57,792 nucleotides of DNA from a virus. Positions 1-57,792 of this stretch are shown piece by piece. Both the position numbers and the translations under genes were made by a program. The stretch covers positions 1 to 57,792 of IMG/VR virus record IMGVR_UViG_3300043420_000463; one strand, written 5' to 3'. The notes under the pieces were generated by a model. The model was not told where the DNA came from. It made no database searches and saw nothing but the letters and a program-made list of their open reading frames with translations. Within the stretch, counting starts at the first letter, position 1. The number at the start of each line of letters is the position of its first letter.

Positions 1-221
1 GTTGGTACGTTGATTACTGGATATGGTATCCTAGTATTGGGAGCATCAATAACAGGAACTTCAAGACCACGAACTACAGGTGCCTCAACACCACGAACTA
101 CTGGTCTCTCTATGGTGGGGATGATAGAGGGACCAGCGATTCGATTGATGTTTGTATTTGGAACCTTGATCGGATTATTTCCGATGATTGGTATCAGATT
201 AGGATTATCAATTGGATCCAT
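1..221 (-). CDS. Proline-rich protein, N-terminal part only
   Basis: Not recognised. An ATG at 221 on the minus strand opens a frame that runs off the left edge, so only about 73 codons are visible. The visible part is rich in Pro, Asn and Ile and contains a near-repeat, RPVVRGVEAPVVRGLEVPV, which suggests an extended or fibrous segment. The start overlaps the last codons of the preceding secreted-protein gene (shared bases 208-221), the tight coupling typical of this genome. It is probably the fourth or fifth gene of the minus-strand unit that starts with the nuclease at 2035. No function can be given. Confidence 0.6.
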   Translation of the reverse strand, partial: MDPIDNPNLIPIIGNNPIKVPNTNINRIAGPSIIPTIERPVVRGVEAPVVRGLEVPVIDAPNTRIPYPVINVP

Positions 222-789
222 TTACAACGTCCTGTACTCTCGGATACTTGACAACGACATCGGCACAGATCTTATGGTAAGGACTATCAGGATGGAAACT
301 AACTCCATTCTTGTATGCCTCACCACACTTCAATAATCTAACTAACTCAAAGTCTAGACGTGCCTTGTCTGCTTCTGCCTTCTGTCTTTCGATCTCTACC
401 TTTGCTCTTGCTTTACAAAGTTCCATTAGACCACCATCTAAAGGAATATTCACACCAGCAGAGATACCAAAGTTACCATTACGGGACGTAAATGTTTCTG
501 GATCTTCACTACTGTTGTTACTTCCTAAGGCAAATGGTGATACGCTGAAGGTTGCTCCTTGGCAACTGACTCCTGCTCCATAGGTGTTGAGAGCATATGG
601 TCCCTGTAATACTTGTACAGCCTGATTAGTGACATTGCCTGTAGCGGAAGCACTAGGACCAGCAATGTTAGTATTAGAAGGAGCGGGAGCACTTTGAGCG
701 AGAACTGGTAGTGTTCCACAAGCAATTACTGTGTAAAGACAGAGATTGATGTAGTAGTTGATTGTGTTTCGGTTGTTCGATCTATCCAT
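208..789 (-). CDS. Secreted protein with C-terminal coiled coil, unknown function
   Basis: A 193-residue protein of unknown function. Residues 1-33 look like a signal peptide (basic start, hydrophobic core ending LPVLAQS). The middle is small-residue rich and probably beta. Residues 125-155 form a charged helix (KARAKVEIERQKAEADKAR). Three cysteines follow the signal region. The ATG at 789 lies 64 bases inside the preceding gene in another frame; no good internal ATG keeps the signal peptide, so this start is preferred. It sits in a run of three consecutive exported proteins, which may be virion surface proteins or proteins sent to the host envelope. Those roles are inference from the signal peptides only. 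Confidence 0.7.
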   Translation of the reverse strand: MDRSNNRNTINYYINLCLYTVIACGTLPVLAQSAPAPSNTNIAGPSASATGNVTNQAVQVLQGPYALNTYGAGVSCQGATFSVSPFALGSNNSSEDPETFTSRNGNFGISAGVNIPLDGGLMELCKARAKVEIERQKAEADKARLDFELVRLLKCGEAYKNGVSFHPDSPYHKICADVVVKYPRVQDVVNGSN

Positions 790-1085
790 GTTTCTTTAGC
801 CAATCCAGGTCCGAGGTATGTTTCGCTGAACTGGAAAGGAGCACCAGGAGTGATGATACTATAATTTGCCCCAGGAGCAGGAGTCCCAGGGATGTTGATG
901 TTTGTTCCAGTTACAGTATAAGATTCACCAGTTGTATATTCAACTTGACGAATAGTTTCTACAATTCTTGTAGTTGATTCTGTTGTAGCGTTGATTGTGC
1001 CTCTAGTAAAATTAGGCACAACACTCTCTGCTAGGGCAGGTGAAGACACCCCTAACAGGACTAACCCTGCTAGGAGATACTTCAT
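726..1085 (-). CDS. Small secreted beta protein, paralogue of the next upstream gene
   Basis: A 119-residue protein with a clear signal peptide (MKYLLAGLVLLG...ALA, cleavage after about residue 19). The mature part is Thr/Ser-rich and predicted beta. It shares a pattern with the product of 1082-1543: a segment like SYxxxGTNI, then Y-x-I-x-T-x-G-x-x-F-x-F-S-E, so the two look like a diverged tandem duplication. Its start overlaps the upstream stop by four bases (ATGA), which implies coupled translation. Function unknown; a structural or host-surface role is inference. Confidence 0.75.
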   Translation of the reverse strand: MKYLLAGLVLLGVSSPALAESVVPNFTRGTINATTESTTRIVETIRQVEYTTGESYTVTGTNINIPGTPAPGANYSIITPGAPFQFSETYLGPGLAKETWIDRTTETQSTTTSISVFTQ

Positions 1086-1543
1086 TTGAACACACTCAAT
1101 TCGATGGTTCTTTGACCCGTAGCAGTAGTACCAGCACCACCAGCGGTTACAGTAGGAACACCAGTTGTTGATAGAGTACCAGCAAGGGATCCTTTATCAC
1201 CACCAGTTTGAGTTACGCTGTCGCCATAAAGATTGGGCGAACCGATTACACCGCCAGTAACTGTCTGTGAAGTTACGGGTGTATCAGCAGCGTTGAAGCT
1301 CTCACTAAAGGAGAATGCCTGACCAGCAGTATTGATATCGTAGGTTCCAGCACCACCTACACCACCAAAGGATGAGGATTGGATGTTGGTTCCTGAAGCG
1401 GAGTAAGAAGCACCAATTCGTGTGGATTGAACAGCAGCACCATCAACTTTCAATTGAATAGAATCAGTAATTCTTGATGTAATTTCAGCAGCATTAGAAG
1501 GAATAGCAAAGAATAACGAAGAGATTAGAAGTAATCTTTTCAT
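1082..1543 (-). CDS. Small secreted beta protein, unknown function
   Basis: A 153-residue protein. The start at 1543 is chosen because it gives a typical signal peptide (MKRLLLISSLFFAIPSNA) at the N-terminus; an upstream in-frame start at 1567 would add eight residues before it. The mature part is very rich in Gly, Ser and Thr and has the SYSASGTNI and YDINTAGQAFSFSES segments that recur in the downstream neighbour. No enzymatic motif is visible. It follows the nuclease gene by 30 bases on the same strand. Confidence 0.75.
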   Translation of the reverse strand: MKRLLLISSLFFAIPSNAAEITSRITDSIQLKVDGAAVQSTRIGASYSASGTNIQSSSFGGVGGAGTYDINTAGQAFSFSESFNAADTPVTSQTVTGGVIGSPNLYGDSVTQTGGDKGSLAGTLSTTGVPTVTAGGAGTTATGQRTIELSVFK

Positions 1544-1573
1544 TTTTCTTGTATGGAATGAGACCAAAGTTAT

Positions 1574-2035
1574 TTATTCAATTAGGGTGCCGTTAGCTCT
1601 ACGAATTTCCTTGAGTTCCTCAAAATTCTTTTTCTTAGTGCCACCATCATATGCCCAGGCATATCCCTCGGCAATCATCTGTTCGTTGAGAGACACTTCT
1701 GCGTCCCCAACGTATAACCAACCCAGAAGGCGACCGTACTTCCCGAAACCACCAACAAGTTCAGTCCTAATGATAAGATCGTCAGCACCAGCAATAACCT
1801 TGGCAAGTTCTTCTTCGAGCCAGTGGGTAGCATCGTATCCGAGTGCTTTTTCTTCCTGATCTGTTGTGCGTTTCTCTGGAGTATCGACACCAGCGATACG
1901 AACTCTTTCCTTTTTATAGAGATCAAATCCCAGATCGATAATGACATCGATAGTATCTCCGTCTATAACTTTTTCTACTTCTTTTACTCTAAAGTTGTAA
2001 CAACTCTTTCTGCTTGGGGGTGTCAGGGCTCCCAT
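1574..2035 (-). CDS. Staphylococcal-nuclease-like (thermonuclease family) endonuclease
   Basis: The 153-residue product matches the SNase fold. It has the opening strand with VIDGDTIDV, then RVRIAGVDTPE, which contains the family Arg and Asp-Thr-Pro-Glu calcium/phosphate-binding signature, and later GKYGRLLGWLYV with the second Arg. The family hydrolyses DNA or RNA phosphodiester bonds with Ca2+. The ATG at 2035 is preferred to the further upstream start at 2116 because AAGGA lies four bases before it. In a lytic phage it could help degrade host DNA or enter the virion, but the sequence shows no signal peptide. It is the first gene of the minus-strand unit; a late-type box lies just upstream at 2055-2062. 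Confidence 0.88.
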   Translation of the reverse strand: MGALTPPSRKSCYNFRVKEVEKVIDGDTIDVIIDLGFDLYKKERVRIAGVDTPEKRTTDQEEKALGYDATHWLEEELAKVIAGADDLIIRTELVGGFGKYGRLLGWLYVGDAEVSLNEQMIAEGYAWAYDGGTKKKNFEELKEIRRANGTLIE

Positions 2036-2054
2036 AAATTCCTTAGCGTCTCTA

Positions 2055-2073
2055 ATATTTAGAAAAATAAATA
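2055..2073. promoter_or_regulatory. Divergent pair of T4-late-like promoter boxes
   Basis: On the plus strand AATAAATA occupies 2066-2073, 24 bases before the C39 peptidase start. On the minus strand CTAAATAT occupies 2062-2055, 20 bases before the nuclease start. Both resemble the T4-type late promoter TATAAATA read by the gp55/gp33 system. Placement between two divergent genes supports the call; the motif alone is weak. Confidence 0.5.
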
Positions 2074-2096
2074 CTAAAGCCCGAGCATTCGTACCA

Positions 2097-2801
2097 ATGG
2101 AAATTGATCTACACAATTTTTTCAGGTTCTACAAACACGAGAACCCCCAACACGCTGCCGCTGTACAGTGGCTAGAAGATAACCTACCAAAAGAATATCT
2201 TGACGACAATTCTGAGTGGGTTAAGATCTTCAGGAAACCAGCACCTGCCGCTGCTGGTGGTATCACAAACCCTCTCAAGGTTCCCTACTACCCACAGACA
2301 GATAACTACACTAACGCCGAGCGTACATGTAACTCATCTTCCTGTGCTATGTGCCTAGAGTATTTCAAACCAGGAACACTACCTGCTGGTCCTAAGGGAG
2401 ATGATGCTTATGTCAAGGAAGTATTTAAAATCGGTGACACTACAGACCATGCTGTTCAGACTAAAGTTCTAGAAAAGTTTGGTGTTAAATCACACTTCTC
2501 ATACAACCTATCATTTGCTGATCTCGATAAGCAACTTGCTGCTGGTAGACCAGTAGTAATCGGTATCCTCCACAGAGGTCCTCTTAGTGCTCCTAAGGGC
2601 GGTCACATGTGTGTAGTCATCGGCAAGAAGGGTGAAGACTACATCGTTAACGATCCTTATGGTGATCTAAACGATGGTTACTCATCGGATGTTATGAATG
2701 GTAAGGGTGCTGTGTACAAGAAGTCACACCTTGCTAAGCGTTGGAACCCAGCAGGTAACGATGGTTGGGGTCGTATCTTCGATCAACCACTCCCAAAGTA
2801 G
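2097..2801 (+). CDS. C39-type papain-like peptidase (virion-associated)
   Basis: A 234-residue product with the order of catalytic elements of the C39/papain-like superfamily: Cys78 in RTCNSSSCAMCLEYF, His170 in KGGHMCVVIGKK, and Asn185-Asp186 in IVNDPYGD. The first 50 residues are a helical extension before an Ala-rich linker. The role is probably peptide or peptidoglycan cross-bridge cleavage during entry or lysis. The frame ends at TAG 2799-2801, directly after a C_CCA_AAG heptamer. A -1 slip there continues through a linker into the GH24 lysozyme frame and gives a 418-residue two-domain protein (see 2792-2830). A late-type box lies upstream. Confidence 0.85.
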   Translation: MEIDLHNFFRFYKHENPQHAAAVQWLEDNLPKEYLDDNSEWVKIFRKPAPAAAGGITNPLKVPYYPQTDNYTNAERTCNSSSCAMCLEYFKPGTLPAGPKGDDAYVKEVFKIGDTTDHAVQTKVLEKFGVKSHFSYNLSFADLDKQLAAGRPVVIGILHRGPLSAPKGGHMCVVIGKKGEDYIVNDPYGDLNDGYSSDVMNGKGAVYKKSHLAKRWNPAGNDGWGRIFDQPLPK

Positions 2802-3352
2802 CAAGCGGCAGTGGCCCTGCTGCTGCCGCTGAACCTACCGCTCCTGCCCCTGCTTGGGGTGCTGGCGGCGGTGCTAAGACTCCACCCGACGAGGCACCCC
2901 CTGTTGGTTTGAAGTTAATCAAGGAATTTGAAGGTTGTCATTTGGAGGCTTACCCTGACCCTCTTTCAGGAGGACCCCCAATCACAATTGGATGGGGGTC
3001 CACAAGAGACAAAAACGGAAACCCCTTCAAATTGGGAGACAAAATTAGCCAAGATGAGGCAGATGCCTTACTCGTGGACCAATGCCGTAAGCAGTTTATA
3101 CCTTCGCTGCGTAAAATTCCATTTTGGGACGAAATGAGTGATGGACAAAGAGGCGCTTTGCTCAGCTTCGCTTATAATCTTGGGGCTGGTTTCTACGGTG
3201 GTTCTAACTTTAATACTATTACTAAACGCTTGAAGAATAAGGAGTGGGACTTAGTGCCCGAAGCATTATTCCTCTATCGTAATCCTGGTAGTCATGTTGA
3301 AGCAGGTCTTGCCCGCCGCCGTAAGGCAGAGGGCGAACTTTGGAAGTCTTGA
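2765..3352 (+). CDS. GH24 (T4-type) lysozyme domain, probably made as a -1 frameshift fusion
   Basis: The frame encodes a phage GH24 muramidase that cleaves the MurNAc-GlcNAc bond of peptidoglycan. Its start LIKEFEG is followed by the catalytic pattern Glu-x8-Asp-x8-Thr (E in FEG, D in YPDP, T in TIGWG) and the helical GALLSFAYNLG and GLARRRKAEGELW segments. There is no ATG upstream of the domain. The only in-frame starts are a TTG at 2765 inside the peptidase gene and a TTG with no Shine-Dalgarno next to the domain. About 40 residues of Ala/Pro/Gly linker precede the domain. Expression by -1 frameshift from the C39 gene (184 residues added after Lys234) is therefore the preferred model; a sequencing indel is the alternative. 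Confidence 0.85.
   Translation: MGSYLRSTTPKVASGSGPAAAAEPTAPAPAWGAGGGAKTPPDEAPPVGLKLIKEFEGCHLEAYPDPLSGGPPITIGWGSTRDKNGNPFKLGDKISQDEADALLVDQCRKQFIPSLRKIPFWDEMSDGQRGALLSFAYNLGAGFYGGSNFNTITKRLKNKEWDLVPEALFLYRNPGSHVEAGLARRRKAEGELWKS
2792..2830 (+). promoter_or_regulatory. Candidate programmed -1 ribosomal frameshift signal
   Basis: The heptamer CCCAAAG (2792-2798) lies in the C39 peptidase frame as C_CCA_AAG, the X_XXY_YYZ arrangement for simultaneous -1 slippage, with the zero-frame stop TAG immediately after. Five bases later a perfect 8-bp stem (2804-2811 with 2823-2830) begins; two G-U pairs and one G-C can extend it to 11 bp with a 5-base loop. The -1 frame is open from here to 3349 and encodes the lysozyme domain. 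Confidence 0.7.
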
Positions 3353-3358
3353 CGCTAG

Positions 3359-3366
3359 CCTAAATA
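3359..3366 (+). promoter_or_regulatory. Late-type promoter box
   Basis: CCTAAATA lies just after the lysozyme stop and resembles the boxes before other structural genes. It is separated from the next gene by a terminator, so its use is doubtful. Confidence 0.3.
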
Positions 3367-3378
3367 TATGATATTATG

Positions 3379-3410
3379 AAAACCCACCCTTAAACAAGGT
3401 GGGTTTTTTA
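3379..3410 (+). terminator. Rho-independent terminator after the lysozyme
   Basis: A perfect 10-bp stem, AAAACCCACC with GGTGGGTTTT (3379-3388 and 3398-3407), with a 9-base loop and a run of T. It closes the C39-lysozyme unit. Confidence 0.85.
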
Positions 3411-3509
3411 TTATGAGAATTTGATGTGACAATTAGAGCCGAGGAAGGTGCCCATCGAGAGGTGTGGTGTACCCCCCTTCTATTCGGATGTAGAGTTCAA
3501 TACGTATTA

Positions 3510-4193
3510 ATGCCAAACACATTTACAATTGTAGCGGCTTCTCTAGTAGGAATCGCTGCACCGACTACGGCACTACTGCCGTTTCAGAATTATAAGATGG
3601 ATGGTCCACCGCCACCAGTAATTGTTGGAAAAGATCTTCTCCCCTCTTATAAACCATTCTCTATCATTAGAGAATTTGAATCTGGAAAGACAGCAACCAA
3701 AGAAGTTGCAGAACCTAAGCCTAAAGAGAAGAGGCTTATTTGTAAAGGGTGTAATGAAAATGAAAATACCGCCCTGGCATTTTTCCAGGATCAAGGTATT
3801 CGAGATAGAAACGCCCTAGCTACTATCCTAGGAAATATCAAGCAGGAAAGTAATTTCCATGCTAATATTTGTGAGGGTGGTAGTAGGATCAATTATCATT
3901 CCTGCCGTTGGGGAGGTTATGGTTTGATCCAATGGACATCTACTAATCGTTATTATGGATTGGGTGACTTTGCTAAGAAGTATGGTGGTAATCCATCAGC
4001 ACTTCATACACAACTTCGTTATCTAACAAATGAAGTTCAATGGCAACGTATCGAAGACCGTTTGAAAACTCCTGGCAAGTCTATCGATCGTTACATGAAC
4101 TATGCTTATAGTTGGATTGGTTGGGGCATTCATGGTGCTCGTACACATTATGCCTATGATTATGCTCGACGAATGATTACAGTAGAGGTTTAA
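3510..4193 (+). CDS. Phage tail lysozyme family protein with N-terminal hydrophobic segment
   Basis: A 227-residue product. Residues 85-225 match the phage tail lysozyme family: NALATILGNIKQESNFHAN with the Glu expected to be catalytic, then GGYGLIQWTS and a C-terminal helical part. A related domain occurs at the C-terminus of the 36095-39226 product. Residues 1-25 form a hydrophobic stretch that may be a signal or anchor, and residues 30-80 are Pro/Lys-rich. ATG 3510 is used because the upstream in-frame extension (from 3426) has no coding character. Role: peptidoglycan cleavage at entry or lysis, next to a second lysozyme gene. An adjacent hairpin (4207-4228) follows the gene. Confidence 0.8.
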   Translation: MPNTFTIVAASLVGIAAPTTALLPFQNYKMDGPPPPVIVGKDLLPSYKPFSIIREFESGKTATKEVAEPKPKEKRLICKGCNENENTALAFFQDQGIRDRNALATILGNIKQESNFHANICEGGSRINYHSCRWGGYGLIQWTSTNRYYGLGDFAKKYGGNPSALHTQLRYLTNEVQWQRIEDRLKTPGKSIDRYMNYAYSWIGWGIHGARTHYAYDYARRMITVEV

Positions 4194-4199
4194 CAATTG

Positions 4200-4228
4200 A
4201 ATAAATAAGGGGTGCTTTGACACCCCTT
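4200..4228 (+). promoter_or_regulatory. Late-type box joined to a terminator-like hairpin
   Basis: AATAAATA (4200-4207) directly abuts an 8-bp hairpin, AAGGGGTG with CACCCCTT (4207-4214 and 4221-4228), with only three T after it. The next start codon, ATG 4230, lies immediately behind. The hairpin could end upstream transcripts while the late box starts new ones. Confidence 0.45.
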
Positions 4229-4229
4229 T

Positions 4230-4733
4230 ATGTTAAATTTTCATATTGGTAAGAAGAAAACTAGTTTAAAAGACATGATGATTGTGTCTGCTATACTAGC
4301 AATAGTTGTGGGTGGTATAGCATCGTTCACAAATTTACCAAAACAAAAGGTCTGGTGTGCTATAGATCAGTTGACCAGACGACTAAATAATGATACACTT
4401 GAAGACGTAAAATTAAAGATTAATGAGATCATTGCTTGTAGAGCACAAGAAGCAATAGATAAAGGTGAAAAAGATTTCAAAAAATATTATGAAATCATCA
4501 CTGGTAAACGCTGGAAACCTGTAGAGATTACACCACCGCTTTACTCGGAGCAACCGATTGACGAGAAGGTGTGCTATACTGGTCCATGTCAAGACCTCGG
4601 AGGACAGATGAGACTGTGCTCTCAGTGGGTCGAAGGGTGTGAGGGAACCCCTGTTGAGTATGAAGAACTGTCACTACCAGATCTGAAGCTTGACAAACCT
4701 ACCAAACCAATGGTAGAATTCTTCAAGTTCTGA
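4230..4733 (+). CDS. Membrane-anchored protein, unknown function
   Basis: A 167-residue protein that I do not recognise. Residues 16-35 form one transmembrane segment (MMIVSAILAIVVGGIASF); the N-terminus is basic, so the long C-terminal part probably faces the periplasm. That part has six Cys, several in a short stretch (CYTGPCQDLGG...CSQW...CEG), which could form disulphides. There is no Shine-Dalgarno at 4230, which lies directly behind a hairpin; ATG 4275 is an alternative start but would leave only the transmembrane helix at the N-terminus. It follows two lysozyme genes, so a lysis-related role is possible but unproven. Its stop shares two bases with the Arg tRNA. Confidence 0.7.
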   Translation: MLNFHIGKKKTSLKDMMIVSAILAIVVGGIASFTNLPKQKVWCAIDQLTRRLNNDTLEDVKLKINEIIACRAQEAIDKGEKDFKKYYEIITGKRWKPVEITPPLYSEQPIDEKVCYTGPCQDLGGQMRLCSQWVEGCEGTPVEYEELSLPDLKLDKPTKPMVEFFKF

Positions 4734-4805
4734 CTCAGTAGCTCAGTTGGATAGAGCATCTGCCTTCTAAGCAGTTGGTCGGGGGTTCAAGTCCCTCCTG
4801 AGTCG
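4732..4805 (+). tRNA. tRNA-Arg(TCT)
   Basis: A full cloverleaf: acceptor GACTCAG with CTGAGTC, D-arm, anticodon loop CTTCTAA (anticodon TCT, reads AGA/AGG), T-loop TTCAAGT, discriminator G. CCA is not encoded. A perfect 12-base palindrome, GGAGTATACTCC (4809-4820), follows. Confidence 0.95.
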
Positions 4806-4843
4806 CTTGGAGTATACTCCATACTATTCTTTTGGTTATTACT

Positions 4844-5011
4844 ATGTCTCTAATTTCTCAAAAAGATCGAGAAGTTGCTATTGCTGCTCTTGAAAACTAT
4901 CTAATGAAGTTGAGAACTGAAAATCAGTTTGATGATCCTCAAATTATGGAAGCAAATGCTCTATTAAATTGGGTAAAACTTGAATATCAAAAGAATCATA
5001 TTCCACAATAG
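4844..5011 (+). CDS. Small helical protein of 55 residues, ends inside tRNA-Asn
   Basis: Not recognised. It starts MSLISQKDREVAIAALENYL and ends YQKNHIPQ; it is charged, predicted helical and has good coding character. It lies between two tRNA genes with no other gene in the gap. Its TAG stop (5009-5011) is formed by nucleotides 8-10 of the tRNA-Asn gene, so the last three codons and the acceptor strand share bases. No membrane segment or enzyme motif is visible. Confidence 0.7.
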   Translation: MSLISQKDREVAIAALENYLMKLRTENQFDDPQIMEANALLNWVKLEYQKNHIPQ

Positions 5012-5073
5012 CTCAGCGGTAGAGCCATCGACTGTTAATCGATTGGTCCCTGGTTCGAATCCAGGTTGTGGAG
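5002..5073 (+). tRNA. tRNA-Asn(GTT)
   Basis: Acceptor TCCACAA pairs perfectly with TTGTGGA; anticodon loop CTGTTAA gives GTT; T-arm CCTGG-TTCGAAT-CCAGG; discriminator G as usual for Asn. CCA is not encoded. Its first ten bases overlap the small gene upstream. Confidence 0.95.
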
Positions 5074-5088
5074 TTGTTGTTAGATGTT

Positions 5089-5724
5089 ATGTCGGAAATC
5101 ATTCCTTTATTTGCCACTCCCCTATACAAAGCACATATAGAAATACCAATCGATGTTTCTGTAGCGTGTAAGAGTGAAAAATATTACAGAAATACTTCTA
5201 ACAACGGATGGATGACTACAAAAAACATTCATCACGAATCAGATTATTTTCCTTTAATGAAAATAATTGATTCACATGTACAAGAATATGCTTATAACTT
5301 TTTAGAAATATCTGAAGAGACTAAGTTTTCTTGTTGTGGCTCGTGGATTAATTTACATGCTAATGTAGAAAATAAAATTGATTGGGCACCAGAGCACTGG
5401 CATCCCAATTCAATGATTAGTGGTGTTGTTTACTTGGATGCTCCCCCAGGATCTGGTGGAATTAAATTTCATTGTAATCAACACCGAACCCATTTGTTTG
5501 GATCATTCTTTGATTTAAAATTTTCTAAAAAGAATAGATTTAATACCTATGATTTGACAATTCCAGTACAAACTGGTATGATTGTTTTGTTTCCATCCAC
5601 ACTAATTCACTCGGTCCCTCCTAACACAAGATCAATTAAACGATATAGTTTTGCTTTTGATTATATTCCTGTTGGAGTTATGGATACGAGTTTAAATCAA
5701 TTAACAATATCAACGGGCGATTAA
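5089..5724 (+). CDS. 2-oxoglutarate/Fe(II)-dependent oxygenase
   Basis: A 211-residue product of the phage 2OG-Fe(II) oxygenase group. The iron and 2-oxoglutarate site is visible as EHWHPNSMISGVVYL (first His, then Asn/Ser and the strand), the distal His in FPSTLIHSVPPN and the Arg/Lys-rich KRYSFAFDY strand. Such enzymes hydroxylate or demethylate proteins, nucleic acids or small molecules; the substrate cannot be read from sequence. ATG 5089 is used because an earlier in-frame ATG (5068) lies inside tRNA-Asn. The TAA stop (5722-5724) is nucleotides 8-10 of tRNA-Val. It is one of four 2OG oxygenases in the window, all beside tRNA genes. Confidence 0.83.
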   Translation: MSEIIPLFATPLYKAHIEIPIDVSVACKSEKYYRNTSNNGWMTTKNIHHESDYFPLMKIIDSHVQEYAYNFLEISEETKFSCCGSWINLHANVENKIDWAPEHWHPNSMISGVVYLDAPPGSGGIKFHCNQHRTHLFGSFFDLKFSKKNRFNTYDLTIPVQTGMIVLFPSTLIHSVPPNTRSIKRYSFAFDYIPVGVMDTSLNQLTISTGD

Positions 5725-5786
5725 CTCAGCGGTAGAGTGGCTGCCTTACAAGCAGTAAGTCATTGGTTCGAATCCGATATTGCCCA
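5715..5786 (+). tRNA. tRNA-Val(TAC)
   Basis: Acceptor GGGCGAT with ATTGCCC (one G-U), anticodon loop CTTACAA (TAC), T-arm ATTGG-TTCGAAT-CCGAT, discriminator A. The first ten bases overlap the end of the oxygenase gene. Confidence 0.94.
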
Positions 5787-5805
5787 TAGTTATCAACTAA
5801 TATTA

Positions 5806-6339
5806 ATGTATAACGTTATCGATAACTTCCTAACTCCATCGGAAGCTCACAGAATCGAAAGCTTTCTTTTTTCATTAAATTTTCCTTGGTTCTATGGTGA
5901 TCGAGTTGTAAGTGATAGTGATATTTCTAATATAGAGTGTTCGGAAATTGATAATTATCAGTTATCTCATCTATTTTATAGAAATTATACTTTTACGGGT
6001 CAATTTCATAATATATTAGATCCAATAATTAAAAAACTGGAAGCAGAATCTTTGGTTAAGATTAAAGCAAACTTGAATCCAAGAACAGAAACAATAGTTA
6101 AACATGGGTATCATAGAGATCTTCCGATAGATTGTCTGACAGCAGTGTATTATGTAAATACAAATAATGGTTACACTGAGTTTAAGACTGGGGATAGAAT
6201 TGAAAGTATAAGTGGAAGACTTTTAGTTTTCAATTCATCTGAATATCATACAGGATCTACCTGTACTGATAAAAGTGCTAGGTCTGTAATTAATTTAAAT
6301 TTCTTTTCTAGTAAACTGGAAAAAGAATTAGTCAAATAA
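5806..6339 (+). CDS. 2-oxoglutarate/Fe(II)-dependent oxygenase (prolyl-hydroxylase-like)
   Basis: A 177-residue product with the complete site of the prolyl-4-hydroxylase-like branch: His-x-Asp in GYHRDLP, distal His in SSEYHTGS and the 2OG-binding Arg in SARSVINLNFF. The strand TAVYYVNTNNGYTEF lies between them, as in the family. It starts MYNVIDNFLTPSEAHRIE, the usual N-terminus; the earlier in-frame start lies inside tRNA-Val. Substrate unknown. It belongs to a different subgroup from the 5089-5724 enzyme, so the pair is not a recent duplication. Confidence 0.83.
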   Translation: MYNVIDNFLTPSEAHRIESFLFSLNFPWFYGDRVVSDSDISNIECSEIDNYQLSHLFYRNYTFTGQFHNILDPIIKKLEAESLVKIKANLNPRTETIVKHGYHRDLPIDCLTAVYYVNTNNGYTEFKTGDRIESISGRLLVFNSSEYHTGSTCTDKSARSVINLNFFSSKLEKELVK

Positions 6340-6359
6340 TTTTTAATTGATACATATAC

Positions 6360-6584
6360 ATGGAAGAATTCATTAAACAACTAGATAAGATTGAAGGAAT
6401 GTTAGAAAATGTTAGTCATCAGATGCAAGAATTGCGGGAAGCAATTAGAGGGGCACCCAACGAAAACAAGGAGTTGCCAGTGCGAGAATTTTACGAGCAT
6501 CCGTGGTACAAATATAAGCGGGAACAACTTATCGCTAGTGGAAATTATCAGCAACCCGAAGGAGAAGAAACTTCCGCTGCTTAG
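6360..6584 (+). CDS. Small helical/coiled-coil protein, overlapping another gene
   Basis: A 74-residue protein, not recognised. Residues 1-30 form an amphipathic helix (MEEFIKQLDKIEGMLENVSH), followed by EFYEHPWYKYKREQL and an acidic end. Composition and helix pattern look like a real gene. From 6409 on it shares 176 bases with the zinc-ribbon gene in the +1 frame, far more than the usual few-base overlaps here. Either both are translated or one is spurious; the first 49 bases are coding only in this frame. Confidence 0.6.
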   Translation: MEEFIKQLDKIEGMLENVSHQMQELREAIRGAPNENKELPVREFYEHPWYKYKREQLIASGNYQQPEGEETSAA

Positions 6585-6657
6585 TAGACAGGACATGGAG
6601 TTTCAGGAGCAGAGAAGACAAAGAAAAGTTAAGAAACTTGACTTTGAAATTAAATAA
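6409..6657 (+). CDS. Small zinc-ribbon-like protein (DUF7695-type)
   Basis: An 82-residue protein with a knuckle IRCKNCGKQLEGHPTKT followed by SCQCENF, so four Cys (CxxC and CxC) that could bind zinc, and a basic tail ending RRQRKVKKLDFEIK. From memory this pattern, including the FQEQRRQRKVKKLDF tail, is a conserved cyanophage small-protein family of unknown function. It overlaps the 6360-6584 gene in another frame. The nearest purine-rich segment before ATG is about 12 bases upstream, so initiation is weak or coupled. Confidence 0.7.
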   Translation: MLVIRCKNCGKQLEGHPTKTRSCQCENFTSIRGTNISGNNLSLVEIISNPKEKKLPLLSRQDMEFQEQRRQRKVKKLDFEIK

Positions 6658-6717
6658 TCTCTTAAGGTTTTAAATAGTACTAGCGTGTTAGAATACGCTC
6701 ATACATCGGGAGATCAA

Positions 6718-6930
6718 ATGGAACACGATCCTAAGCACCTCAAGCGTAAAGACGCTTTCAATCTATTTTATGAGAGTGTGCTGAAACCAGACCACGAACT
6801 TAGACAGGTGGCCCACGAAACATTATGCTATAATGAATTGATGGAGTGGCGAGACGAGATTCTTGGTTACCTAGATAAGAGAAGAGTTGAAGAGTTTTAT
6901 GGATGGGGTTCTACTGGCGGTTACGATTAA
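6718..6930 (+). CDS. Small hypothetical protein
   Basis: A 70-residue, charged and probably all-helical protein (MEHDPKHLKRKDAFNLFYES...), not recognised. ATG 6718 is preferred because GGGAG lies six bases before it, whereas the upstream in-frame extension has no such site. No membrane segment. Confidence 0.65.
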   Translation: MEHDPKHLKRKDAFNLFYESVLKPDHELRQVAHETLCYNELMEWRDEILGYLDKRRVEEFYGWGSTGGYD

Positions 6931-6967
6931 ACCGTTCTCACATTTCCTTGCCACTCATACGTGGATC

Positions 6968-7057
6968 ATGATAGTAACTGGGGGGTTTATATGTGCTCCC
7001 CTATTCTTTTTCTGTTTGGATAGTCTAGAACATCCAGACAGATACAAACACAAATAA
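6968..7057 (+). CDS. Possible 29-residue hydrophobic micro-protein
   Basis: A short frame MIVTGGFICAPLFFFCLDSL... fits exactly between the gene ending at 6930 and tRNA-Pro at 7058. It has one hydrophobic stretch that could span a membrane. Length and the absence of a clear ribosome site make this uncertain; the rest of 6931-7057 shows nothing else. Confidence 0.3.
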   Translation: MIVTGGFICAPLFFFCLDSLEHPDRYKHK

Positions 7058-7131
7058 CGGGGTGTAGCTCAGTTTGGTAGAGCACTCGCTTTGGGAGCGA
7101 GGGGCCGTAGGTTCGAATCCTATCACCCCGA
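7058..7131 (+). tRNA. tRNA-Pro(TGG)
   Basis: Acceptor CGGGGTG with CACCCCG, anticodon arm CTCGC-TTTGGGA-GCGAG (anticodon TGG), T-arm GTAGG-TTCGAAT-CCTAT, discriminator A. A perfect inverted repeat TTGGATA-CT-TATCCAA follows directly at 7132-7147. Confidence 0.95.
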
Positions 7132-7150
7132 TTGGATACTTATCCAAAAA

Positions 7151-7158
7151 AATAAATA
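7151..7158 (+). promoter_or_regulatory. Late-type promoter box
   Basis: AATAAATA, 19 bases before the glutaredoxin start. It matches the T4-late-like boxes elsewhere, though a glutaredoxin would be expected to be early or middle. Confidence 0.35.
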
Positions 7159-7177
7159 TTATTTTACCGATTAAGAA

Positions 7178-7423
7178 ATGACATTCACTGTTTATTCAAA
7201 ACAAGGTTGTCCATATTGTGAGAGAATCAAGTTGTTATTTGAACTAAACGAATTCAAGTTTGTAGAATATCAATTAGATAGAGATTTCAGTAGAGATGAA
7301 TTCTATGCTGAATTTGGTGAGGGAACTACATTCCCACAGGTTATCATGGGAGACAGTCCTCTTGGTGGATGTACAGAAACAATTAAATATCTACAGGAAA
7401 AAGATATCTGCTGTAATGTATGA
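7178..7423 (+). CDS. Glutaredoxin
   Basis: An 81-residue glutaredoxin with the dithiol active site CPYC at residues 11-14 (KQGCPYCERIK), the cis-Pro motif TTFPQVI and the GGCTETI glutathione-binding end. It reduces disulphides with glutathione, for example in ribonucleotide reductase or host redox proteins. It overlaps the next gene by ATGA. A second glutaredoxin-like gene lies at 22593. Confidence 0.9.
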   Translation: MTFTVYSKQGCPYCERIKLLFELNEFKFVEYQLDRDFSRDEFYAEFGEGTTFPQVIMGDSPLGGCTETIKYLQEKDICCNV

Positions 7424-7611
7424 CTGAAGTAACAGAAAAAGAATTCGAAGATAACTTTGATCAGTACATGGATCGTATTGAGAAGGGTGAAGAGTTTCTT
7501 ATCAGACTTCCTGATGGTCGTGCTGTTGCTGCTGTGCCAGTTGACGAAGAGATCCAAAAGATACTTGACATCATGCCCAACATAGAGTATGATGACGAAG
7601 TTGATTTCTAA
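7420..7611 (+). CDS. Phd/YefM-like antitoxin-family protein without a toxin
   Basis: A 63-residue protein resembling the Phd/YefM antitoxin N-terminal fold: VTEKEFEDNFDQYMDRIEKGEEFLI, then the short strand pair LPDGRAVAAVPV, and an acidic tail. In toxin-antitoxin loci this domain binds DNA and represses the operon. No Doc, RelE or PIN-type toxin lies nearby, so it may neutralise a host toxin or serve as a small regulator; both are inference. ATGA overlap with glutaredoxin. Confidence 0.65.
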   Translation: MTEVTEKEFEDNFDQYMDRIEKGEEFLIRLPDGRAVAAVPVDEEIQKILDIMPNIEYDDEVDF

Positions 7612-7616
7612 ACCTG

Positions 7617-7850
7617 ATGAAACCTGAAGTTTTACTTGAGCGTTTTCCCTATCGTTATGTTACTATCGGTATGCTAGAAAATGGCAAACCCGATTATCGA
7701 ATTCAAAAGTGGCACGACTGGACTAAACGCTATCGTGACATGTATCTTTGTGATAATCAACTCCAGTGTTCCATTGCTATGGAAGACTTTGAATACACTA
7801 AATGGTTAGACCCCGATCCTGAAGTAGGAGCATATCGTAAGTATGATTAG
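7617..7850 (+). CDS. Small hypothetical protein
   Basis: A 77-residue protein rich in aromatic residues (KWHDWTKRYRDMYLC, FEYTKWLDPDPE). Not recognised; no transmembrane segment. It lies five bases after the antitoxin-like gene and overlaps the next gene by eight bases. Confidence 0.65.
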   Translation: MKPEVLLERFPYRYVTIGMLENGKPDYRIQKWHDWTKRYRDMYLCDNQLQCSIAMEDFEYTKWLDPDPEVGAYRKYD

Positions 7851-8127
7851 TTCTAAACTTGCTACAGCAGAAGATGCTGTCCGTGAAGCTTTGATCTATG
7901 CCTTAGAGAAAAAGCGTTATAAGAGTGTCCATGACTTGTTTCAACTCTTAGATACTATTGTTACACTAAAAAATAGCAATAATGACTATGTGTTTTCTTT
8001 AAACACTGATAATATTCCTGGTTATCCAGACATGGTTACCAGTCAAGAAACAGTTGATTACCTCAACAATCTAGGTAATATTAAGATTACCAGCACAAAC
8101 ACTGATGATGTAATTTCTTTTGGGTAA
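7843..8127 (+). CDS. Small hypothetical protein
   Basis: A 94-residue acidic protein (MISSKLATAEDAVREALIYA...), N-terminal half helical. Not recognised. Its TAA stop overlaps the next ATG (TAATG), which suggests translational coupling. Confidence 0.65.
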   Translation: MISSKLATAEDAVREALIYALEKKRYKSVHDLFQLLDTIVTLKNSNNDYVFSLNTDNIPGYPDMVTSQETVDYLNNLGNIKITSTNTDDVISFG

Positions 8128-8303
8128 TGAAAAACTTTCGTATCGTAGAAGAACTTGACAACGGCGAAGAAGTAATTACTTATTTCCAAGTCGAAGAATA
8201 TGAAGACGGTTACTACTATGTCTATAATGACACTGAAGTAGGTCCTTTCCCTACTCTAGATGACGCTGTAGAGGGTGCTCAAGCAGATTTAGTACCTGTA
8301 TAG
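8127..8303 (+). CDS. Small acidic hypothetical protein
   Basis: A 58-residue protein (MKNFRIVEELDNGEEVITYF...), strongly acidic, probably a short beta meander (YYYVYNDTEVGPFPTLDDA). It begins within the stop of the gene before. Not recognised. Coding character is good. Confidence 0.65.
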   Translation: MKNFRIVEELDNGEEVITYFQVEEYEDGYYYVYNDTEVGPFPTLDDAVEGAQADLVPV

Positions 8304-8316
8304 TACACGTCTCGGG

Positions 8317-8496
8317 ATGACGCTAAAAGCGCCCTGGTCGGGATGGGTCATCGACCCCTCGGGTTTCCAGTTTTTCCATAAGAACTGGTGGTGCGGATGG
8401 GACTCTCTCCCGCCTGGTTTCCAAGTTCCAGTTAAAAATTTGGTGGTGGATCCAAAAGACCCCTTCCGTGTGGTTGTTTTCCTGTTTAGCATCTGA
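8317..8496 (+). CDS. Possible 59-residue Trp-rich protein in a GC-rich structured stretch
   Basis: The frame starts MTLKAPWSGWVIDPSGFQFF and has six Trp and many Pro and Phe, an unusual but protein-like composition with an internal near-repeat (DPSGFQFF and PPGFQVPV). The stretch 8304-8548 is richer in G and C than its surroundings and full of short inverted repeats, so it could instead be a structured RNA. GGG directly precedes ATG; no proper Shine-Dalgarno is visible. Two minus-strand frames are also open here but read as shadow. Confidence 0.4.
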   Translation: MTLKAPWSGWVIDPSGFQFFHKNWWCGWDSLPPGFQVPVKNLVVDPKDPFRVVVFLFSI

Positions 8497-8548
8497 AATA
8501 ATAAAACAGGTGGCGAGCCTAGCAGGGAGGAGTGACGCCCTCCCACCC

Positions 8549-8619
8549 GCGGGTATGGTGTAGTGGTAACACGTCATCCTTCCAAGTTGAAATCAGGGGT
8601 TCGAATCCCCTTACCCGCT
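8549..8619 (+). tRNA. tRNA-Gly(TCC)
   Basis: Acceptor GCGGGTA with TACCCGC, D-arm GTGT/ACAC, anticodon loop CTTCCAA (TCC), T-arm AGGGG-TTCGAAT-CCCCT. One T-T mismatch in the anticodon stem. CCA is not encoded. A hairpin GGGAGG...CCTCCC lies just upstream. Confidence 0.94.
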
Positions 8620-8620
8620 T

Positions 8621-8642
8621 CCAGGAGTAATCCTGGTTTTTT
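8621..8642 (+). terminator. Rho-independent terminator after tRNA-Gly
   Basis: CCAGGA (8621-8626) pairs with TCCTGG (8631-8636), four-base loop, then six T. Confidence 0.75.
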
Positions 8643-8665
8643 CTTAATCATAACATTAAAAAATT

Positions 8666-9034
8666 ATGAAACAATTTATTGCTCTTGCTGCTCTCCCCCT
8701 GATGGCAGCACCTGCTATGGCAGGTCCTTATGTGAACATCGAATCTAACACTGGTCTTGTTGGTGGTGAGTATGGCGCTACCCTGATCGAGAACCATATT
8801 GGTTACGAAGGCAAACTGAGTGAGACCGTTACTGGTTACGTTCAGGCTGGTCCTGCTGTTGCTATCCCCAACGGTAGCGACACTGAACTGGAAGTGTCTG
8901 GTAAGTTCGGTATCAACGTTGCTGCTACTGACAACCTGGGCATCTACGGTGAAGTCTGGGGTGCTAGCACCAACGGTCTGGAATTTGATGACTTCCTGAC
9001 TAACTTGAAAGTTGGTGTGAAGTACACCTTCTGA
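8666..9034 (+). CDS. Small outer-membrane-like beta-barrel protein
   Basis: A 122-residue protein with a signal peptide (MKQFIALAALPLMAAPAMA, cut before GPYV) and a mature part of alternating strands (GYEGKLSETVTGYVQAGPAV, KFGINVAATDNLGIYGEVWG) ending LKVGVKYTF. A C-terminal Phe after alternating hydrophobics is the usual outer-membrane barrel signal. Cyanobacterial-type export to the host outer membrane is inferred. It could change host surface or permeability during infection. GC-rich third positions suggest strong expression. It sits alone between two terminators. Confidence 0.75.
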   Translation: MKQFIALAALPLMAAPAMAGPYVNIESNTGLVGGEYGATLIENHIGYEGKLSETVTGYVQAGPAVAIPNGSDTELEVSGKFGINVAATDNLGIYGEVWGASTNGLEFDDFLTNLKVGVKYTF

Positions 9035-9056
9035 TAACCAGTTAGGAAATCGTCAC

Positions 9057-9083
9057 AGAGGGGCTTGACGCCCCTCTTTTTTT
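9057..9083 (+). terminator. Rho-independent terminator carrying the -35 of the next promoter
   Basis: AGAGGGGC (9057-9064) pairs with GCCCCTCT (9070-9077), followed by seven T. The loop is TTGAC, which with the next G forms the -35 hexamer of the hli promoter. Confidence 0.88.
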
Positions 9084-9093
9084 GTTATATACT
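9065..9093 (+). promoter_or_regulatory. Sigma70-type promoter of hli
   Basis: TTGACG (9065-9070), 17-base spacer, TATACT (9088-9093), with ATG 28 bases later. The -35 lies in the loop of the upstream terminator. Confidence 0.75.
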
Positions 9094-9120
9094 ATGTAAA
9101 GATTTACAACTGAAAGTGAC

Positions 9121-9324
9121 ATGACTGTAACTAGTAACGAGCTTGGACAACAAAATATGTGGGCAAAGGAACCGCCCATGGTGTATGAAGAATATAATCG
9201 TAAAGGTCTAATGACCCCCTATCAACGTATCGAGATGTACAATGGACGCTGGGCTATGGTCGGTATTATTGCTGGTGCTATTTCTTATGCTATCACTGGT
9301 AAACTTTTCTTCGGCATCTTCTGA
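9121..9324 (+). CDS. hli: High-light-inducible protein (Hlip)
   Basis: A 67-residue single-helix chlorophyll-binding protein. The signature is in EMYNGRWAMVGIIAGAISYA: Glu/Asn/Arg as chlorophyll ligands and an ExxNxRxAMxG core, preceded by the TPYQRIE approach. Hlips sit in the thylakoid membrane, bind chlorophyll and carotenoid and protect photosystem II assembly; phages carry them to keep the infected host's photosystems running. The first 20 residues are a soluble extension. It has its own promoter. Confidence 0.93.
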   Translation: MTVTSNELGQQNMWAKEPPMVYEEYNRKGLMTPYQRIEMYNGRWAMVGIIAGAISYAITGKLFFGIF

Positions 9325-9332
9325 CAAAGACC

Positions 9333-9361
9333 TTGACAATGACTGAGATTTTGTTTACAAT
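9333..9361 (+). promoter_or_regulatory. Sigma70-type promoter for ferredoxin
   Basis: TTGACA (9333-9338), 17-base spacer, TACAAT (9356-9361). It lies over the start of the 28-residue gene, so transcripts from it would mainly serve ferredoxin and downstream genes. Confidence 0.65.
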
Positions 9362-9425
9362 GACATCCGTTGCCTTCTTCGTTCTGTTGGCAGCGTCTGT
9401 AGAAAAAATTTGTGAGACTTATTAA
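9339..9425 (+). CDS. 28-residue single-helix membrane micro-protein
   Basis: [20 protein letters not shown] followed by a short charged end. One transmembrane helix, size and position (between hli and ferredoxin) typical of tiny membrane proteins next to photosystem genes. Its TAA overlaps the ferredoxin ATG (TAATG), which supports real translation. Function unknown; it overlaps a promoter. Confidence 0.5.
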
Positions 9426-9718
9426 TGACTACCTTCAACGTTACTCTCCAATCTCCTGACGGCACTGAAACTAGTTTCGAATGTCCCGATGATCAATACA
9501 TTCTTGATGCTGCTGAGGAGGCAGGTATTGATCTTCCATCTAGTTGCCGTGCTGGTGCTTGCTCTGCCTGTGCTGGTAAGATTCTTTCTGGCACAGTAGA
9601 TAACGAGGAGCAATCCTTCCTTGATGATGAACAAATCGAAGATGGTTGGGTCCTCACTTGTGTGGCGTATCCCACGAGCGATTGTGTCATCCTGACTGAG
9701 CAAGAAGAGAACCTGTGA
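9425..9718 (+). CDS. petF: [2Fe-2S] plant-type ferredoxin
   Basis: A 97-residue ferredoxin with all four cluster Cys in the plant/cyanobacterial pattern [12 protein letters not shown] ... LTCVAYP (Cys-x4-Cys-x2-Cys and the distal Cys). It carries electrons from photosystem I to NADP reductase, bilin reductases or other acceptors. In cyanophages it commonly feeds phage or host reductases; the partner here cannot be decided. No bilin reductase is visible in the window. It overlaps both neighbours by one to four bases. Confidence 0.93.
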
Positions 9719-9903
9719 GTGCTAATATGCTTGGGCAACTTGGAGTTGCCCTCCAAAGTCTAGATTGGAATGATCTAGAACTAGAAGTGAAAGTGGCAGG
9801 CACCCTTAAGAATGACAAGTTTATTGTCATCAAACCTGTCAAAGAAAAACTTATTTGTAATCCTAACCCTGAACTAAAACAGAAACATGACCCGAGTACC
9901 TGA
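9715..9903 (+). CDS. Small hypothetical protein between ferredoxin and peroxiredoxin
   Basis: A 62-residue protein, not recognised. GTG 9715 overlaps the ferredoxin stop (GTGA); ATG 9727 is the alternative. Mixed strand pattern ([21 protein letters not shown]). It overlaps the peroxiredoxin start by 17 bases. Confidence 0.6.
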
Positions 9904-10396
9904 AGTAAATTTCGTATTTCGAAACGCTGCTACAAAATCTTTTGAAACTAAAACTACTAGCGATCTTTTTCGTGGTCGTCGAGTAGCGTTGTTCTCACTG
10001 CCTGGTGCCTTCACTCCTACGTGTAGCACTTTTCAACTTCCTGGTTATGATACCAAGTATAAAGAGTTTACCAAGTATGACATTCATGATGTCTATTGTC
10101 TGTCTATTAATGACGGATTTGTTATGAATGCTTGGGCAAAAGAACTGGGTATCATGAATGTAAAAATGATTCCAGATGGAAATGGAGACTTTACTCGTGC
10201 CATGGGAATGCAGGTAGAGAAAGCTAACCTTGGATTTGGTTATCGTTCTTGGCGATATTCTATGGTAGTAGATGATGGAGAAATTCAAGTTATGTTTGTT
10301 GAGGATGGTAAGATTGGAAACTGTCCTACTGATCCTTACGAAGTGAGTGATCCAGACACCATGCTTAACTGGCTAAAGACTAGCAAATATGCTTAA
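9887..10396 (+). CDS. Peroxiredoxin (Prx5/AhpE-like, thiol peroxidase)
   Basis: A 169-residue protein with the peroxiredoxin active site PGAFTPTCSTFQLPGY: the peroxidatic Cys in PTCS with its supporting Thr and Pro, and a conserved Arg later (GFGYRSWRYSMVV). It reduces hydrogen peroxide and alkyl peroxides using thioredoxin or glutaredoxin. The HxxxY and FVMNAWA segments fit the Prx5 group. Its place beside ferredoxin and Hlip suggests protection against oxidative stress from photosynthesis during infection. Confidence 0.88.
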   Translation: MTRVPEVNFVFRNAATKSFETKTTSDLFRGRRVALFSLPGAFTPTCSTFQLPGYDTKYKEFTKYDIHDVYCLSINDGFVMNAWAKELGIMNVKMIPDGNGDFTRAMGMQVEKANLGFGYRSWRYSMVVDDGEIQVMFVEDGKIGNCPTDPYEVSDPDTMLNWLKTSKYA

Positions 10397-10550
10397 GTAT
10401 ATCTTCGCTGAGATCCGCTGGGGTTCTCTATCCCCTCAACAAAAAGAAAAACTCTCTACACTATCTCTAGTAGAGACTTTACGTTCTCCCTACCTTGAGT
10501 ACAAGTACTCTTCTCCTAACCAAACACAAACACTACGGAGGTTCAAATGA
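10389..10550 (+). CDS. Small hypothetical protein of 53 residues
   Basis: MLKYIFAEIRWGSLSPQQKE then a polar Ser/Tyr-rich part ending QTLRRFK. Not recognised. It overlaps the peroxiredoxin end by eight bases and the next start by ATGA, and its last codons contain the GGAGG of the following hli gene. Confidence 0.6.
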   Translation: MLKYIFAEIRWGSLSPQQKEKLSTLSLVETLRSPYLEYKYSSPNQTQTLRRFK

Positions 10551-10672
10551 AATCACCTTTCGGTTTTACCCCTGAGGCAGAGATCCTCAACGCTCGTCTG
10601 GCAATGCTCGGTTTCGTTGCTGGAGTTGGAGCGTATTTGATGACAGGTCAAATCATCCCTGGCATTCTGTGA
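10547..10672 (+). CDS. hli: Short high-light-inducible protein (Hlip), second copy
   Basis: A 41-residue Hlip made of little more than the chlorophyll-binding helix: FTPEAEILNARLAMLGFVAG with the Glu, Asn and Arg ligands, then MTGQIIPGIL. A perfect GGAGG lies seven bases before ATG and overlaps the end of the previous gene, so it should be well translated. It differs clearly from the 67-residue Hlip at 9121 and probably came from a different host hli type. Confidence 0.92.
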   Translation: MKSPFGFTPEAEILNARLAMLGFVAGVGAYLMTGQIIPGIL

Positions 10673-10704
10673 TAAATAACAATTGAATATCGTCGGCGCA
10701 TGAT

Positions 10705-10745
10705 AAAGGGGTCTCTGGCAAAAACCAGAAGACCCCTCTTTTATA
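10705..10745. terminator. Bidirectional terminator between convergent genes
   Basis: A long stem, AAGGGGTCT and CTGG on the left with CCAG and AGACCCCT on the right, and a loop of CAAAAA. The plus strand ends in TCTTTTAT; the minus strand ends in TTTATC. GCATGATA and its complement flank it. It serves the photosynthesis unit and the minus-strand tail gene. Confidence 0.8.
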
Positions 10746-13700
10746 TCATGCTTGGGCTTCAGTCCAAGAGATACGAGCGTCAATCTTAGCAGAAGAGCTA
10801 CCGATGTTTGTAACTCTAATACCAATAACTTCTGGACCATCTGGATAAAGTCCAGTTGGATTTGGAGAAGTTGATGTAGCATAGTTATTTGTACCTCCAC
10901 CTAAAATAGAATTGGAGATTTCTTTAACAGTTGATAAACTATAACTTTGTGGTACAGCATTGCCATCAGAACCACCAGCATAGAATCCATAAATTACTTC
11001 GCCGCCAATGAAATCAACATCAGATCTTCCATCGAAGTTAGAATATTGTGCTAGTGATGTTCCGCCGACTGCTAACCAGTCTGTGCTAATTGTTGGGATT
11101 GGATTTAGTAGTAGTTCTACGAAGAACTGACCCTCAGATAGTACGTCCATGCTACGGAACACTAACTGCATTCTGTTTACAAGTTCTCTTGTACTAAAGT
11201 TTCCAATGATACCATTATCTACTGAAGGTGATAGTCTCAGAGCAAGGATAGAACGAGTCTTATTGTTACCAGTACCAATAGATCTTCTCAATTTAGTACC
11301 AACGGTATAAACATATGCTCTATCTTCGTCATATAAACCATCCATAATAACAGATGAACCCCAGTGTGAGATTTGTGGGACTGATGTCGCTTGAAGAAGT
11401 TCGGCAGAGATTGGTTGAGTAGCACTGTATGTGAATGTTTGAGCAGAACCATTGCTCATTGGTACGAATTTAACTCCAGTTGGATTGGCAGTTGTAACTG
11501 CTTTACTTAGTTTTACTTGAGTACCACTTGGAATACCGCTTACAAAAGTATCGCTATCAATACCAGCACCGATTACTCTTTGACCAATTTGTAGATTTGA
11601 GGAATCAGATACCGTTGCTGTTGATTCTCCTACAGCAACGGTTAAATTGATACCAGATAATTCTCCTGCCTTTTCTCTAACTAACCCAGAGAATTTACCA
11701 CCCTCTACGATTGCTAGAGGTGATAGAGCAGAACCAGTTTCATCGTTGATGAGTGTAATGCCAGTGCCACTATTAGCAATATCAGTAATTTGGAATGAGT
11801 TGGTCGTTTTGCTTGCTACCCAATATCTTTTTCCAGCAACAATGTTTGAAATTGGTCTATCAAAAGTGATTGGTTGGATACCACCTGCAACAATACCACT
11901 GGTATTTGCTACGAATATATTGTTATTTACAATAGAAATAACATCTTGTTTGAAAGTTGTCAACGAAGTGTAGTTGACATACTCATATGTTCCTAAGAAA
12001 TCTGGAGAAACCGCTGTAGTTTTTCTCAATCTTAGCGTTCCTGCTGGCGGGAATTTTAATGGTGCCTTGTCTGTATAGATATCAGTTGATCCAGGAGCAA
12101 TATCCTTGTAGATAGTAACTGCTGGTGGAATTGTATTGACTTCATAACGAGATGGTAGGTTACCAGATCTCATATATGCTTCAGTATTCTGGTTGTTGTT
12201 TGGAATTTTGTGTACATATTGTACGTTGCCGTCTAGAGATCTAAATCCCCAACGAATAAAACCAGCACCATACCAAGAGTAATCCATGTAGAACATTTGC
12301 ATCTTGGTGATGTCAAGTGTGTAACCAGATTTGCCACTACCATCCATACGGTCAATGTTCCACTCGGATTGTAACCATTCAGTTTCTACAGTTTTTGTGA
12401 TTGGAACATTAACAGCAGAAGGTCCACGATAATCTGGGAAGATAATGATTTGAGTGTCAGAAACAATACCATCTACACGGTATGATGAACCACGTAGTAC
12501 TATATAATCACCAGGCTTTAGCTGTTTGGAAAACTTGGTTGGTTCTTGGTTTGCTCCAGAATAACTAGAAACAATAGTGCTTCCTGCTGTGACAGTTGCT
12601 TTGCCAGATAACTGATAGGTGGAAGATCTACGAACAACGCTTAAATCTCCATTGCTATAACGGAAGAAGATACCGTTTTGCTGATCCATCATACCAATTT
12701 CTAGGTTCACTCCGTAAGAATTAATCGGAGTTACTGTATACTCTCCAGAAGCAGTGGATTCTGAAGGAGCAGATGGGACAGTGTATTTAAATTTATAAGC
12801 ATTGATAACTTCTGTTACCTGATGTTCTCCATTGTATAGGTTATCATTGCAGTTTCTAACGTCTACAATTGTGTCTGTTGTGAGATTGTGGGGAACTGCT
12901 GAGACAACGGTTACAGTTGTGCCAGAAGCTGTAATGCTATCAATATTTTCAATAGCAGGAGCAAGAATAGAACCAGTGGAGAATGCTACACCTTTACCAG
13001 ATTGGTAGCGGAAGTATCTTTTTGTTTGTCTAATTGCTTGTTGGTTCTTGGAGGTTGAATTGGTGGAGAACTTAACACCACCATCAAATGCTCTGTGAAC
13101 TGAAGAACCCTGTGGTCTTGGGAAGATTTTAATTGTTCCAGTATTAATAGATCCTGTGGGTTCTAATGTACCAGGAAAATAATAGAATGATGATGGACTT
13201 GTTACTCTAGCAACAGTCCATGATCCGTTTACATTTGTGCCAGAAGATCCTACGATAGCAAACTCGTTACCAACTTCTAGACCATGAGCTTGGTCACACT
13301 CTACTAAAATACTAAAGTCTGCTTGCTTAGTTAGAGTGAGACCACCAGTTCCTGCTCCAATATCAGAACCAGTGTAGTGAATTCCTGTGTAAATAGCAGT
13401 TCTCGAATCATCTTCGATAGATCCTGATCCAGCAGACCAAGAATATTTGGCGGTATAGATAAATTGATTATTAGTTAATCCAAAACCACCACCAGTTCCA
13501 GCGTGATCGATGATGAATACACCATTAGCGCCATCAAAAATTGTGTCTTGAACATAGATTGCCGAACCAGAAGCTGGTAGCGTTGATAAACCAATGTCGA
13601 TAGTGACTTTGATAGTTCTACTATTCGTTGTTGCTTCAACTTGAGTAACAGCAAGAGAATTACTAGACTTATAAGCAAATGGGTTGTTGTTGATCATTGC

Positions 13701-14102
13701 CAACGATTCCCACTTGGTATCCTGAGTACCATATTCAAAGTCAGTATCAATTTGTGACTGTGGTTGTGATACCTTTGACTTGTTTACAGCGTCATGATAT
13801 GTTTCTGCTGGAGTAATAGTCTCCTCAAAGTCATCATAGACAATCTGTAGTTTGTCTGTGTCAGACATTGATGTAGTATCATATGCCAAGACAACTCTAG
13901 TCGTGACAACATTACGAATATCAGTAGAAATTTGATAAGCAGTGGCAGTAAGTTCTGGATCCGAGAAATTGTAGATTACTTTGTTATCAGTAACATTAGT
14001 AATAAGAACTAATTGTTCTCTCTGGATACCACCAGGGATTACTACCTCTCTTTCCGAAGCGTCAAAGAGATAGTAATTACTTTTAATGGATTTTCTCGCC
14101 AT
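10746..14102 (-). CDS. Large virion structural protein, tail-fibre or appendage-like
   Basis: An 1118-residue protein rich in Ser, Thr, Asn and Gly with long beta stretches and no enzyme motif. The N-terminus (SNYYLFDASEREVVIPGGIQ) and the block with LQIVYDDFEE are, from memory, typical of a conserved cyanophage virion protein near the tail-fibre genes. Small repeated beta units such as HGLEVGNEFAIVG and HNLTTDTIVDV suggest interspersed beta-sandwich domains. It is the third gene of a minus-strand unit that includes two other large fibre-like proteins; a late-type box sits 37 bases upstream at 14140-14147. Role: attachment or baseplate appendage, inferred. Confidence 0.75.
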   Translation of the reverse strand: MARKSIKSNYYLFDASEREVVIPGGIQREQLVLITNVTDNKVIYNFSDPELTATAYQISTDIRNVVTTRVVLAYDTTSMSDTDKLQIVYDDFEETITPAETYHDAVNKSKVSQPQSQIDTDFEYGTQDTKWESLAMINNNPFAYKSSNSLAVTQVEATTNSRTIKVTIDIGLSTLPASGSAIYVQDTIFDGANGVFIIDHAGTGGGFGLTNNQFIYTAKYSWSAGSGSIEDDSRTAIYTGIHYTGSDIGAGTGGLTLTKQADFSILVECDQAHGLEVGNEFAIVGSSGTNVNGSWTVARVTSPSSFYYFPGTLEPTGSINTGTIKIFPRPQGSSVHRAFDGGVKFSTNSTSKNQQAIRQTKRYFRYQSGKGVAFSTGSILAPAIENIDSITASGTTVTVVSAVPHNLTTDTIVDVRNCNDNLYNGEHQVTEVINAYKFKYTVPSAPSESTASGEYTVTPINSYGVNLEIGMMDQQNGIFFRYSNGDLSVVRRSSTYQLSGKATVTAGSTIVSSYSGANQEPTKFSKQLKPGDYIVLRGSSYRVDGIVSDTQIIIFPDYRGPSAVNVPITKTVETEWLQSEWNIDRMDGSGKSGYTLDITKMQMFYMDYSWYGAGFIRWGFRSLDGNVQYVHKIPNNNQNTEAYMRSGNLPSRYEVNTIPPAVTIYKDIAPGSTDIYTDKAPLKFPPAGTLRLRKTTAVSPDFLGTYEYVNYTSLTTFKQDVISIVNNNIFVANTSGIVAGGIQPITFDRPISNIVAGKRYWVASKTTNSFQITDIANSGTGITLINDETGSALSPLAIVEGGKFSGLVREKAGELSGINLTVAVGESTATVSDSSNLQIGQRVIGAGIDSDTFVSGIPSGTQVKLSKAVTTANPTGVKFVPMSNGSAQTFTYSATQPISAELLQATSVPQISHWGSSVIMDGLYDEDRAYVYTVGTKLRRSIGTGNNKTRSILALRLSPSVDNGIIGNFSTRELVNRMQLVFRSMDVLSEGQFFVELLLNPIPTISTDWLAVGGTSLAQYSNFDGRSDVDFIGGEVIYGFYAGGSDGNAVPQSYSLSTVKEISNSILGGGTNNYATSTSPNPTGLYPDGPEVIGIRVTNIGSSSAKIDARISWTEAQA

Positions 14103-14139
14103 TACTTAGTGCCTCTAAATAGATATTCTTTGCTCTATC

Positions 14140-14147
14140 TATTTATC
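14140..14147 (-). promoter_or_regulatory. Late-type promoter box
   Basis: GATAAATA on the minus strand, overlapping the stop of the upstream gene and 37 bases before the 1118-residue structural gene. Confidence 0.4.
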
Positions 14148-16353
14148 AGGCAGGGGTTCTTGTGCTTGTCAAACCAGGATCTGTGCTTGCTGGAACACCA
14201 GTATATTTTTCACGGGTGGCGTTGTAGTTTTGGAATACTTGTGCTGCTGTTAGTGCTCTTGGATAGATACGAACTTCTCCAATTCTACCGTCAAAATCAA
14301 CAGATGAACCAGTAAAACTATCTCCACCAAATTCTAAATTGCTATAACTATTACTTTGAGAGTAATCGCCCGAACCAAATGTGCCTGCTACAGCTCCAGT
14401 ATCAGATGAACCATTAGTTAGTTGAGAATTTAAATAAATTCCTAAAGATTTTGACGATGAATTGAAAACTAAACTGATATGATACCAAGTATTATTTGTT
14501 ATATTAGATGGAGAAGAATCCCAATAAAGATAATTGCCACCAACTCCTCTACTTATCTGAACACTTATTAGCGTTCCATCTGACGAACCCAGAGCTCCAG
14601 ATTCCATAACTCTTGAAGAAATTCCAACAACGCTACTATTTCCACCTGTAGAGAATATCGTTCTTCTATCACTCAATAGATCTACGTATATCCAGTATTC
14701 CATAGTCCAATCAGTAGATCCATTATGTAAGAAATTCCAATCTCCTATTGATCCTACTGTAATTTTATCTCCATTAGTTCCATCAAACTCCCAGTATCCA
14801 GCGGCGTTGTAGGTGGCACCATTCACTACACCGTCATTACCTTTACCAGATTGATCTAACCAATCACCACTACCAGAATAAACATCACCCAACAGGTTCA
14901 ACTCTTGGAAGTCAGCAGGTCTAATAGCAGGGCTACCGCTATACTCAAAGCTATCAGCACTATCCATCTGTCTCTTCTTGTTAGAGACCTGAGTAGCAAG
15001 GTCATCAAAGAGTAGTTTGTTAGCGTTGAATGGATAGGTGATGAGATCGCTGGTGTCGTTTCTTACAGAACCGTCAGATATTTTACCGATGACATCGGAT
15101 GCTATGAAACCAGTGCCTACGTATTGATAATCAATTAAGGTTGCCGTCCCATCATTATATTGAAAGTCTCCAAGACCATTACCAGTGGTACTTAGTTTGC
15201 CATAAGTGTATGTGGCATCAGTGTTAGATCCAGCATCGAATAGAAAATAAATAAATGCTCCCTCATTATCGAGAGAAGGATTTGATAATACAGAAGACCC
15301 TTGATCAATACTTCTTCTCCAAACAAGGTCTCCTTTTTTATTGTAGTTTGATAGGTATATTTCGTCTGCTCCTAAAGCAAAATAATATGAGGCTACCGTA
15401 ACAGATTCTGTCACACTGTTAACAGTTAATCCTACATGCTGTATGTCTGGTGCTGATGCTCCTACAGGAAGATTGGTTTCTTTTTGCCAGATCATATTAC
15501 CTTCGGCAGTGTATTTAATTACAAAAGAATTTCTAAGTACAGTACCGACAACATAAATCTGTCCCTTGTCATCTATCTTGACGTTGGTTGCTTTTACATT
15601 TAGTACTCCAAGAGGAAATGTAGTATCTTGAGATGAGAGTGTTCTATCCCATAGAACCTCACCTGTATTTGTATCAATCTTGATAATGTATCCTTTGTTG
15701 GCAGTGTCGTCTTCAAGATATCCAACAGCAACTACTTCTCCTCTGTCGTTGGCATCGATTTTTGTGAGAACAACATCTCTACCTAACATGAATGCTGACT
15801 TGCCCCAACCAGGATTGCCATTAGCATCAAACTTTTCTACAAATGCTTGTGCTTCCCCCGATGTGGGTGTATTTCCACAAGCATAGTATTGTCCGTTGCT
15901 GTCTGATGTGACGCCCGTATATTCTACATCACCACTATTGGTAGTAGATTGCCAATCAATTACACCACCATTAGAATACTTAGCAATCCAAGGTACATCA
16001 CCAGTCTTACCAACAACAATTAGATTGTCGTTGCTATCCAACTCCATAGCACGAAGAGTTGTATTGACACCTGCTGATGGTGCTTCTACTCTTACACCCC
16101 ACTCAGCAGTTCCAGCATTATCTCTCTTTTCAAACCAACCAAATCCTTTGTTAGGAACAAGATTGGTATCTAATGCTGTTCCTGATAGTAAATACCTATC
16201 ATCAGATTCGTTATATTTTATTTCTGCTGGTACGTAACTATTGTTTGTCGTTAAGGATTGATCAATCAACTTGAAGAAGTTAGTAACAAGTTGTGATCCA
16301 GATGAACCTAATAAGAATAGGTTTCTGGCAGGACTATTAATTCCAATTGGCAT
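14146..16353 (-). CDS. Tail-fibre/adhesin with propeller-like repeats and a C-terminal LamG-like domain
   Basis: A 735-residue protein with two regions. Residues about 50-400 hold recurring units such as DSNDNLIVVGKTG, IDANDRGEVVAVGY and IDDKGQIYVVGTV, each followed by a W-containing strand; this is the pattern of beta-propeller (SBBP/PQQ-like) repeats. Residues about 495-705 look like a LamG/concanavalin-like jelly roll: LDQSGKGNDGVVNGATY, then WTMEYWIYV, NTWYHISLVF and FDGRIGEVRIYPRALTAAQV. LamG domains bind glycans, so host receptor recognition is likely. It lies between two other large structural genes in one unit. Confidence 0.78.
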   Translation of the reverse strand: MPIGINSPARNLFLLGSSGSQLVTNFFKLIDQSLTTNNSYVPAEIKYNESDDRYLLSGTALDTNLVPNKGFGWFEKRDNAGTAEWGVRVEAPSAGVNTTLRAMELDSNDNLIVVGKTGDVPWIAKYSNGGVIDWQSTTNSGDVEYTGVTSDSNGQYYACGNTPTSGEAQAFVEKFDANGNPGWGKSAFMLGRDVVLTKIDANDRGEVVAVGYLEDDTANKGYIIKIDTNTGEVLWDRTLSSQDTTFPLGVLNVKATNVKIDDKGQIYVVGTVLRNSFVIKYTAEGNMIWQKETNLPVGASAPDIQHVGLTVNSVTESVTVASYYFALGADEIYLSNYNKKGDLVWRRSIDQGSSVLSNPSLDNEGAFIYFLFDAGSNTDATYTYGKLSTTGNGLGDFQYNDGTATLIDYQYVGTGFIASDVIGKISDGSVRNDTSDLITYPFNANKLLFDDLATQVSNKKRQMDSADSFEYSGSPAIRPADFQELNLLGDVYSGSGDWLDQSGKGNDGVVNGATYNAAGYWEFDGTNGDKITVGSIGDWNFLHNGSTDWTMEYWIYVDLLSDRRTIFSTGGNSSVVGISSRVMESGALGSSDGTLISVQISRGVGGNYLYWDSSPSNITNNTWYHISLVFNSSSKSLGIYLNSQLTNGSSDTGAVAGTFGSGDYSQSNSYSNLEFGGDSFTGSSVDFDGRIGEVRIYPRALTAAQVFQNYNATREKYTGVPASTDPGLTSTRTPA

Positions 16354-16365
16354 CGATCGTTATCC

Positions 16366-19300
16366 TCAGCTGAAGTCTGTGTTACCTTGTCCAAATACCT
16401 GGATAGTTCCAGATCCGTCCTTGATGATAATGAATGTTAAGATGTCAGTGTTGTTTGTTGGCGTTGGTGGTGAACCTCCAGACCATTTTACACCGTTGGT
16501 GACATCGTTACCATCTACACTACAGGCATCTCCGTAGAGAGCAGATGTGTTGGAATCTAAAACTAGAGTTAGAGTTAAAGACTCACCATTATTTAGACCT
16601 ACGTTGGTGAATGCCCACTTGCTAATTGCTGCTGCTGTTGGTGTACCACAGATCGTGTTAGATGTAGCAGTATTAATTGTAAGAACACCAGAACCATCGG
16701 GTGCCAATGAAGTACCAAAGTTATTGTCGTTACTCTCTTTAATTCTTCCGCCAAATGCTGCCGCCCCAGAAACAGTTAATCCAGTTAGTGTGCCGACAGA
16801 TGTTAACGAAGAATTAACAACGGTTGTTCCTAGAGTAGTTCCACTTAGTAATACTGTACCTTGGATAGCGATGTGTCTATTTGTTTTAATCTCTAAGTTT
16901 TCTGAGAAGACCCAATACTTATCTGTTCTTGTGTTGTCATATAGAATTGTTTTGTTTGTGGTGGTTCCTTTGAGAATTAATCCACCTCCATTAGCTGCTT
17001 CATCAGTTGGACCTAGTGCTTCAAATACAGCAGTTCCACTAGCACCACTGACAGCATTGGAAAGCTCTACGATACCATTTTCAGTGTCTACACTGACAAC
17101 TCTTGTTGTTCCTACTGGCAAAGAAGTGCCATTGATTACATTCACTGTCATTCCAGGAACAACACCAGTCAAAACTTCTACATTGGTGACAAAAGTACTA
17201 CCACTAGTTACGTTGCCAGCAAACTCTGCTAGTTGAACTGCTGCTAACTCTAGAGCATTATCGTCAATTTGGATGTTTTGTACATTAATAGAAGTAGTTG
17301 TACCATTAACTGTGAGGTTTCCGTCAACTGTTAAAGCTCCTCCGACATTTAAATTATTTTCAATAGTTACATTGTAACCATTATCACCTCTAATCCATGT
17401 GCCTGCTACTCTACTTCCAGAAACTTCAGTGGCACTACCAATAACTAATTGATTGCTGCCTCCAGAACTTGGTGGAGCATACGTTGGACCATTGAGAGAA
17501 TTGATTGGTCTTCCACTACCAATTAAAACATTACCGTTGCCAGTCATATTATAACCAGCAAAGGCACCGATACAAACGTTATCATTTCCGTTGATAGCAC
17601 CATACATGGCACTATTACCAACAGAAACGTTGTTATCTCCACCTTCTGAGTTTAAGCTGGCATCTTTACCAATAGCAACATTATTATCTCCAACGTCAGA
17701 AAGTCTCAGTGCTCCATCACCGATAGCAACATTACCTAAACCAGATACGTTTGATGCTAAAGCTTGGTATCCAACACCTACGTTTTGAGAACCGCCTTGG
17801 TTTGCTGATAAAACTTCAACTCCAAAAGCAGTGTTGCTAGCAACGGCAGAGTTTCCTCTGCCAACTGTCATTGGATTGTTACTGGTTCCACGGATAGTGA
17901 TGTCAGCACTATCAAAATTAGTAACACCGTTTACTAATAAGGTATTACCATCGTTGGTATTTAAGATAACGTCTCCATCTACATCAAGATTGTGTTTGAT
18001 GGTTGTTGTGCCTGTAGCAGCACCCATGTTAATAGCAGTAGCAGCACCGAAAGCATTGATAGTAGTTGCTGTTCCGTTAAATACCCCAAATGATGTTGAT
18101 GTTGTATTGACACCAGTAATGAACACTGGAGTGGTGTTAAATACAACAGCACCGTTACCAGTAGGATCACTTAACACACCTCTAAGTTGGGTTGATGTTG
18201 TTGTTGAGAAATCACCTAAGTTGTTAGATGAATACCTAATGACAGCACCAGCTCCACCACCATTACCGAAGTTTACGGTTGCCCCATCAGTACCAGATAG
18301 TGTTACAGAATTATTTACTGTTAAAGTTTTTTGATCAGCAAAGTCTAGGGTAGAACCAATACAACTAGAAATAGTTAGACCATTAATTGTAGTGTTAGTT
18401 ACAGTACCAATGTTTGTTGTTCCTGTAAAAGATGCTCCTGATAGAGTCTTGTTTGTCAACGTCTGTGTTTCTGATTCTGTAACTAATCTTCTAGCAACTC
18501 CTCCATTATCTAATGTTCTGAAGTACCCACCACTTTCAAACCATTGGAGTTGAATCCATGTTTGTACTACTCCTTCCGAGTTTGAAGTTCTGTTGATTTG
18601 AATGCCACCATTGGCTCCAGTTAAACTAGCACCTTTTCTTAGTTCGATAATGGGATCTGCAACTTGTAGAATGGTACTTTCTAATGTTGTTGTAGAACCA
18701 GTTACATTTAAATTGCCGTCAATTGTTACTGATGTTCCATTGTCACTAATTAAACTATTAACTAATTGGGTATTAGCACCATCCCATTTTAATAGAGTTT
18801 GATCTACTAGAGAACTGGCATTCTTTAATTGGAATTCGTTATCTGATAAAATGATGCCGTTATTAGCGTCAAGCCCTGCTCCAGTATCTGTATTTGTTGC
18901 CGAGATATCAATAGTTACTACTCCAGTATCTGGATCAGTTGTTTGTGTTAACTGAGCAGCACTAGACGCTGTAAATCTAAAGTCTCCAGATGCTAAAGCA
19001 AACGTACCATTACTAGCAACAGATCCTATCTTAGTAATTGTATCTGTATTGAAGGCATCAATTTCAATTGTGTTGCCATTTTGGACAACAGAAACTGAAC
19101 TGTCTCTATGTGATCCTCCGATTAAAGTTACATCGGTATTAGAAGTTCCTGTGTTTGATGGGACAAAAGTTCCAGATGCTCCACCTTTAATTCTGGTTAC
19201 AGTGTCGGCAGAACTTATGGTAATTTCTGGATCTCCAGTGGTTTGATTTGGAGACTGAGAAATAGTTGTAGCTCCAGACTGAAGAAGAGTGATGTTAGTG

Positions 19301-20046
19301 TTTGTGTTATCATTTGGTATGTAACTAGCAGAAGTTCCAACACGTAGTTTTGTTCTTGTATCTGTATCTGTACCATCAATTGTGATAGTAGTACCAGACA
19401 TGCTCACACTGGCAGCATTAATGCCAACGATTTCAATATCACCAGAACTAGGAGATCCTCCAGAAGCATTCAAAGTTGTAATTGTATCAGCATCTTCTAC
19501 TGTTCCTGAAATTATAATGCTGTCTTCATCTCTGGTGATCTGTAAGTCTAATCCTTTGTATCCAGATGGTATGCTTGAAGGGGAAGAAACGGCAATCTTT
19601 ACATCATCAGTTCCGCTACCAGATCCTCCAGCAGTTAATCTGATAATTTTTTCGTTGGCATTGATAGCATCTACTGCCGAAACACTATATGTTGTGTTAT
19701 TATCTGGTGTAATTATTGTGCCACCCAAATTAACGGTGGTTCCATTAATATTAATACCTGGATTAATTAAAGCACTGTTTGGTATATTTGTTATTGTATT
19801 AGTTGATCCAGAAATAATACAAGTTTCGAAGATTTTATTGGTTACTGTTTGTGATGCAGTTAGATATACATCTCCAGGATCATCCCAGGTAACAACACCA
19901 CCATCACTCTTGAGGTATTGTCCACTGGTTCCAGTGTTTCCATTGACGGCAATGCCATTGCCAGTCAAATCTAAATTGTCTCCCGAAGACATCTCTTCAA
20001 TCTTTCGGGAAGTCTCGTTAACAATTAACGGAAAGCGGTCTGCCAT
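16366..20046 (-). CDS. Long tail-fibre-like protein with YadA-head-type repeats
   Basis: A 1226-residue protein. The N-terminus MADRFPLIVNETSRKIEEM is, from memory, the conserved virion-attachment end of cyanophage fibre proteins. Residues about 150-380 repeat a Thr/Asp unit (DTxTxxRVGTSASYIP and similar). Residues about 745-845 carry 15-20-residue units of the type NVAIGxxA and NVSVGNSAM, the left-handed beta-roll seen in YadA-type heads. Later parts hold more repeats (SGTTLGTTVV). Trimeric fibre is the likely form. It is the first gene of the minus-strand unit, behind two tandem late-type boxes. Confidence 0.78.
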   Translation of the reverse strand: MADRFPLIVNETSRKIEEMSSGDNLDLTGNGIAVNGNTGTSGQYLKSDGGVVTWDDPGDVYLTASQTVTNKIFETCIISGSTNTITNIPNSALINPGININGTTVNLGGTIITPDNNTTYSVSAVDAINANEKIIRLTAGGSGSGTDDVKIAVSSPSSIPSGYKGLDLQITRDEDSIIISGTVEDADTITTLNASGGSPSSGDIEIVGINAASVSMSGTTITIDGTDTDTRTKLRVGTSASYIPNDNTNTNITLLQSGATTISQSPNQTTGDPEITISSADTVTRIKGGASGTFVPSNTGTSNTDVTLIGGSHRDSSVSVVQNGNTIEIDAFNTDTITKIGSVASNGTFALASGDFRFTASSAAQLTQTTDPDTGVVTIDISATNTDTGAGLDANNGIILSDNEFQLKNASSLVDQTLLKWDGANTQLVNSLISDNGTSVTIDGNLNVTGSTTTLESTILQVADPIIELRKGASLTGANGGIQINRTSNSEGVVQTWIQLQWFESGGYFRTLDNGGVARRLVTESETQTLTNKTLSGASFTGTTNIGTVTNTTINGLTISSCIGSTLDFADQKTLTVNNSVTLSGTDGATVNFGNGGGAGAVIRYSSNNLGDFSTTTSTQLRGVLSDPTGNGAVVFNTTPVFITGVNTTSTSFGVFNGTATTINAFGAATAINMGAATGTTTIKHNLDVDGDVILNTNDGNTLLVNGVTNFDSADITIRGTSNNPMTVGRGNSAVASNTAFGVEVLSANQGGSQNVGVGYQALASNVSGLGNVAIGDGALRLSDVGDNNVAIGKDASLNSEGGDNNVSVGNSAMYGAINGNDNVCIGAFAGYNMTGNGNVLIGSGRPINSLNGPTYAPPSSGGSNQLVIGSATEVSGSRVAGTWIRGDNGYNVTIENNLNVGGALTVDGNLTVNGTTTSINVQNIQIDDNALELAAVQLAEFAGNVTSGSTFVTNVEVLTGVVPGMTVNVINGTSLPVGTTRVVSVDTENGIVELSNAVSGASGTAVFEALGPTDEAANGGGLILKGTTTNKTILYDNTRTDKYWVFSENLEIKTNRHIAIQGTVLLSGTTLGTTVVNSSLTSVGTLTGLTVSGAAAFGGRIKESNDNNFGTSLAPDGSGVLTINTATSNTICGTPTAAAISKWAFTNVGLNNGESLTLTLVLDSNTSALYGDACSVDGNDVTNGVKWSGGSPPTPTNNTDILTFIIIKDGSGTIQVFGQGNTDFS

Positions 20047-20078
20047 TACACTAAGCTGCTGGTATTTCTTCGTTCAAC

Positions 20079-20101
20079 TATTTATAGGGGTCGTATTTAT
20101 A
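20079..20101 (-). promoter_or_regulatory. Tandem late-type promoter boxes
   Basis: On the minus strand TATAAATA occurs twice, at 20101-20094 and 20086-20079, both exact matches to the T4 late consensus. They lie 33 and 48 bases before the long fibre gene. This is the best late-promoter site in the window. Confidence 0.65.
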
Positions 20102-20162
20102 AGGAAACATCGTGCCAGATTATGAAGTGGCACAATAGGTACAAATACTCCTTCTTTGGGGC

Positions 20163-20191
20163 TTGACGCTTCTCGGGCACCGTGCTACAAT
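20163..20191 (+). promoter_or_regulatory. Sigma70-type promoter of psbA
   Basis: TTGACG (20163-20168), 17-base spacer, TACAAT (20186-20191). The transcript would have a leader of about 165 bases. An AATAAATA-like late box overlaps the -10, so use by both early and late systems is possible. Confidence 0.75.
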
Positions 20192-20361
20192 AAATAGGTA
20201 AACAAATGTTAAGGACCTTTAAGGATTCGTTACATTGTTAAACACCCCTTAAACCGAGACCTATAGGGTGTATAAAACACGTCTCTCATATCCCGCCTGA
20301 GGGTGGCGGGAGCATAGTACCTCCACCATTTCCCTGATGGACTTACTACTTGTTTGTAACA
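20192..20361 (+). promoter_or_regulatory. Structured psbA 5' leader
   Basis: This gene-free stretch, together with the divergent promoters at 20047-20191, fills 315 bases between the fibre gene and psbA. It holds two hairpins: ACACCC (20242-20247) with GGGTGT, and CCCGCC with GGCGGG (about 20298-20316). Long structured leaders of psbA may set mRNA stability or light-dependent translation, but no known riboswitch is recognised. Confidence 0.4.
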
Positions 20362-21441
20362 ATGACTGCTACACTTTCACAACAACGCTCTACTAACACC
20401 TGGGAACAGTTCTGTAACTGGGTGACCTCTACTGACAACCGTCTGTATGTCGGTTGGTTCGGTGTTCTGATGATCCCTTGTCTGCTTGCTGCTACGACAT
20501 GTTTCATCATCGCTTTCATCGGTGCTCCCCCAGTGGACATCGATGGTATCCGTGAACCCGTCGCTGGTTCACTCATGTACGGAAACAACATCATCTCTGG
20601 TGCTGTTATCCCTTCAAGCAACGCTATTGGTCTTCACTTTTATCCCATCTGGGAAGCAGCTTCTCTCGATGAGTGGCTCTACAACGGTGGTCCTTTCCAA
20701 CTTGTTGTCTTCCACTTCCTGATTGGCATCTATGCTTACATGGGTCGTGAGTGGGAACTCTCTTACCGTCTGGGGATGCGTCCTTGGATCTGTGTTGCTT
20801 ACTCGGCACCAGTTGCTGCTGCTTCTGCTGTCTTCCTGATCTACCCCTTCGGTCAGGGCTCCTTCTCCGATGCTATGCCCCTGGGTATCAGTGGCACCTT
20901 TAACTACATGCTTGTCTTCCAAGCAGAGCACAACATCCTGATGCACCCCTTCCACATGCTTGGTGTGGCTGGTGTGTTCGGTGGTTCTCTCTTCTCGGCA
21001 ATGCACGGTTCTCTGGTTACTTCCTCGCTGGTTCGTGAAACCACTGAGAACGAGTCACAGAACTATGGTTACAAGTTCGGTCAAGAAGAAGAGACCTACA
21101 ACATTGTTGCTGCTCATGGATACTTTGGTCGTTTGATCTTCCAGTATGCTTCCTTTAATAATTCTCGCTCTCTTCACTTCTTCCTTGCTGCTTGGCCAGT
21201 TGTAGGTATTTGGTTCACCGCTCTGGGTGTTTCGACCATGGCATTCAACCTCAACGGTTTCAACTTCAACCAGTCGATTGTTGATAGTCAAGGTCGTGTC
21301 CTGAACACTTGGGCAGACGTTCTTAACCGTGCTGGTCTGGGTATGGAAGTGATGCACGAGCGTAATGCTCACAACTTCCCTCTCGATCTTGCTACTGCTG
21401 AGAACACTCCTGTTGCTCTCACTGCTCCTAGCATTGGTTGA
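20362..21441 (+). CDS. psbA: Photosystem II D1 protein
   Basis: Full-length D1 of 359 residues, the reaction-centre subunit that binds P680, the pheophytin, QB and the Mn4Ca cluster in the thylakoid membrane. By direct count Tyr161, Asp170, Glu189, His190, His198, His215, His252, Ser264 and His272 are all present, as are the C-terminal ligands His332, Glu333, His337, Asp342 and Ala344 with a 15-residue tail to be removed. Residue 130 is Glu (YMGREWELS), the high-light D1 form. It is supplied to replace photodamaged host D1. No intron is present. ATG 20362 gives the standard MTATLSQQ start. Its own promoter and terminator flank it. Confidence 0.98.
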
Positions 21442-21460
21442 GTTAAATAAAATAAACTTC

Positions 21461-21487
21461 AGGGGGTCTTCGGACCCCTTTTCTTTT
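21461..21487 (+). terminator. Rho-independent terminator after psbA
   Basis: GGGGTC (21463-21468), loop TTCG, GACCCC (21473-21478), then TTTTCTTTT. The stable TTCG loop makes it strong; it may partly separate psbA from psbD. Confidence 0.85.
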
Positions 21488-21498
21488 CAGGAGGTATA

Positions 21499-22560
21499 AT
21501 GGTTTCATCAACACTTTCACAACCAATTAAACAACGAGGATGGTTCGATGTCCTGGATGACTGGCTTAAGAGAGATCGCTTTGTATTTGTGGGTTGGTCT
21601 GGACTACTTCTTTTTCCCACTGCTTATCTCGCAATTGGTGGCTGGCTTACTGGTACAACGTTTGTTACGAGCTGGTATACCCACGGGCTTGCCTCTAGTT
21701 ATCTTGAAGGCGCTAATTTCCTTACGGCAGCTGTGTCAACTCCTGCTGACGCTATGGGTCATTCTCTTCTTCTACTTTGGGGTCCTGAGTCTCAGGGAGA
21801 TTTTGTCAGGTGGCTCCAACTTGGGGGACTCTGGCCTTTTGTGGCGCTCCACGGAGCCTTTGCTCTCATAGGTTTTATGCTTCGCCAGTTTGAGATTGCT
21901 CGCCTGGTAGGTATCAGACCCTATAACGCCATTGCTTTTTCGGGTCCTATCGCTGTGTTCGTCAGCGTGTTCCTGATGTATCCTCTGGGTCAATCCAGTT
22001 GGTTCTTTGCTCCATCGTTCGGTGTGGCAGCAATCTTCAGGTTCCTGCTGTTCCTTCAAGGGTTCCACAACTGGACTCTCAACCCCTTCCATATGATGGG
22101 AGTGGCAGGTATCCTAGGTGGCGCTCTTCTTTCTGCTATTCATGGAGTAACTGTAGAAAATACTTTGTATCAAGATGGTGAGCAAGCAAATACTTTTAAG
22201 GCATTTGATTCTACTCAGGAAGAAGAGACTTATTCAATGGTTACAGCAAACCGATTCTGGTCTCAGATTTTTGGTATTGCTTTCAGCAACAAACGTTGGC
22301 TTCATTTCTTTATGCTATTCGTTCCAGTTATGGGACTTTGGACATCCAGCATTGGCATCATTGGTCTGGCTCTTAATCTTCGTGCTTACGATTTCGTTTC
22401 TCAGGAGGTCCGAGCGGCTGAAGATCCAGAGTTTGAAACGTTCTATACTAAAAACATCCTTCTCAACGAAGGATTGAGAGCATGGTTGGCACCAGTCGAT
22501 CAACCACATGAAAACTTTGTTTTTCCTGAAGAAGTCTTGCCAAGAGGCAACGCTCTGTGA
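21499..22560 (+). CDS. psbD: Photosystem II D2 protein
   Basis: Full-length D2 of 353 residues, the partner of D1 in the photosystem II core. It has five transmembrane helices and the cofactor motifs: [18 protein letters not shown] in helix [15 protein letters not shown] with the Tyr-D partner and chlorophyll histidines, [12 protein letters not shown], and [12 protein letters not shown] for iron/QA binding. AGGAGG lies just before ATG. Carrying psbD as well as psbA is characteristic of broad-host cyanomyoviruses. It has no clear promoter of its own, so it is probably expressed by read-through of the psbA terminator. Confidence 0.97.
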
Positions 22561-22566
22561 TATACT

Positions 22567-22592
22567 AGGGGGGTCAAACGACCCTCTTTTTT
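22567..22592 (+). terminator. Rho-independent terminator after psbD
   Basis: GGGTC-AAAC-GACCC with extra flanking pairs (22567-22575 with 22580-22588), followed by a T run that directly touches the next ATG at 22593. Confidence 0.8.
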
Positions 22593-22850
22593 ATGGACAT
22601 TGAACTGTATACTCTACGTGGTTGTGGTAACTGTACTAAGATGAAGGAACTTCTTAAACGAGCAGATGTTCCCTACACAGAGAAGATGATTCCGAATGAC
22701 ATTACCAAAGCAGATATCTATGAGAATTATCCTTCTATGATTAACAAAGGATTTCCTCAAATTGTTATTGATGGTGAAGTTATTGGTGGTCTTGTAGAAG
22801 CAGTCACGTATTTTGTAAAGAATAAATTGATTACACGTGCTTCAAGATGA
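22593..22850 (+). CDS. Glutaredoxin-like thiol oxidoreductase
   Basis: An 85-residue thioredoxin-fold protein with CGNC as active site (LRGCGNCTKMKELLKR), the cis-Pro in KGFPQIVID and the GGLVEAV end. It differs from the CPYC glutaredoxin at 7178 and is a separate acquisition. The start codon touches the T run of a terminator, so there is no room for a Shine-Dalgarno on a transcript from upstream except by read-through. It overlaps the next gene by ATGA. Confidence 0.83.
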   Translation: MDIELYTLRGCGNCTKMKELLKRADVPYTEKMIPNDITKADIYENYPSMINKGFPQIVIDGEVIGGLVEAVTYFVKNKLITRASR

Positions 22851-23008
22851 GTCAGGAATTGAAGATAAATAGAGGTGTAGAGCTTATGCTCAGGAGGGAG
22901 AAGAAAGCACACGAGCCGAAAGGTTTAAAGTTCAATCACACAATCGCTCTCCTGGGTAAAAAATTCAATTTTAAATTTGAATTTTCTTGGGAGACAAATA
23001 GTAACTAA
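22847..23008 (+). CDS. Small basic hypothetical protein of 53 residues
   Basis: MSQELKINRGVELMLRREKK then a basic/aromatic end (KKFNFKFEFSWE). Not recognised. ATGA overlap with glutaredoxin supports it being translated. Confidence 0.6.
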   Translation: MSQELKINRGVELMLRREKKAHEPKGLKFNHTIALLGKKFNFKFEFSWETNSN

Positions 23009-23019
23009 GGAGTATTACT

Positions 23020-23241
23020 ATGTCTACCCCCGTAATTTTGTTCTTTTCGACAATCATCACTGCTTTATTTTTCCTAGTAGGTGTTACAATAGGTTGGACA
23101 GCAAATGACTTCCTGTACAACATGTTATCGAAAGATGAACTTCATCCAGAAATGTATGGAGATGATGGTATGGTTATCAATGAAGAGCTCTTAGCAGTAA
23201 GATTCGTAGAGGACGACGAAGACGAGGATGATTATTATTGA
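23020..23241 (+). CDS. Small membrane protein with acidic tail
   Basis: A 73-residue protein: residues 5-27 form one transmembrane helix (VILFFSTIITALFFLVGVTI), and the C-terminus is very acidic (VEDDEDEDDYY). AAGGAG lies seven bases before ATG. It overlaps the RNase H start by 14 bases. Not recognised; an inner-membrane anchor for replication or photosynthesis factors is only a guess. Confidence 0.7.
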   Translation: MSTPVILFFSTIITALFFLVGVTIGWTANDFLYNMLSKDELHPEMYGDDGMVINEELLAVRFVEDDEDEDDYY

Positions 23242-24088
23242 CATGAACCAGATTATGATTAGTAATCTGATGGTTCAACTGAAGAACGATTCGTTGAACG
23301 AAGACTTGGTAAGACACATGGTTCTTTCCTCCCTCTTTTCATATGAAAAACAATACACAGAAGAGTATGGCGAAATTGTTTTAGCATACGACTCTAAGCA
23401 TTATTGGAGGAAAGAAGTCTTTCCGTATTACAAACAAAACAGAAAGAAAGATCGTGAAAAATCTAATCACAACTGGACAAGTATCTTTGAAGTACTGAAT
23501 AAAATCAGGGATGAGATTAAAGAATATTTTCCATTCAAAGTGATTGAAGTTCATGGAGCAGAGGCAGATGATGTTATCTCTACTCTTTGTAAGAATAAAG
23601 GAACTCAAAAACTTTTGATTCTCTCTGGAGATAAAGACTTTATTCAGTTACAAAAATACCCAGGGGTTAAGCAGTTTAATCCTATTATGAAACGGGAAGT
23701 TACCCATGAAAATCCCCTTACATATGTGAAAGAACATATTATTAAGGGAGATAAGTCTGACGGCATTCCTAACTATCTTTCTTCTGATGATACATTTGTT
23801 TCTGGTGTTAGACAAAAACCTATTAGTAAAAAGAACTTAGATAAATGGGTAAAAGAATCTCCTCATCAGTTCTGTAAAACATCTGAAGACCTACAAAATT
23901 ATCATAGGAACCAAAGACTCATTGATTTTGATTGTATTCCTTTGGAAATAGAAGACAAAATTATGGATCTTTATCACTCTCTAAATAATAGTGAGAAGCA
24001 AGTGCCTTTAGAATATTTTCAACGTCATAAGTTGAATGATCTAATGGAGAAATATTTCTTTCGTAACCCTACACAATTTGCCAAATGA
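23228..24088 (+). CDS. rnh: RNase H-type 5'-3' nuclease of the FEN-1 family (T4 Rnh)
   Basis: A 286-residue homologue of T4 RNase H, a 5' to 3' flap/RNA-primer nuclease that removes RNA primers from Okazaki fragments with gp32. The acidic metal ligands are visible: IIIDMNQ at the start, VLAYDSK, the EADDVI cluster, LSGDKDFIQL and GDKSDGIPN. Length and order of motifs fit the family. It lies at the head of the replication-related block that ends at gp32, like the T4 rnh-dsbA-33-59-32 order but with metabolic genes inserted. Confidence 0.92.
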   Translation: MIIIDMNQIMISNLMVQLKNDSLNEDLVRHMVLSSLFSYEKQYTEEYGEIVLAYDSKHYWRKEVFPYYKQNRKKDREKSNHNWTSIFEVLNKIRDEIKEYFPFKVIEVHGAEADDVISTLCKNKGTQKLLILSGDKDFIQLQKYPGVKQFNPIMKREVTHENPLTYVKEHIIKGDKSDGIPNYLSSDDTFVSGVRQKPISKKNLDKWVKESPHQFCKTSEDLQNYHRNQRLIDFDCIPLEIEDKIMDLYHSLNNSEKQVPLEYFQRHKLNDLMEKYFFRNPTQFAK

Positions 24089-24519
24089 AACTTTTAATTT
24101 CTGAAGTGCTCCAAAAAGTGAGCAACGCTAAGACAAAAGCAGAGAAGGTAAAAATTCTACAGGAACATAACACCCAAGCATTGAGAACTATTCTTATTAT
24201 TAATTATGATGAGAGTGTTGTTTCGATGCTACCTGAAGGAGATGTACCATTCACTCCCAATGATGCTCCTCCTGGAACGGAGCACACTAAACTGGAGCAT
24301 GAGTACCGTAAACTTTATCTCTTTTTCAAGGGAGGTTCTACATCGCTAAAGCAATCTAAGCGAGAAGATTTATTCATTCAGATGCTTGAAGGACTTCAAC
24401 AAACCGAAGCGAATGTTTTGGTTCTTGCCAAAGATAAAAACCTACAAAAGAAGTATAAAATTACTAAGGCATGTGTTGAAGAAGCCTTCCCTCAAATTCA
24501 GTGGGGTGGTCGTAGTTGA
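24085..24519 (+). CDS. Conserved cyanophage protein (DUF6433-type)
   Basis: A 144-residue, probably all-helical protein (MKLLISEVLQKVSNAKTKAE...), with a conserved middle LPEGDVPFTPNDAPPGTEH and an end FPQIQWGGRS. From memory this is the conserved cyanophage family DUF6433 found directly after rnh; function is unknown. Starts by ATGA overlap. Given its position it may act with RNase H in replication, but this is inference. Confidence 0.78.
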   Translation: MKLLISEVLQKVSNAKTKAEKVKILQEHNTQALRTILIINYDESVVSMLPEGDVPFTPNDAPPGTEHTKLEHEYRKLYLFFKGGSTSLKQSKREDLFIQMLEGLQQTEANVLVLAKDKNLQKKYKITKACVEEAFPQIQWGGRS

Positions 24520-24767
24520 GCGTAAAGGTAGTTTATCACAACTGTGATCCAGATCTAGCAAAAGATAGATCTTTACCATACACTGCTTACTTAGTTGAGT
24601 ATGATGACGGTGCTGGACTATGTTATGACATAGTTATTTGTAATAAAAAAACAGATATATTTGACCACTACTGGGATAAATATCGTGAGGGATTAAAATC
24701 TTTCAAGCAATCTGAAGGAAGAACAAACCCAAAACTATGGTCACCACCTAACACGAAGAAGAAATAA
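24516..24767 (+). CDS. Conserved small protein with TTG start
   Basis: An 83-residue protein (SVKVVYHNCDPDLAKDRSLP... FDHYWDKYREGLKSFKQSEG). The start is TTG 24516 overlapping the previous stop (TTGA); no ATG is available before the conserved part. I recall similar sequences next to DUF6433 in cyanophages, without known function. Confidence 0.7.
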   Translation: MSVKVVYHNCDPDLAKDRSLPYTAYLVEYDDGAGLCYDIVICNKKTDIFDHYWDKYREGLKSFKQSEGRTNPKLWSPPNTKKK

Positions 24768-24769
24768 CA

Positions 24770-25063
24770 ATGGACATAACTCCTCAAGAACAAAAAGCTA
24801 TTTTAGAAGTGATTCCTTCTTCTACTCAAACGTTTTGTATTCTTTATTGGAAGAAATCGGATGGGCCTGGAGCAGATAAGAAAGTTCTAAGAAGAATTAA
24901 TTCCAACGGGGTTCCAGTCTCAACTAAAAAATACTCAGAAGTATTCTTTTATAATGATGTTAGACATGCTTTAACACATGCTCAGTTTCTTCTTGCTCAT
25001 GGATACGATTTAAAAATTCACAAATGTAATAGAAAAAATAACGATAAATTTTGGTTAACTTGA
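24770..25063 (+). CDS. Small hypothetical protein
   Basis: A 97-residue protein with mixed alpha/beta pattern (MDITPQEQKAILEVIPSSTQ...) and a basic end (KIHKCNRKNNDKFW). Not recognised. Two bases after the gene before and one base before speD. Confidence 0.65.
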   Translation: MDITPQEQKAILEVIPSSTQTFCILYWKKSDGPGADKKVLRRINSNGVPVSTKKYSEVFFYNDVRHALTHAQFLLAHGYDLKIHKCNRKNNDKFWLT

Positions 25064-25064
25064 T

Positions 25065-25397
25065 ATGGAATATGGATATCATTACCTTGCTAAATTAGTT
25101 TTCTGTGATCCAGAAAAACTAGATGACGAGGAGTATTTGAAAACTACTTTAGAATCTGCTGCTAATATGGTTGGGGCAACTGTATTACATACAGCATCTC
25201 ATAAGTTTGACCCCCAAGGTGTTACTGCTTTCTGTATGCTTTCTGAAAGTCACATTAGTATTCATACGTGGCCAGAGAAAGCGACTTGTACTCTAGATGT
25301 CTACACGTGTGGTGATGCTGATCCCCAAGCGGCGGGAGAATTTATTCAGCTAGCAGTAGATGGATCTATTGCTATGACACAAACAGTTGTTCGATAA
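25065..25397 (+). CDS. speD: S-adenosylmethionine decarboxylase
   Basis: A 110-residue AdoMet decarboxylase of the short bacterial class. The self-processing site is LSESHISIHTWPE: cleavage between Glu and Ser makes the pyruvoyl cofactor on the second Ser; the His and Cys (later in TLDVYTCGD) complete the site. It makes decarboxylated AdoMet for spermidine synthesis, useful for DNA packing and for photosystem stability. speD is a known cyanophage auxiliary gene. A hairpin (GTATC-AAAA-GATAC) follows the stop. Confidence 0.93.
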   Translation: MEYGYHYLAKLVFCDPEKLDDEEYLKTTLESAANMVGATVLHTASHKFDPQGVTAFCMLSESHISIHTWPEKATCTLDVYTCGDADPQAAGEFIQLAVDGSIAMTQTVVR

Positions 25398-25417
25398 ATT
25401 GTATCAAAAGATACAGG

Positions 25418-25446
25418 TTGACATCTCTATATAAAGATGGTAGAAT
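25418..25446 (+). promoter_or_regulatory. Strong sigma70-type promoter
   Basis: TTGACA (25418-25423), 17-base spacer, TAGAAT (25441-25446): nearly consensus. It drives the run of micro-genes from 25518. Confidence 0.85.
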
Positions 25447-25517
25447 ACTGCCATCGTTCATTCGCTATTTCCGAATAGCGAACGCAAGTAAGCCGACTCG
25501 GAACGGATCGTTCATCT
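25447..25517 (+). promoter_or_regulatory. Conserved structured leader of the micro-gene operon
   Basis: A perfect 9-bp hairpin with a TCCG tetraloop (TTCGCTATT 25461-25469 with AATAGCGAA 25474-25482) is followed by GCCGACTCGGAACGGATC (25492-25509). A close copy of the latter lies at 25665-25686 before the next gene. From memory this leader sequence recurs in many cyanophage genomes. It may set translation of the small proteins; how is unknown. Confidence 0.5.
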
Positions 25518-25673
25518 ATGGAAGCACTTTTCTTGACATGTTTACAGGCACATTTTATTATTGGGAGAGTGGTTACTCATCCAGAATTAAATGACCGCCA
25601 ACGTAATGAAATCATTTGGGAAGTTAAACAAGTCACAAAGAAAGGTTGTTTCGTAGACGCAAAAGCCGACTGA
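25518..25673 (+). CDS. Conserved 51-residue cyanophage protein
   Basis: MEALFLTCLQAHFIIGRVVT... ending VTKKGCFVDAKAD. Predicted helical; two Cys. From memory very similar short proteins follow the same leader in other cyanophages. Function unknown. It is the first gene behind a near-consensus early promoter, so it is probably expressed very early, a position typical of host-takeover proteins; that role is inference. Confidence 0.68.
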   Translation: MEALFLTCLQAHFIIGRVVTHPELNDRQRNEIIWEVKQVTKKGCFVDAKAD

Positions 25674-25716
25674 AGGAACGGGATCTAATCCATCTCATTT
25701 CTTTAGGAGTAAACCC

Positions 25717-25854
25717 ATGGCTAAAGTAGTATATCGTGGCATCGAGTATGATACCCAGAAGCGTCTGGAGTATCAACAGCAAATGGCACAGCAACCCCAA
25801 CAGTATAACGAAAACTATCGTGGTGTTCGTTATGTAAAGGAGGGACATAAGTGA
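25717..25854 (+). CDS. DUF4278-type small protein with two YRG motifs
   Basis: A 45-residue protein with two copies of the Y-R-G-x-x-Y motif: KVVYRGIEYDT at the start and NYRGVRYVKEG at the end, joined by a Gln-rich linker. This fits DUF4278, a short cyanobacterial and cyanophage family of unknown function. TAGGAG precedes ATG. The next gene starts by GTGA overlap. Confidence 0.75.
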   Translation: MAKVVYRGIEYDTQKRLEYQQQMAQQPQQYNENYRGVRYVKEGHK

Positions 25855-25952
25855 AACAAAAACTTAATGCTCTTCAACTGATCAAAGAGCAGAAGCAAAA
25901 AGAAGATCGTCGCCACCAAGCCCAACTAGCACAACTGGTTGGAGCGAAGTAG
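25851..25952 (+). CDS. 33-residue basic helical micro-protein
   Basis: Starts with GTG overlapping the previous stop (GTGA) with AAGGAGGG just before it; MKQKLNALQLIKEQKQKEDR then a short helical end. The strong ribosome site argues for translation. Probably one amphipathic, RNA-binding-like helix; no known family. Confidence 0.55.
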   Translation: MKQKLNALQLIKEQKQKEDRRHQAQLAQLVGAK

Positions 25953-26122
25953 TGGAAGACTACACATATCACTACGATGATATGGATAAGGATAGCAGAC
26001 CACCTGCTTGCTACCAACTAACATATAGAGGGTGTAAGTATTGGTCTTGCTATCGAGTACATCTACGAGATTGGTTTGAAAGGATGATGACCTTTGAACC
26101 TATCTTTAACAGGAAGGGTTGA
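25952..26122 (+). CDS. 56-residue protein with a YRG motif
   Basis: Starts with GTG 25952, one base overlap with the previous stop. The core YQLTYRGCKYWSCYRVH has the YRG pattern of its DUF4278 neighbour plus three Cys, so it may be related. Its TGA stop (26120-26122) is part of the -35 hexamer TTGACG of the next promoter and of a terminator loop. Confidence 0.58.
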   Translation: MEDYTYHYDDMDKDSRPPACYQLTYRGCKYWSCYRVHLRDWFERMMTFEPIFNRKG

Positions 26123-26137
26123 CGCCCTTCTTTTTTT
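26113..26137 (+). terminator. Rho-independent terminator holding a stop codon and a -35
   Basis: GAAGGG (26113-26118) pairs with CCCTTC (26125-26130), followed by seven T. The loop TTGACG contains both the TGA stop of the gene before and the -35 of the next promoter. Confidence 0.8.
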
Positions 26138-26147
26138 ATGCTAACAT
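26119..26147 (+). promoter_or_regulatory. Sigma70-type promoter inside a terminator
   Basis: TTGACG (26119-26124), 17-base spacer made of the terminator arm and T run, TAACAT (26142-26147). ATG follows 20 bases later at 26168. Confidence 0.7.
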
Positions 26148-26167
26148 AGTTCAAACTGGACAAAACT

Positions 26168-26329
26168 ATGGACAGACAAAAACTAAAACTAATCATCAAG
26201 AACTTAGAGTTATTGGTAGAGAGTTTGAAGTCGGAAGTTTATTCAGATACTACATCTTATGTCGTTCGATCTAATGATGGAAAGGATATGAGTTATAGTG
26301 ATTATGATGACGATGGTTACACTGATTAA
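26168..26329 (+). CDS. Small protein with helix and acidic Tyr/Asp tail
   Basis: A 53-residue protein: MDRQKLKLIIKNLELLVESL forms a helix, then a tail of Tyr, Ser and Asp ending YDDDGYTD. From memory a conserved small cyanophage protein; function unknown. First gene after the 26119-26147 promoter and upstream of thyX. Confidence 0.65.
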   Translation: MDRQKLKLIIKNLELLVESLKSEVYSDTTSYVVRSNDGKDMSYSDYDDDGYTD

Positions 26330-26331
26330 AT

Positions 26332-26619
26332 ATGACACAGACACAACCCAAATCTCTTAAGCAATACATCAAGTGGCTTCAACAAGCAATTGATAACGGG
26401 CACTTGTATGATTCAGAAGAGTATGCTAAACTTAAAAAGGAGTTGTATGAAGCAAAGCGACTCCGCCAACTAGTACAAATACGTGAAAAAGCAGCCTATG
26501 GATTCGGATACCAATTTGAACCTCTCCCCAGTCCGTCTAGTGACAGTGACTCCAGAGGCGGAGAAGACGATGGGGTACGTGGCGAGGGTGAGCAACCCAC
26601 AGAACCAGGACAACCCTAA
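26332..26619 (+). CDS. Hypothetical protein overlapping thyX
   Basis: A 95-residue protein: residues 1-60 are helical and basic (SLKQYIKWLQQAIDNGHLYD...), residues 62-95 are a low-complexity tail of Ser, Asp, Gly, Glu and Pro. The tail is read from bases that also encode the thyX N-terminus in another frame (122 bases shared if thyX starts at 26498). The helical part is probably the functional part. Not recognised. Confidence 0.6.
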   Translation: MTQTQPKSLKQYIKWLQQAIDNGHLYDSEEYAKLKKELYEAKRLRQLVQIREKAAYGFGYQFEPLPSPSSDSDSRGGEDDGVRGEGEQPTEPGQP

Positions 26620-27160
26620 CGTCGCTGGTCTGCTCAAGTATTGTGTTAAGCATCAGCACTGGTCTGTATTCGAGCAGGCACACATGACCCTTGAGATTGA
26701 AACTACACGAGGTATCGCTGCCCAGATTCTTCGTCACCGTTCATTTACATTTCAAGAATTTTCACAACGCTATGCTGATGTAAATTGGTTGGAGTCTGGT
26801 ATTCCTGTGCCAGATCTTCGTAGTCAAGATACTAAGAACCGTCAGAATTCTATCGATGATATCTCTCCCGAAACAAAAAAAGATCTCCAAGCGTACATTG
26901 ATCGTCACTTCGCTGAAGCGATGGATCTCTACAATGAACTCCTTCGCCAAGGCATTGCTAAAGAATGCGCGAGATTCGTCCTACCACTAGCAACCCCAAC
27001 AAAAATCTACATGACTGGCTCTGTTCGGTCATGGATCCACTATATAGATCTACGGAGTGCTCATGGTACTCAAAAAGAACACATGGATATTGCTAACGCC
27101 TGTAAGCAAATCTTTGTCGAACAATTCCCTACTGTTTCTGAAGCTTTGGAGTGGAACTAA
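26498..27160 (+). CDS. thyX: Flavin-dependent thymidylate synthase
   Basis: A 220-residue ThyX, which makes dTMP from dUMP using FAD, NADPH and methylenetetrahydrofolate. The signature RHRSFTFQEFSQRY contains the RHRxxS motif; HQHWSVFEQAHMTLEIETTR, RFVLPLATPT and RSWIHYIDLRS fit the dUMP and FAD sites. It supplies thymidine for phage DNA. ATG 26498 is used; GTG 26483 is an alternative, both inside the gene before. Neither has a clear Shine-Dalgarno, so coupled translation is likely. Confidence 0.93.
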   Translation: MDSDTNLNLSPVRLVTVTPEAEKTMGYVARVSNPQNQDNPNVAGLLKYCVKHQHWSVFEQAHMTLEIETTRGIAAQILRHRSFTFQEFSQRYADVNWLESGIPVPDLRSQDTKNRQNSIDDISPETKKDLQAYIDRHFAEAMDLYNELLRQGIAKECARFVLPLATPTKIYMTGSVRSWIHYIDLRSAHGTQKEHMDIANACKQIFVEQFPTVSEALEWN

Positions 27161-27399
27161 TGCCTACTTATCCTGTTAAACATAAAGAGACTGGGGAAAC
27201 TCAAGAACTTTACATGACAATGAAAGAGTATGAGCAATGGAAGACTGAGAATCCTGAATGGGAAAAAGATTGGTCGGCTGGTGTTGCTGGTGTTGGTGAG
27301 GTAGGGGATTGGCGTAATAAAATGGGGAAGACACACCCAGGATGGTCTGATATTATGTCACGAGCATCTAAAGTTCCTGGTTCAACTATTCAGTGGTAA
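27160..27399 (+). CDS. Conserved small cyanophage protein
   Basis: A 79-residue protein: MPTYPVKHKETGETQELYMT then a conserved Trp/Gly block (KDWSAGVAGVGEVGDWRNK) and PGWSDIM. The start overlaps the thyX stop (TAATG). The N-terminal pattern recalls small zinc-ribbon FmdB proteins but the cysteines are missing. Function unknown. Confidence 0.7.
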   Translation: MPTYPVKHKETGETQELYMTMKEYEQWKTENPEWEKDWSAGVAGVGEVGDWRNKMGKTHPGWSDIMSRASKVPGSTIQW

Positions 27400-27405
27400 T
27401 TAAAT

Positions 27406-28158
27406 ATGCCTAGAGCACGTAACAAAAAAGCTCCTGGAGCAGGCATGTCTGCTCGACAAATGAAGAGGAGAAAGCCTATCAATTCCGAGTATCTTCTTCC
27501 CATTGAACCTCTAACTGAAAACCAAGAAGTTATGTTCGAACGATATGGTCAAGGTAAAAACATTTTTGCTTATGGATGTGCTGGTACTGGTAAAACATTT
27601 GCCGCTTTGTATCTAGCACTAAAGGATGTTCTTGATGAGTACACTCCTTATCAAAAAGTTTACATTGTTAGATCGCTGGTTGCTACTAGAGAAATTGGAT
27701 TCCTACCTGGAACCCATGAAGATAAAGCAGACATCTATCAGATTCCATATAAAAATATGGTGAAGTATATGTTTGAGATGCCTGATGACAACAGTTTCGA
27801 CATGCTGTATGAGAATCTTAAGCATCAGGAAACCATTTCTTTTTGGTCAACTTCATTCCTTCGTGGAACCACTCTAGATAATTCTATTGTTCTTATCGAT
27901 GAATGTCAGAACTTAAACTTCCACGAACTTGATAGTATCATTACTCGTTGTGGTCAAGATACTAAGATCATTTTCTGTGGTGATGCTAGACAGTCTGACC
28001 TCCAAAAATCTAATGAACGTACAGGCATCATTGATTTCATGAAGATCATTCAAAGTATGGAAGAAGACTTTTCAATGATCGAATTTGGTATTGAAGATAT
28101 CGTTCGTTCTGGTCTCGTTAAGAATTATTTGATCGCTAAAATTAATATGGGATTCTGA
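27406..28158 (+). CDS. phoH: PhoH-like P-loop ATPase
   Basis: A 250-residue PhoH-family ATPase with Walker A GCAGTGKTFAA (residues 57-67), Walker B IVLIDECQN and sensor-type IIFCGDARQSD. The first 30 residues are basic. PhoH is nearly universal in cyanophages; phosphate-stress regulation is often proposed but the role is not established. RNA-related ATPase/helicase function is another possibility. It is coupled to the exonuclease gene by TGATG. Confidence 0.93.
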   Translation: MPRARNKKAPGAGMSARQMKRRKPINSEYLLPIEPLTENQEVMFERYGQGKNIFAYGCAGTGKTFAALYLALKDVLDEYTPYQKVYIVRSLVATREIGFLPGTHEDKADIYQIPYKNMVKYMFEMPDDNSFDMLYENLKHQETISFWSTSFLRGTTLDNSIVLIDECQNLNFHELDSIITRCGQDTKIIFCGDARQSDLQKSNERTGIIDFMKIIQSMEEDFSMIEFGIEDIVRSGLVKNYLIAKINMGF

Positions 28159-28847
28159 TGAAAGTATTTGATCACGTGGGGATTGAACCCATTGAAATGA
28201 ACACTGTTACAATAGATGGGAAAAGATATTATGTTACTCCTAGCGGTAACAAGTATCCTTCAATCACCACAGTGATCAGTAATAACTCTAAGAAGCAAGC
28301 TGGTCTTGCTAAGTGGAGAGCAAGAGTAGGAAAAGATAAAGCACAAGCAGTATCTACTCGTGCCGCTGGTCGTGGTACTAGGTATCACAAACTAGTTGAA
28401 GACTACTTGAATAATGAATTAGATAAACAAAAGTATAGAGACATGCCACTTCCGTGGTTTATGTTCAATACATCACAGAAAGTCTTGGACCGTATAAATA
28501 ATATATACCTCCAAGAAGCAGCGTTGTATTCTGACACTCTTGAAATAGCTGGCAGAGTAGACTGTATCGCTGAGTTCGATGGGGAACTGAGCATTATTGA
28601 TTTCAAAACGTCTGCTAAACAGAAGAAAGAGCAACACTTATTCGACTACTATGTACAAGAATGTGGGTATGCTTGTATGCTTCAAGAGGTGTATGGTCTT
28701 ACTGTTAAACAGTTAGTCACAATTGTAGCCACAGAAGAGGGAGAAGCACAAGTTAGTGTTGTGCCACCTAAAAAAGAATATTTAATTACGCTACAGCAAT
28801 ACATTCAAGAATACAAAGAAAAACATGTCGAAAGATCTGGAGGATAA
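28158..28847 (+). CDS. PD-(D/E)XK-family exonuclease
   Basis: A 229-residue RecB/Cas4-type nuclease. The motif order is GRGTRYHKLVEDYL (His in motif I), IAGRVDCIAEFDGELSIIDFKTS (Gly-Arg-x-Asp and Asp-x-Lys motifs II and III) and QECGYACMLQEVY (Gln-x3-Tyr). Such enzymes degrade DNA ends or process recombination intermediates; in a cyanophage, host DNA degradation or replication repair are both plausible. Lies between phoH and the gp33-like gene. Confidence 0.85.
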   Translation: MKVFDHVGIEPIEMNTVTIDGKRYYVTPSGNKYPSITTVISNNSKKQAGLAKWRARVGKDKAQAVSTRAAGRGTRYHKLVEDYLNNELDKQKYRDMPLPWFMFNTSQKVLDRINNIYLQEAALYSDTLEIAGRVDCIAEFDGELSIIDFKTSAKQKKEQHLFDYYVQECGYACMLQEVYGLTVKQLVTIVATEEGEAQVSVVPPKKEYLITLQQYIQEYKEKHVERSGG

Positions 28848-28851
28848 ATTT

Positions 28852-29070
28852 ATGACAACTGCGAAATTTTCGCAGGACGTTGAGAAAGTGGCATTTGAAA
28901 ATCAAATGAACTATATTGATGCCATTATTTTTTACTGTGAAAAAAATGAAATTGAAATCGAATCAGTTGCTAAACTGATTAGCAAACCACTTAAGGAAAA
29001 ACTTAAGTACGATGCTCAGAAACTAAATTATATGAAGAAAACAAGTCGAGCTAAGTTGATGCTGGTATGA
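28852..29070 (+). CDS. gp33-like late-transcription co-activator candidate
   Basis: A 72-residue protein (MTTAKFSQDVEKVAFENQMNYIDA... KEKLKYDAQKLNYMKK). ATG 28852 is used because GGAGG lies eight bases before it; a start at 28825 lacks one. T4 has rnh-dsbA-33-59-32 in order, and this gene has the gp33 place before the gp32 gene; cyanophage gp33 is of this length and helical pattern. gp33 bridges RNA polymerase and the sliding clamp at late promoters. The clamp-binding C-terminal motif is not obvious, so the call rests on order. Confidence 0.55.
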   Translation: MTTAKFSQDVEKVAFENQMNYIDAIIFYCEKNEIEIESVAKLISKPLKEKLKYDAQKLNYMKKTSRAKLMLV

Positions 29071-29411
29071 GTAATTTCTTTCAGTCAGAAATGGTAAAAG
29101 GAGATCTCCAAGAAATGATGGAGCTCCAGAGGTATTGCTTCCAAGCAGCCCATGCTTTCCCTGTTCTTTCTCCTGAAAAGAAGATGGAATACTTTAATAT
29201 CTTGGAAGAACTTCTAGAGAAACAGAAGATCTTTAATGCCAGACTTCAACTTAGTGACGACCCAGAAGCTAAAGACATGGCAGAAAGTATGAAGACTGCT
29301 GCTGTTATGCTTGGTGGTGACGCCAATAAAACAATCAATGAGATCTTTGATGATCTCCTTGGTAAAGTTAAACTAATGAAGGACACCCTTCAAAGTGGCA
29401 CAGGGGATTGA
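29067..29411 (+). CDS. DUF1825-type protein upstream of gp32
   Basis: A 114-residue helical protein (FFQSEMVKGDLQEMMELQRY, FPVLSPEKKMEYFNILEELL, LLGKVKLMKDTL) resembling DUF1825, a cyanobacterial/cyanophage family of unknown function. It occupies the place of T4 gene 59 (helicase loader) but has no visible gp59 similarity. It overlaps the preceding gene by ATGA. Its TGA stop lies in the loop of the hairpin and in the -35 of the gp32 promoter. Confidence 0.7.
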   Translation: MSNFFQSEMVKGDLQEMMELQRYCFQAAHAFPVLSPEKKMEYFNILEELLEKQKIFNARLQLSDDPEAKDMAESMKTAAVMLGGDANKTINEIFDDLLGKVKLMKDTLQSGTGD

Positions 29412-29437
29412 CACCCGCCCCTGTGCCCTGTTATTAT
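29397..29437 (+). promoter_or_regulatory. gp32 promoter with -35 in the loop of a perfect hairpin
   Basis: GGCACAGGGG (29397-29406) pairs perfectly with CCCCTGTGCC (29418-29427). The loop holds TTGACA (29408-29413); TATTAT (29432-29437) follows with an 18-base spacer. There is no T run, so it may attenuate rather than terminate. Confidence 0.65.
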
Positions 29438-29443
29438 GTGTAG

Positions 29444-29494
29444 GTGGTTGAGGGGTCACACAACCACAATCCGAAACAATCCGAGGTAATCCGA
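29444..29494 (+). promoter_or_regulatory. Candidate gp32 autogenous translational operator
   Basis: A 7-bp hairpin (GTGGTTG 29444-29450 with CAACCAC 29461-29467) is followed by three copies of (C/T)AATCCGA at exact 10-base spacing (29467, 29477, 29487), the last touching the ATG at 29495. T4 gp32 represses its own mRNA by binding a structured plus single-stranded leader; the arrangement here fits such a site. Confidence 0.5.
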
Positions 29495-30382
29495 ATGTCA
29501 TTTGCAGATCTTAAGCGTAAGTCCCAGAATAGTTTTGAGTTCCTCCAGAAGGAACTTGAAAAGTCCAGCACCGATAAGACTGGTGCCGACGATCGTCTCT
29601 GGAAGCCCGAACTTGACGCTTCTGGTAACGGTTATGCCGTTATCCGTTTCCTCCCTGCCCCCGAGGGAGAAACTGTACCCTGGGCAAAAGTCTACTCCCA
29701 TGCTTTCCAAGGTCCTGGTGGTTGGTTCATCGAGAACTGCCTGACTACGAAAGGTGATAAGTGTCCTGTCTGCCTTCACAACAGCAGTCTGTGGAACAGT
29801 GGTATTGAGAGTGACAAAGAGGTTGCTCGTAAGCAGAAACGTAAACTGTCTTACTACAGCAACATCTATGTTGTGAAAGATCCTAAGAATCCCGAGAACG
29901 AAGGTAAGGTCTTCCTGTATCGTTATGGTAAGAAGATCTTTGATAAGGTCATGGCAGCGATGCAACCTGAGTTCCAAGATGAAACTCCCGTGAATCCTTT
30001 CGACCTGTGGGAAGGTGCTAACTTCAAACTGAAGATTAAAACTGTTGCTGGTTACTGGAACTACGATAGTTCTGAGTTCGATCGTGTTGCTGCTCTGTCA
30101 GCTGACGATGATGAACTGGAGAATATCTGGAAGCAAGGTTATTCTCTGGAATCATATACTGCTGACGGTGAGTTCAAGACCTATGATGATCTTGATACTC
30201 GTCTGAATGCTGTACTGAACACTGCTCCTCGTACCACCATTCGAGAGCAGGAAGAGGAAGAGTTTGAACCTGTTGCTGTTAGCACTCCTCCTGTTGCCTC
30301 TGGTTTCCGTGAGAGAATGACGGCATCTACTGACGATGACGATGCTCTCAGTTACTTCGCTCGTCTTGCTGAAGAAGACTGA
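29495..30382 (+). CDS. 32: Single-stranded DNA-binding protein gp32
   Basis: A 295-residue homologue of T4 gp32. It coats single-stranded DNA in replication, recombination and repair. The N-terminal cooperativity domain MSFADLKRKSQNSFEFL, the OB-fold core with the zinc ligands His and three Cys (YSHAFQGPGGWFIENC and GDKCPVC), and an acidic C-terminus (DDDDALSYFARLAEED) for partner binding are all present. ATG 29495 is used because of the N-domain and the repeats directly before it. It is the last gene of the plus-strand replication block. Confidence 0.95.
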   Translation: MSFADLKRKSQNSFEFLQKELEKSSTDKTGADDRLWKPELDASGNGYAVIRFLPAPEGETVPWAKVYSHAFQGPGGWFIENCLTTKGDKCPVCLHNSSLWNSGIESDKEVARKQKRKLSYYSNIYVVKDPKNPENEGKVFLYRYGKKIFDKVMAAMQPEFQDETPVNPFDLWEGANFKLKIKTVAGYWNYDSSEFDRVAALSADDDELENIWKQGYSLESYTADGEFKTYDDLDTRLNAVLNTAPRTTIREQEEEEFEPVAVSTPPVASGFRERMTASTDDDDALSYFARLAEED

Positions 30383-30406
30383 TACCAAAATCACATACTG
30401 AATTCT

Positions 30407-30441
30407 ATTGGCGGGAGAAAAATTTTCCCGCCAATTTTTTT
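30407..30441. terminator. Terminator between gp32 and the convergent gp53 gene
   Basis: ATTGGCGGGA (30407-30416) pairs with TTCCCGCCAAT (about 30424-30434), followed by a T run. On the minus strand the run is weaker; it may act in both directions. Confidence 0.82.
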
Positions 30442-30454
30442 ATGAAAAGGTCGA

Positions 30455-32215
30455 TCAGACTCCAGTCTTCTTTAACTTAGCATTAATATAATCAGAAGAC
30501 TTTTTATACTTGGATGCTTTCCTAAATTCGTCAACGAACTTGTCTATGTATTGTGGTTTGAGAAGAAATATTTCTCTATTCTTTTCATTTTCATTACTCT
30601 CGTATTCGAATTGAGTGACAGGTCTAGCAAGTTGACTACCACTAATTTCTTTTACTGTACCATTGTCTAAGTATTGAAATCCAGTTTCAATTTTCCTCTT
30701 CCAAGTTCCTTCGACATTCACCCAAGTAACATTGTCGATAATATAATAATCTGATTCTACTTGTACGACTTCATAATCAAGTGGACGTTCTACGCTAGTT
30801 GTCCCAGAGAATGTGATCGATTGGAATCCATAATTATCTGGACCAGTGTTTGAAGGTTGGTAGATTAACCATTCTGTAGTTGCTGTTCTTGCCTGTTCTG
30901 GGATGGCTAGCGAGAATGTAAATGGTTCTGAATCAAATCTGCCTCGTTGAATTCTATTCTCATCCCAACGGAAGTCTGCTGTTAATTCTAAATCTGGGAT
31001 GGGTGTTCTAACATCATTCTGAGCAAATGCTTCTGAAGCGTATACATATCCATTTCCAATGTCTTCATTCTTAACATACACCGACAATTCATAAGTAGCA
31101 ACACCAGCAGAGACAGACTCTCCTCTGTCAACAATATCTAGGTAGTAAATCTCTCCTTGATAATCAACAATGATATCTACTCTGGCACCAGTATCAATTT
31201 CGGCACCTCTATACACAGGAACATCTAGATAAATTCCTGCTCGTCTACCAGGATAGAATATGCCACCGATAACACCAGGACTGACAGGATCCGATTCAAC
31301 CGTGAGACCTTGAATCATTTTCACTGGGATGATGCTTCCTAGACTGAAGAAAGAATTACTATCTGGATCAGTTTTAAATCCTATGAACAAACCTTCGCCG
31401 TTGTTGCCAATGACATCTGGAAACTCTCCTCCATTTTGATCATTGCCAAACTGAGCGTAGATTGAAAGCATATTATATTCTCTACAGTCCATAGGCACTG
31501 TTTTAAAATACCTAGCATCCCCTGATCCTCCACCTTCAGATCCGCTTCTAAAATGTAAGTATCCAGAACTTCTGACCCCAGAAGTTAATGCTGGGTAGAA
31601 TACAAATCCGTCAGCACCAGTTCCAGATCCATATGAATCAAAATAAACACCCACTGGTCCGTAGTTGAAATCTATTAGATTGTTATCTGGACTACTAGCA
31701 GAGAAAATGTAACTGTTAACAATTGGAATGTAATCTACAGTTGGTGTGAGTTGGGGCAGTGTATCTGGAATATATCTTTCTTGTCCTTCATAAAAAGATT
31801 GATCTACCCACGTTCCAGCTGGCATTAATACTTTACCAAACTTGGAGATCTGTTCTTCTTCACTAATGATCTCGTAGTGGTGAATATCATAGTATGGATT
31901 GTCATACTGCTCTTCGACATGCTTTCTCAATTCAGATTCTGACATTGGTAGTCCGAATGATGGATTGATTAGGTTGTTTGTTAGTACAATTACCCAATCA
32001 TAGTATGGACTTCCATATAATTTTTCGGCAATCTGATCCAGTCTCTCTCCATCAGGTACGGCAGACTTGGTGTAGTATGTTGAGTAAGAGAAACCAGTAT
32101 CTGATACTTTAAATCTCTTGAAGAAGTTTTTCGCTACGACAAAATCAGATTCCGAGAATGGATAACTGATTGGTTTTGTGTCGTATTGAATAGATGGTAA
32201 GATGTCGAAATACAT
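30455..32215 (-). CDS. 53: Baseplate wedge protein gp53
   Basis: A 586-residue protein. The N-terminal 130 residues match gp53: MYFDILPSIQYDTKPISYPF, then YTKSAVPDGERLDQIAEKLYGSPYYDWVIVLTNN, a LysM-like core in T4-type phages. The remainder is a beta-rich extension (residues about 150-530), much longer than T4 gp53 (196 residues), as in other cyanophages. It locks wedges into the baseplate. The ATG overlaps the stop of the gp48 gene by one base; all four minus-strand genes here are coupled. Confidence 0.85.
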   Translation of the reverse strand: MYFDILPSIQYDTKPISYPFSESDFVVAKNFFKRFKVSDTGFSYSTYYTKSAVPDGERLDQIAEKLYGSPYYDWVIVLTNNLINPSFGLPMSESELRKHVEEQYDNPYYDIHHYEIISEEEQISKFGKVLMPAGTWVDQSFYEGQERYIPDTLPQLTPTVDYIPIVNSYIFSASSPDNNLIDFNYGPVGVYFDSYGSGTGADGFVFYPALTSGVRSSGYLHFRSGSEGGGSGDARYFKTVPMDCREYNMLSIYAQFGNDQNGGEFPDVIGNNGEGLFIGFKTDPDSNSFFSLGSIIPVKMIQGLTVESDPVSPGVIGGIFYPGRRAGIYLDVPVYRGAEIDTGARVDIIVDYQGEIYYLDIVDRGESVSAGVATYELSVYVKNEDIGNGYVYASEAFAQNDVRTPIPDLELTADFRWDENRIQRGRFDSEPFTFSLAIPEQARTATTEWLIYQPSNTGPDNYGFQSITFSGTTSVERPLDYEVVQVESDYYIIDNVTWVNVEGTWKRKIETGFQYLDNGTVKEISGSQLARPVTQFEYESNENEKNREIFLLKPQYIDKFVDEFRKASKYKKSSDYINAKLKKTGV

Positions 32216-33234
32216 TAGTAGGAAGTTCCTCCAACAACGATATCGTTTGAGTATACAAGTTTGGTTTCTTGGAATGATATTGATAATTCTGTTGCCACGG
32301 GGGATCCAGGCTCGGCACCACCATATGTAGCATACGATCCATCAGGTGTGTAACTCACACTGACATCAGTGATAGCACATACTTTGTATTGTGGAAGGAA
32401 AGGATGTAGTTCTCCGCCCTTCATAAATTGAACCCACACGAGACCAGGGACACCAATATAGTTAGCATTTTGATCTGGACTTGATTCATTGTCAGAACCT
32501 TGGGCATCTGGTGGTAAAAATGTTTTTAGTTTGTCAATGAAACCACCAATCCCAGCAGCAACAGCAGCAGAACCAGCAGAAGGTTGTTGACCTAAAGTTG
32601 GTAGAGCACACTTTTTAAAGGTGCCAACAATTGATCTAATTATCTTAGTTTCTTCAGCATTTCTGGGAGCCATTTTAAAGGATAAACTAAAGTTTCTTAG
32701 ACCAAATCCTTCGAACATAAGTTCTACGTTTGGGTTGAGAATGACTCCACCTACACCACCTAGAACGTCTTCAATACCAACCTGACCACCGATACCACCA
32801 GGAGCATTACTGATGGCACCAGCAAGAGCTTGTGCTTCTAAACTTGAGAATCGCTGCCCTGCTTGTGTGATAGCAGTGGTAACAGAGTTAACGAATCCAC
32901 CACCGTTTCCAGATCCAGCGGTGCCAGCAGTTTGTAAAGCATTCGCTGCTACGTTTGTGAATCCTTTACCACCCCAATCAGCAGTGTACTGTGCTGTAAT
33001 ATCTTCAGGCATATACAGCAGTACTGTTTGTAGTCCTGGATATTTTTCATAACTAGCACCATTGTATCTGTTTGATGTACTGCCACCAGGATTCTGAGCA
33101 AACGGTGGAGAATACTTATAGAAATCAAATTTCACATAGTCAGTATAATCACTGAATATTTTTTGTGGGTATGATAATCTACTTGAAGGTGGTGTGCTGC
33201 TAGTAGATCCTAAAATGTTGAGAACGTCTGCCAT
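32215..33234 (-). CDS. 48: Baseplate tail-tube cap protein gp48
   Basis: A 339-residue homologue of T4 gp48, which sits on the hub and starts tail-tube polymerisation. The N-terminus YPQKIFSDYTDYVKFDFYKY, the central LYMPEDITAQYTADWGG and the C-terminal FSLSFKMAPRNAEET...ITDVSVSYTPDGSYATY...ELSISFQET follow the tube-protein fold. The middle holds an Ala/Gly-rich insert (residues 90-160). It lies between gp53 and the gp2-like gene. Confidence 0.87.
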   Translation of the reverse strand: MADVLNILGSTSSTPPSSRLSYPQKIFSDYTDYVKFDFYKYSPPFAQNPGGSTSNRYNGASYEKYPGLQTVLLYMPEDITAQYTADWGGKGFTNVAANALQTAGTAGSGNGGGFVNSVTTAITQAGQRFSSLEAQALAGAISNAPGGIGGQVGIEDVLGGVGGVILNPNVELMFEGFGLRNFSLSFKMAPRNAEETKIIRSIVGTFKKCALPTLGQQPSAGSAAVAAGIGGFIDKLKTFLPPDAQGSDNESSPDQNANYIGVPGLVWVQFMKGGELHPFLPQYKVCAITDVSVSYTPDGSYATYGGAEPGSPVATELSISFQETKLVYSNDIVVGGTSY

Positions 33235-33921
33235 TTAGATTACCATCTCCCTATCTGATGCTTTGCCATATCCTTCGATGACTCTTTGTGCTTTAATGTT
33301 ATCATAAAGTGCTTCATTAGTTTCTTCCCAAACATCTTCTTTTTTGTATGGGAAGAGGTGACCGTTAACATTTTTCACAAAGTCCTCAGTTGGTAGTAGA
33401 ATGGCAGTGTCCCATTCAACAGCAGCGAGATCAAGGTACAGTCCCTCTACATGATCGTTAATGTATTTATGGAAGCACTTCTTGGGTATGTCTATACGAC
33501 CACCCATCAATTTCTGTACCGTAATTATTCTTTTCTTGGGAGACATATAATGTAAGTTGGCTCCCCAGAATTCATTCTGCTTTGCTTTGATTACATATAC
33601 TAAAGGAAATCTGTCATAGTATGGAAGCCATCTCATCTTCGCTTTGTACTCAAACATATAAAGATGTCCAGCAACAGGATATGATCTCAACACATTCAAG
33701 TCCTGTTCATTTTTACTTCCTGTTCTATCTCTACGTTCTGCCGCTACAAATTTAGAAAGATCTTTTTTGTACGATGAAGCTTCATCTTTAACAGCAGCAC
33801 GATACCATGACAGAGACTTCTTTTCTCCTTTTGTTTTTTCTGTTATTCTCTCAAAGAGAGTTTTGTAACCTGGAGTTTTATTTACTTGGTTACGTTGTAC
33901 TGATTTAAATCCAGTTGCCAT
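33235..33921 (-). CDS. DNA end protector gp2-like protein
   Basis: A 228-residue protein (MATGFKSVQRNQVNKTPGYK... ELYMFEYKAKM-type core with RWLPYYDRFPLVYVI). T4 has genes 3-2-4-53 in a row; here the gene directly precedes gp4 and lies in the same unit as gp53, which supports gp2, the protein that guards the DNA ends in the head from RecBCD. The sequence itself I recognise only as a conserved cyanophage family, so the call is mostly order-based. Confidence 0.6.
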   Translation of the reverse strand: MATGFKSVQRNQVNKTPGYKTLFERITEKTKGEKKSLSWYRAAVKDEASSYKKDLSKFVAAERRDRTGSKNEQDLNVLRSYPVAGHLYMFEYKAKMRWLPYYDRFPLVYVIKAKQNEFWGANLHYMSPKKRIITVQKLMGGRIDIPKKCFHKYINDHVEGLYLDLAAVEWDTAILLPTEDFVKNVNGHLFPYKKEDVWEETNEALYDNIKAQRVIEGYGKASDREMVI

Positions 33922-33925
33922 TGGA

Positions 33926-34363
33926 CTATACTCCTAAGTGATCTTCGGTGAGGATTAAAAATTTCATCTGCCTATCCTCACAGAAGTCCTGAGCAGCATC
34001 CCACTTAGCGCGGTTCTTAACGTAGGTTAGGACTTCTTTTTTCCAAGCGGCAGTCTTACGTTTAGGTTTCTCATTCGGTGGTTGTGTTTGCTTCTTTGGT
34101 TTTACCTCGATAAGATACTTGCTAATCAGTCCAGACCGTGACTTTACTTTGATGTAGAAGTCTGGATAATACCGATGTATCCTACCATCAGTGGGACAAC
34201 GGTAAGGAATAATTACTTCCTCACTGCCCCACTCAACTATGCTATCATTATGATCACAGAAGAACATAAATTTTCTTTCCCACATACTTCTGTAGATGAT
34301 TCGTGTAGGGTTGCCCCTATATTTCTGTGGGTTTGTTGGTTTATAAATTCCAGAGTATGCCAT
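33926..34363 (-). CDS. 4: Head completion protein gp4
   Basis: A 145-residue gp4 homologue with GIYKPTNPQKYRGNPTRIIY, RSMWERKFMFFCD, VEWGSEEVIIPY and RIHRYYPDFYIK. Pattern and length fit T4 gp4, whose fold is that of an endonuclease; it seals and completes the head before tail joining. The E-x-V-I-P and Y-P-D-F segments resemble the PD-(D/E)XK core. First gene of the minus-strand unit, behind a late-type box at 34397-34390. Confidence 0.9.
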   Translation of the reverse strand: MAYSGIYKPTNPQKYRGNPTRIIYRSMWERKFMFFCDHNDSIVEWGSEEVIIPYRCPTDGRIHRYYPDFYIKVKSRSGLISKYLIEVKPKKQTQPPNEKPKRKTAAWKKEVLTYVKNRAKWDAAQDFCEDRQMKFLILTEDHLGV

Positions 34364-34397
34364 AATAAATATAGTTGGACCAACTATCTCTATTTAG
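34364..34397. promoter_or_regulatory. Divergent late boxes flanking a palindrome
   Basis: Plus strand AATAAATA (34364-34371), minus strand CTAAATAG (34397-34390). Between them is a perfect palindrome, ATAGTTGG-A-CCAACTAT (34371-34387). The box pair fits the divergent gp4 and tail-tube genes; the palindrome could be a protein-binding site or a hairpin at both RNA 5' ends. Confidence 0.5.
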
Positions 34398-34398
34398 T

Positions 34399-35169
34399 GT
34401 GGCAAAAGGCATAGCAAAATTTATTGACGTGATGGCCAAGCAAGGCGGCATGTCATATAGCAACAACTTTGATGTTGAATTTATGTTCAACAAGTCCCAG
34501 CATACTGACTTAAGATCTAGATTCAAAACCTTTGGTATTGACTTTGGAAATCTAGGTACTAATGCTACAGATGCTGATGAAAATGCTAAGGGAACACCAA
34601 CAGATGTGTTGAAAATGTTTTGTGAAGAAGCACAGATTCCTAATGTTCAAGCAGCAACAGGACAACTCAATGGAAGATTGATGGGAGAGGGTCAGGTAAA
34701 TTATGCTCACACAAAATTGTATACAGACTTCCAATTAGGATGGATGTGTGATGCTAACATGACTCCCCTTAAATTTCTTAACGCTTGGTACTCTTTTATT
34801 TTTGAGGAGTATGATGAAAAGGGAGTTGCTATTCTCGGATCTGCTGGTGGCGGAAACTATGCTAAAAAAGATGCTAGACTTCGTGATTTGAAGAAAGAAA
34901 CTGGTCTCATTGGTAGTAGAGAAAAGTCTGTACGCCTAAGATTTCCCGATGAATATCAATGTAATGTTGCCATTACTAAGACAGAGAAAGGAAGTAGTGC
35001 TGCTAATAGTAGAGGATCAATGATGTATACTTTGATCGATTGTTTTCCTTATGCTATTGATGCTGTACCATTATCATATGGGGCATCACAAGTTACTAAA
35101 GTTACTGCTAACTTCTACTACTCTAAGTACAGTGTTGTGTATAACGACATCACTAAGTTCAGGGGATAA
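34399..35169 (+). CDS. Tail-tube/baseplate tube-initiator family protein (gp54-like)
   Basis: A 256-residue protein of the tail-tube family. SYSNNFDVEFMF begins the first strand, MFCEEAQIPNVQ and GQLNGRLMGEGQVNYAHTK are conserved, then LYTDFQLGWMCDANMTPLKFLNAWYS, and the end VTKVTANFYYSKYSVVYND is typical of tube and cap proteins. GTG 34399 keeps the helical N-terminus; ATG 34432 is the alternative, and neither has a Shine-Dalgarno. It could be gp54 or another tube-like protein. It starts the plus-strand baseplate block. Confidence 0.65.
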   Translation: MAKGIAKFIDVMAKQGGMSYSNNFDVEFMFNKSQHTDLRSRFKTFGIDFGNLGTNATDADENAKGTPTDVLKMFCEEAQIPNVQAATGQLNGRLMGEGQVNYAHTKLYTDFQLGWMCDANMTPLKFLNAWYSFIFEEYDEKGVAILGSAGGGNYAKKDARLRDLKKETGLIGSREKSVRLRFPDEYQCNVAITKTEKGSSAANSRGSMMYTLIDCFPYAIDAVPLSYGASQVTKVTANFYYSKYSVVYNDITKFRG

Positions 35170-35172
35170 ATA
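35165..35172 (+). promoter_or_regulatory. Late-type promoter box before gp26
   Basis: GATAAATA overlaps the stop of the tail-tube gene, 22 bases before the gp26 start. Confidence 0.45.
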
Positions 35173-35193
35173 TAAAATATAGAATAAATTGTT

Positions 35194-35919
35194 ATGTCTA
35201 CACCATTACCTACTTTGTCTGTGCCAACTTTCGAGTTGACACTACCATCGACGGGAAAGACAATTAAATACAGACCATTCCTAGTCAAAGAAGAAAAGAT
35301 TTTGCTTCTTGCTATGGAATCTGAAGACGAAAAGATGATTGAGAATGCTGTTAGAGATATTCTCAAGTCATGTATTCAAACCAGAGGGATTAAGATCGAT
35401 AGTTTGGCATCGTTTGATCTCGAATATCTATTTCTTAAGATTAGAGCAGTATCTGCTGGTGAAACTGTACAGATGAAAGTTACTTGCTTGGATGATAACC
35501 AAACACAAGTATCTGTCACTGTAAATTTAGATGATGTTAGTGTACAGAAGCCAGAAGGTCATACTAATAAGATTATGCTTCAGGATAACATTGGCATGAT
35601 CATGAAGTATCCTGGTGTAGATCAATTTATTAACATCACCTTATTAAATAAAGACTTAACCACCACAGAAGAATTGTTTAAAGTTATTGCTGGATGTGTG
35701 GATCAAATCTTTCAAGATGAGGAAGTCTGGGACTCTGCTGATATGAAACAGGAGCAGATCATTGAGTTTTTAGAAGGCATGACTCCACAACAGTTCGAAA
35801 CTGTACAAACATTCTTCGAAACTATGCCTGTTCTTAAGCACCAGTTTAAAGTTACCAATCCAAATACTGGTGTCGAATCTACATACACGTTGGAGGGTCT
35901 ACAATCTTTTTTCGGATAA
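35194..35919 (+). CDS. 26: Baseplate hub assembly protein gp26
   Basis: A 241-residue homologue of T4 gp26 (T4 gp26/gp51 family). The N-terminus PTFELTLPSTGKTIKYRPFL leads into the family core FLVKEEKILLLAMES, then helices (EDEKMIENAVRDILKSCI, DLEYLFLKIRAVSAGE). It helps baseplate hub assembly. The last codons TCT TTT TTC GGA TAA form a T_TTT_TTC slippery heptamer (35907-35913), and the -1 frame opens straight into gp51, giving a possible 301-residue fusion, similar to tail-assembly chaperones of other phages. Confidence 0.85.
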   Translation: MSTPLPTLSVPTFELTLPSTGKTIKYRPFLVKEEKILLLAMESEDEKMIENAVRDILKSCIQTRGIKIDSLASFDLEYLFLKIRAVSAGETVQMKVTCLDDNQTQVSVTVNLDDVSVQKPEGHTNKIMLQDNIGMIMKYPGVDQFINITLLNKDLTTTEELFKVIAGCVDQIFQDEEVWDSADMKQEQIIEFLEGMTPQQFETVQTFFETMPVLKHQFKVTNPNTGVESTYTLEGLQSFFG

Positions 35920-35956
35920 GCATGTTCTATAATACTCTAGAGAATTATTATAGAAC
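35907..35956 (+). promoter_or_regulatory. Candidate -1 frameshift signal between gp26 and gp51
   Basis: The slippery heptamer TTTTTTC lies in the gp26 frame as T_TTT_TTC. The -1 frame has no stop before gp51 and reads through its ATG. A perfect 10-bp stem (GTTCTATAAT 35924-35933 with ATTATAGAAC 35947-35956) starts 10 bases downstream. The spacer is slightly long and the stem A/T-rich. Confidence 0.55.
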
Positions 35957-36098
35957 AAACTTCTCTCTCATGCAGCACCATAAATATAGCTTGACAGAGA
36001 TTGAAAATATGATGCCTTGGGAGAGAACTGTGTATGTTTCCCTATTGAATAATTGGATTAAAGAACAAGAAGAAGCTAGGAAAGCAGCACAAAAATGA
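35922..36098 (+). CDS. 51: Baseplate hub assembly protein gp51
   Basis: A 58-residue helical protein (MFYNTLENYYRTNFSLMQHH, MMPWERTVYVSLLNNWIKEQEE). This pattern, especially the MPWERxxYV helix, is that of cyanophage gp51 and of the T part of tail-assembly chaperones (G/GT-type). It acts with gp26 on hub assembly. It can be translated from its own ATG, three bases after the gp26 stop, or as the -1 extension of gp26. It overlaps the next gene by ATGA. Confidence 0.78.
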   Translation: MFYNTLENYYRTNFSLMQHHKYSLTEIENMMPWERTVYVSLLNNWIKEQEEARKAAQK

Positions 36099-39000
36099 TT
36101 CCACCAAAGGCAATCAAGAAGATTAAGAATGATGCCCACAGGGAGATAGTTGTTGGGCACTTGATTGCCTATGGTTTCTTCCCAAGTACTAGTGAAGGTA
36201 TAGATCAAGCAAAGAAATTTGTTGCTGGATTAGATCAGTGGATTGCTCCATCTGATCTGCCAAATTATTATGATGATCTAGAAAGTGATCTAATGACTGG
36301 CAGAGAGACTGCTGGTATCGTGAACATCAGAATGATCTTGGAAGATTTTTACTTTGGTGGTGGTAGTGGACTCTCGGCACAAGAATCCGAACCAGAAAGC
36401 ATACCTGTCGAGGTAGAAATTGTTGAGGTCGAGCAAAAAGAACCAGACGAACCTATTGTAATTCAAGTTGAAGCTCCATTTGAAAATCCTACTAACCCAA
36501 ACAAGCGCCGTAGAATCAGAGCAAAGAGAATTAAAAATACTATCAAGGTAAATCGTCAGAAGAAAAAAGATCTTGCCACTAGAATGGCAGATGCTTTTGA
36601 TAGAAATCTTGAAGACTTAATTGATAATATCAGAAACCCAAAGGCACCAGCGCCACCAAAAACTAGAAGAAAAAAGAAGCAAGTTCTAGTACAGAAGCGT
36701 GCCAAGAAAGTAGCAGCAAAATTTGACACAAAAGATCCAAATAAAGCGGCAACATTTAATGAGTTCTTAGGAATCAAACTCAAGAATGCTTTTGGACGTG
36801 CTGCTGAAGCCAGAAGATTAGCAAAAGAATCTGGTGCGGAACCCCAGGGTAGAGGATATTTTTTAAAGAAAGCACTTGGGTTTGAATTTGGTGGCGATAA
36901 GATTGCTAGATTAAAAGGTACATTCTCTAAGAATCCTGCTGCTGTAAATGATCCAGCACTTTCTAGAGATCAAAGATTCTTAGCTGGCATTGGTAGTGAC
37001 ATCACTCCACCACCAGTAAGACAACCAGAACTATTTGACACTAGTAAGTATGCCAGAACTGGTGTCAGTAAAGTATTCAGTGATAATTTAGATCGATTAA
37101 AAGAATCTTTCAACAAGGTAGAGAAGAGATTTAACGATGTAATCTCTATCAAAAAGAACAAAGCAGATAATAACGATGCCTTAAGTGGCATGGCTAAAAC
37201 TGTAGAATCTTTAAAGAATATTCTTAAGAAGAATAATAAAGTTCAATCTGATATTAACAAGACTAAAGACAAGCAGTTAGATTTCTTACAAGAGTTAGCA
37301 GAAGAAACTCAGGCTGGTTTAGAAGAAGCAAGTATTGAAGAGACTGTAGATAATTCTGATGTAATTAAACCTAGCAAACCAGAGTTCTTGAAAGACAAAG
37401 GTGGTGCTGGTGATGATGAAGATGATGATGGGGGTGGCGGCGATGATGATGGGGGTGGTGGCGGACTCTTTGATTTCGTTGACTTCTTTGATAGAAAGAA
37501 AAGAAAGAGACGTAGGAGAAGGAGACGTGGACCTAGAGGAAGAGGTCCACGTGGACCTAAAGGTGGTGGTCCAAAAAAACCTGGACCGTTAAGAAGATTT
37601 AAAGACTTCATGGGTAGAGGTGCTGATAAAGCAAAGGACGTACTATCAAAAGGAAAGAATGCTGGTGGAAAACTGTTATCTAAAGGTAAAGGTCTAGCCG
37701 CTGGTACGCTAGCAGCAGGAACTGGGTTACTTGCAACTGCTAACAGAGGTGTTAAAAGTTTTGGAGACAACGCTCTCAATATAGGAAAGGGAGCGATGAA
37801 TTGGTTTACCGATAGCCCTGTTGCCAAGAGAATTGGTTTGGCATCAGGTAAGTTCGGCGGTAGAATGGTTCCTGGTGTTGGTACGGCATTCAGTGCTGCT
37901 GATGCGGCAGACAGGGCTTCTCGTGGCGATAAGATCGGGGCATGGTTGGCAGGCACTGGAGCGGTTTCTGGTGCCGCTACAGTTGCCACTAGTGGAGCTG
38001 CTCTTACTGGTTGGGGAGCACTGGTGCCAGCGGCAACCGAACTCACATCAGCAGTAGCAGACGTTGCTTTGTTTGGATATGATATTTTCAATGCTATTAC
38101 TGGAAGAGACCCAGGAGGACAACAGAGAGAAAAATTAAACGCTGGTGGGGTAGTTCCTGCTCAGATTGGTGAAGCTGGTCCTGAGATGTTGATTAGGAAT
38201 GGAGGAGCAACTGGAGGAGGAATGAATCCACTACAGTCACTAGCACCAATGATTGTTGCTCTACGTGAGGTCACAAAACGTGCTGGAACTTGGGCAGATC
38301 CTATTGAGAACATGGTGAGACAGGTTACAGATCCCATCGCTAAACAATTAAACTTACCAGTGCTTCCTGTTGACAGCAAACTAGGAGAGGTTAAAGCGGG
38401 AGCAATTAAACCAGAAGATGAGTTTGGTTTCTTTGGTAAGTTATTTGGTTTTGGTAGACGTGGTGAAGACGGGGAAGGTGATGGTAGTACCACAGGATCT
38501 GACAACAGTACTGTTCCTATTACTGGCATACCTTTGGGAGAAAGTCAGACAGCTCAAGCAGGACAATTAGTTTCTGGTTTAGTATCAAGAGGATTTACTA
38601 AAGAAGAAGCAGCTGCTATCGTAGGCAACTTGTGGGCAGAATCTGGGTTCAGAACTGGTGCCGTCAATCCATCTTCGGGTGCTTATGGTTTGATGCAATG
38701 GTTGGGTGGTAGAAAGAATCGTTTAGTACAGTTTGCTCAGGAGAAAGGTAAATCTCCTGCTGATCTAGATCTACAGTTAGATTACATTGCTTGGGAATTA
38801 AAAGGTGGAAACCCATACGAAACCAAACAATTTGAAAAGGCAATGGCATATGGTACATCCATTGCCGACAAGACTAGAGGATTTGCCCAGGAGGTTGAGA
38901 GAGCTGGGGCACATGAACTAGCATCTTCCATGGCAAAAAGAGTTGGCGCTGGAGAATCTGCTTTTAATGCTGTAGCAGTCGCTCCACCACCAGGAGCAGC

Positions 39001-39226
39001 ACCACCACAGCAACCAAATAATTTGTTCCTCAACCCATCTCCACAGCAACAAACTCCATCGCCACTACTTCCACCAGCAGCTCCCGCTAATCCATCACTG
39101 GCGATATTAAATATGCCAGCTGTATCACAACCAAGCGGCACATCCAAACCAGCACCGAGACCAGCAACTCCTGCTTTGTTTGACTGGTCTAAAGCTGTTA
39201 AAGATGCTCGTCTGAGCAACAACTAA
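36095..39226 (+). CDS. Large hub/tape-measure-like protein with C-terminal tail lysozyme domain
   Basis: A 1043-residue protein. Residues 1-90: helical domain (IKKIKNDAHREIVVGHLIAY). Residues 250-300: a block shared with the next gene (FGGDKIARLKGTFSKNPAA). Residues about 435-500: acidic Gly/Asp run followed by a very basic stretch (RKKRKRRRRRRRGPRGRGP). Residues 530-700: hydrophobic, helix-rich part, then GEAGPEMLIRNG as in many tape measures. Residues about 820-955: tail lysozyme domain (IVGNLWAESGFRTG, GAYGLMQWLGG). The C-terminus is Pro/Gln-rich. It probably sits in the tail lumen and is ejected, acting as tape measure with peptidoglycan-cutting tip. It directly follows the putative chaperone pair. 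Confidence 0.72.
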   Translation: MIPPKAIKKIKNDAHREIVVGHLIAYGFFPSTSEGIDQAKKFVAGLDQWIAPSDLPNYYDDLESDLMTGRETAGIVNIRMILEDFYFGGGSGLSAQESEPESIPVEVEIVEVEQKEPDEPIVIQVEAPFENPTNPNKRRRIRAKRIKNTIKVNRQKKKDLATRMADAFDRNLEDLIDNIRNPKAPAPPKTRRKKKQVLVQKRAKKVAAKFDTKDPNKAATFNEFLGIKLKNAFGRAAEARRLAKESGAEPQGRGYFLKKALGFEFGGDKIARLKGTFSKNPAAVNDPALSRDQRFLAGIGSDITPPPVRQPELFDTSKYARTGVSKVFSDNLDRLKESFNKVEKRFNDVISIKKNKADNNDALSGMAKTVESLKNILKKNNKVQSDINKTKDKQLDFLQELAEETQAGLEEASIEETVDNSDVIKPSKPEFLKDKGGAGDDEDDDGGGGDDDGGGGGLFDFVDFFDRKKRKRRRRRRRGPRGRGPRGPKGGGPKKPGPLRRFKDFMGRGADKAKDVLSKGKNAGGKLLSKGKGLAAGTLAAGTGLLATANRGVKSFGDNALNIGKGAMNWFTDSPVAKRIGLASGKFGGRMVPGVGTAFSAADAADRASRGDKIGAWLAGTGAVSGAATVATSGAALTGWGALVPAATELTSAVADVALFGYDIFNAITGRDPGGQQREKLNAGGVVPAQIGEAGPEMLIRNGGATGGGMNPLQSLAPMIVALREVTKRAGTWADPIENMVRQVTDPIAKQLNLPVLPVDSKLGEVKAGAIKPEDEFGFFGKLFGFGRRGEDGEGDGSTTGSDNSTVPITGIPLGESQTAQAGQLVSGLVSRGFTKEEAAAIVGNLWAESGFRTGAVNPSSGAYGLMQWLGGRKNRLVQFAQEKGKSPADLDLQLDYIAWELKGGNPYETKQFEKAMAYGTSIADKTRGFAQEVERAGAHELASSMAKRVGAGESAFNAVAVAPPPGAAPPQQPNNLFLNPSPQQQTPSPLLPPAAPANPSLAILNMPAVSQPSGTSKPAPRPATPALFDWSKAVKDARLSNN

Positions 39227-39229
39227 ATA
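39222..39229 (+). promoter_or_regulatory. Late-type promoter box
   Basis: ACTAAATA overlaps the stop codon of the 1043-residue gene, 21 bases before the next start. Confidence 0.4.
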
Positions 39230-39249
39230 CTTGGGGTATAGTATAACAA

Positions 39250-41493
39250 ATGGCTAGTTCCACCGTTAGTTATAAAAAAGCAGACACAGGAGATCTGGCA
39301 GGATATCTTGCTGGTAAAGTTAAGTCTGCTGCGGGGATGGCAGCAGAGGAAAGAAAGAGTAGAGACGAAGAAGTAAAAGCATTAGAAAAAGAAATTTCAC
39401 ATCTCGAATCGAAAGAACTTCTTTCTGATGATCAGCGACAAAGATTAGATGATGCTAAATCCAGATTTAATTTTTTAACAGAGCAACAATCTGGCAGGAA
39501 GGGATCTTTTTTTGGTAAAGCATTAGCATCTGAATTTGGTGGAGATAGATTCAGGAGAATGAAAGGTACTTTCTCCAAAGATCCTGCTGCTGAGAACGAT
39601 CCAGCATTATCGAAAGGAGAAAGGTTTACTGCTCTATTAAACAAAGCAGAAGAACCAGTTAAACCAGAGTCTCCCTACACTCAATTGTCTCTGCCAGGAA
39701 TGGAAAGTGAGGGAGGTAATGGTTTACAAACGTTTTTAGATAGAACATTCAAGACTGTTGCCGCTTCTTATGATAGAATTGCTGATAAAGTTTCCGCTTT
39801 AGGAGCAGCAGAGAAAGAATCTGTACAGCAAGATGCCAACAACAATAAGTTTCTTAATAGTATATCGTCGGGTTTAAAATCGTTCAAAGAATATTTTTCT
39901 AAAGACAATAAACTCAAGCAACAAGAAAATAATATTGAAATTGAACAGCTAGAGTTAAACATCGAGCAGAAAGAAGAAGCAGACATGGCCTCTGCTGAAG
40001 CAAGATTAGAAGCAGAGAAAGATACTAGTACAGTCAAGCAAGTTCGTACACCTTATGGTGGTGGAGGAGAAGACCCCATGGGAGGGGGAATCTTCGATAG
40101 GTTATCAGGATTCATGAATTTCCTGAGTGATATGGGTGGGGGAATGCTAGACTACGTTGATGAGAAACGTAGTACTCGTCGTAAACCACCAAGAAAATCA
40201 CCAGCAACGCCAAGAAAAACTCCCCAAAAGAAACCTAGATTTAGACTACCATTTAGAAGAAAATTTGCTGAAGGTGGTGTCTATGATAATCCAACTAACG
40301 TTGGATTGAACCCAGGAGATTCAGTTATCCCACTGAACAGAAATAACGCTCTGTCTAAAGTATTTAAAGGTGCTGGTAGCAAAGCAGATACCAGCATGGT
40401 AACTCCAATGTCACAAGTTATGCAACTACCAGCTCAAGTTGGTGGTGGTCTGCTGCTTGGATTGCTGTCACAAACTATCAATAAACTTGGCGGAGTTTCT
40501 ACAATATTAAAACCTATCATTGGTAAGATTGCTCAACCTTTAGCATTAGCATTTGGACTGCCTGCTACTATTGTTGGGTCGATGTTTGGAGGATCTGCTC
40601 AAGCAGCAACATTCGATCCCAGTTCTTATTTGAGTGGTGCTGCTACTGGTGGTGGGGGTGGTAGAGGTCGTGGTCGTGGAGCAGGAGCAAACCCACCAGG
40701 AGCTGGACCTGTTACACCAACAGGAACAATTTCTGCTGCTCCAACTGGAAACGAAACAGGTCTTCAATCATTAAGTGGTGGCACCCCAACTACAATAGCA
40801 GCTGGTTCTACGGTATCAAATACCCAACTACATCATGGAAAAGAAGACATGAGACGTGGGTTTAGGGTACGTGATTATTTTATTGGCGGCAAGAGTGGTC
40901 CTAGTGATGGTAGCGATGGACTTGGCGCTAAATTATACACACCACTGGGATTTGGTCCTGTAAAATATAAGAAATTAGACGCTCATGGTATAACATTCCA
41001 CGATCCACAGACAGATCAGAAAGTTGGTATGTATTATCACGTTAATGATCCACAACATCATCTAGATGGTCAAGTACTACAACCAGGAACACTAGTTGGT
41101 ACACAGGGAGGATTGCCTGGAACTCCTTCCGCTAATCCAGGAAGTAGTTCTGTTCACTTACACGTAGAGGGTACAGATCAATTCCACAATGCTGTTATTG
41201 CTACATATGCTGGCGGAAATGTATTGAAAGCACCTGGAGTTCATAGTCAGGTAGCAGCAGCAAACCCAGCAGCTACTGGTACTAGAAATGGTTTGGGATT
41301 GACTGCTCAACCCACTGCTGGGACCCCACAAATGCCACCACCTGCTGCTAATGGTCAGCAAGCATTGGCAAATATTATTGCTATGAATACGCAGAGAGAA
41401 GCACAACAGAAACAAGGTTTAGGTTTAACCAATCAATTTCCTGTGTCTAATGCTCTAACAACACCAAACTATTATGGAGGCACTGGTTGGTAA
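39250..41493 (+). CDS. Hub/tape-measure-like protein with C-terminal M23-like domain
   Basis: A 747-residue protein and partial paralogue of the gene before it: residues about 84-130 repeat the shared block (FFGKALASEFGGDRFRRMKG, FSKDPAAENDPALS). A helical region with Glu/Gln repeats follows (about 200-260), then a basic stretch (TRRKPPRKSPATPRKTPQKK) and FAEGGVYDNPTNVGLNPGDS, a tape-measure-like element. Residues about 527-655 resemble M23 peptidases: late motif SSVHLHVEG with His-x-His, an HLDGQVLQPGTLVG strand; the first metal ligand is less clear, so activity is uncertain. C-terminus rich in Ala, Pro and Gln. Confidence 0.7.
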   Translation: MASSTVSYKKADTGDLAGYLAGKVKSAAGMAAEERKSRDEEVKALEKEISHLESKELLSDDQRQRLDDAKSRFNFLTEQQSGRKGSFFGKALASEFGGDRFRRMKGTFSKDPAAENDPALSKGERFTALLNKAEEPVKPESPYTQLSLPGMESEGGNGLQTFLDRTFKTVAASYDRIADKVSALGAAEKESVQQDANNNKFLNSISSGLKSFKEYFSKDNKLKQQENNIEIEQLELNIEQKEEADMASAEARLEAEKDTSTVKQVRTPYGGGGEDPMGGGIFDRLSGFMNFLSDMGGGMLDYVDEKRSTRRKPPRKSPATPRKTPQKKPRFRLPFRRKFAEGGVYDNPTNVGLNPGDSVIPLNRNNALSKVFKGAGSKADTSMVTPMSQVMQLPAQVGGGLLLGLLSQTINKLGGVSTILKPIIGKIAQPLALAFGLPATIVGSMFGGSAQAATFDPSSYLSGAATGGGGGRGRGRGAGANPPGAGPVTPTGTISAAPTGNETGLQSLSGGTPTTIAAGSTVSNTQLHHGKEDMRRGFRVRDYFIGGKSGPSDGSDGLGAKLYTPLGFGPVKYKKLDAHGITFHDPQTDQKVGMYYHVNDPQHHLDGQVLQPGTLVGTQGGLPGTPSANPGSSSVHLHVEGTDQFHNAVIATYAGGNVLKAPGVHSQVAAANPAATGTRNGLGLTAQPTAGTPQMPPPAANGQQALANIIAMNTQREAQQKQGLGLTNQFPVSNALTTPNYYGGTGW

Positions 41494-42884
41494 TGGCAAA
41501 TAAGAATACAAAATCTATTGAGATTAGAGAAGCGGCTTTATTCAGTGTCAATGATGAACGTTTTGATATCACAGCATCAGTTGCTGCTTTTTTCTATTAT
41601 GAAAATATCTTCACACCTTTTGTCAGTGCTGCTATGAACATGGTTGACTCTGGAAGTAACTTGATTGGTACGTTACCGATTCAAGGTGGGGAGAGAGTTA
41701 CTATTAGAATCAAGGACAGTAGTGATGAAGAATTTGAGTATGAATTGTACGTGTGGAAGGTATACAATAGACAGTTCAGTAAGAGTGCTCAAACATATAA
41801 CCTAGCATTGATTTCTAAAGAAGCATTGTACAATGAAGGAGTAAGAATAACTGAGATTTTAAAAGGAACACCAGACTCGGTAGTTGAAAAAATTCTTACC
41901 GAATATCTTCAAACAGAAAAAGAAATTAACAAGAAGAATTGTAAGTATCAGGTTAACTTCTTCCCTAACGGAAAAAAAGCACATTCAATTATACAATCAT
42001 TACAACACAAGTCCGTTCCACAATCATCTAGTTCACCAAAAGGTTCTACTAACAAAACAACTGCTGGCGGAAAGAGCGGTCTCTCTGGAGACACTCAGAA
42101 AACATCTGGCACTGCTGGATATCTTTTCTTTGAGAATAAAGATGGATTTCATTTCAATCCAATTGATTATTACTACAGCACAGGCGATGATGCTTTTGGT
42201 GGAGAGGCAGAAGTTGCTACCTATGAGGTCAAGCCCTCAAAAGATGGAGATAGATTTATCATCGAAGAATATAATTTTGATAATGAAATTGACTTGATAG
42301 AACAGATGAGAAGTGGTACATTCTCTAGTCATATAGTGTTTTACAATTTTTCAACTGGACAGTATGAAGAATATCGTCACAGCTTAAAAGAATCTTTTGA
42401 TGGCATGGCACATCTTGGTAGTCAATCTAAACTAGGTTTAATACAAGAAACATTATCAACTAATCCAGCTAGAGTTATGTCTATGATTGTCGATCACGAA
42501 ACGTGGTTCTCTGGTGATGGTCCTGGTTCTAATGAAGACAGAGACAACACTGGTGGGCAAGGATCTCCATTCCCAGACTATCAAAAGCATTACATTGCTC
42601 AGGGTATTGCCAGAAGAAACTATATGATTAATCAAAAGCTAGAGATTCAAATTCCAGGTAACATGAATCTCAAAGTAGGAGATAAAATTAAGGTTATGCT
42701 ACCCAACATGGTAGCACAGAAAGCTAGAGAGACTGAGAAATATGATAGAGAAAACAGCGGAACTTATTTGATCTCTGCTCTTTCTCATAACAATGCCTTT
42801 CTAAATAGTAACACATGTACTACAAAGTTGGAATTGATTAGAGATACTAGCGGCATGAAAGAGTACACCAGTAATGTAAAGTGA
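41493..42884 (+). CDS. Baseplate hub protein (gp27-like)
   Basis: A 463-residue protein starting MANKNTKSIEIREAALFSVN. The first half follows hub/gpD-type folds: VSAAMNMVDSGSNLIGTLPI, GGERVTIRIKDSS and QTYNLALISKEALYNEGVRITE; a long middle with a Ser/Gly/Lys-rich linker, and a C-terminal QIPGNMNLKVGDKIKVML strand that recalls hub tube domains. The hub position before the gp5-like gene fits T4 gp27, which forms the central trimer holding the spike. TAATG links it to the gene before. Alternative: another hub component. Confidence 0.65.
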   Translation: MANKNTKSIEIREAALFSVNDERFDITASVAAFFYYENIFTPFVSAAMNMVDSGSNLIGTLPIQGGERVTIRIKDSSDEEFEYELYVWKVYNRQFSKSAQTYNLALISKEALYNEGVRITEILKGTPDSVVEKILTEYLQTEKEINKKNCKYQVNFFPNGKKAHSIIQSLQHKSVPQSSSSPKGSTNKTTAGGKSGLSGDTQKTSGTAGYLFFENKDGFHFNPIDYYYSTGDDAFGGEAEVATYEVKPSKDGDRFIIEEYNFDNEIDLIEQMRSGTFSSHIVFYNFSTGQYEEYRHSLKESFDGMAHLGSQSKLGLIQETLSTNPARVMSMIVDHETWFSGDGPGSNEDRDNTGGQGSPFPDYQKHYIAQGIARRNYMINQKLEIQIPGNMNLKVGDKIKVMLPNMVAQKARETEKYDRENSGTYLISALSHNNAFLNSNTCTTKLELIRDTSGMKEYTSNVK

Positions 42885-42885
42885 T

Positions 42886-45800
42886 ATGGATCCAGCATTA
42901 TCTTCCTTATTCCCAATACATCAGATAGGTTCGGACGGATTCGCTTGGTGGATTGGTCAAGTAGAATCTAACAAAGGGGAAGACCCAAAAAATTCTGGTA
43001 GATATCGTGTACGTATTGTCGGTCAACATTTAAAAGATTGTGACGCTACACCAACAGATCAGTTGCCTTGGGCAAATGTGATGATGCCTGTCACTACTCC
43101 ATGGTCTGATGGTGGTGTTACTGGTGCCACAATAGATCTGAGACAAGGCAATTGGGTCATGGGTTGTTATCTCGATAACGACAGACAAAAACCATTAATC
43201 ATGGGATCTATTGGTCACACCGCTGGTGCTACCAAGAAAGAAAATGTAGAGAAAGATCCATCACCAGGAGAGACTTGTAAATCTTTTACTACATTTTTAA
43301 GTCCAAATATTAATCCTCAGCTACACAAGGCAATGCCCTCTAGTGAAAAGAGGAATGGAGATTCACCAGCACAATCTACAACAGCAGAAAATACTGGCAC
43401 TACTGATGTAGGAGAAGCGGGACAGATTGCTGCCGCTGTTAAAGATAGAATGCCCCCAGCATTTTATGGTTTGTTTGCTGAAGCATCGACAACAAATCCA
43501 ACAGGTAATAAAGTATGTGTAGAGATTGCCAATCCAAATTGTGGATCTGAAAATGATTTAAAAGGTGGACTGACAAATATTATTGGAGAAATGCTGAAAG
43601 CAACTCAGCAATCTGGTGGTAACTTAGGAACGTTTTATGTTAGTAAAATCAATGGAGAATTAAACAACTACATTGATCATGGTATGCAATATGTTAACAA
43701 AGCAGTACGTCTTGTTAAGAGTTTTGTTGCTCGTGTTAAAGGAGAGATTGTAAAACTAATTCGTGAGGGTGTTGATAAGTTAGTCGAGTTAGTTCTTTAT
43801 ACTAAAGTAGCAGAGGAAGCGGTAGAAGAAGGAGAAGAAGCAGCAGAACCATCACAGATTGATCAGGTAGAAGAAGCAGAAGAACCAGCAACTAAGAAGG
43901 AGAGTAGATTAAAACCAATTCTTGATGTTATCAATGATGTTCTTGATGATCTTGGTTGCTCGATGGCAGATTTAACAGAGCAACTAGCTCAATGGTTGAC
44001 TGATCTTCTGCTAGGTTATTTGATGGATGCTTTCTCCAATGCTGCTTGCTTGGTCGATAACGTGGTCAATGGAATCATTAATCAAATCCTCGCTTTCATT
44101 GACAATCTATTACAAAATGTTCTCGGACCTCTACAGGAAATCCTCGCTCTACTGGCAGCACCTTTAGATATTATTGGTAATGCTATCAATAAAGTCTTAT
44201 CTCTCTTAGGAATTTCTTGTGACGGACCAGGAACTCAGTGTGAAAAAGTAACAAAAGAATGTACCGATTGTTCCACTGGAGAAAATGAAGATTGGTTAGA
44301 TAAATTAATCGATGCCATTGAAGGGGGAGCAACTGATAATTCAACCTATGTTTGTGACGAAGCAAAGAACACTTCTGTTTTAGATAATCTTCCTGATACT
44401 TCTATTGATTTTGTTGGTGGAACACGTCCCAATCCATCAACCACAGATCCTGACTCTGGTAGTGGTGTTCCTGGAGAAACATTAATCAGATATAGTTCTG
44501 CTGATATTGAAGTAACGGAAGGGGAGCAGGCTATCTTTGTCATCACTAGATCTGGAAATGTAACCACGGCTTCTAGTGTTACTGTCAGTGTATATCCTGG
44601 TACTGCTACAGAAGGCACCGACTTTGCCAGAATTTCTTCTGGTAGTTCAATTGGTTTTGCTCCTGGAGAAACTACTAAGCAAATTGTATTCGAAACTTAT
44701 AGAGATTCACAGACAGAAGGCCCAGAAGAATTTCAAATTAGACTGGCAGAGAATGTGACGCCAGAGGGATACGTAACATCGTTTGGTGGATCATCAGCAT
44801 ACTCTACAGCATACACCTGTACAATCTTAGATTACACTACCGAGTCTCTATCACCACCATCTGGATCTGGACCATCAGCACCATACTCTCCACCTTCTAG
44901 AACAACTGTTAATCCAATACAAGTTAGACCAGTAACAGGATCTATCACACCACCAAGACCTGTATTCTCAGTCACTACAGATCAAATCTATTATTCCGAG
45001 GGTGATACTATTAGATATCGTATCACTACACAGAACGTCACTAACCCTGGACCATATACTTACACTTTAGATGGTGACATTGATGCTAATGATATTGCTA
45101 GCGGAAACTTGACGGGCAACTTTACATTAGATACTAATGGCAATGCTACTATTGATATACAATTAGCAGTCAATGATGATGTTGAAGAAGTATTAGATGA
45201 TGAAGGTAACGTAGTAAATAATGGAGTTGATCCTATTGAAAATATTACATTCTATATTGATAACACTCCAGCTTATGCTAGTGCTTTCATTTTAGCAGAT
45301 AACGATCCACTTGTCACTGATGCCGCTTGGTTCGTTACGAGTGATGTAAACTACGTTAGGGAAGGAGAGACAGTTACTTTCACTGTAACCACAAGAAATA
45401 TTCCAGACGGAACAAACTTTACCTATGCTCTGGTTGGTAACGTAGATCGTACTGATATTGTTGGGTATAGATTAGAGTCTTCAGTTGATTTTAATGCCGT
45501 GCCTCTACAAATTGTCAACGGTCAGTGTGTAATTCCAATTACAATTGCTGGAGATCGTATTATTGAAACAACTCCAGAATATTTCGACTTTACTATCAGA
45601 TCCTACATTGATGCTGAAGGAAACACACAGACAGTTGAGAATGTAAGTAGTCAGGTTATCATTCTTCCTGATACTGATGGTGATGTCGATGGAGATGGAA
45701 CCACACCATCGTTCGTTGTATCTACAGACAAATTAACATACGACGAAGGAGAAACGATTGTATATACAATCAGAACAAGCAACGTTCCTAATGGTACTGT

Positions 45801-46587
45801 CTTACAGTACACTCTTTATGGTGATGGTATTAATAGATCTGATTTCATTAACGATTCTTTGTTTGGAAGTTTTACAATCATCAATGACAGAGCAACAGTT
45901 TACATTGGAATATCAGAAGACTTAGAGATTGAAGTTCCAGAAACAGTTACATTTATTATCAACGGTACAGGAGCATCAGCTGATGTTATTATTAATGATA
46001 CTACTGCTGATAGATTAAGAGATCAAGAACTAATAGGACTAAGACCTTGCTATGATAGACCAATTGCTGGTGCTCCAATTACAGATGAGAGTGGTGCCAT
46101 CATAAGCATTCCTATTATCAGCAGAGGATGTCCATATGCTCTTCCACCTAGGGTAATTATTAGTGGTGCTGGATACGGTGCTTCTGCTATACCTCTCTTG
46201 GATTCTAATGGTAACGTCACTGAAATTCGAGTTACTAGAAGTGGAAGAGGATACAGAAGAAAACTAGCATCAGACTTTGATTTAAGATGTGTTATTGATT
46301 CTTACACTATTATTAATCCTGGTGTTGGATACACAACGGCACCAGAAGTTTATGTTGATGGTGAAGCTGGACGTGCCGAAGCAATTATTGATGAGCGAGG
46401 ATATGTAATTAGTGTACAACCAACAGACAGAACATCTACATGGAATGAAATACCTGCCATCCAAATTATTGGAGGTGGTGGATCTGGTGCCAGAGTATTG
46501 CCATCTGTTACTTGCCTAGATACTAATGAATATGAAGAGCAAGGTTATGCCAAGATTGGTACAGGTCGTTACATTGATTGTCCATAA
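42886..46587 (+). CDS. gp5-like baseplate spike protein with Calx-beta-type repeats
   Basis: A 1233-residue protein. Residues 1-125 form the gp5-type OB domain: WWIGQVESNKGEDPKNSGRY, RVRIVGQH, ANVMMPVTTP and RQGNWVMGCYLDNDRQKPLIMGSIG. A helical part with Glu/Ala runs follows (about 200-400), then a Calx-beta domain at about 531-651 (ADIEVTEGEQAIFVITRSG) and three diverged repeats (about 690-1035), each starting VxSTDxxxYxEGExxxY. Residues 1045-1233 repeat GAGYGASAIPLLDSNGNV-like units. The T4 gp5 lysozyme domain is absent; lytic activity may be supplied by neighbours. It is much larger than T4 gp5 (575 residues). Confidence 0.78.
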   Translation: MDPALSSLFPIHQIGSDGFAWWIGQVESNKGEDPKNSGRYRVRIVGQHLKDCDATPTDQLPWANVMMPVTTPWSDGGVTGATIDLRQGNWVMGCYLDNDRQKPLIMGSIGHTAGATKKENVEKDPSPGETCKSFTTFLSPNINPQLHKAMPSSEKRNGDSPAQSTTAENTGTTDVGEAGQIAAAVKDRMPPAFYGLFAEASTTNPTGNKVCVEIANPNCGSENDLKGGLTNIIGEMLKATQQSGGNLGTFYVSKINGELNNYIDHGMQYVNKAVRLVKSFVARVKGEIVKLIREGVDKLVELVLYTKVAEEAVEEGEEAAEPSQIDQVEEAEEPATKKESRLKPILDVINDVLDDLGCSMADLTEQLAQWLTDLLLGYLMDAFSNAACLVDNVVNGIINQILAFIDNLLQNVLGPLQEILALLAAPLDIIGNAINKVLSLLGISCDGPGTQCEKVTKECTDCSTGENEDWLDKLIDAIEGGATDNSTYVCDEAKNTSVLDNLPDTSIDFVGGTRPNPSTTDPDSGSGVPGETLIRYSSADIEVTEGEQAIFVITRSGNVTTASSVTVSVYPGTATEGTDFARISSGSSIGFAPGETTKQIVFETYRDSQTEGPEEFQIRLAENVTPEGYVTSFGGSSAYSTAYTCTILDYTTESLSPPSGSGPSAPYSPPSRTTVNPIQVRPVTGSITPPRPVFSVTTDQIYYSEGDTIRYRITTQNVTNPGPYTYTLDGDIDANDIASGNLTGNFTLDTNGNATIDIQLAVNDDVEEVLDDEGNVVNNGVDPIENITFYIDNTPAYASAFILADNDPLVTDAAWFVTSDVNYVREGETVTFTVTTRNIPDGTNFTYALVGNVDRTDIVGYRLESSVDFNAVPLQIVNGQCVIPITIAGDRIIETTPEYFDFTIRSYIDAEGNTQTVENVSSQVIILPDTDGDVDGDGTTPSFVVSTDKLTYDEGETIVYTIRTSNVPNGTVLQYTLYGDGINRSDFINDSLFGSFTIINDRATVYIGISEDLEIEVPETVTFIINGTGASADVIINDTTADRLRDQELIGLRPCYDRPIAGAPITDESGAIISIPIISRGCPYALPPRVIISGAGYGASAIPLLDSNGNVTEIRVTRSGRGYRRKLASDFDLRCVIDSYTIINPGVGYTTAPEVYVDGEAGRAEAIIDERGYVISVQPTDRTSTWNEIPAIQIIGGGGSGARVLPSVTCLDTNEYEEQGYAKIGTGRYIDCP

Positions 46588-46599
46588 AGAGTGTAGATA

Positions 46600-47853
46600 A
46601 TGGCAGACTCAACTAATCAAACCCCTTCATCAGCAACACAGGAAAAACTTAACGGAGGGTTCAGTTACGATCCAGAATTAGGAAAGAATGCTTTTGCTGA
46701 AGGTCCTTTCCCAGATTATTCACAAGTAATCGGTGGATTTAATATCACATCATATAGATTTCCTGATGGCAGTAATGGTCTCGCTATTTACAATGGCAAG
46801 GTCGCTTTACATTTTGACAACAACAATAATATTACACTCGCTGCTGGTCCTCCTGGTCAATCTGGATGTGGTGGCAAGTTAATTGAGAATGTCCAGTCTA
46901 AATTGGAGAAAGCAGGTTCTATTGCCATTGAAGTAACTGGAAGGCCAGAGGGTGGCACTCTCAACAAAGAACAAAATGCTGATGGTAACACAGAGGAAAC
47001 TAATCTTCCAGCATATTCTTTGAAAGTATATGGTCCAGTATACATTGAAGCAATAGGTGGTGATTGTGCTATCAAAGGAGATAATATCACACTTAACGCT
47101 TCTAGTACACTAAATCTCAAGTCAAATAAGGATATCAACATACAAGCTGGAGAAAATGGTGGAAAAATTAACATGTATGGTGGATCTTTTGATCTTAACA
47201 CGGCATTCTTTAACAAGAAATTATCTGGTGGAGAATTTAGTGATGGATCTGGAGAGTTTGTTGTTTCTCAAAACAAACCAGGAGCATCAGTAAACATTGA
47301 AACACCTGGGGCAGTTAACTACACAGTTAATGGTTATTATAACTTAGGTATCAAAGGTGAGTACAAAATTGATGTTGCTGGTGATTATGTTCTTAATATC
47401 GACAAAGATTATGGAGCAAAAATTCTAGGAGACTATGCCAATGTTATTGAAGGTAAAGGTTTAACAAAAGTAAATGGTGTTAAGTCTAAGTCAACTCAAG
47501 AAGAAAACTATTTACTAGATGTCCTTGCTACCGAGAAGAAAGGTGTTGCTGGTATGAAGATTAGTTCAGGCAGCAAGGTAGAAATGTCAAACACAGAAGG
47601 TGGTTTTGAATTCAAGGTAGGAGAACAAGCTGCCTCAATGGAACTTGATGCCAAGAAGTTTAACGTAACTACTGGTGCCAAAATGGGTGCTATTAGTATC
47701 GATGAGAAGCAAGCATCGATGGAGTTCGGTAAGAAGCAAGGTAAAGTATCTGTAGGACCAGAGCAATCTGTTCTTGAATGGGGAACTAATTCTAAGGTTA
47801 CCGTCAAGGCAAGTGATGTATCGATCGAAGGTCCTATGATTTACCTAAATTGA
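46600..47853 (+). CDS. Spike/needle-like beta-helix structural protein
   Basis: A 417-residue protein. Residues 30-100 form an N-terminal domain (NITSYRFPDGSNGLAIYNGK); from about residue 140 to the end short repeated strands such as GDNITLNASSTLNLKSNKDINIQ and MKISSGSKVEMSN suggest a beta-helix needle of the gp5 C-terminal/VgrG kind. Rich in Gly, Asn, Asp and Lys, no enzyme motif. It follows the gp5-like gene, so it may supply the needle that pierces the host envelope. The name is inference from fold pattern. Confidence 0.65.
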   Translation: MADSTNQTPSSATQEKLNGGFSYDPELGKNAFAEGPFPDYSQVIGGFNITSYRFPDGSNGLAIYNGKVALHFDNNNNITLAAGPPGQSGCGGKLIENVQSKLEKAGSIAIEVTGRPEGGTLNKEQNADGNTEETNLPAYSLKVYGPVYIEAIGGDCAIKGDNITLNASSTLNLKSNKDINIQAGENGGKINMYGGSFDLNTAFFNKKLSGGEFSDGSGEFVVSQNKPGASVNIETPGAVNYTVNGYYNLGIKGEYKIDVAGDYVLNIDKDYGAKILGDYANVIEGKGLTKVNGVKSKSTQEENYLLDVLATEKKGVAGMKISSGSKVEMSNTEGGFEFKVGEQAASMELDAKKFNVTTGAKMGAISIDEKQASMEFGKKQGKVSVGPEQSVLEWGTNSKVTVKASDVSIEGPMIYLN

Positions 47854-47912
47854 ATTTTGGTTACAAGAATTCCGAAAAAAATTTCCCGCCAAAAAAATGC
47901 CAAAAAGGTTGA

Positions 47913-47920
47913 CCTAAATA
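47913..47920 (+). promoter_or_regulatory. Late-type promoter box
   Basis: CCTAAATA, 22 bases before the next start. The neighbouring TTGACC has no good -10, so the late reading is preferred. Confidence 0.4.
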
Positions 47921-47942
47921 ATCAAGTGTGAACAGGGGTTTT

Positions 47943-48260
47943 ATGCTGTCTACCCAGTATCGTCTTAGATTAGAATTCATTTGTGAACGTATTGTAAAAG
48001 GTGAGGAAGTAAAACTTGAAGATATGATTTGGGCAGAAAAATTGTCAAAGGCGAACAGATCAGCAGCAACGATTCTTAGACAGGCGAGGAGACGTGCCAG
48101 CAATCCTGACATGGAAGAGGGTGGCATGGATGACTTTATGAACGCTCTGGACCTTGGAGACCCCGATCCAAGCAACCACAAGACACGATTCGAGAGTGCC
48201 GATGACATTGTGGACTGGTTTACTCAGGATAAGTCTGACGACTGGCGCCAGAGGGATTGA
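47943..48260 (+). CDS. Conserved cyanophage hypothetical protein
   Basis: A 105-residue helical, charged protein: MLSTQYRLRLEFICERIVKG, EVKLEDMIWAEKLSKANRSA, then NPDMEEGGMDDF and DWFTQDKSDDWRQRD. ATG 47943 has AGGGG just before it, unlike the upstream GTG at 47928. From memory conserved in cyanophages; function unknown. Its TGA stop is inside the -35 TTGACA of the tRNA promoter. Confidence 0.72.
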   Translation: MLSTQYRLRLEFICERIVKGEEVKLEDMIWAEKLSKANRSAATILRQARRRASNPDMEEGGMDDFMNALDLGDPDPSNHKTRFESADDIVDWFTQDKSDDWRQRD

Positions 48261-48285
48261 CAGATCCTCAGAAACCGAGTAGGAT
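48257..48285 (+). promoter_or_regulatory. Sigma70-type promoter of the tRNA cluster
   Basis: TTGACA (48257-48262), 17-base spacer, TAGGAT (48280-48285), 28 bases before the first tRNA. The -35 overlaps the stop of the gene before. Confidence 0.72.
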
Positions 48286-48313
48286 GACTCTGTGGCAGGT
48301 TAAGGGTCACTTT

Positions 48314-48386
48314 GCTCCTTTAGCTATCTGGTGAAAGCAGCGAACTCATAATTCGCCTCAGGTGGGTTCGATCCCCTCAAGGAGCA
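48314..48386 (+). tRNA. tRNA with CAT anticodon (Met, or Ile if modified)
   Basis: Acceptor GCTCCTT with AAGGAGC; anticodon stem GCGAA/TTCGC and loop CTCATAA (CAT); T-loop TTCGATC, one T-T mismatch in the T-stem; discriminator A. Sequence alone does not settle Met versus lysidine-modified Ile. Confidence 0.88.
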
Positions 48387-48390
48387 CCTC

Positions 48391-48462
48391 GGGAGATTAG
48401 CTTAGCGGTAGAGCATTCGACTGATAATCGAAAGGTCGCTGGTTCGATTCCAGCATTTCCCA
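48391..48462 (+). tRNA. tRNA-Ile(GAT)
   Basis: Acceptor GGGAGAT with ATTTCCC (one G-U), anticodon arm TTCGA-CTGATAA-TCGAA (GAT), T-arm GCTGG-TTCGATT-CCAGC, discriminator A. The downstream promoter begins two bases later. Confidence 0.94.
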
Positions 48463-48463
48463 C

Positions 48464-48492
48464 TTGACAGTCTTGGCAGCAAATGCTATGAT
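48464..48492 (+). promoter_or_regulatory. Sigma70-type promoter of tRNA-Leu
   Basis: TTGACA (48464-48469), 17-base spacer, TATGAT (48487-48492), 14 bases before tRNA-Leu. Confidence 0.75.
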
Positions 48493-48505
48493 TGTCTCAT
48501 CACCT

Positions 48506-48589
48506 GGGGAGGTGGTGGAATCGGTAGACACACCAGACTTAAAATCTGTTGGGCATATGCCCGTGGGGGTTCAAGTCCCCCTCTCCCTA
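48506..48589 (+). tRNA. tRNA-Leu(TAA)
   Basis: A class II tRNA of 84 bases: acceptor GGGGAGG with TCTCCCT (two G-U), anticodon loop CTTAAAA (TAA), long variable arm GGGC-ATAT-GCCC, T-arm GGGGG-TTCAAGT-CCCCC, discriminator A. Confidence 0.93.
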
Positions 48590-48594
48590 TTCCA

Positions 48595-48602
48595 CATAAA
48601 TA
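48595..48602 (+). promoter_or_regulatory. Late-type promoter box
   Basis: CATAAATA, 19 bases before the next protein gene, directly after tRNA-Leu. Confidence 0.45.
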
Positions 48603-48621
48603 ATAATGTGTGGAAAACAAC

Positions 48622-48888
48622 ATGAAATATACTCTTTCCCAAGCATATAGATTCTACATGGGTCAAGTTGTAAGAATGTATTTCATTCAAGGCATACCAT
48701 ACACCTTTGATGAACTTCCACAACTTGTACAAGATCATCCATCTGTACAAACTCAAGCATTAGAAGGTCATGATTATGATGATGATGAGCTCTATCAAGC
48801 ATCAAATTATTTGGTGGCAGAAGAGTGTCATCCTTTAATGTTTGAAATTGAAGTAGATAATCCCACCCTATTACCTCAAGATGATTGA
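48622..48888 (+). CDS. Small hypothetical protein before the CpeT gene
   Basis: An 88-residue, acidic and helical protein (MKYTLSQAYRFYMGQVVRMY...). ATG 48622 is preferred to GTG 48610. Not recognised. It overlaps the CpeT-like gene by eight bases, so the two are probably co-translated from the late-type box at 48595. Confidence 0.65.
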   Translation: MKYTLSQAYRFYMGQVVRMYFIQGIPYTFDELPQLVQDHPSVQTQALEGHDYDDDELYQASNYLVAEECHPLMFEIEVDNPTLLPQDD

Positions 48889-49405
48889 AATTTTTCGTGA
48901 ATGGTTAACTGGATCTTTTGAAAACAAAACCCAAGCATTCTCGTATCCTTCTAGATATGCTATGATTAGGGTAACACATATTCCTTTATGGGGTGAGTTT
49001 TTTTATGGTGAGCAAGCATATAGTTATCAATCGAAGAAACCATATCGTCAGTTTGTCTTGTGGCCCACTGTAAATGATAATGGTATCAAAATTTTAAATT
49101 ATGAAATTGAAGCAAAAGAACAGTTTGCTGGTTGTAAAAACCTTGACAAATTGACCAAAGAAATGCTAAGATTGAAAAATGGTTGTGATGTCAACCTTAC
49201 ATTTGATGGAACTTCTTTTAAAGGGGGGTTGACAGGATGTGATTGTTATGTAAAATGGAATGGTAGAGATACATACCTCCAGAATGAGATTGAACTTACT
49301 TCAACTCATTATTATGTGAAAGATCTCGGATTTTGCCAGAAAAATCACCATCAAATTTGGGGATCTAAGTATGGCAGATTCGAATTTAAAAAAATGCCTG
49401 AGTAG
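48881..49405 (+). CDS. cpeT: CpeT/CpcT-type phycobiliprotein lyase
   Basis: A 174-residue T-type bilin lyase: LTGSFENKTQAFSYPSRYAM, HIPLWGEFFYGEQAYSY, KKPYRQFVLW, then GCDVNLTFDGTSFKGGLTGC, YLQNEIELTS and the terminal WGSKYGRFEFKKM. The family attaches phycoerythrobilin or phycocyanobilin to beta-subunit cysteines of phycobiliproteins, so the phage may help keep host antennae working. The presence fits a phycobilisome or phycoerythrin-bearing host. Its TAG stop (49403-49405) is nucleotides 8-10 of tRNA-Thr. Confidence 0.87.
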   Translation: MIEIFREWLTGSFENKTQAFSYPSRYAMIRVTHIPLWGEFFYGEQAYSYQSKKPYRQFVLWPTVNDNGIKILNYEIEAKEQFAGCKNLDKLTKEMLRLKNGCDVNLTFDGTSFKGGLTGCDCYVKWNGRDTYLQNEIELTSTHYYVKDLGFCQKNHHQIWGSKYGRFEFKKMPE

Positions 49406-49469
49406 CTCAGCTGGATAGAGCAACGGTTTTGTAAACCGTAGGTCGTCGGTTCAAGTCCGACCTTAGGCT
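49396..49469 (+). tRNA. tRNA-Thr(TGT)
   Basis: Acceptor GCCTGAG with CTTAGGC (one G-U), anticodon arm ACGGT-TTTGTAA-ACCGT (TGT), T-arm GTCGG-TTCAAGT-CCGAC, discriminator T. The first ten bases overlap the CpeT gene. Confidence 0.94.
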
Positions 49470-49551
49470 TTGGCAGTAATGCCAACTTCTACTACGGGTA
49501 TCTTCCGTAGCGTCGTATGGGAGTGGTTGGAAATGTCCGAATGCTCCCACC
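49470..49551 (+). other. Hairpin-rich spacer between tRNAs
   Basis: No gene. Three hairpins in a row: TGGC-AGTAAT-GCCA (about 49471-49484), CTACGG-GTATCT-TCCGTAG (about 49494-49511) and GGGAG...CTCCC (about 49520-49548). It may guide tRNA processing or be part of a small RNA; nothing known is recognised. Confidence 0.35.
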
Positions 49552-49552
49552 T

Positions 49553-49624
49553 CCTCTGGTAGTCTATTGGTAAGGACAGGTGGACAACACACATGGATAC
49601 TGGGTTCGATTCCCAGACAGAGGA
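49553..49624 (+). tRNA. tRNA-like element with degenerate anticodon arm
   Basis: The acceptor CCTCTGG pairs with ACAGAGG at six of seven positions, the D-stem GTCT/GGAC and T-arm CTGGG-TTCGATT-CCCAG are intact, discriminator A. The anticodon arm cannot fold normally: the best register (49578-49594) has one mismatch, no U33 and an anticodon of CAA by position. Either a decayed tRNA, a non-decoding tRNA mimic or one with an insertion error. Confidence 0.6.
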
Positions 49625-49674
49625 AAAGAACACCCCTCAAGCCTATCAACGATGCTCAAACAGAGGGGTCACTA

Positions 49675-49757
49675 GTCGGTATGGCGGAATTGGTAGACGC
49701 GCTGGGTTTAGGTTCCAGTGTCCTTGCGACGTGGAGGTTCAAGTCCTCTTACCGACA
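49675..49757 (+). tRNA. tRNA-Leu(TAG)
   Basis: A class II tRNA: acceptor GTCGGTA with TACCGAC, anticodon arm CTGGG-TTTAGGT-TCCAG (TAG), variable arm, T-loop TTCAAGT, discriminator A. Confidence 0.93.
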
Positions 49758-49836
49758 TATACAGGTAAAATTTACTTTTCAAATACCTAAAACTGGGAAA
49801 AAATTTTCCGCTAAAAATTTGGCAAAAAAGTTGAGT

Positions 49837-50436
49837 ATGATCAGAACATTTAATAATTTTGCTCCTGCTGCTTTAACTGATCTTGTTGAGCAAATATGTA
49901 AAGATACCAATTTTCCTTACACTATAGGAACAGAAAGTTTTGGTACGGTAACCTATGACCCCAGTAGTCTTATGGAAAAAGACTATAGGGTAGTAGATTG
50001 TCAGCAATTTGTTCATATTCTTGCTCATAATGGAATTCCGTATTCTCCATATTTTCACTTATTTTCTAATCTAATAGAATGTGTAATTGAAAAATATTTT
50101 CCAGAAGAAACAGACCTTGGAATTATTAGATCCAAGGTTAATATTCAACCACAGCAAAAAATAGTTGATAAAGATGTATTCTTCAATCCTCCTCATATTG
50201 ATCCTGGCGGCATTGGAACCATTGTTGCTTTATATTATGTTGAAGATAGTGATGGTGATACGTTCTTCTTTAAGAAAAATGGAGAAATCTCAAGACGAAT
50301 TTCTCCTCAAAAAGGAAAATTAGTGTTATTTGATGGAAGCATATATCATGCTTCAAGTCCACCTCAAGACCATAAATCTAGGATTGTTATCAATACAAAT
50401 ATCGATAAATCACCAGATATCTTAAAAATACGATGA
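49837..50436 (+). CDS. 2-oxoglutarate/Fe(II)-dependent oxygenase
   Basis: A 199-residue oxygenase with His-x-Asp in NPPHIDPGG, the strand TIVALYYVEDSDGDTFFF, distal His in GSIYHASSPP and the Arg in SRIVINTNI, all expected for the prolyl-hydroxylase-like branch. The start ATG 49837 gives the usual MIRTFNNFAPAALTDLVEQI beginning; the open frame extends upstream through tRNA-Leu but that part is not coding. It overlaps the next gene by ATGA. The pair at 49837-51023 shares YYVxDxDGDT and HASSPP blocks, so it is probably a duplication. Confidence 0.83.
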   Translation: MIRTFNNFAPAALTDLVEQICKDTNFPYTIGTESFGTVTYDPSSLMEKDYRVVDCQQFVHILAHNGIPYSPYFHLFSNLIECVIEKYFPEETDLGIIRSKVNIQPQQKIVDKDVFFNPPHIDPGGIGTIVALYYVEDSDGDTFFFKKNGEISRRISPQKGKLVLFDGSIYHASSPPQDHKSRIVINTNIDKSPDILKIR

Positions 50437-51023
50437 TTAAAGTATATGACGATCTGATACCAGAAGCATTAGTTGACGTTTTGGAAAAAATGCTTCTATG
50501 TAACACATTTCCTTGGTATATTTCTACCGCTGGTCTTTCGTCAGTAAATTATATTGAGAGTGGGTATAATAATACCGTAGATTCGCCACAATTAGTCCAT
50601 CCTATAATTATTAACGGCACTCCCGAATCTGCTATGTATTCGATATGTGCTAGTATGCTTTCTAATTTTTTTGGAACAGTTATCCCTTACAATTATAGTA
50701 AAAATATTATTCTTTCGAGGATGAAAGCAAATTGTCAGATAAAACAATATTGTGATGAATCAAAACACAATCCTCCTCATTTAGACTATAGTGATAGGCA
50801 GCATGATATGAAAGTATGCTTATACTACGTTTCTGATTTTGATGGAGACACATATTTTTTTGAAAATTATAAAATAGTTGATAAAGTTTCTCCGAAACGT
50901 GGTAGAATGGTGGTATTCGATGGAAATATCGTACATGCTTCTAGTCCTCCTAGAAATTCTTCGGTTAGAGTTGTCATAAACACTAACTTATTCATGCCTT
51001 GTCGGGTTGAAGACCTTGTATAA
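50433..51023 (+). CDS. 2-oxoglutarate/Fe(II)-dependent oxygenase, paralogue of the gene before
   Basis: A 196-residue oxygenase with PPHLDYSD (His-x-Asp), VCLYYVSDFDGDTYFFE, VVFDGNIVHASSPP (distal His) and SVRVVINTNLF (2OG-binding Arg). The N-terminus MIKVYDDLIPEALVDVLEKM fits the family. Similarity with the preceding gene in the core suggests tandem duplication. Target unknown. A late-type box overlaps its end and serves the giant gene. Confidence 0.83.
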   Translation: MIKVYDDLIPEALVDVLEKMLLCNTFPWYISTAGLSSVNYIESGYNNTVDSPQLVHPIIINGTPESAMYSICASMLSNFFGTVIPYNYSKNIILSRMKANCQIKQYCDESKHNPPHLDYSDRQHDMKVCLYYVSDFDGDTYFFENYKIVDKVSPKRGRMVVFDGNIVHASSPPRNSSVRVVINTNLFMPCRVEDLV

Positions 51024-51026
51024 ATA
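51019..51026 (+). promoter_or_regulatory. Late promoter, exact TATAAATA
   Basis: TATAAATA overlaps the stop of the oxygenase gene, 40 bases before the giant structural gene. An exact match to the T4 late consensus. Confidence 0.65.
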
Positions 51027-51065
51027 CATTGAAGAAAGAAGCAAATACCCAGGGTTCGGCTAATT

Positions 51066-54000
51066 ATGGCTCTTACAAGACTTGATAATCTGTACTCAAG
51101 CAAGACTGGCAAATACTTATACGTATCTCCAGACGATTTTAACGCTACTGATGAACTTGATAACAGAGGTAATTCTCCTCTACGTCCATTCAAGACAATC
51201 CAGCGTGCTTTTATTGAAGTAGCAAGATATTCATATCTTCCTGGACAAGACAACGATCGTTTCGACCAGTTCAGCATCATGCTGATGCCTGGTGATCACT
51301 ATATTGATAATAGACCTGGACTAGTAGATATTGAGTCTGGTGATAGACAGCGTTATTATGATGCTAAGAACCTAATTGATGCCAACCGTCAAGAGATTAT
51401 TGACAGAGCATATGCCGAAATTACTGTAAGATATGACGAGAGTCTTTGGGGAACTGATTGGGTGGTTCCTGGTGATCCAGTAGATCAAGATAAAAATAGA
51501 TATTATGATGCCTATCGTTTGATTCAGTGGAATAGAGAGTATATTCAGGCGAGATCTACTGCTCAAGTAGCAATTGATTATCCAGATTTTTATTTTCCAG
51601 ATGAACCACAACTTGATTCTGCTAGCAGATTTGCCGATGCTTATCGCTTAATCCTTCAGAACAAACAAAATATTGTAGATAGAGCATGGGACAATACTGC
51701 TCTTGCTTATCCTTCCATTGTTACTACACAATCAAAGTGTAAGAGAGATTTAGGTTATTACGTAGAGCACCTAGCACTTGATTTGTTCTTTGGTGGAAAT
51801 AAGTGGACTAGAGAATTTATTCTTCAGTATTTTGATGCTCAAGGAAATCAAATTAGTAATGGTTTGGATGGAGAAGAGACCGAATCTAACTATGCTTTTG
51901 AAGCAGCTACAGAATTTATGAAAGCTGCTTTGACAAATCAAAGCAGCGTAACTGTTAATGGCACTGTATATGATATTACATCATGGACTAAAGATTTAAC
52001 AGTAACTGCTGATTCTGCTACTGGATCTAATGTAAGTCCTGCTTCTTGCTCTAATGTTCAGACTACACTCGATAACTTAACAACAATTGTTACCGATGTA
52101 TTTCTTGCTGGAAACCTGAGTGGTCTTCCTGATGAAGATGCTGGTCAACCATCAACTGGAAAGTCTAAGTGCTTTAGAGATATTGGATACTATATCGATG
52201 CTATTTCACTTGATATTTCTCTTGGTGGTGGTAACGTATACACTAGAAAGTATATTCAAAACTACTTCAATGCTTCTGGAACTGCTTGGATTGATGATGG
52301 TCTTCAAGGTGAAGAGCAACAGTCTATTGCTGCTTTCAATGTAGCAAGAGATTTGATGAAGTCGGCAGTTGCTAATCAACTTGGTTATAAAGATCTAACC
52401 TTGACTGACAGTGGTGATGACAATCAGGCTGAATATACTAGTGGCGATTGTGCTAATGTACAAACAACAATTAACAATCTAGCATTAATTATACAAACAT
52501 ATTTCCTTCAAGGAACCCTAGAAAATTTCGTACCAGAAGTTGTTGCTGATACACAACCTGGAGAAAGCAAGTGTAAGCGTGATATTGGTTATATTGTTGA
52601 TGCTGTTGCTGCTGACTTGAATAACGGTGGTAACGCTAATATCGTTGCTGCTGCTAAGTCTTACTTTGATAAAAATGGACTTCCCATCAGCAACGGATTG
52701 CTCGGTGAAGAGTCTCAATCTGTTATTGCTTTCAGTTATGCTGGAGTAATGATGAAGAAAGCTGTAACCAACCAGCTTTATAGAAAGGACTTAACTATTC
52801 TCTCTGGTCCTGCTGAGTATGCTGGATATGAGACTGATGAATCTTTTGTACCAAATCTTCCATCTGGCAATTCTGCCACTTGTATTGATGTACAAGCATC
52901 AATTGACAACCTAATTGGTATTATTACAACTGTAATTGAAGAAGGTGATCTAACAAGTCTTTCTTCTGTTGCTATCACTGGTGATATTCCAGTATTTAAT
53001 TATAATAGAGCATTACAGGAATGGCAAGATAACTCTATTCTAGATCTTTCCAACCCAGATAACGTTTTATACAAATTTAATGCTTCTAGTGGTGGTGCTA
53101 TCGTACCTAGAGGTTGTTCTCTAATTGGTTATGACCTTCGTCGTACTATTGTTCGTCCTCTGTATGTTCCAGATCCTGCTGATGGAACTCAGGCAAGAAC
53201 TTCTATCTTTAATCTAACTGGTGGTTGCTATTTGTGGCAATTTACTATTAAGGATGGTGATCTATCCTCAAACTCTCCACTATTTGATCCAGTTGCTAAT
53301 GTAGGTAAAGTTTACTTCCAGGCTGGCAATAACAGCACTCTTGCTATTCCAGAGTATTCTCACCACAAGATCACGATCATGACCTATGCTGATAGGGATG
53401 ATCTAGAACTGTACTATGATAAAGTTGGAAGAGCATTTGCTTTATTCCAACCATCTATTGATGATGGTGATCTGGAAGCACTTCCACAGGAAAATAGAAT
53501 CGTTGGTCCTCTATCTGATACTAGAAGTATTGTAAAACTCAGACTTGCTGGACAAACTGCTTCTGGCAAAACAATTATTGAAGCCACAACTAAAGTTGCT
53601 CATGGATACTTTAGAGAGCAGTATGTTGCCATTATCGACAATGGTCTTGATGAAGGACTAAATGGTACATTTAAGATTACTTCTATCTCAGATACAGATC
53701 CAAAAGTATTCAGTTATGAAGTTGATCTAACCCCACAGCAGTTAGGTTTAGACATTAATGAAACTGGTTATAGTGTACCAGATTTGAGTCTATCTGCTAG
53801 AGCACAGGCAGAAATTGACTCTGTTGAGTCTGCTTCTCCATACGTCTTTAACTGCTCAATTCGTTCCACCTGGGGTCAGTGTGGTATGTGGGCAGATGGA
53901 TCGAAGGCGACTGGATTTAAGTCGATGGTTGTTGCCCAGTACACGGGTGTTTCCCTACAAAAAGACGACCGTGCCTTCATCCGTTATGATGAGTTTAGCA

Positions 54001-57000
54001 ACACTTGGAACCAGGCATCACTAACTGACGCTTTTGCTACTGTTGCTTATCACACCAAGGGCGATGCTTATTGGAAGGATGACTGGAGAAACTTCCACAT
54101 TCGTGCTTCTGATGACTCGTTTATTCAGTGTGTTTCGGTCTTCGCTGTTGGATTCTTCGATCACTTCTTGATGGAGTCTGGTGGTGACATGTCGATCACC
54201 AACTCTAACTCGAACTTTGGTAATACTTCCCTACATGCTATTGGTTTCAAAGGATTCTCTTTTAACCAGGATAAGGGTGGTTACATTACTGATATTGTTC
54301 CTGTTAAAAAAATTGATACTAGTGAATTTAATCTAAAGGATCTTAAGTACTATCCTCTTTCTAACCAGGCAACCAAAGCAGATGGTAATAGAACCAGACT
54401 ATATTATAGTGGAGATAATGTATATACTCCATTCTCAAAACCAGCAACTTCTATTGATGGATATAGACTTGGCGCTAGAACTAATGATAAACTGTTCTTA
54501 AAACTACCAAAACTTGGTGGTGGAACTGATTTCTATGAAGCAACTGTTTCTCCTTCTGGATTTAAAAAGTATACAGCTTCTTTAGAAACTTTAACTCCTG
54601 CTGGAATTGCTATTGATAACTATGCTCAAGATGCTGCTAATTTGATTGAATCCAACAAAGCATTCATTCAAAATGAGGCGTATCTTTATATTATTACTAA
54701 ATACCCAGAACTTCAAACAAATACCAATATTACTATTGCTAAGTGTGAAAGGGACATCGGTTATTTTGTAGATGCTGTTGTTCAAGATTTGAGACTTGGT
54801 GGTAATATTAACACTATTCAAGCAGCAGAAGGATATTATGTTGGTGGTCAACTAGCATACATTGAGCAAGAACTTAACGAGTCTATTGAGGCATACGATT
54901 ACGTTAAGAATCTCTGTATTGCTGCTATGAGGAACTTTGATTACCTCATCAGAAACTGTGAAACTGTACAGGGATCTTCAATAATTAATGTTGGCAATAC
55001 TCAAGGATTGCTCATTGGTATGAAAGTCACCCAGTATGATTACAATACAACTAATTTCACCAATGGTAGACTTAATAGAGATGCTGCTGTACCAACACAA
55101 TTAAACCCCGCTATTCCAGCTGGTGCTTATATTAAGAGAATTATTAATACTGAAGAAATTGAAATTGGTAATAGTCGCCCATCTTTGACAGTTGATGAAA
55201 ACGGTAGAGTATCTGCTGCTTTCGGTACATCTGTAAATGCTTTAATTACAACAAATACTGGAACATATTTACATTTTGAATTACCACAAACAGATTCTTT
55301 AACAGATAGTGAGGATGTACTTTCTGGTTCTTTCTCAAGCACCAATGCTGTAAGAGATAGTGAAGTTCTTCAAGATCTTGCAGTTTGGGAACCTGCTGGT
55401 GATGATGGATATCCAGAGTGTGTTAATGTTGCTGCCACGATTCAGGATTATTTTGTCAACATCTTTTTAATTCTCAACAACGGATTAACATCTCTTGGTA
55501 TCACTGAAACGGAGTCTACCAATCAGATTCTTCTTAACAAAGAGTTTATTGCTAATGAAGCAGTAGCAAGAATGCTTTTAAATCCAGCAAATTCTGAATT
55601 TACGATCCCTGGCGGAACACAAGCATATGTTGATGATGTAATTGAAGCTCTAGAAGCATATGCTTTTAATATCAAATTTGGCGGTAATGATAGAGTTTAC
55701 GATATTGCTAGAGTTTATGTAACACAACCTGGAGCAATCCAAGGTCAAAGATCTGAGTTGGTTGAAGTTTATACTAACATGAGAACTATTGCTACAGAAG
55801 TAGTTAGAAACGAAACGGTAGGAATTGCTGGATCTCATGGTTTAACTCAAATTCTAGATCCAACTCCAGTTCTAGACGAAGAAGGTTTGGATGAAATTGC
55901 TTTAACTATTACTAATCTTACAGCGATTATCAGTCAAGGTATTGGTACTGAGCAGAATCCAGGAAATCTACAGGGTATTACTAGAACTGAGCCATCTTTC
56001 AATGTTGTTGATCGTGTAGAACCAATTGTAGACACTGCTAATCTTGCTGCTAGAGCTACTCTGTTCACTATCAATACTGGATCATCCACATCAGATCCTC
56101 ATTACTTTGAAACTGGAACTCCTGTGAGACTAGTTCCCAAAGTTCGTGATGGTGTAGATCCAACCACTGTTGATAAGCGTGTAATTAGACTTCCAAAAGG
56201 ATTCTCTACTAACACAATCTACTATGTAATCGCTCCTGGTAGAACTACTAGACCAGAAGATTATTCGAATGGTGCTGATTATCCAAACACATTTACTAAT
56301 CAGTCCGCCACTAAGTTGATGTTGGCGACTACCAAAGAAAATGCCGCTGCTGGCATCTACATGTATTCGCCTGAAACAGAGTCTGTAGATGAAAATATTG
56401 AAATTGAACTTCAGCAGTATGTTCTTGATGAAACATTCGGATTACATCAATATCTCTGTAATTTTGGTTCTGGTCTAACCGATGTTGTGGAAACTGATGT
56501 ACCACATATTTTTGATGTTCCTCTTGATCTAACTGGTTACGATCCAGTTGTACAAAAAGTTTTCTTTAGAACTTTTGGCGATCCTTCTGAGTCATCATTG
56601 CCACAAATTACGGTAAACAATGTAACCACGGAAGTAAATCCAAATCAATATTATTATGTTAGATTTGTAACTCCTAAGACATTTGCTGTATTTAATACTG
56701 AATCTGAAGCTGTTGCTGGAACTCCTAGAATTACATTTGCTCCTGGATTTGGACAAAACTTCTACGTCTTTGCCGATAAGCGTGTCTCTCCTGTGAGATT
56801 TGATGCTACTAGAGATGATAGTGCTTTACTTCCAGACAACAGAGAGACAACTACTGGTCAATGGTACATTCAAACTACTGATGCTTATGATCCTGCTGTA
56901 AATATTCAGGCAAGGATGAATGAGATTGGTGAAGATCTCAAAGATGCTAGATCTAAGAACACCTTCTACCAGAGACTTGAAGATGAAAGGGGTGCCGAAG

Positions 57001-57792
57001 ATAGAATCTATCGTCTACGTTACGTTATTCCTGAGTATTCGGAAGGTGTACGTGATCCTCTAAATGGTTTTGTTCTCAAAGCGAGAACTGACGAGACTAG
57101 AAAACTACTACCACAGCGTATTGTTTTAAAACCAGTTGCTGCTGGATCTGCTTCTGTTGCTAGATTTGAGATTCAAACTCAATTAGCTGGTGGTGGTACA
57201 ATTTCACAACAATTAGGATTGCCAGATTCTGAACTAAACTCTCAGTTCTCATATGATCCTTACAATGTAAATCAAGTTAAGATTGTTGGTAGTGAGAGAA
57301 CAGATTCTAAGACATCATTTAGTATTCAATCTGCTAGAAAAACTGAAATTGCTGGTACTGAGTATCTAGAACTTACAGTATTCGACCTTGGAATTACTGA
57401 TGATGCTGTTAGAAATGAGCAGTTTGTAACTGTTAAGATTAATTCTCCTCAGGGCGGCGCTTTTAGAATTAATACTTCTACGAGCATTGAGAATAACAGA
57501 ATTACCTGGAATGGATTCTCTTCTGGATTTGGTTATCTTCAGGGATACTTTAATCCAGATGGAACCGACGAGCATTACTTAGTTATCAAAGGTCTGGATG
57601 AAGATGTGATTGAATACAACAGCAATGTTGCTACTGTATTCTCACAACCTGTTCTAGATGCTGATAATGATCCTGTTCTCGACGGCGAAGGTAATCAAGT
57701 TTTAATCTATGCTACTTTGCTAGCAAAACCAAATAGCGTAGGATCTCCAAATAATTCTCTCAGTAAGTCTGATAGAAGAGATTATCTGTACA
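51066..57792 (+). CDS. Giant virion structural protein, C-terminus beyond the window
   Basis: An open frame starting MALTRLDNLYSSKTGKYLYV at 51066 and still open at the right edge, so more than 2240 residues. The start of the protein (FNATDELDNRGNSPLRPFKT) is, from memory, conserved in cyanophage structural proteins. A repeat of about 140 residues, beginning KCKRDIGYxVDA and continuing GLxGEExQSxxAFxxA, occurs near 51737, 52167 and 52567, with a diverged copy near 54740. Later parts are beta-rich with Asn, Thr and Gly. It is probably a fibre or whisker-like appendage. No enzyme motif was seen. Confidence 0.8.
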   Translation, partial: MALTRLDNLYSSKTGKYLYVSPDDFNATDELDNRGNSPLRPFKTIQRAFIEVARYSYLPGQDNDRFDQFSIMLMPGDHYIDNRPGLVDIESGDRQRYYDAKNLIDANRQEIIDRAYAEITVRYDESLWGTDWVVPGDPVDQDKNRYYDAYRLIQWNREYIQARSTAQVAIDYPDFYFPDEPQLDSASRFADAYRLILQNKQNIVDRAWDNTALAYPSIVTTQSKCKRDLGYYVEHLALDLFFGGNKWTREFILQYFDAQGNQISNGLDGEETESNYAFEAATEFMKAALTNQSSVTVNGTVYDITSWTKDLTVTADSATGSNVSPASCSNVQTTLDNLTTIVTDVFLAGNLSGLPDEDAGQPSTGKSKCFRDIGYYIDAISLDISLGGGNVYTRKYIQNYFNASGTAWIDDGLQGEEQQSIAAFNVARDLMKSAVANQLGYKDLTLTDSGDDNQAEYTSGDCANVQTTINNLALIIQTYFLQGTLENFVPEVVADTQPGESKCKRDIGYIVDAVAADLNNGGNANIVAAAKSYFDKNGLPISNGLLGEESQSVIAFSYAGVMMKKAVTNQLYRKDLTILSGPAEYAGYETDESFVPNLPSGNSATCIDVQASIDNLIGIITTVIEEGDLTSLSSVAITGDIPVFNYNRALQEWQDNSILDLSNPDNVLYKFNASSGGAIVPRGCSLIGYDLRRTIVRPLYVPDPADGTQARTSIFNLTGGCYLWQFTIKDGDLSSNSPLFDPVANVGKVYFQAGNNSTLAIPEYSHHKITIMTYADRDDLELYYDKVGRAFALFQPSIDDGDLEALPQENRIVGPLSDTRSIVKLRLAGQTASGKTIIEATTKVAHGYFREQYVAIIDNGLDEGLNGTFKITSISDTDPKVFSYEVDLTPQQLGLDINETGYSVPDLSLSARAQAEIDSVESASPYVFNCSIRSTWGQCGMWADGSKATGFKSMVVAQYTGVSLQKDDRAFIRYDEFSNTWNQASLTDAFATVAYHTKGDAYWKDDWRNFHIRASDDSFIQCVSVFAVGFFDHFLMESGGDMSITNSNSNFGNTSLHAIGFKGFSFNQDKGGYITDIVPVKKIDTSEFNLKDLKYYPLSNQATKADGNRTRLYYSGDNVYTPFSKPATSIDGYRLGARTNDKLFLKLPKLGGGTDFYEATVSPSGFKKYTASLETLTPAGIAIDNYAQDAANLIESNKAFIQNEAYLYIITKYPELQTNTNITIAKCERDIGYFVDAVVQDLRLGGNINTIQAAEGYYVGGQLAYIEQELNESIEAYDYVKNLCIAAMRNFDYLIRNCETVQGSSIINVGNTQGLLIGMKVTQYDYNTTNFTNGRLNRDAAVPTQLNPAIPAGAYIKRIINTEEIEIGNSRPSLTVDENGRVSAAFGTSVNALITTNTGTYLHFELPQTDSLTDSEDVLSGSFSSTNAVRDSEVLQDLAVWEPAGDDGYPECVNVAATIQDYFVNIFLILNNGLTSLGITETESTNQILLNKEFIANEAVARMLLNPANSEFTIPGGTQAYVDDVIEALEAYAFNIKFGGNDRVYDIARVYVTQPGAIQGQRSELVEVYTNMRTIATEVVRNETVGIAGSHGLTQILDPTPVLDEEGLDEIALTITNLTAIISQGIGTEQNPGNLQGITRTEPSFNVVDRVEPIVDTANLAARATLFTINTGSSTSDPHYFETGTPVRLVPKVRDGVDPTTVDKRVIRLPKGFSTNTIYYVIAPGRTTRPEDYSNGADYPNTFTNQSATKLMLATTKENAAAGIYMYSPETESVDENIEIELQQYVLDETFGLHQYLCNFGSGLTDVVETDVPHIFDVPLDLTGYDPVVQKVFFRTFGDPSESSLPQITVNNVTTEVNPNQYYYVRFVTPKTFAVFNTESEAVAGTPRITFAPGFGQNFYVFADKRVSPVRFDATRDDSALLPDNRETTTGQWYIQTTDAYDPAVNIQARMNEIGEDLKDARSKNTFYQRLEDERGAEDRIYRLRYVIPEYSEGVRDPLNGFVLKARTDETRKLLPQRIVLKPVAAGSASVARFEIQTQLAGGGTISQQLGLPDSELNSQFSYDPYNVNQVKIVGSERTDSKTSFSIQSARKTEIAGTEYLELTVFDLGITDDAVRNEQFVTVKINSPQGGAFRINTSTSIENNRITWNGFSSGFGYLQGYFNPDGTDEHYLVIKGLDEDVIEYNSNVATVFSQPVLDADNDPVLDGEGNQVLIYATLLAKPNSVGSPNNSLSKSDRRDYLY

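Follow-up and report, generated by a model that had tools for sequence, protein, structure and literature searches.

Programmed −1 ribosomal frameshifting of the tandem-slippage type is well known from dnaX, IS elements, and tail chaperones. In tailed phages, the best-known case is that of the tail-assembly chaperones, and the slip site of the lambda tail-assembly genes G/GT is G_GGA_AAG. In −1 frameshift signals, an RNA structure begins some 4–10 nt past the heptamer, whereas an upstream Shine-Dalgarno (SD)-like stimulator is an optional component and does not define them. In E. coli, a survey of all 64 heptamers ranked C_CCA_AAG, G_GGA_AAG, and A_AAA_AAG highest in efficiency when a stimulator was present; the top value of that survey, 54%, came from C_CCA_AAG combined with the IS3 pseudoknot (PMC4066793). 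Endolysins have been described that are produced as two polypeptides from one gene via an internal translation start (PMC9430671; Ms6 LysA, PMC3111421). In these systems, the short form arises from an in-frame internal start and has its C terminus in common with the long form, and the phages infect Gram-positive hosts. A lactococcal phage lysin reported in 1994 as "two overlapping genes" has been cited as a frameshift case (PMC10885494); it is a possible precedent for frameshifting in a lysin encoded in overlapping frames.

The window analysed here, a stretch of 57,792 nucleotides, derives from a T4-like cyanophage, of which a 24-kb stretch is 78–80% identical to S-RIM32, S-PM2, and S-H9-2 over part of its length. 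Judging from the sequence, a lysis-type gene in this window very probably contains a programmed −1 ribosomal frameshift that would yield a peptidase together with a peptidase-lysozyme fusion. The name HNFF is given here, from its motif, to the N-terminal domain of about 46 residues. The features concerned are as follows.

2097..2801, + strand: zero-frame gene; product of 234 aa, comprising the N-terminal HNFF domain (~46 aa) and a C39-like papain-fold peptidase
2792-2798, + strand: slippery heptamer C_CCA_AAG in zero-frame phase, directly 5' of the stop; the peptidase ends CTC-CCA-AAG-TAG
2798..2902, + strand: Ala/Pro/Gly-rich linker in the −1 frame, ~35 residues, the first being a GTA-encoded Val
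2799-2801, + strand: zero-frame stop TAG, taking up the first 3 of the 5 nt that separate the heptamer from the stem
2804-2830, + strand: predicted stimulatory hairpin, 12-bp stem (2804-2815/2819-2830) with a 3-nt loop
2903..3352, + strand: GH24 lysozyme domain (PF00959) in the −1 frame, stop TGA at 3350-3352
7058..7131, + strand: phage-encoded tRNA-Pro(UGG), matching the P-site slip codon CCA

The peptidase part matched Peptidase_C39_2 (PF13529) in Pfam with an E value of 3e-14, and its Cys83, His170, and Asp186 were invariant among 36 aligned sequences. A structure model of the peptidase was similar, at modest TM scores, to C39-like peptidases and to further enzymes of the papain fold. The lysozyme part matched Phage_lysozyme (PF00959) with an E value of 9.7e-22 over profile positions 1–125 of 125, and the catalytic Glu was residue 45 of the −1 product, located inside a KEFEG motif. 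The −1 frame contained no stop from 2759 until 3350-3352, and it adds 184 residues after Lys234 to give a trans-frame product of 418 aa. Accordingly, the product lengths of 234 and 418 residues given in the first-pass annotation were confirmed from the reading frames, as was the open −1 frame leading into a complete GH24 domain; the linker, which had been put at 40 residues, was about 35. Since the gene ends with CTC CCA AAG TAG, the heptamer C_CCA_AAG is in phase for tandem −1 slippage and is followed at once by the stop, as had been noted. RNA folding also reproduced the reported start of the hairpin 5 nt past the heptamer, with the outer 8 pairs entirely Watson-Crick, whereas the full stem was 12 bp and not 11. 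Region 2790-2850 folded with an energy of −25.8 kcal/mol, whereas shuffled versions averaged −15.85 (z −3.8), and an equally good value was obtained in 1 of 200 shuffles. An Rfam search matched no known frameshift element at the slip site.

The locus resembles E. coli dnaX (A_AAA_AAG), the IS3-family transposases, and lambda G/GT in the type of the heptamer and its zero-frame phase, the downstream stem at 5–6 nt, and the stop near the site. As in E. coli dnaX, a short and a long product would come from one gene. Those systems encode a polymerase subunit, a transposase, or a tail chaperone; the genes here, by contrast, are peptidoglycan hydrolases, two catalytic domains would be joined by the slip, and the window clade has no SD-like stimulator. 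The internal-start endolysins (PMC9430671, PMC3111421) are similar in that one endolysin locus gives two forms sharing sequence; here, however, the common part would be the N terminus, the reading frame would be switched, and the hosts are cyanobacteria.

We propose that translating ribosomes would meet C_CCA_AAG while the hairpin sits at the mRNA entrance, and that a fraction of them would slip back one base in tandem, from CCA to CCC in the P site and from AAG to AAA in the A site. The slipped ribosomes, now in the −1 frame, would bypass the TAG and read the linker, followed by the GH24 lysozyme. Two products are expected, an HNFF-C39 peptidase of 234 aa and a bifunctional wall hydrolase, HNFF-C39-GH24, of 418 aa. 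Their ratio would be set by the frameshift rate, and the window locus would yield an active lysozyme domain mainly or solely through frameshifting. The slippage, its rate, a fixed ratio of the products, and the synthesis of the 418-aa protein are all predictions from the sequence. The tRNA-Pro(UGG) would decode the slip codon CCA and may be functionally tied to the slip site. A host with only tRNA-Lys(UUU) would favour slippage at AAG; a pattern search for a second tRNA-Lys in cyanobacteria matched only other tRNAs, in Arthrospira.

Peptidase and lysozyme relatives were gathered from IMG/VR and annotated phages and classed by script; all counts refer to distinct sequences, which are related and are hence not independent events. 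Among the C39 relatives, 82 had GH24 in the −1 frame and lacked a start at the stop codon, and every one of these (82/82) carried an in-phase XXXYYYZ heptamer 0–2 codons ahead of the stop, whereas such a heptamer was found near the gene end in 0/105 relatives in which GH24 was separate, far away, or absent. In another 15 relatives, a start codon, mostly as ATGA or GTGA, lay at or overlapped the peptidase stop, with the heptamer kept in 9/15 and missing in 6/15. A further 14 relatives, including ACG-2014f, were in-frame fusions. Peptidase relatives in cellular genomes were few (5 loci). Over all −1 loci, including those of the second system described below, the heptamers were A_AAA_AAG (79), G_GGA_AAG (23), C_CCA_AAG (8), T_TTT_TTT (3, the S-CAM7 group), and A_AAA_AAA (1). 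At the A_AAA_AAG sites, the Lys-Lys pair was encoded as AAA-AAG in 71/71 cases, compared with 10/55 elsewhere in the same genes, and the preceding codon ended in A in 71/71, compared with 31% of the Ala/Val codons elsewhere. This codon bias is a constraint on nucleotides and not on amino acids. An SD-like stimulator upstream was present at 8/71 A_AAA_AAG loci and at 0/8 C_CCA_AAG loci, the latter being the window clade.

The hairpin was likewise conserved. In all CCC/GGG-type loci (31/31), the stem started about 5–6 nt past the heptamer, and the median spacer in the relatives was 5–6 nt. At this position, the A_AAA_AAG loci had stems that were unrelated in sequence, among them AACGCCAACTAA/TTAGTTGGCGTT and TCAACACCAC/GTGGTGTTGA. 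The median z of downstream folding was −3.7 in the class with no start and −3.2 in the class with a possible downstream start, against −0.17 in the ATGA/GTGA class. In a permutation test, the 5' arm of each stem was paired with its own downstream region or with arms swapped among the loci (5000 permutations). Own-arm pairing gave −16.2 kcal/mol against −9.8 kcal/mol after permutation in the A_AAA_AAG group and −20.0 against −17.3 kcal/mol in the CCC/GGG group, in both cases with 0/5000 permutations as good, the loci being related to one another. No advantage of own-arm pairing was seen in the overlapping-start class, where 2047/5000 permutations were as good. The difference among the stem sequences and the behaviour of this control class speak against mere relatedness as the cause of the arm pairing. 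These class values and permutations indicate that the stem and the slip site occur together and that the stem is absent where ATGA/GTGA coupling is available. The first-pass annotation had looked to relatives for a heptamer and stem maintained between variable flanks; this is what we found, and the pair was not kept in relatives whose GH24 was self-started or absent.

Of the alternatives, the one that survives best is that GH24 is made separately from a start in the −1 frame, perhaps by ribosomes terminated at 2799, although we regard it as highly unlikely. In its favour, 15 relatives do have an ATGA/GTGA-type start at or near the peptidase stop; however, these loci have no hairpin, and 6 of them also lack the heptamer. 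In the window, the earlier claim that the lysozyme lacks a usable start of its own stood in so far as no ATG or GTG was found in the −1 frame ahead of the catalytic Glu, but two TTG codons exist, one upstream of the slip site (2765) and the other at the edge of the GH24 domain (2909). Neither TTG is conserved or has a well-placed SD sequence at a suitable spacing, and the upstream one is missing in the relative L016. A possible start, mostly TTG, was located between the slip site and the catalytic Glu in somewhat less than half of the −1 loci, whereas 45/82 had no ATG, GTG, or TTG at all in the −1 frame ahead of this residue. Furthermore, initiation leaves the conserved XXXYYYZ heptamers unexplained.

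Programmed frameshifting is also suggested by a second arrangement lacking the C39 peptidase. In a lineage with separate genes, GH24 has its own copy of the HNFF domain seen at the peptidase start. At 23 distinct loci (L202, L209, L213, L226, and others up to L309), this HNFF-GH24 gene is itself split: a protein of about 70 residues, consisting of the HNFF domain, a linker, and a CPHCGK-S/P-LGK tail, ends with G_GGA_AAG and a TAA or TAG stop, past which lie a stem and the −1-frame GH24. The slip region (CTGGGAAAGTAA..AGCGGCAGTGG) resembles its window counterpart (CTCCCAAAGTAG..AGCGGCAGTGG), as though the XXX triplet had been swapped as a whole between GGG and CCC with YYYZ unchanged. Loci of the second system often have ATG-ATG at the GH24 start, about 60 nt downstream, and a separate GH24 start is consequently less excluded there.

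The frame break is present in cultured phages as well. S-PM2 has GCA AAA AAG TAA with GH24 in the −1 frame, and its annotated "putative lysin" (L006 2460-2678) begins 228 nt inside the GH24 domain, without the catalytic Glu. The annotated "lysin" of S-CAM7 (L010 2445-2717) is truncated likewise and begins inside the domain, and in neither phage does the lysin frame offer a start codon upstream, before the catalytic Glu. The T8 run in S-CAM7, together with the A6–A7 runs in the A_AAA_AAG relatives, raises another explanation, namely transcriptional slippage on a homopolymer run, by which some mRNAs with one extra base would join the frames; the A9 run of Thermus dnaX provides a precedent (PMC1088944). 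It may operate in the T8-run S-CAM7 group. As an account of the window, we consider it very improbable: no run longer than 3 occurs at the window junction, neither the CCC-AAA of the window nor the GGG-AAA of the second system is prone to such slippage, and an A6 run is shorter than the A9 of Thermus dnaX. Moreover, transcriptional slippage predicts no selection for the codon phase, the final G, or a hairpin at 5–6 nt.

The ribosomal frameshifting proposed at A_AAA_AAG is mirrored in two in-frame relatives close to frameshift-type phages (L061 and L149), whose junction, GTA (or ATA) AAA AAA GTA GAA, has one A more than the frameshift-type sites and encodes V/I-K-K-V-E in one frame, the residues predicted from a −1 slip at GTA AAA AAG TAG AA. 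Structure prediction of the L061 fusion gave a mean pLDDT of 41.7, too low for interpretation. The 14 in-frame fusion loci, including ACG-2014f, could also be taken to mean that a single gene has been broken into two frames by an indel, through sequencing error or decay. The chance of this is negligible in our estimation, given that dozens of distinct contigs, as well as the cultured S-PM2 and S-CAM7, share the break at the same position, and that the heptamer phase and the covarying stem are conserved. Purifying selection, moreover, acts on the peptidase as well as on the −1-frame GH24 among window-like phages, with dN of about 0.01–0.10 and dS of about 0.4–1.4. Stop-codon readthrough was ruled out, as the lysozyme is not encoded in the zero frame past TAG.

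In a tree of 202 peptidases, 21 changes were needed to account for the frameshift state, at least 12 of which were forced by supported branches, indicating that this state was repeatedly gained or lost. The window peptidase clade was placed among peptidases without GH24, whereas the window GH24 was near the lineage in which this enzyme carries an N-terminal domain of its own (81% identity to DSL-LC03). The kinship of the two parts thus differs, which suggests that the window gene is a new pairing of peptidase and GH24 lineages. We consider it likely that these loci represent a widespread cyanophage recoding module, repeatedly gained and lost, that uses −1 frameshifting to attach GH24 to the HNFF module, occurs in two or more architectures (with the C39 peptidase or the short CPHCGK tail), and over evolutionary time alternates with ATGA coupling, fusion in frame, and loss of the gene, the ratio of the two wall hydrolases being the selected quantity.

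GH24 enzymes cleave glycan strands. A division of labour in lysis is conceivable, in which the peptidase would cut peptide bonds and GH24 the glycan. The most likely role suggested by the domains is that of a bifunctional endolysin accompanied by surplus peptidase, with slippage setting their ratio. Immediately 3' of the frameshift gene, at 3510-4190 of the window, lies a second lysozyme-like gene (PF18013, phage tail lysozyme); because of this gene, the frameshift products may alternatively have a structural role.

The proposed frameshift is thus of a known kind; what appears to be new is that it would set the ratio of two wall hydrolases. The first-pass annotation knew of no frameshift joining two cell-wall hydrolases, and we met none in the searchable papers. 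A literature search found no lysozyme or endolysin frameshift in cyanophages, and no mention of an endolysin or lysozyme was found in the accessible part of a recoding review (PMC5009743). Among protein families, phrog_3617 (405 positions) spans both parts of the window gene from end to end, like the in-frame fusion of ACG-2014f, and phrog_10051 matches the peptidase, which lies there at the C-terminal end; both are profiles of single-frame genes and do not describe the frameshift arrangement. Frameshifting seems to control wall hydrolases in abundant marine and freshwater cyanobacterial viruses, the model phage S-PM2 included. The family samples frameshift, start-stop overlap, fusion, separate genes, and loss among close relatives and so offers a natural experiment on the reasons a phage may have for fixing a hydrolase ratio. 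Its covarying stems and several heptamers form a test set for the rules of −1 frameshifting outside E. coli.

Two further frame breaks were set aside from the frameshift set. In S-CRM01 (L366, NC_015569.1; 1327-2636), GH24 is broken inside the domain, and the other frame leads to an L,D-transpeptidase (YkuD) domain; with no clear heptamer, this break may be a sequencing error or another recoding event. In S-CBP4 (L365, KC310804; 1474-2459), an unannotated C39 peptidase is split over two frames inside the domain, with no clear heptamer at the break, and the downstream frame continues into a further C-terminal region.

The window also contains eleven tRNA genes in two clusters (4732-8619 and 48314-49757), of which tRNA-Pro(UGG) and tRNA-Gly(UCC) could read the P-site codons of C_CCA_AAG and G_GGA_AAG sites. 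Rfam matches elsewhere in the window were wcaG RNA, PhotoRC-II RNA, and abiF RNA (8359-8457, 20230-20325, and 49633-49669), the abiF match being situated between tRNA genes.

Follow-up and report, generated by a model that had tools for sequence, protein, structure and literature searches.

The window analyzed comprised positions 1 to 57,792 of IMG/VR virus record IMGVR_UViG_3300043420_000463, i.e., 57,792 bases, from a marine virus of cyanobacteria (a cyanophage). The genes of the locus follow each other in the order tail tube, gp26, gp51, and tape-measure-like gene (Table 1), with gp26 and gp51 in the position of a tail assembly chaperone (TAC), between tube and tape measure. The ATG of the tape-measure-like gene overlaps the stop codon of gp51 (ATGA). 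The product of gp26 matched PF12322 with 239 bits (cut-off 24.5), which places it in the T4 gp26/gp51 family. The −1 frame extension, i.e., the gp51 tail, matched the C-terminal end of phrog_150 as well as phrog_634.

Table 1. Genes and sequence elements of the gp26–gp51 locus in the window.
Feature	Position	Strand	Basis
Tail tube gene (gp19-like), upstream of gp26; ORF start as listed mechanically	34375..35169	+	PF23849, E 1.7e-51; phrog_45, E 9.5e-37
gp26, putative short chaperone form, 241 aa, 0 frame	35194..35919	+	PF12322, E 6.1e-71; phrog_150, E 2.7e-76; AlphaFold2 model
SD-like GGAGGG, likely upstream stimulator	35892..35897	+	Position; conservation in representatives; anti-SD pairing; Glu codon bias
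Slippery heptamer T_TTT_TTC, in the correct phase for −1 tandem slippage	35907..35913	+	Sequence; conserved as TTTTTTN
0-frame stop codon TAA of gp26	35917..35919	+	Sequence
−1 frame extension, 61 codons after the predicted slip plus stop, gp51 inside	35907..36098	+	Open frame; phrog_634, E 1.2e-29
gp51 as conventionally called, ATG 35922, 58 aa	35922..36098	+	This ATG is missing in many relatives
5' arm of the 12-bp downstream stem	35923..35934	+	Starts 9 nt after the heptamer
3' arm of the 12-bp downstream stem	35946..35957	+	Pairs with 35923–35934
Tape-measure-like gene with tail lysozyme domain	36095..39226	+	PF18013, E 3.5e-28; phrog_9570 (tape measure), E 1.8e-24

The 3' end of gp26 reads TCT TTT TTC GGA TAA, and the heptamer lies there in the phase that the sequence-only reading had given it. 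That reading was also correct in that the −1 frame passes without a stop into gp51, including its ATG: the frame is open from 35907 through ATG 35922 to TGA 36096–36098. Frame analysis likewise returned the length of 301 residues (240 + 61) claimed earlier for the predicted gp26–gp51 fusion, which would have a mass of about 34 kDa and would contain the junction-spanning peptide ...QSFFRISMFY....

Downstream, the adjacent genes 36095–39226 and 39250–41493 both matched phrog_5453 and shared a common block of 185 residues (31% identity, E 3.5e-21), which suggests that the tape-measure region has undergone a tandem duplication.

Slippery heptamer and flanking signals

The sequence TTTTTTC is not rare in the window: it occurs 18 times, with 20 occurrences expected. 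The raw count was therefore rejected as uninformative, and only the phase, the place, and the conservation of the heptamer matter. Among the window's ORFs of at least 100 aa (33 on the plus and 18 on the minus strand), only one besides gp26 had a heptamer in phase at its end followed by a long stretch open in the −1 frame. At 2097–3352, an ORF ends in CCC AAA G TAG, with CCCAAAG at 2792 in phase; the −1 frame runs there for 183 codons into lysozyme-like sequence, without an early ATG, and this frame break is either a second frameshift or a sequencing error.

We compared the gp26–gp51 junction in relatives, as had been proposed from the sequence alone, and found the same arrangement at nearly every locus. 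In-phase TTTTTTC was present in all 80 nearest IMG/VR relatives (49–100% identical in gp26), exactly 10 nt before the gp26 stop in 79 of them and 7 nt before it in one, and gp51 was in the −1 frame in 78/78 scorable close loci. When close and distant relatives were taken together, in-phase TTTTTTN was found near the gp26 end in 113 of 114 loci (TTTTTTC in 107, TTTTTTT in 4, and TTTTTTG in 2), including phages of Stenotrophomonas, Xanthomonas, Vibrio, Aeromonas, Cronobacter, Sinorhizobium, and Rhizobium. Dereplication of the 114 loci at 92% identity left 84 representatives, 83 of which carried the heptamer, with gp51 in the −1 frame; the single representative without it, Vibrio phage D533, had a TAATG overlap instead.

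The conservation also bears on the quality of the sequence. T homopolymers are error-prone, and contig L120 apparently lost a base nearby, so that the frame break might be read as a sequencing error within a gene that is really a single in-frame fusion. This reading is refuted by conservation across many assemblies, since the same break recurs in 113/114 loci and likewise in complete isolate genomes, e.g., those of S-PM2 and Aeh1, and we give it practically no weight. Regarding L120, a Menderavirus contig, an apparent indel relative to L119 changes its frame near the gp26 end; a homopolymer error is probable there.

Codon choice at the heptamer was fixed. Among 64 clade representatives, its two Phe codons were TTT in 64/64 and TTC in 64/64, against a background of 72% TTT and 28% TTC elsewhere in gp26, and the preceding base was T in all 64, whatever the amino acid. 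The junction thus combines a conserved in-phase X_XXY_YYZ motif with constraint at synonymous sites, as in programmed −1 frameshifting. The pattern is real and far beyond chance.

Upstream of the heptamer, an SD-like element was found. In the window, GGAGG ends 10 nt before the heptamer; at 9–10 nt upstream, 29/83 representatives carried GGAGG and 28/83 carried GAGGG. Pairing with the anti-SD sequence peaked at this element (mean −7.3 kcal/mol over the representatives), and its Glu codon was GAG in 56 and GAA in 6, compared with 31% GAG overall. In the window the element lies about 25 nt from the gp51 ATG, which is too far to serve the initiation of gp51. Judged from the sequences compared, GGAGGG is likely an upstream stimulator of the frameshift.

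Downstream, the sequence-only reading had described a perfect 10-bp stem; the stem itself was confirmed (folding z about −3.3), but it is longer, 12 bp. The 60-nt segments following the heptamer folded better in the relatives than controls did (mean z −1.44 vs. −0.23). RNAalifold kept only 4 pairs for the whole clade, probably because stem registers differ between subgroups; an 11-bp stem was instead examined by itself. It starts 6 nt after the heptamer, is paired in 80.2% of cells, and reached a covariation of 0.255; shuffles gave 0.142 (0/500), and slid controls did not exceed 0.133; the shuffle statistics are inflated by relatedness, and the slid controls weigh more. At the covarying pair 45–59, UA occurred 28 times, AU 12 times, and GC 10 times. 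The clade thus has a covarying downstream structure whose spacing falls within the 5–9 nt of a programmed −1 frameshift site, although a stem was not recognizable in every relative. The window stem lies in another register than the clade's covarying stem, and S-PM2 has the window stem as well.

These elements also bear on transcriptional slippage on the T run, which could produce the fusion in place of ribosomal frameshifting. The T6 run is indeed conserved, and it is extended to T7 in a few relatives; however, a C in seventh place nearly always keeps the run from growing, and a run of six T is short for slippage by RNA polymerase. The SD-like element and the stem are in keeping with a signal read by ribosomes, and we consider slippage during transcription very improbable.

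Starts of gp51 and the T4 lineage

We analyzed the first 12 codons of the −1 frame in the 83 representatives. An ATG near the start of the frame was present in 55; in 28 there was no ATG, and in 16 neither ATG, GTG, nor TTG was found. The encoded gp51 tail was well conserved even in the start-less relatives, in which frameshifting is therefore the only evident route to gp51. Several of these tails carry no annotation, e.g., those of Cronobacter S13 and Aeromonas AS-szw. In Aeromonas phage Aeh1 (L131, 119007–119723, minus strand), a gp51 tail that has no start codon follows T_TTT_TTC in the −1 frame; in a 2010 report, the genome of this phage was the sole one without gp51 among 26 T4-like genomes (PMC3037559).

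An ordinary pair of overlapping genes would require that gp51 be translated from its own start by stop–restart coupling and that the heptamer reflect mere Phe-Phe codon use. The ATG at 35922, only 2 nt after the gp26 stop, would suit this arrangement, as would the ATG near the frame start in two-thirds of the representatives (55/83) and the heptamer-less TAATG junction of Vibrio phage D533. It does not account for the representatives without an ATG (28/83) or without any start codon (16/83), nor for the Phe codons fixed as TTT TTC in 64/64, and the conserved SD-like element stands too far from the ATG for initiation. The long gene of T4, moreover, fuses the same two parts. As a replacement for frameshifting, two overlapping genes are very unlikely; in addition to frameshifting, separately initiated gp51 may be made by stop–restart (TAAGCATG) where starts like ATG 35922 exist, the window included.

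Genes 26 and 51 of T4 are adjacent and divergent. T4 gp26 consists of PF12322 alone (E 8.8e-64), whereas T4 gp51 has a PF12322 domain (residues 1–201, E 3.9e-52) followed by a tail; the two proteins are recognizably homologous to each other (E 2e-6). The tail alone of a T4-type gp51 (contig L108) matched phrog_634, the cyanophage gp51 family (E 8.8e-9). The Phe-Phe pair was kept in T4 gp26, but as TTC TTT, so that the heptamer is gone, and no heptamer was seen in the nine T4-type gp26 genes of IMG/VR contigs (0/9). Searching whole records with the profile gave a count of two PF12322 genes for T4, whereas the ten related genomes had a single one each; nine of these ten carry the heptamer, and the tenth is D533. 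According to this tally, the short-plus-long pair is made either by a frameshift or by two genes, and T4 would obtain the same two products from paralogous genes 26 (short) and 51 (long).

The sequence-only reading had stated that relatives with the two genes far apart would refute a frameshift pair. The genes are indeed separate in T4, but T4 gp51 is itself a gp26 domain with a gp51 tail, i.e., the long form as a gene of its own, and the exception therefore supports the idea.

In two lineages, the D533 group of Vibrio phages and the Ackermannviridae, gp51 has stayed in the −1 frame and the canonical heptamer is missing. In Vibrio phage D533 (L088, 3160–3180), gp51 overlaps the gp26 stop, and a search of IMG/VR with its protein gave no matches. 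In the Ackermannviridae (Kuttervirus Maynard, Kuja, and Taipeivirus IME250), a gp51-like tail was found in the −1 frame of gp26 homologues, and no canonical X_XXY_YYZ was present at the junctions (L142 near 2013, L143 near 1944, and L144 near 2013). A single frameshifting gene with a three-part signal may be ancestral in T4-like phages, the T4 type having duplicated it into 26 and 51 with decay of the heptamer, and the D533 group and Ackermannviridae having kept the −1 layout, lost the canonical heptamer, and come to make the long form in some other way; we regard the chances for and against this history as even.

Protein models and proposed decoding of the gene

The AlphaFold2 model of the window gp26 had a pLDDT of 91.2. 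Among 1000 PDB candidates compared, the best matches were to its N-terminal 97 residues: uncharacterized protein 3fgx (Z 7.9) and HK97 TAC 2ob9 (Z 7.5); the third-best match lay well behind (Z 4.8). Values of Z 7.5–7.9 are below the level that would be decisive by itself; the comparison of the model supports, but does not prove, a TAC fold of the N-terminal domain. In the model of a long form (gp51 of contig L108, pLDDT 92.2), the tail appeared as three added helices; Foldseek gave no significant match of this model in the PDB, and VIA-align listed no chaperone for it. A sequence search of the PDB gave no credible relatives. The locus has the coding capacity of a TAC, namely for a short product and a C-terminally extended one sharing the N-terminal domain. 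In the literature, T4 gp26 and gp51 are hub assembly chaperones, and gp51 is absent from the particle (PMC3004832); the same review cites genetic data that the T4 hub contains gp26.

The reading we prefer, with a probability of about 0.93, is that gp26 and gp51 are one TAC gene decoded in two ways by a −1 slip on T_TTT_TTC. Most ribosomes would finish gp26 at the stop codon at 35917 and release the short form. In a smaller share, held up by the downstream stem and the upstream anti-SD pairing, the Phe-Phe codons TTT TTC would re-pair with TTT TTT after a slip of one base back on the heptamer; translation would then go on in the −1 frame and yield the long form of 301 residues, in which gp51 would be the additional helical domain at the C-terminus. 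With lambda G/GT as the model, the role of the short form would be to coat the tape measure protein, whose gene comes next, and tail tube subunits would be recruited through the tail of the long form. The comparative sequence evidence supports coding for two products; what we infer beyond it are the act of slipping, how efficient it is, and what each form binds. The central proposal of the sequence-only reading, a −1 frameshift pair, is supported by the phase, the invariant heptamer, the start-less relatives, the flanking stimulators, the gene order, and the HK97-like model.

Already in 2010, it was noted as odd that cyanophage gp51 matches no more than the final fifth of T4 gp51 (PMC3037559). 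One gene with a frameshift would explain both this short gp51 and the gp51 reported missing in Aeh1, and many proteins annotated separately as "baseplate hub assembly catalyst" would be fragments of a longer chaperone. Frameshifting and gene duplication, as two sources of a short and a long chaperone, offer a natural comparison.

Comparison with known systems

The layout of the signal resembles that of bacterial dnaX, in which an SD-like element about 10 nt upstream, a heptamer, and a downstream stem-loop form the frameshift cassette; dnaX differs in its A_AAA_AAG heptamer and truncated product, whereas the window has T_TTT_TTC and an extended product. The slippery heptamer of lambda G/GT is G_GGA_AAG, and the gp26 domain is larger. 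The likeness to gpG/gpGT comprises a −1 frameshift, predicted in the window, near the gene end, a position before the tape measure gene, and a minor C-terminally extended form (PMC5009743). The same 2016 review describes G-T frameshifting as a feature that long-tailed phages widely share, T4 being the exception. Regarding HK97 TAC (2ob9), 86 residues superposed on the N-terminal 88 residues of the gp26 model (Z 7.5, rmsd 5.2 Å, 8% identity), and the remaining gp26 domains had no clear match. The TAC locus of Vandenendeviridae/Andersonviridae, described for phage Adele (PMC12846349), is similar in locus layout and motif: its −1 extension is conserved, and a T-rich slippery motif precedes the tape measure gene; its motif, however, is GTTTTT.

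The closest system is that of the T4-like phages themselves. Vladimirov, Gautam, and Davidson (2022, Virology 566:9–15) are credited with identifying gp26/gp51 as the tail chaperones of T4-like phages. Citing that article, the authors of PRFect state that some T4-like phages, in place of a frameshift, have a short gene together with a long fused one (PMC10274946), and the Adele paper states that TAC genes of T4-like phages carry poly-T slippery signals (PMC12846349). The link between gp26/gp51 and tail chaperones, presented as new in the sequence-only reading, had therefore already been published, and the idea of a frameshift pair is supported by our analysis but, judged by these citations, anticipated. 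So far as we can tell, the contributions of our analysis are how widely relatives lack a start codon, a signal of three parts whose stem covaries, the tally of one-gene and two-gene genomes, and the explanation for Aeh1. The window has the protein family and the short/long logic that are attributed to the 2022 article; T4 has two divergent paralogous genes, whereas the window has one gene with a putative frameshift.
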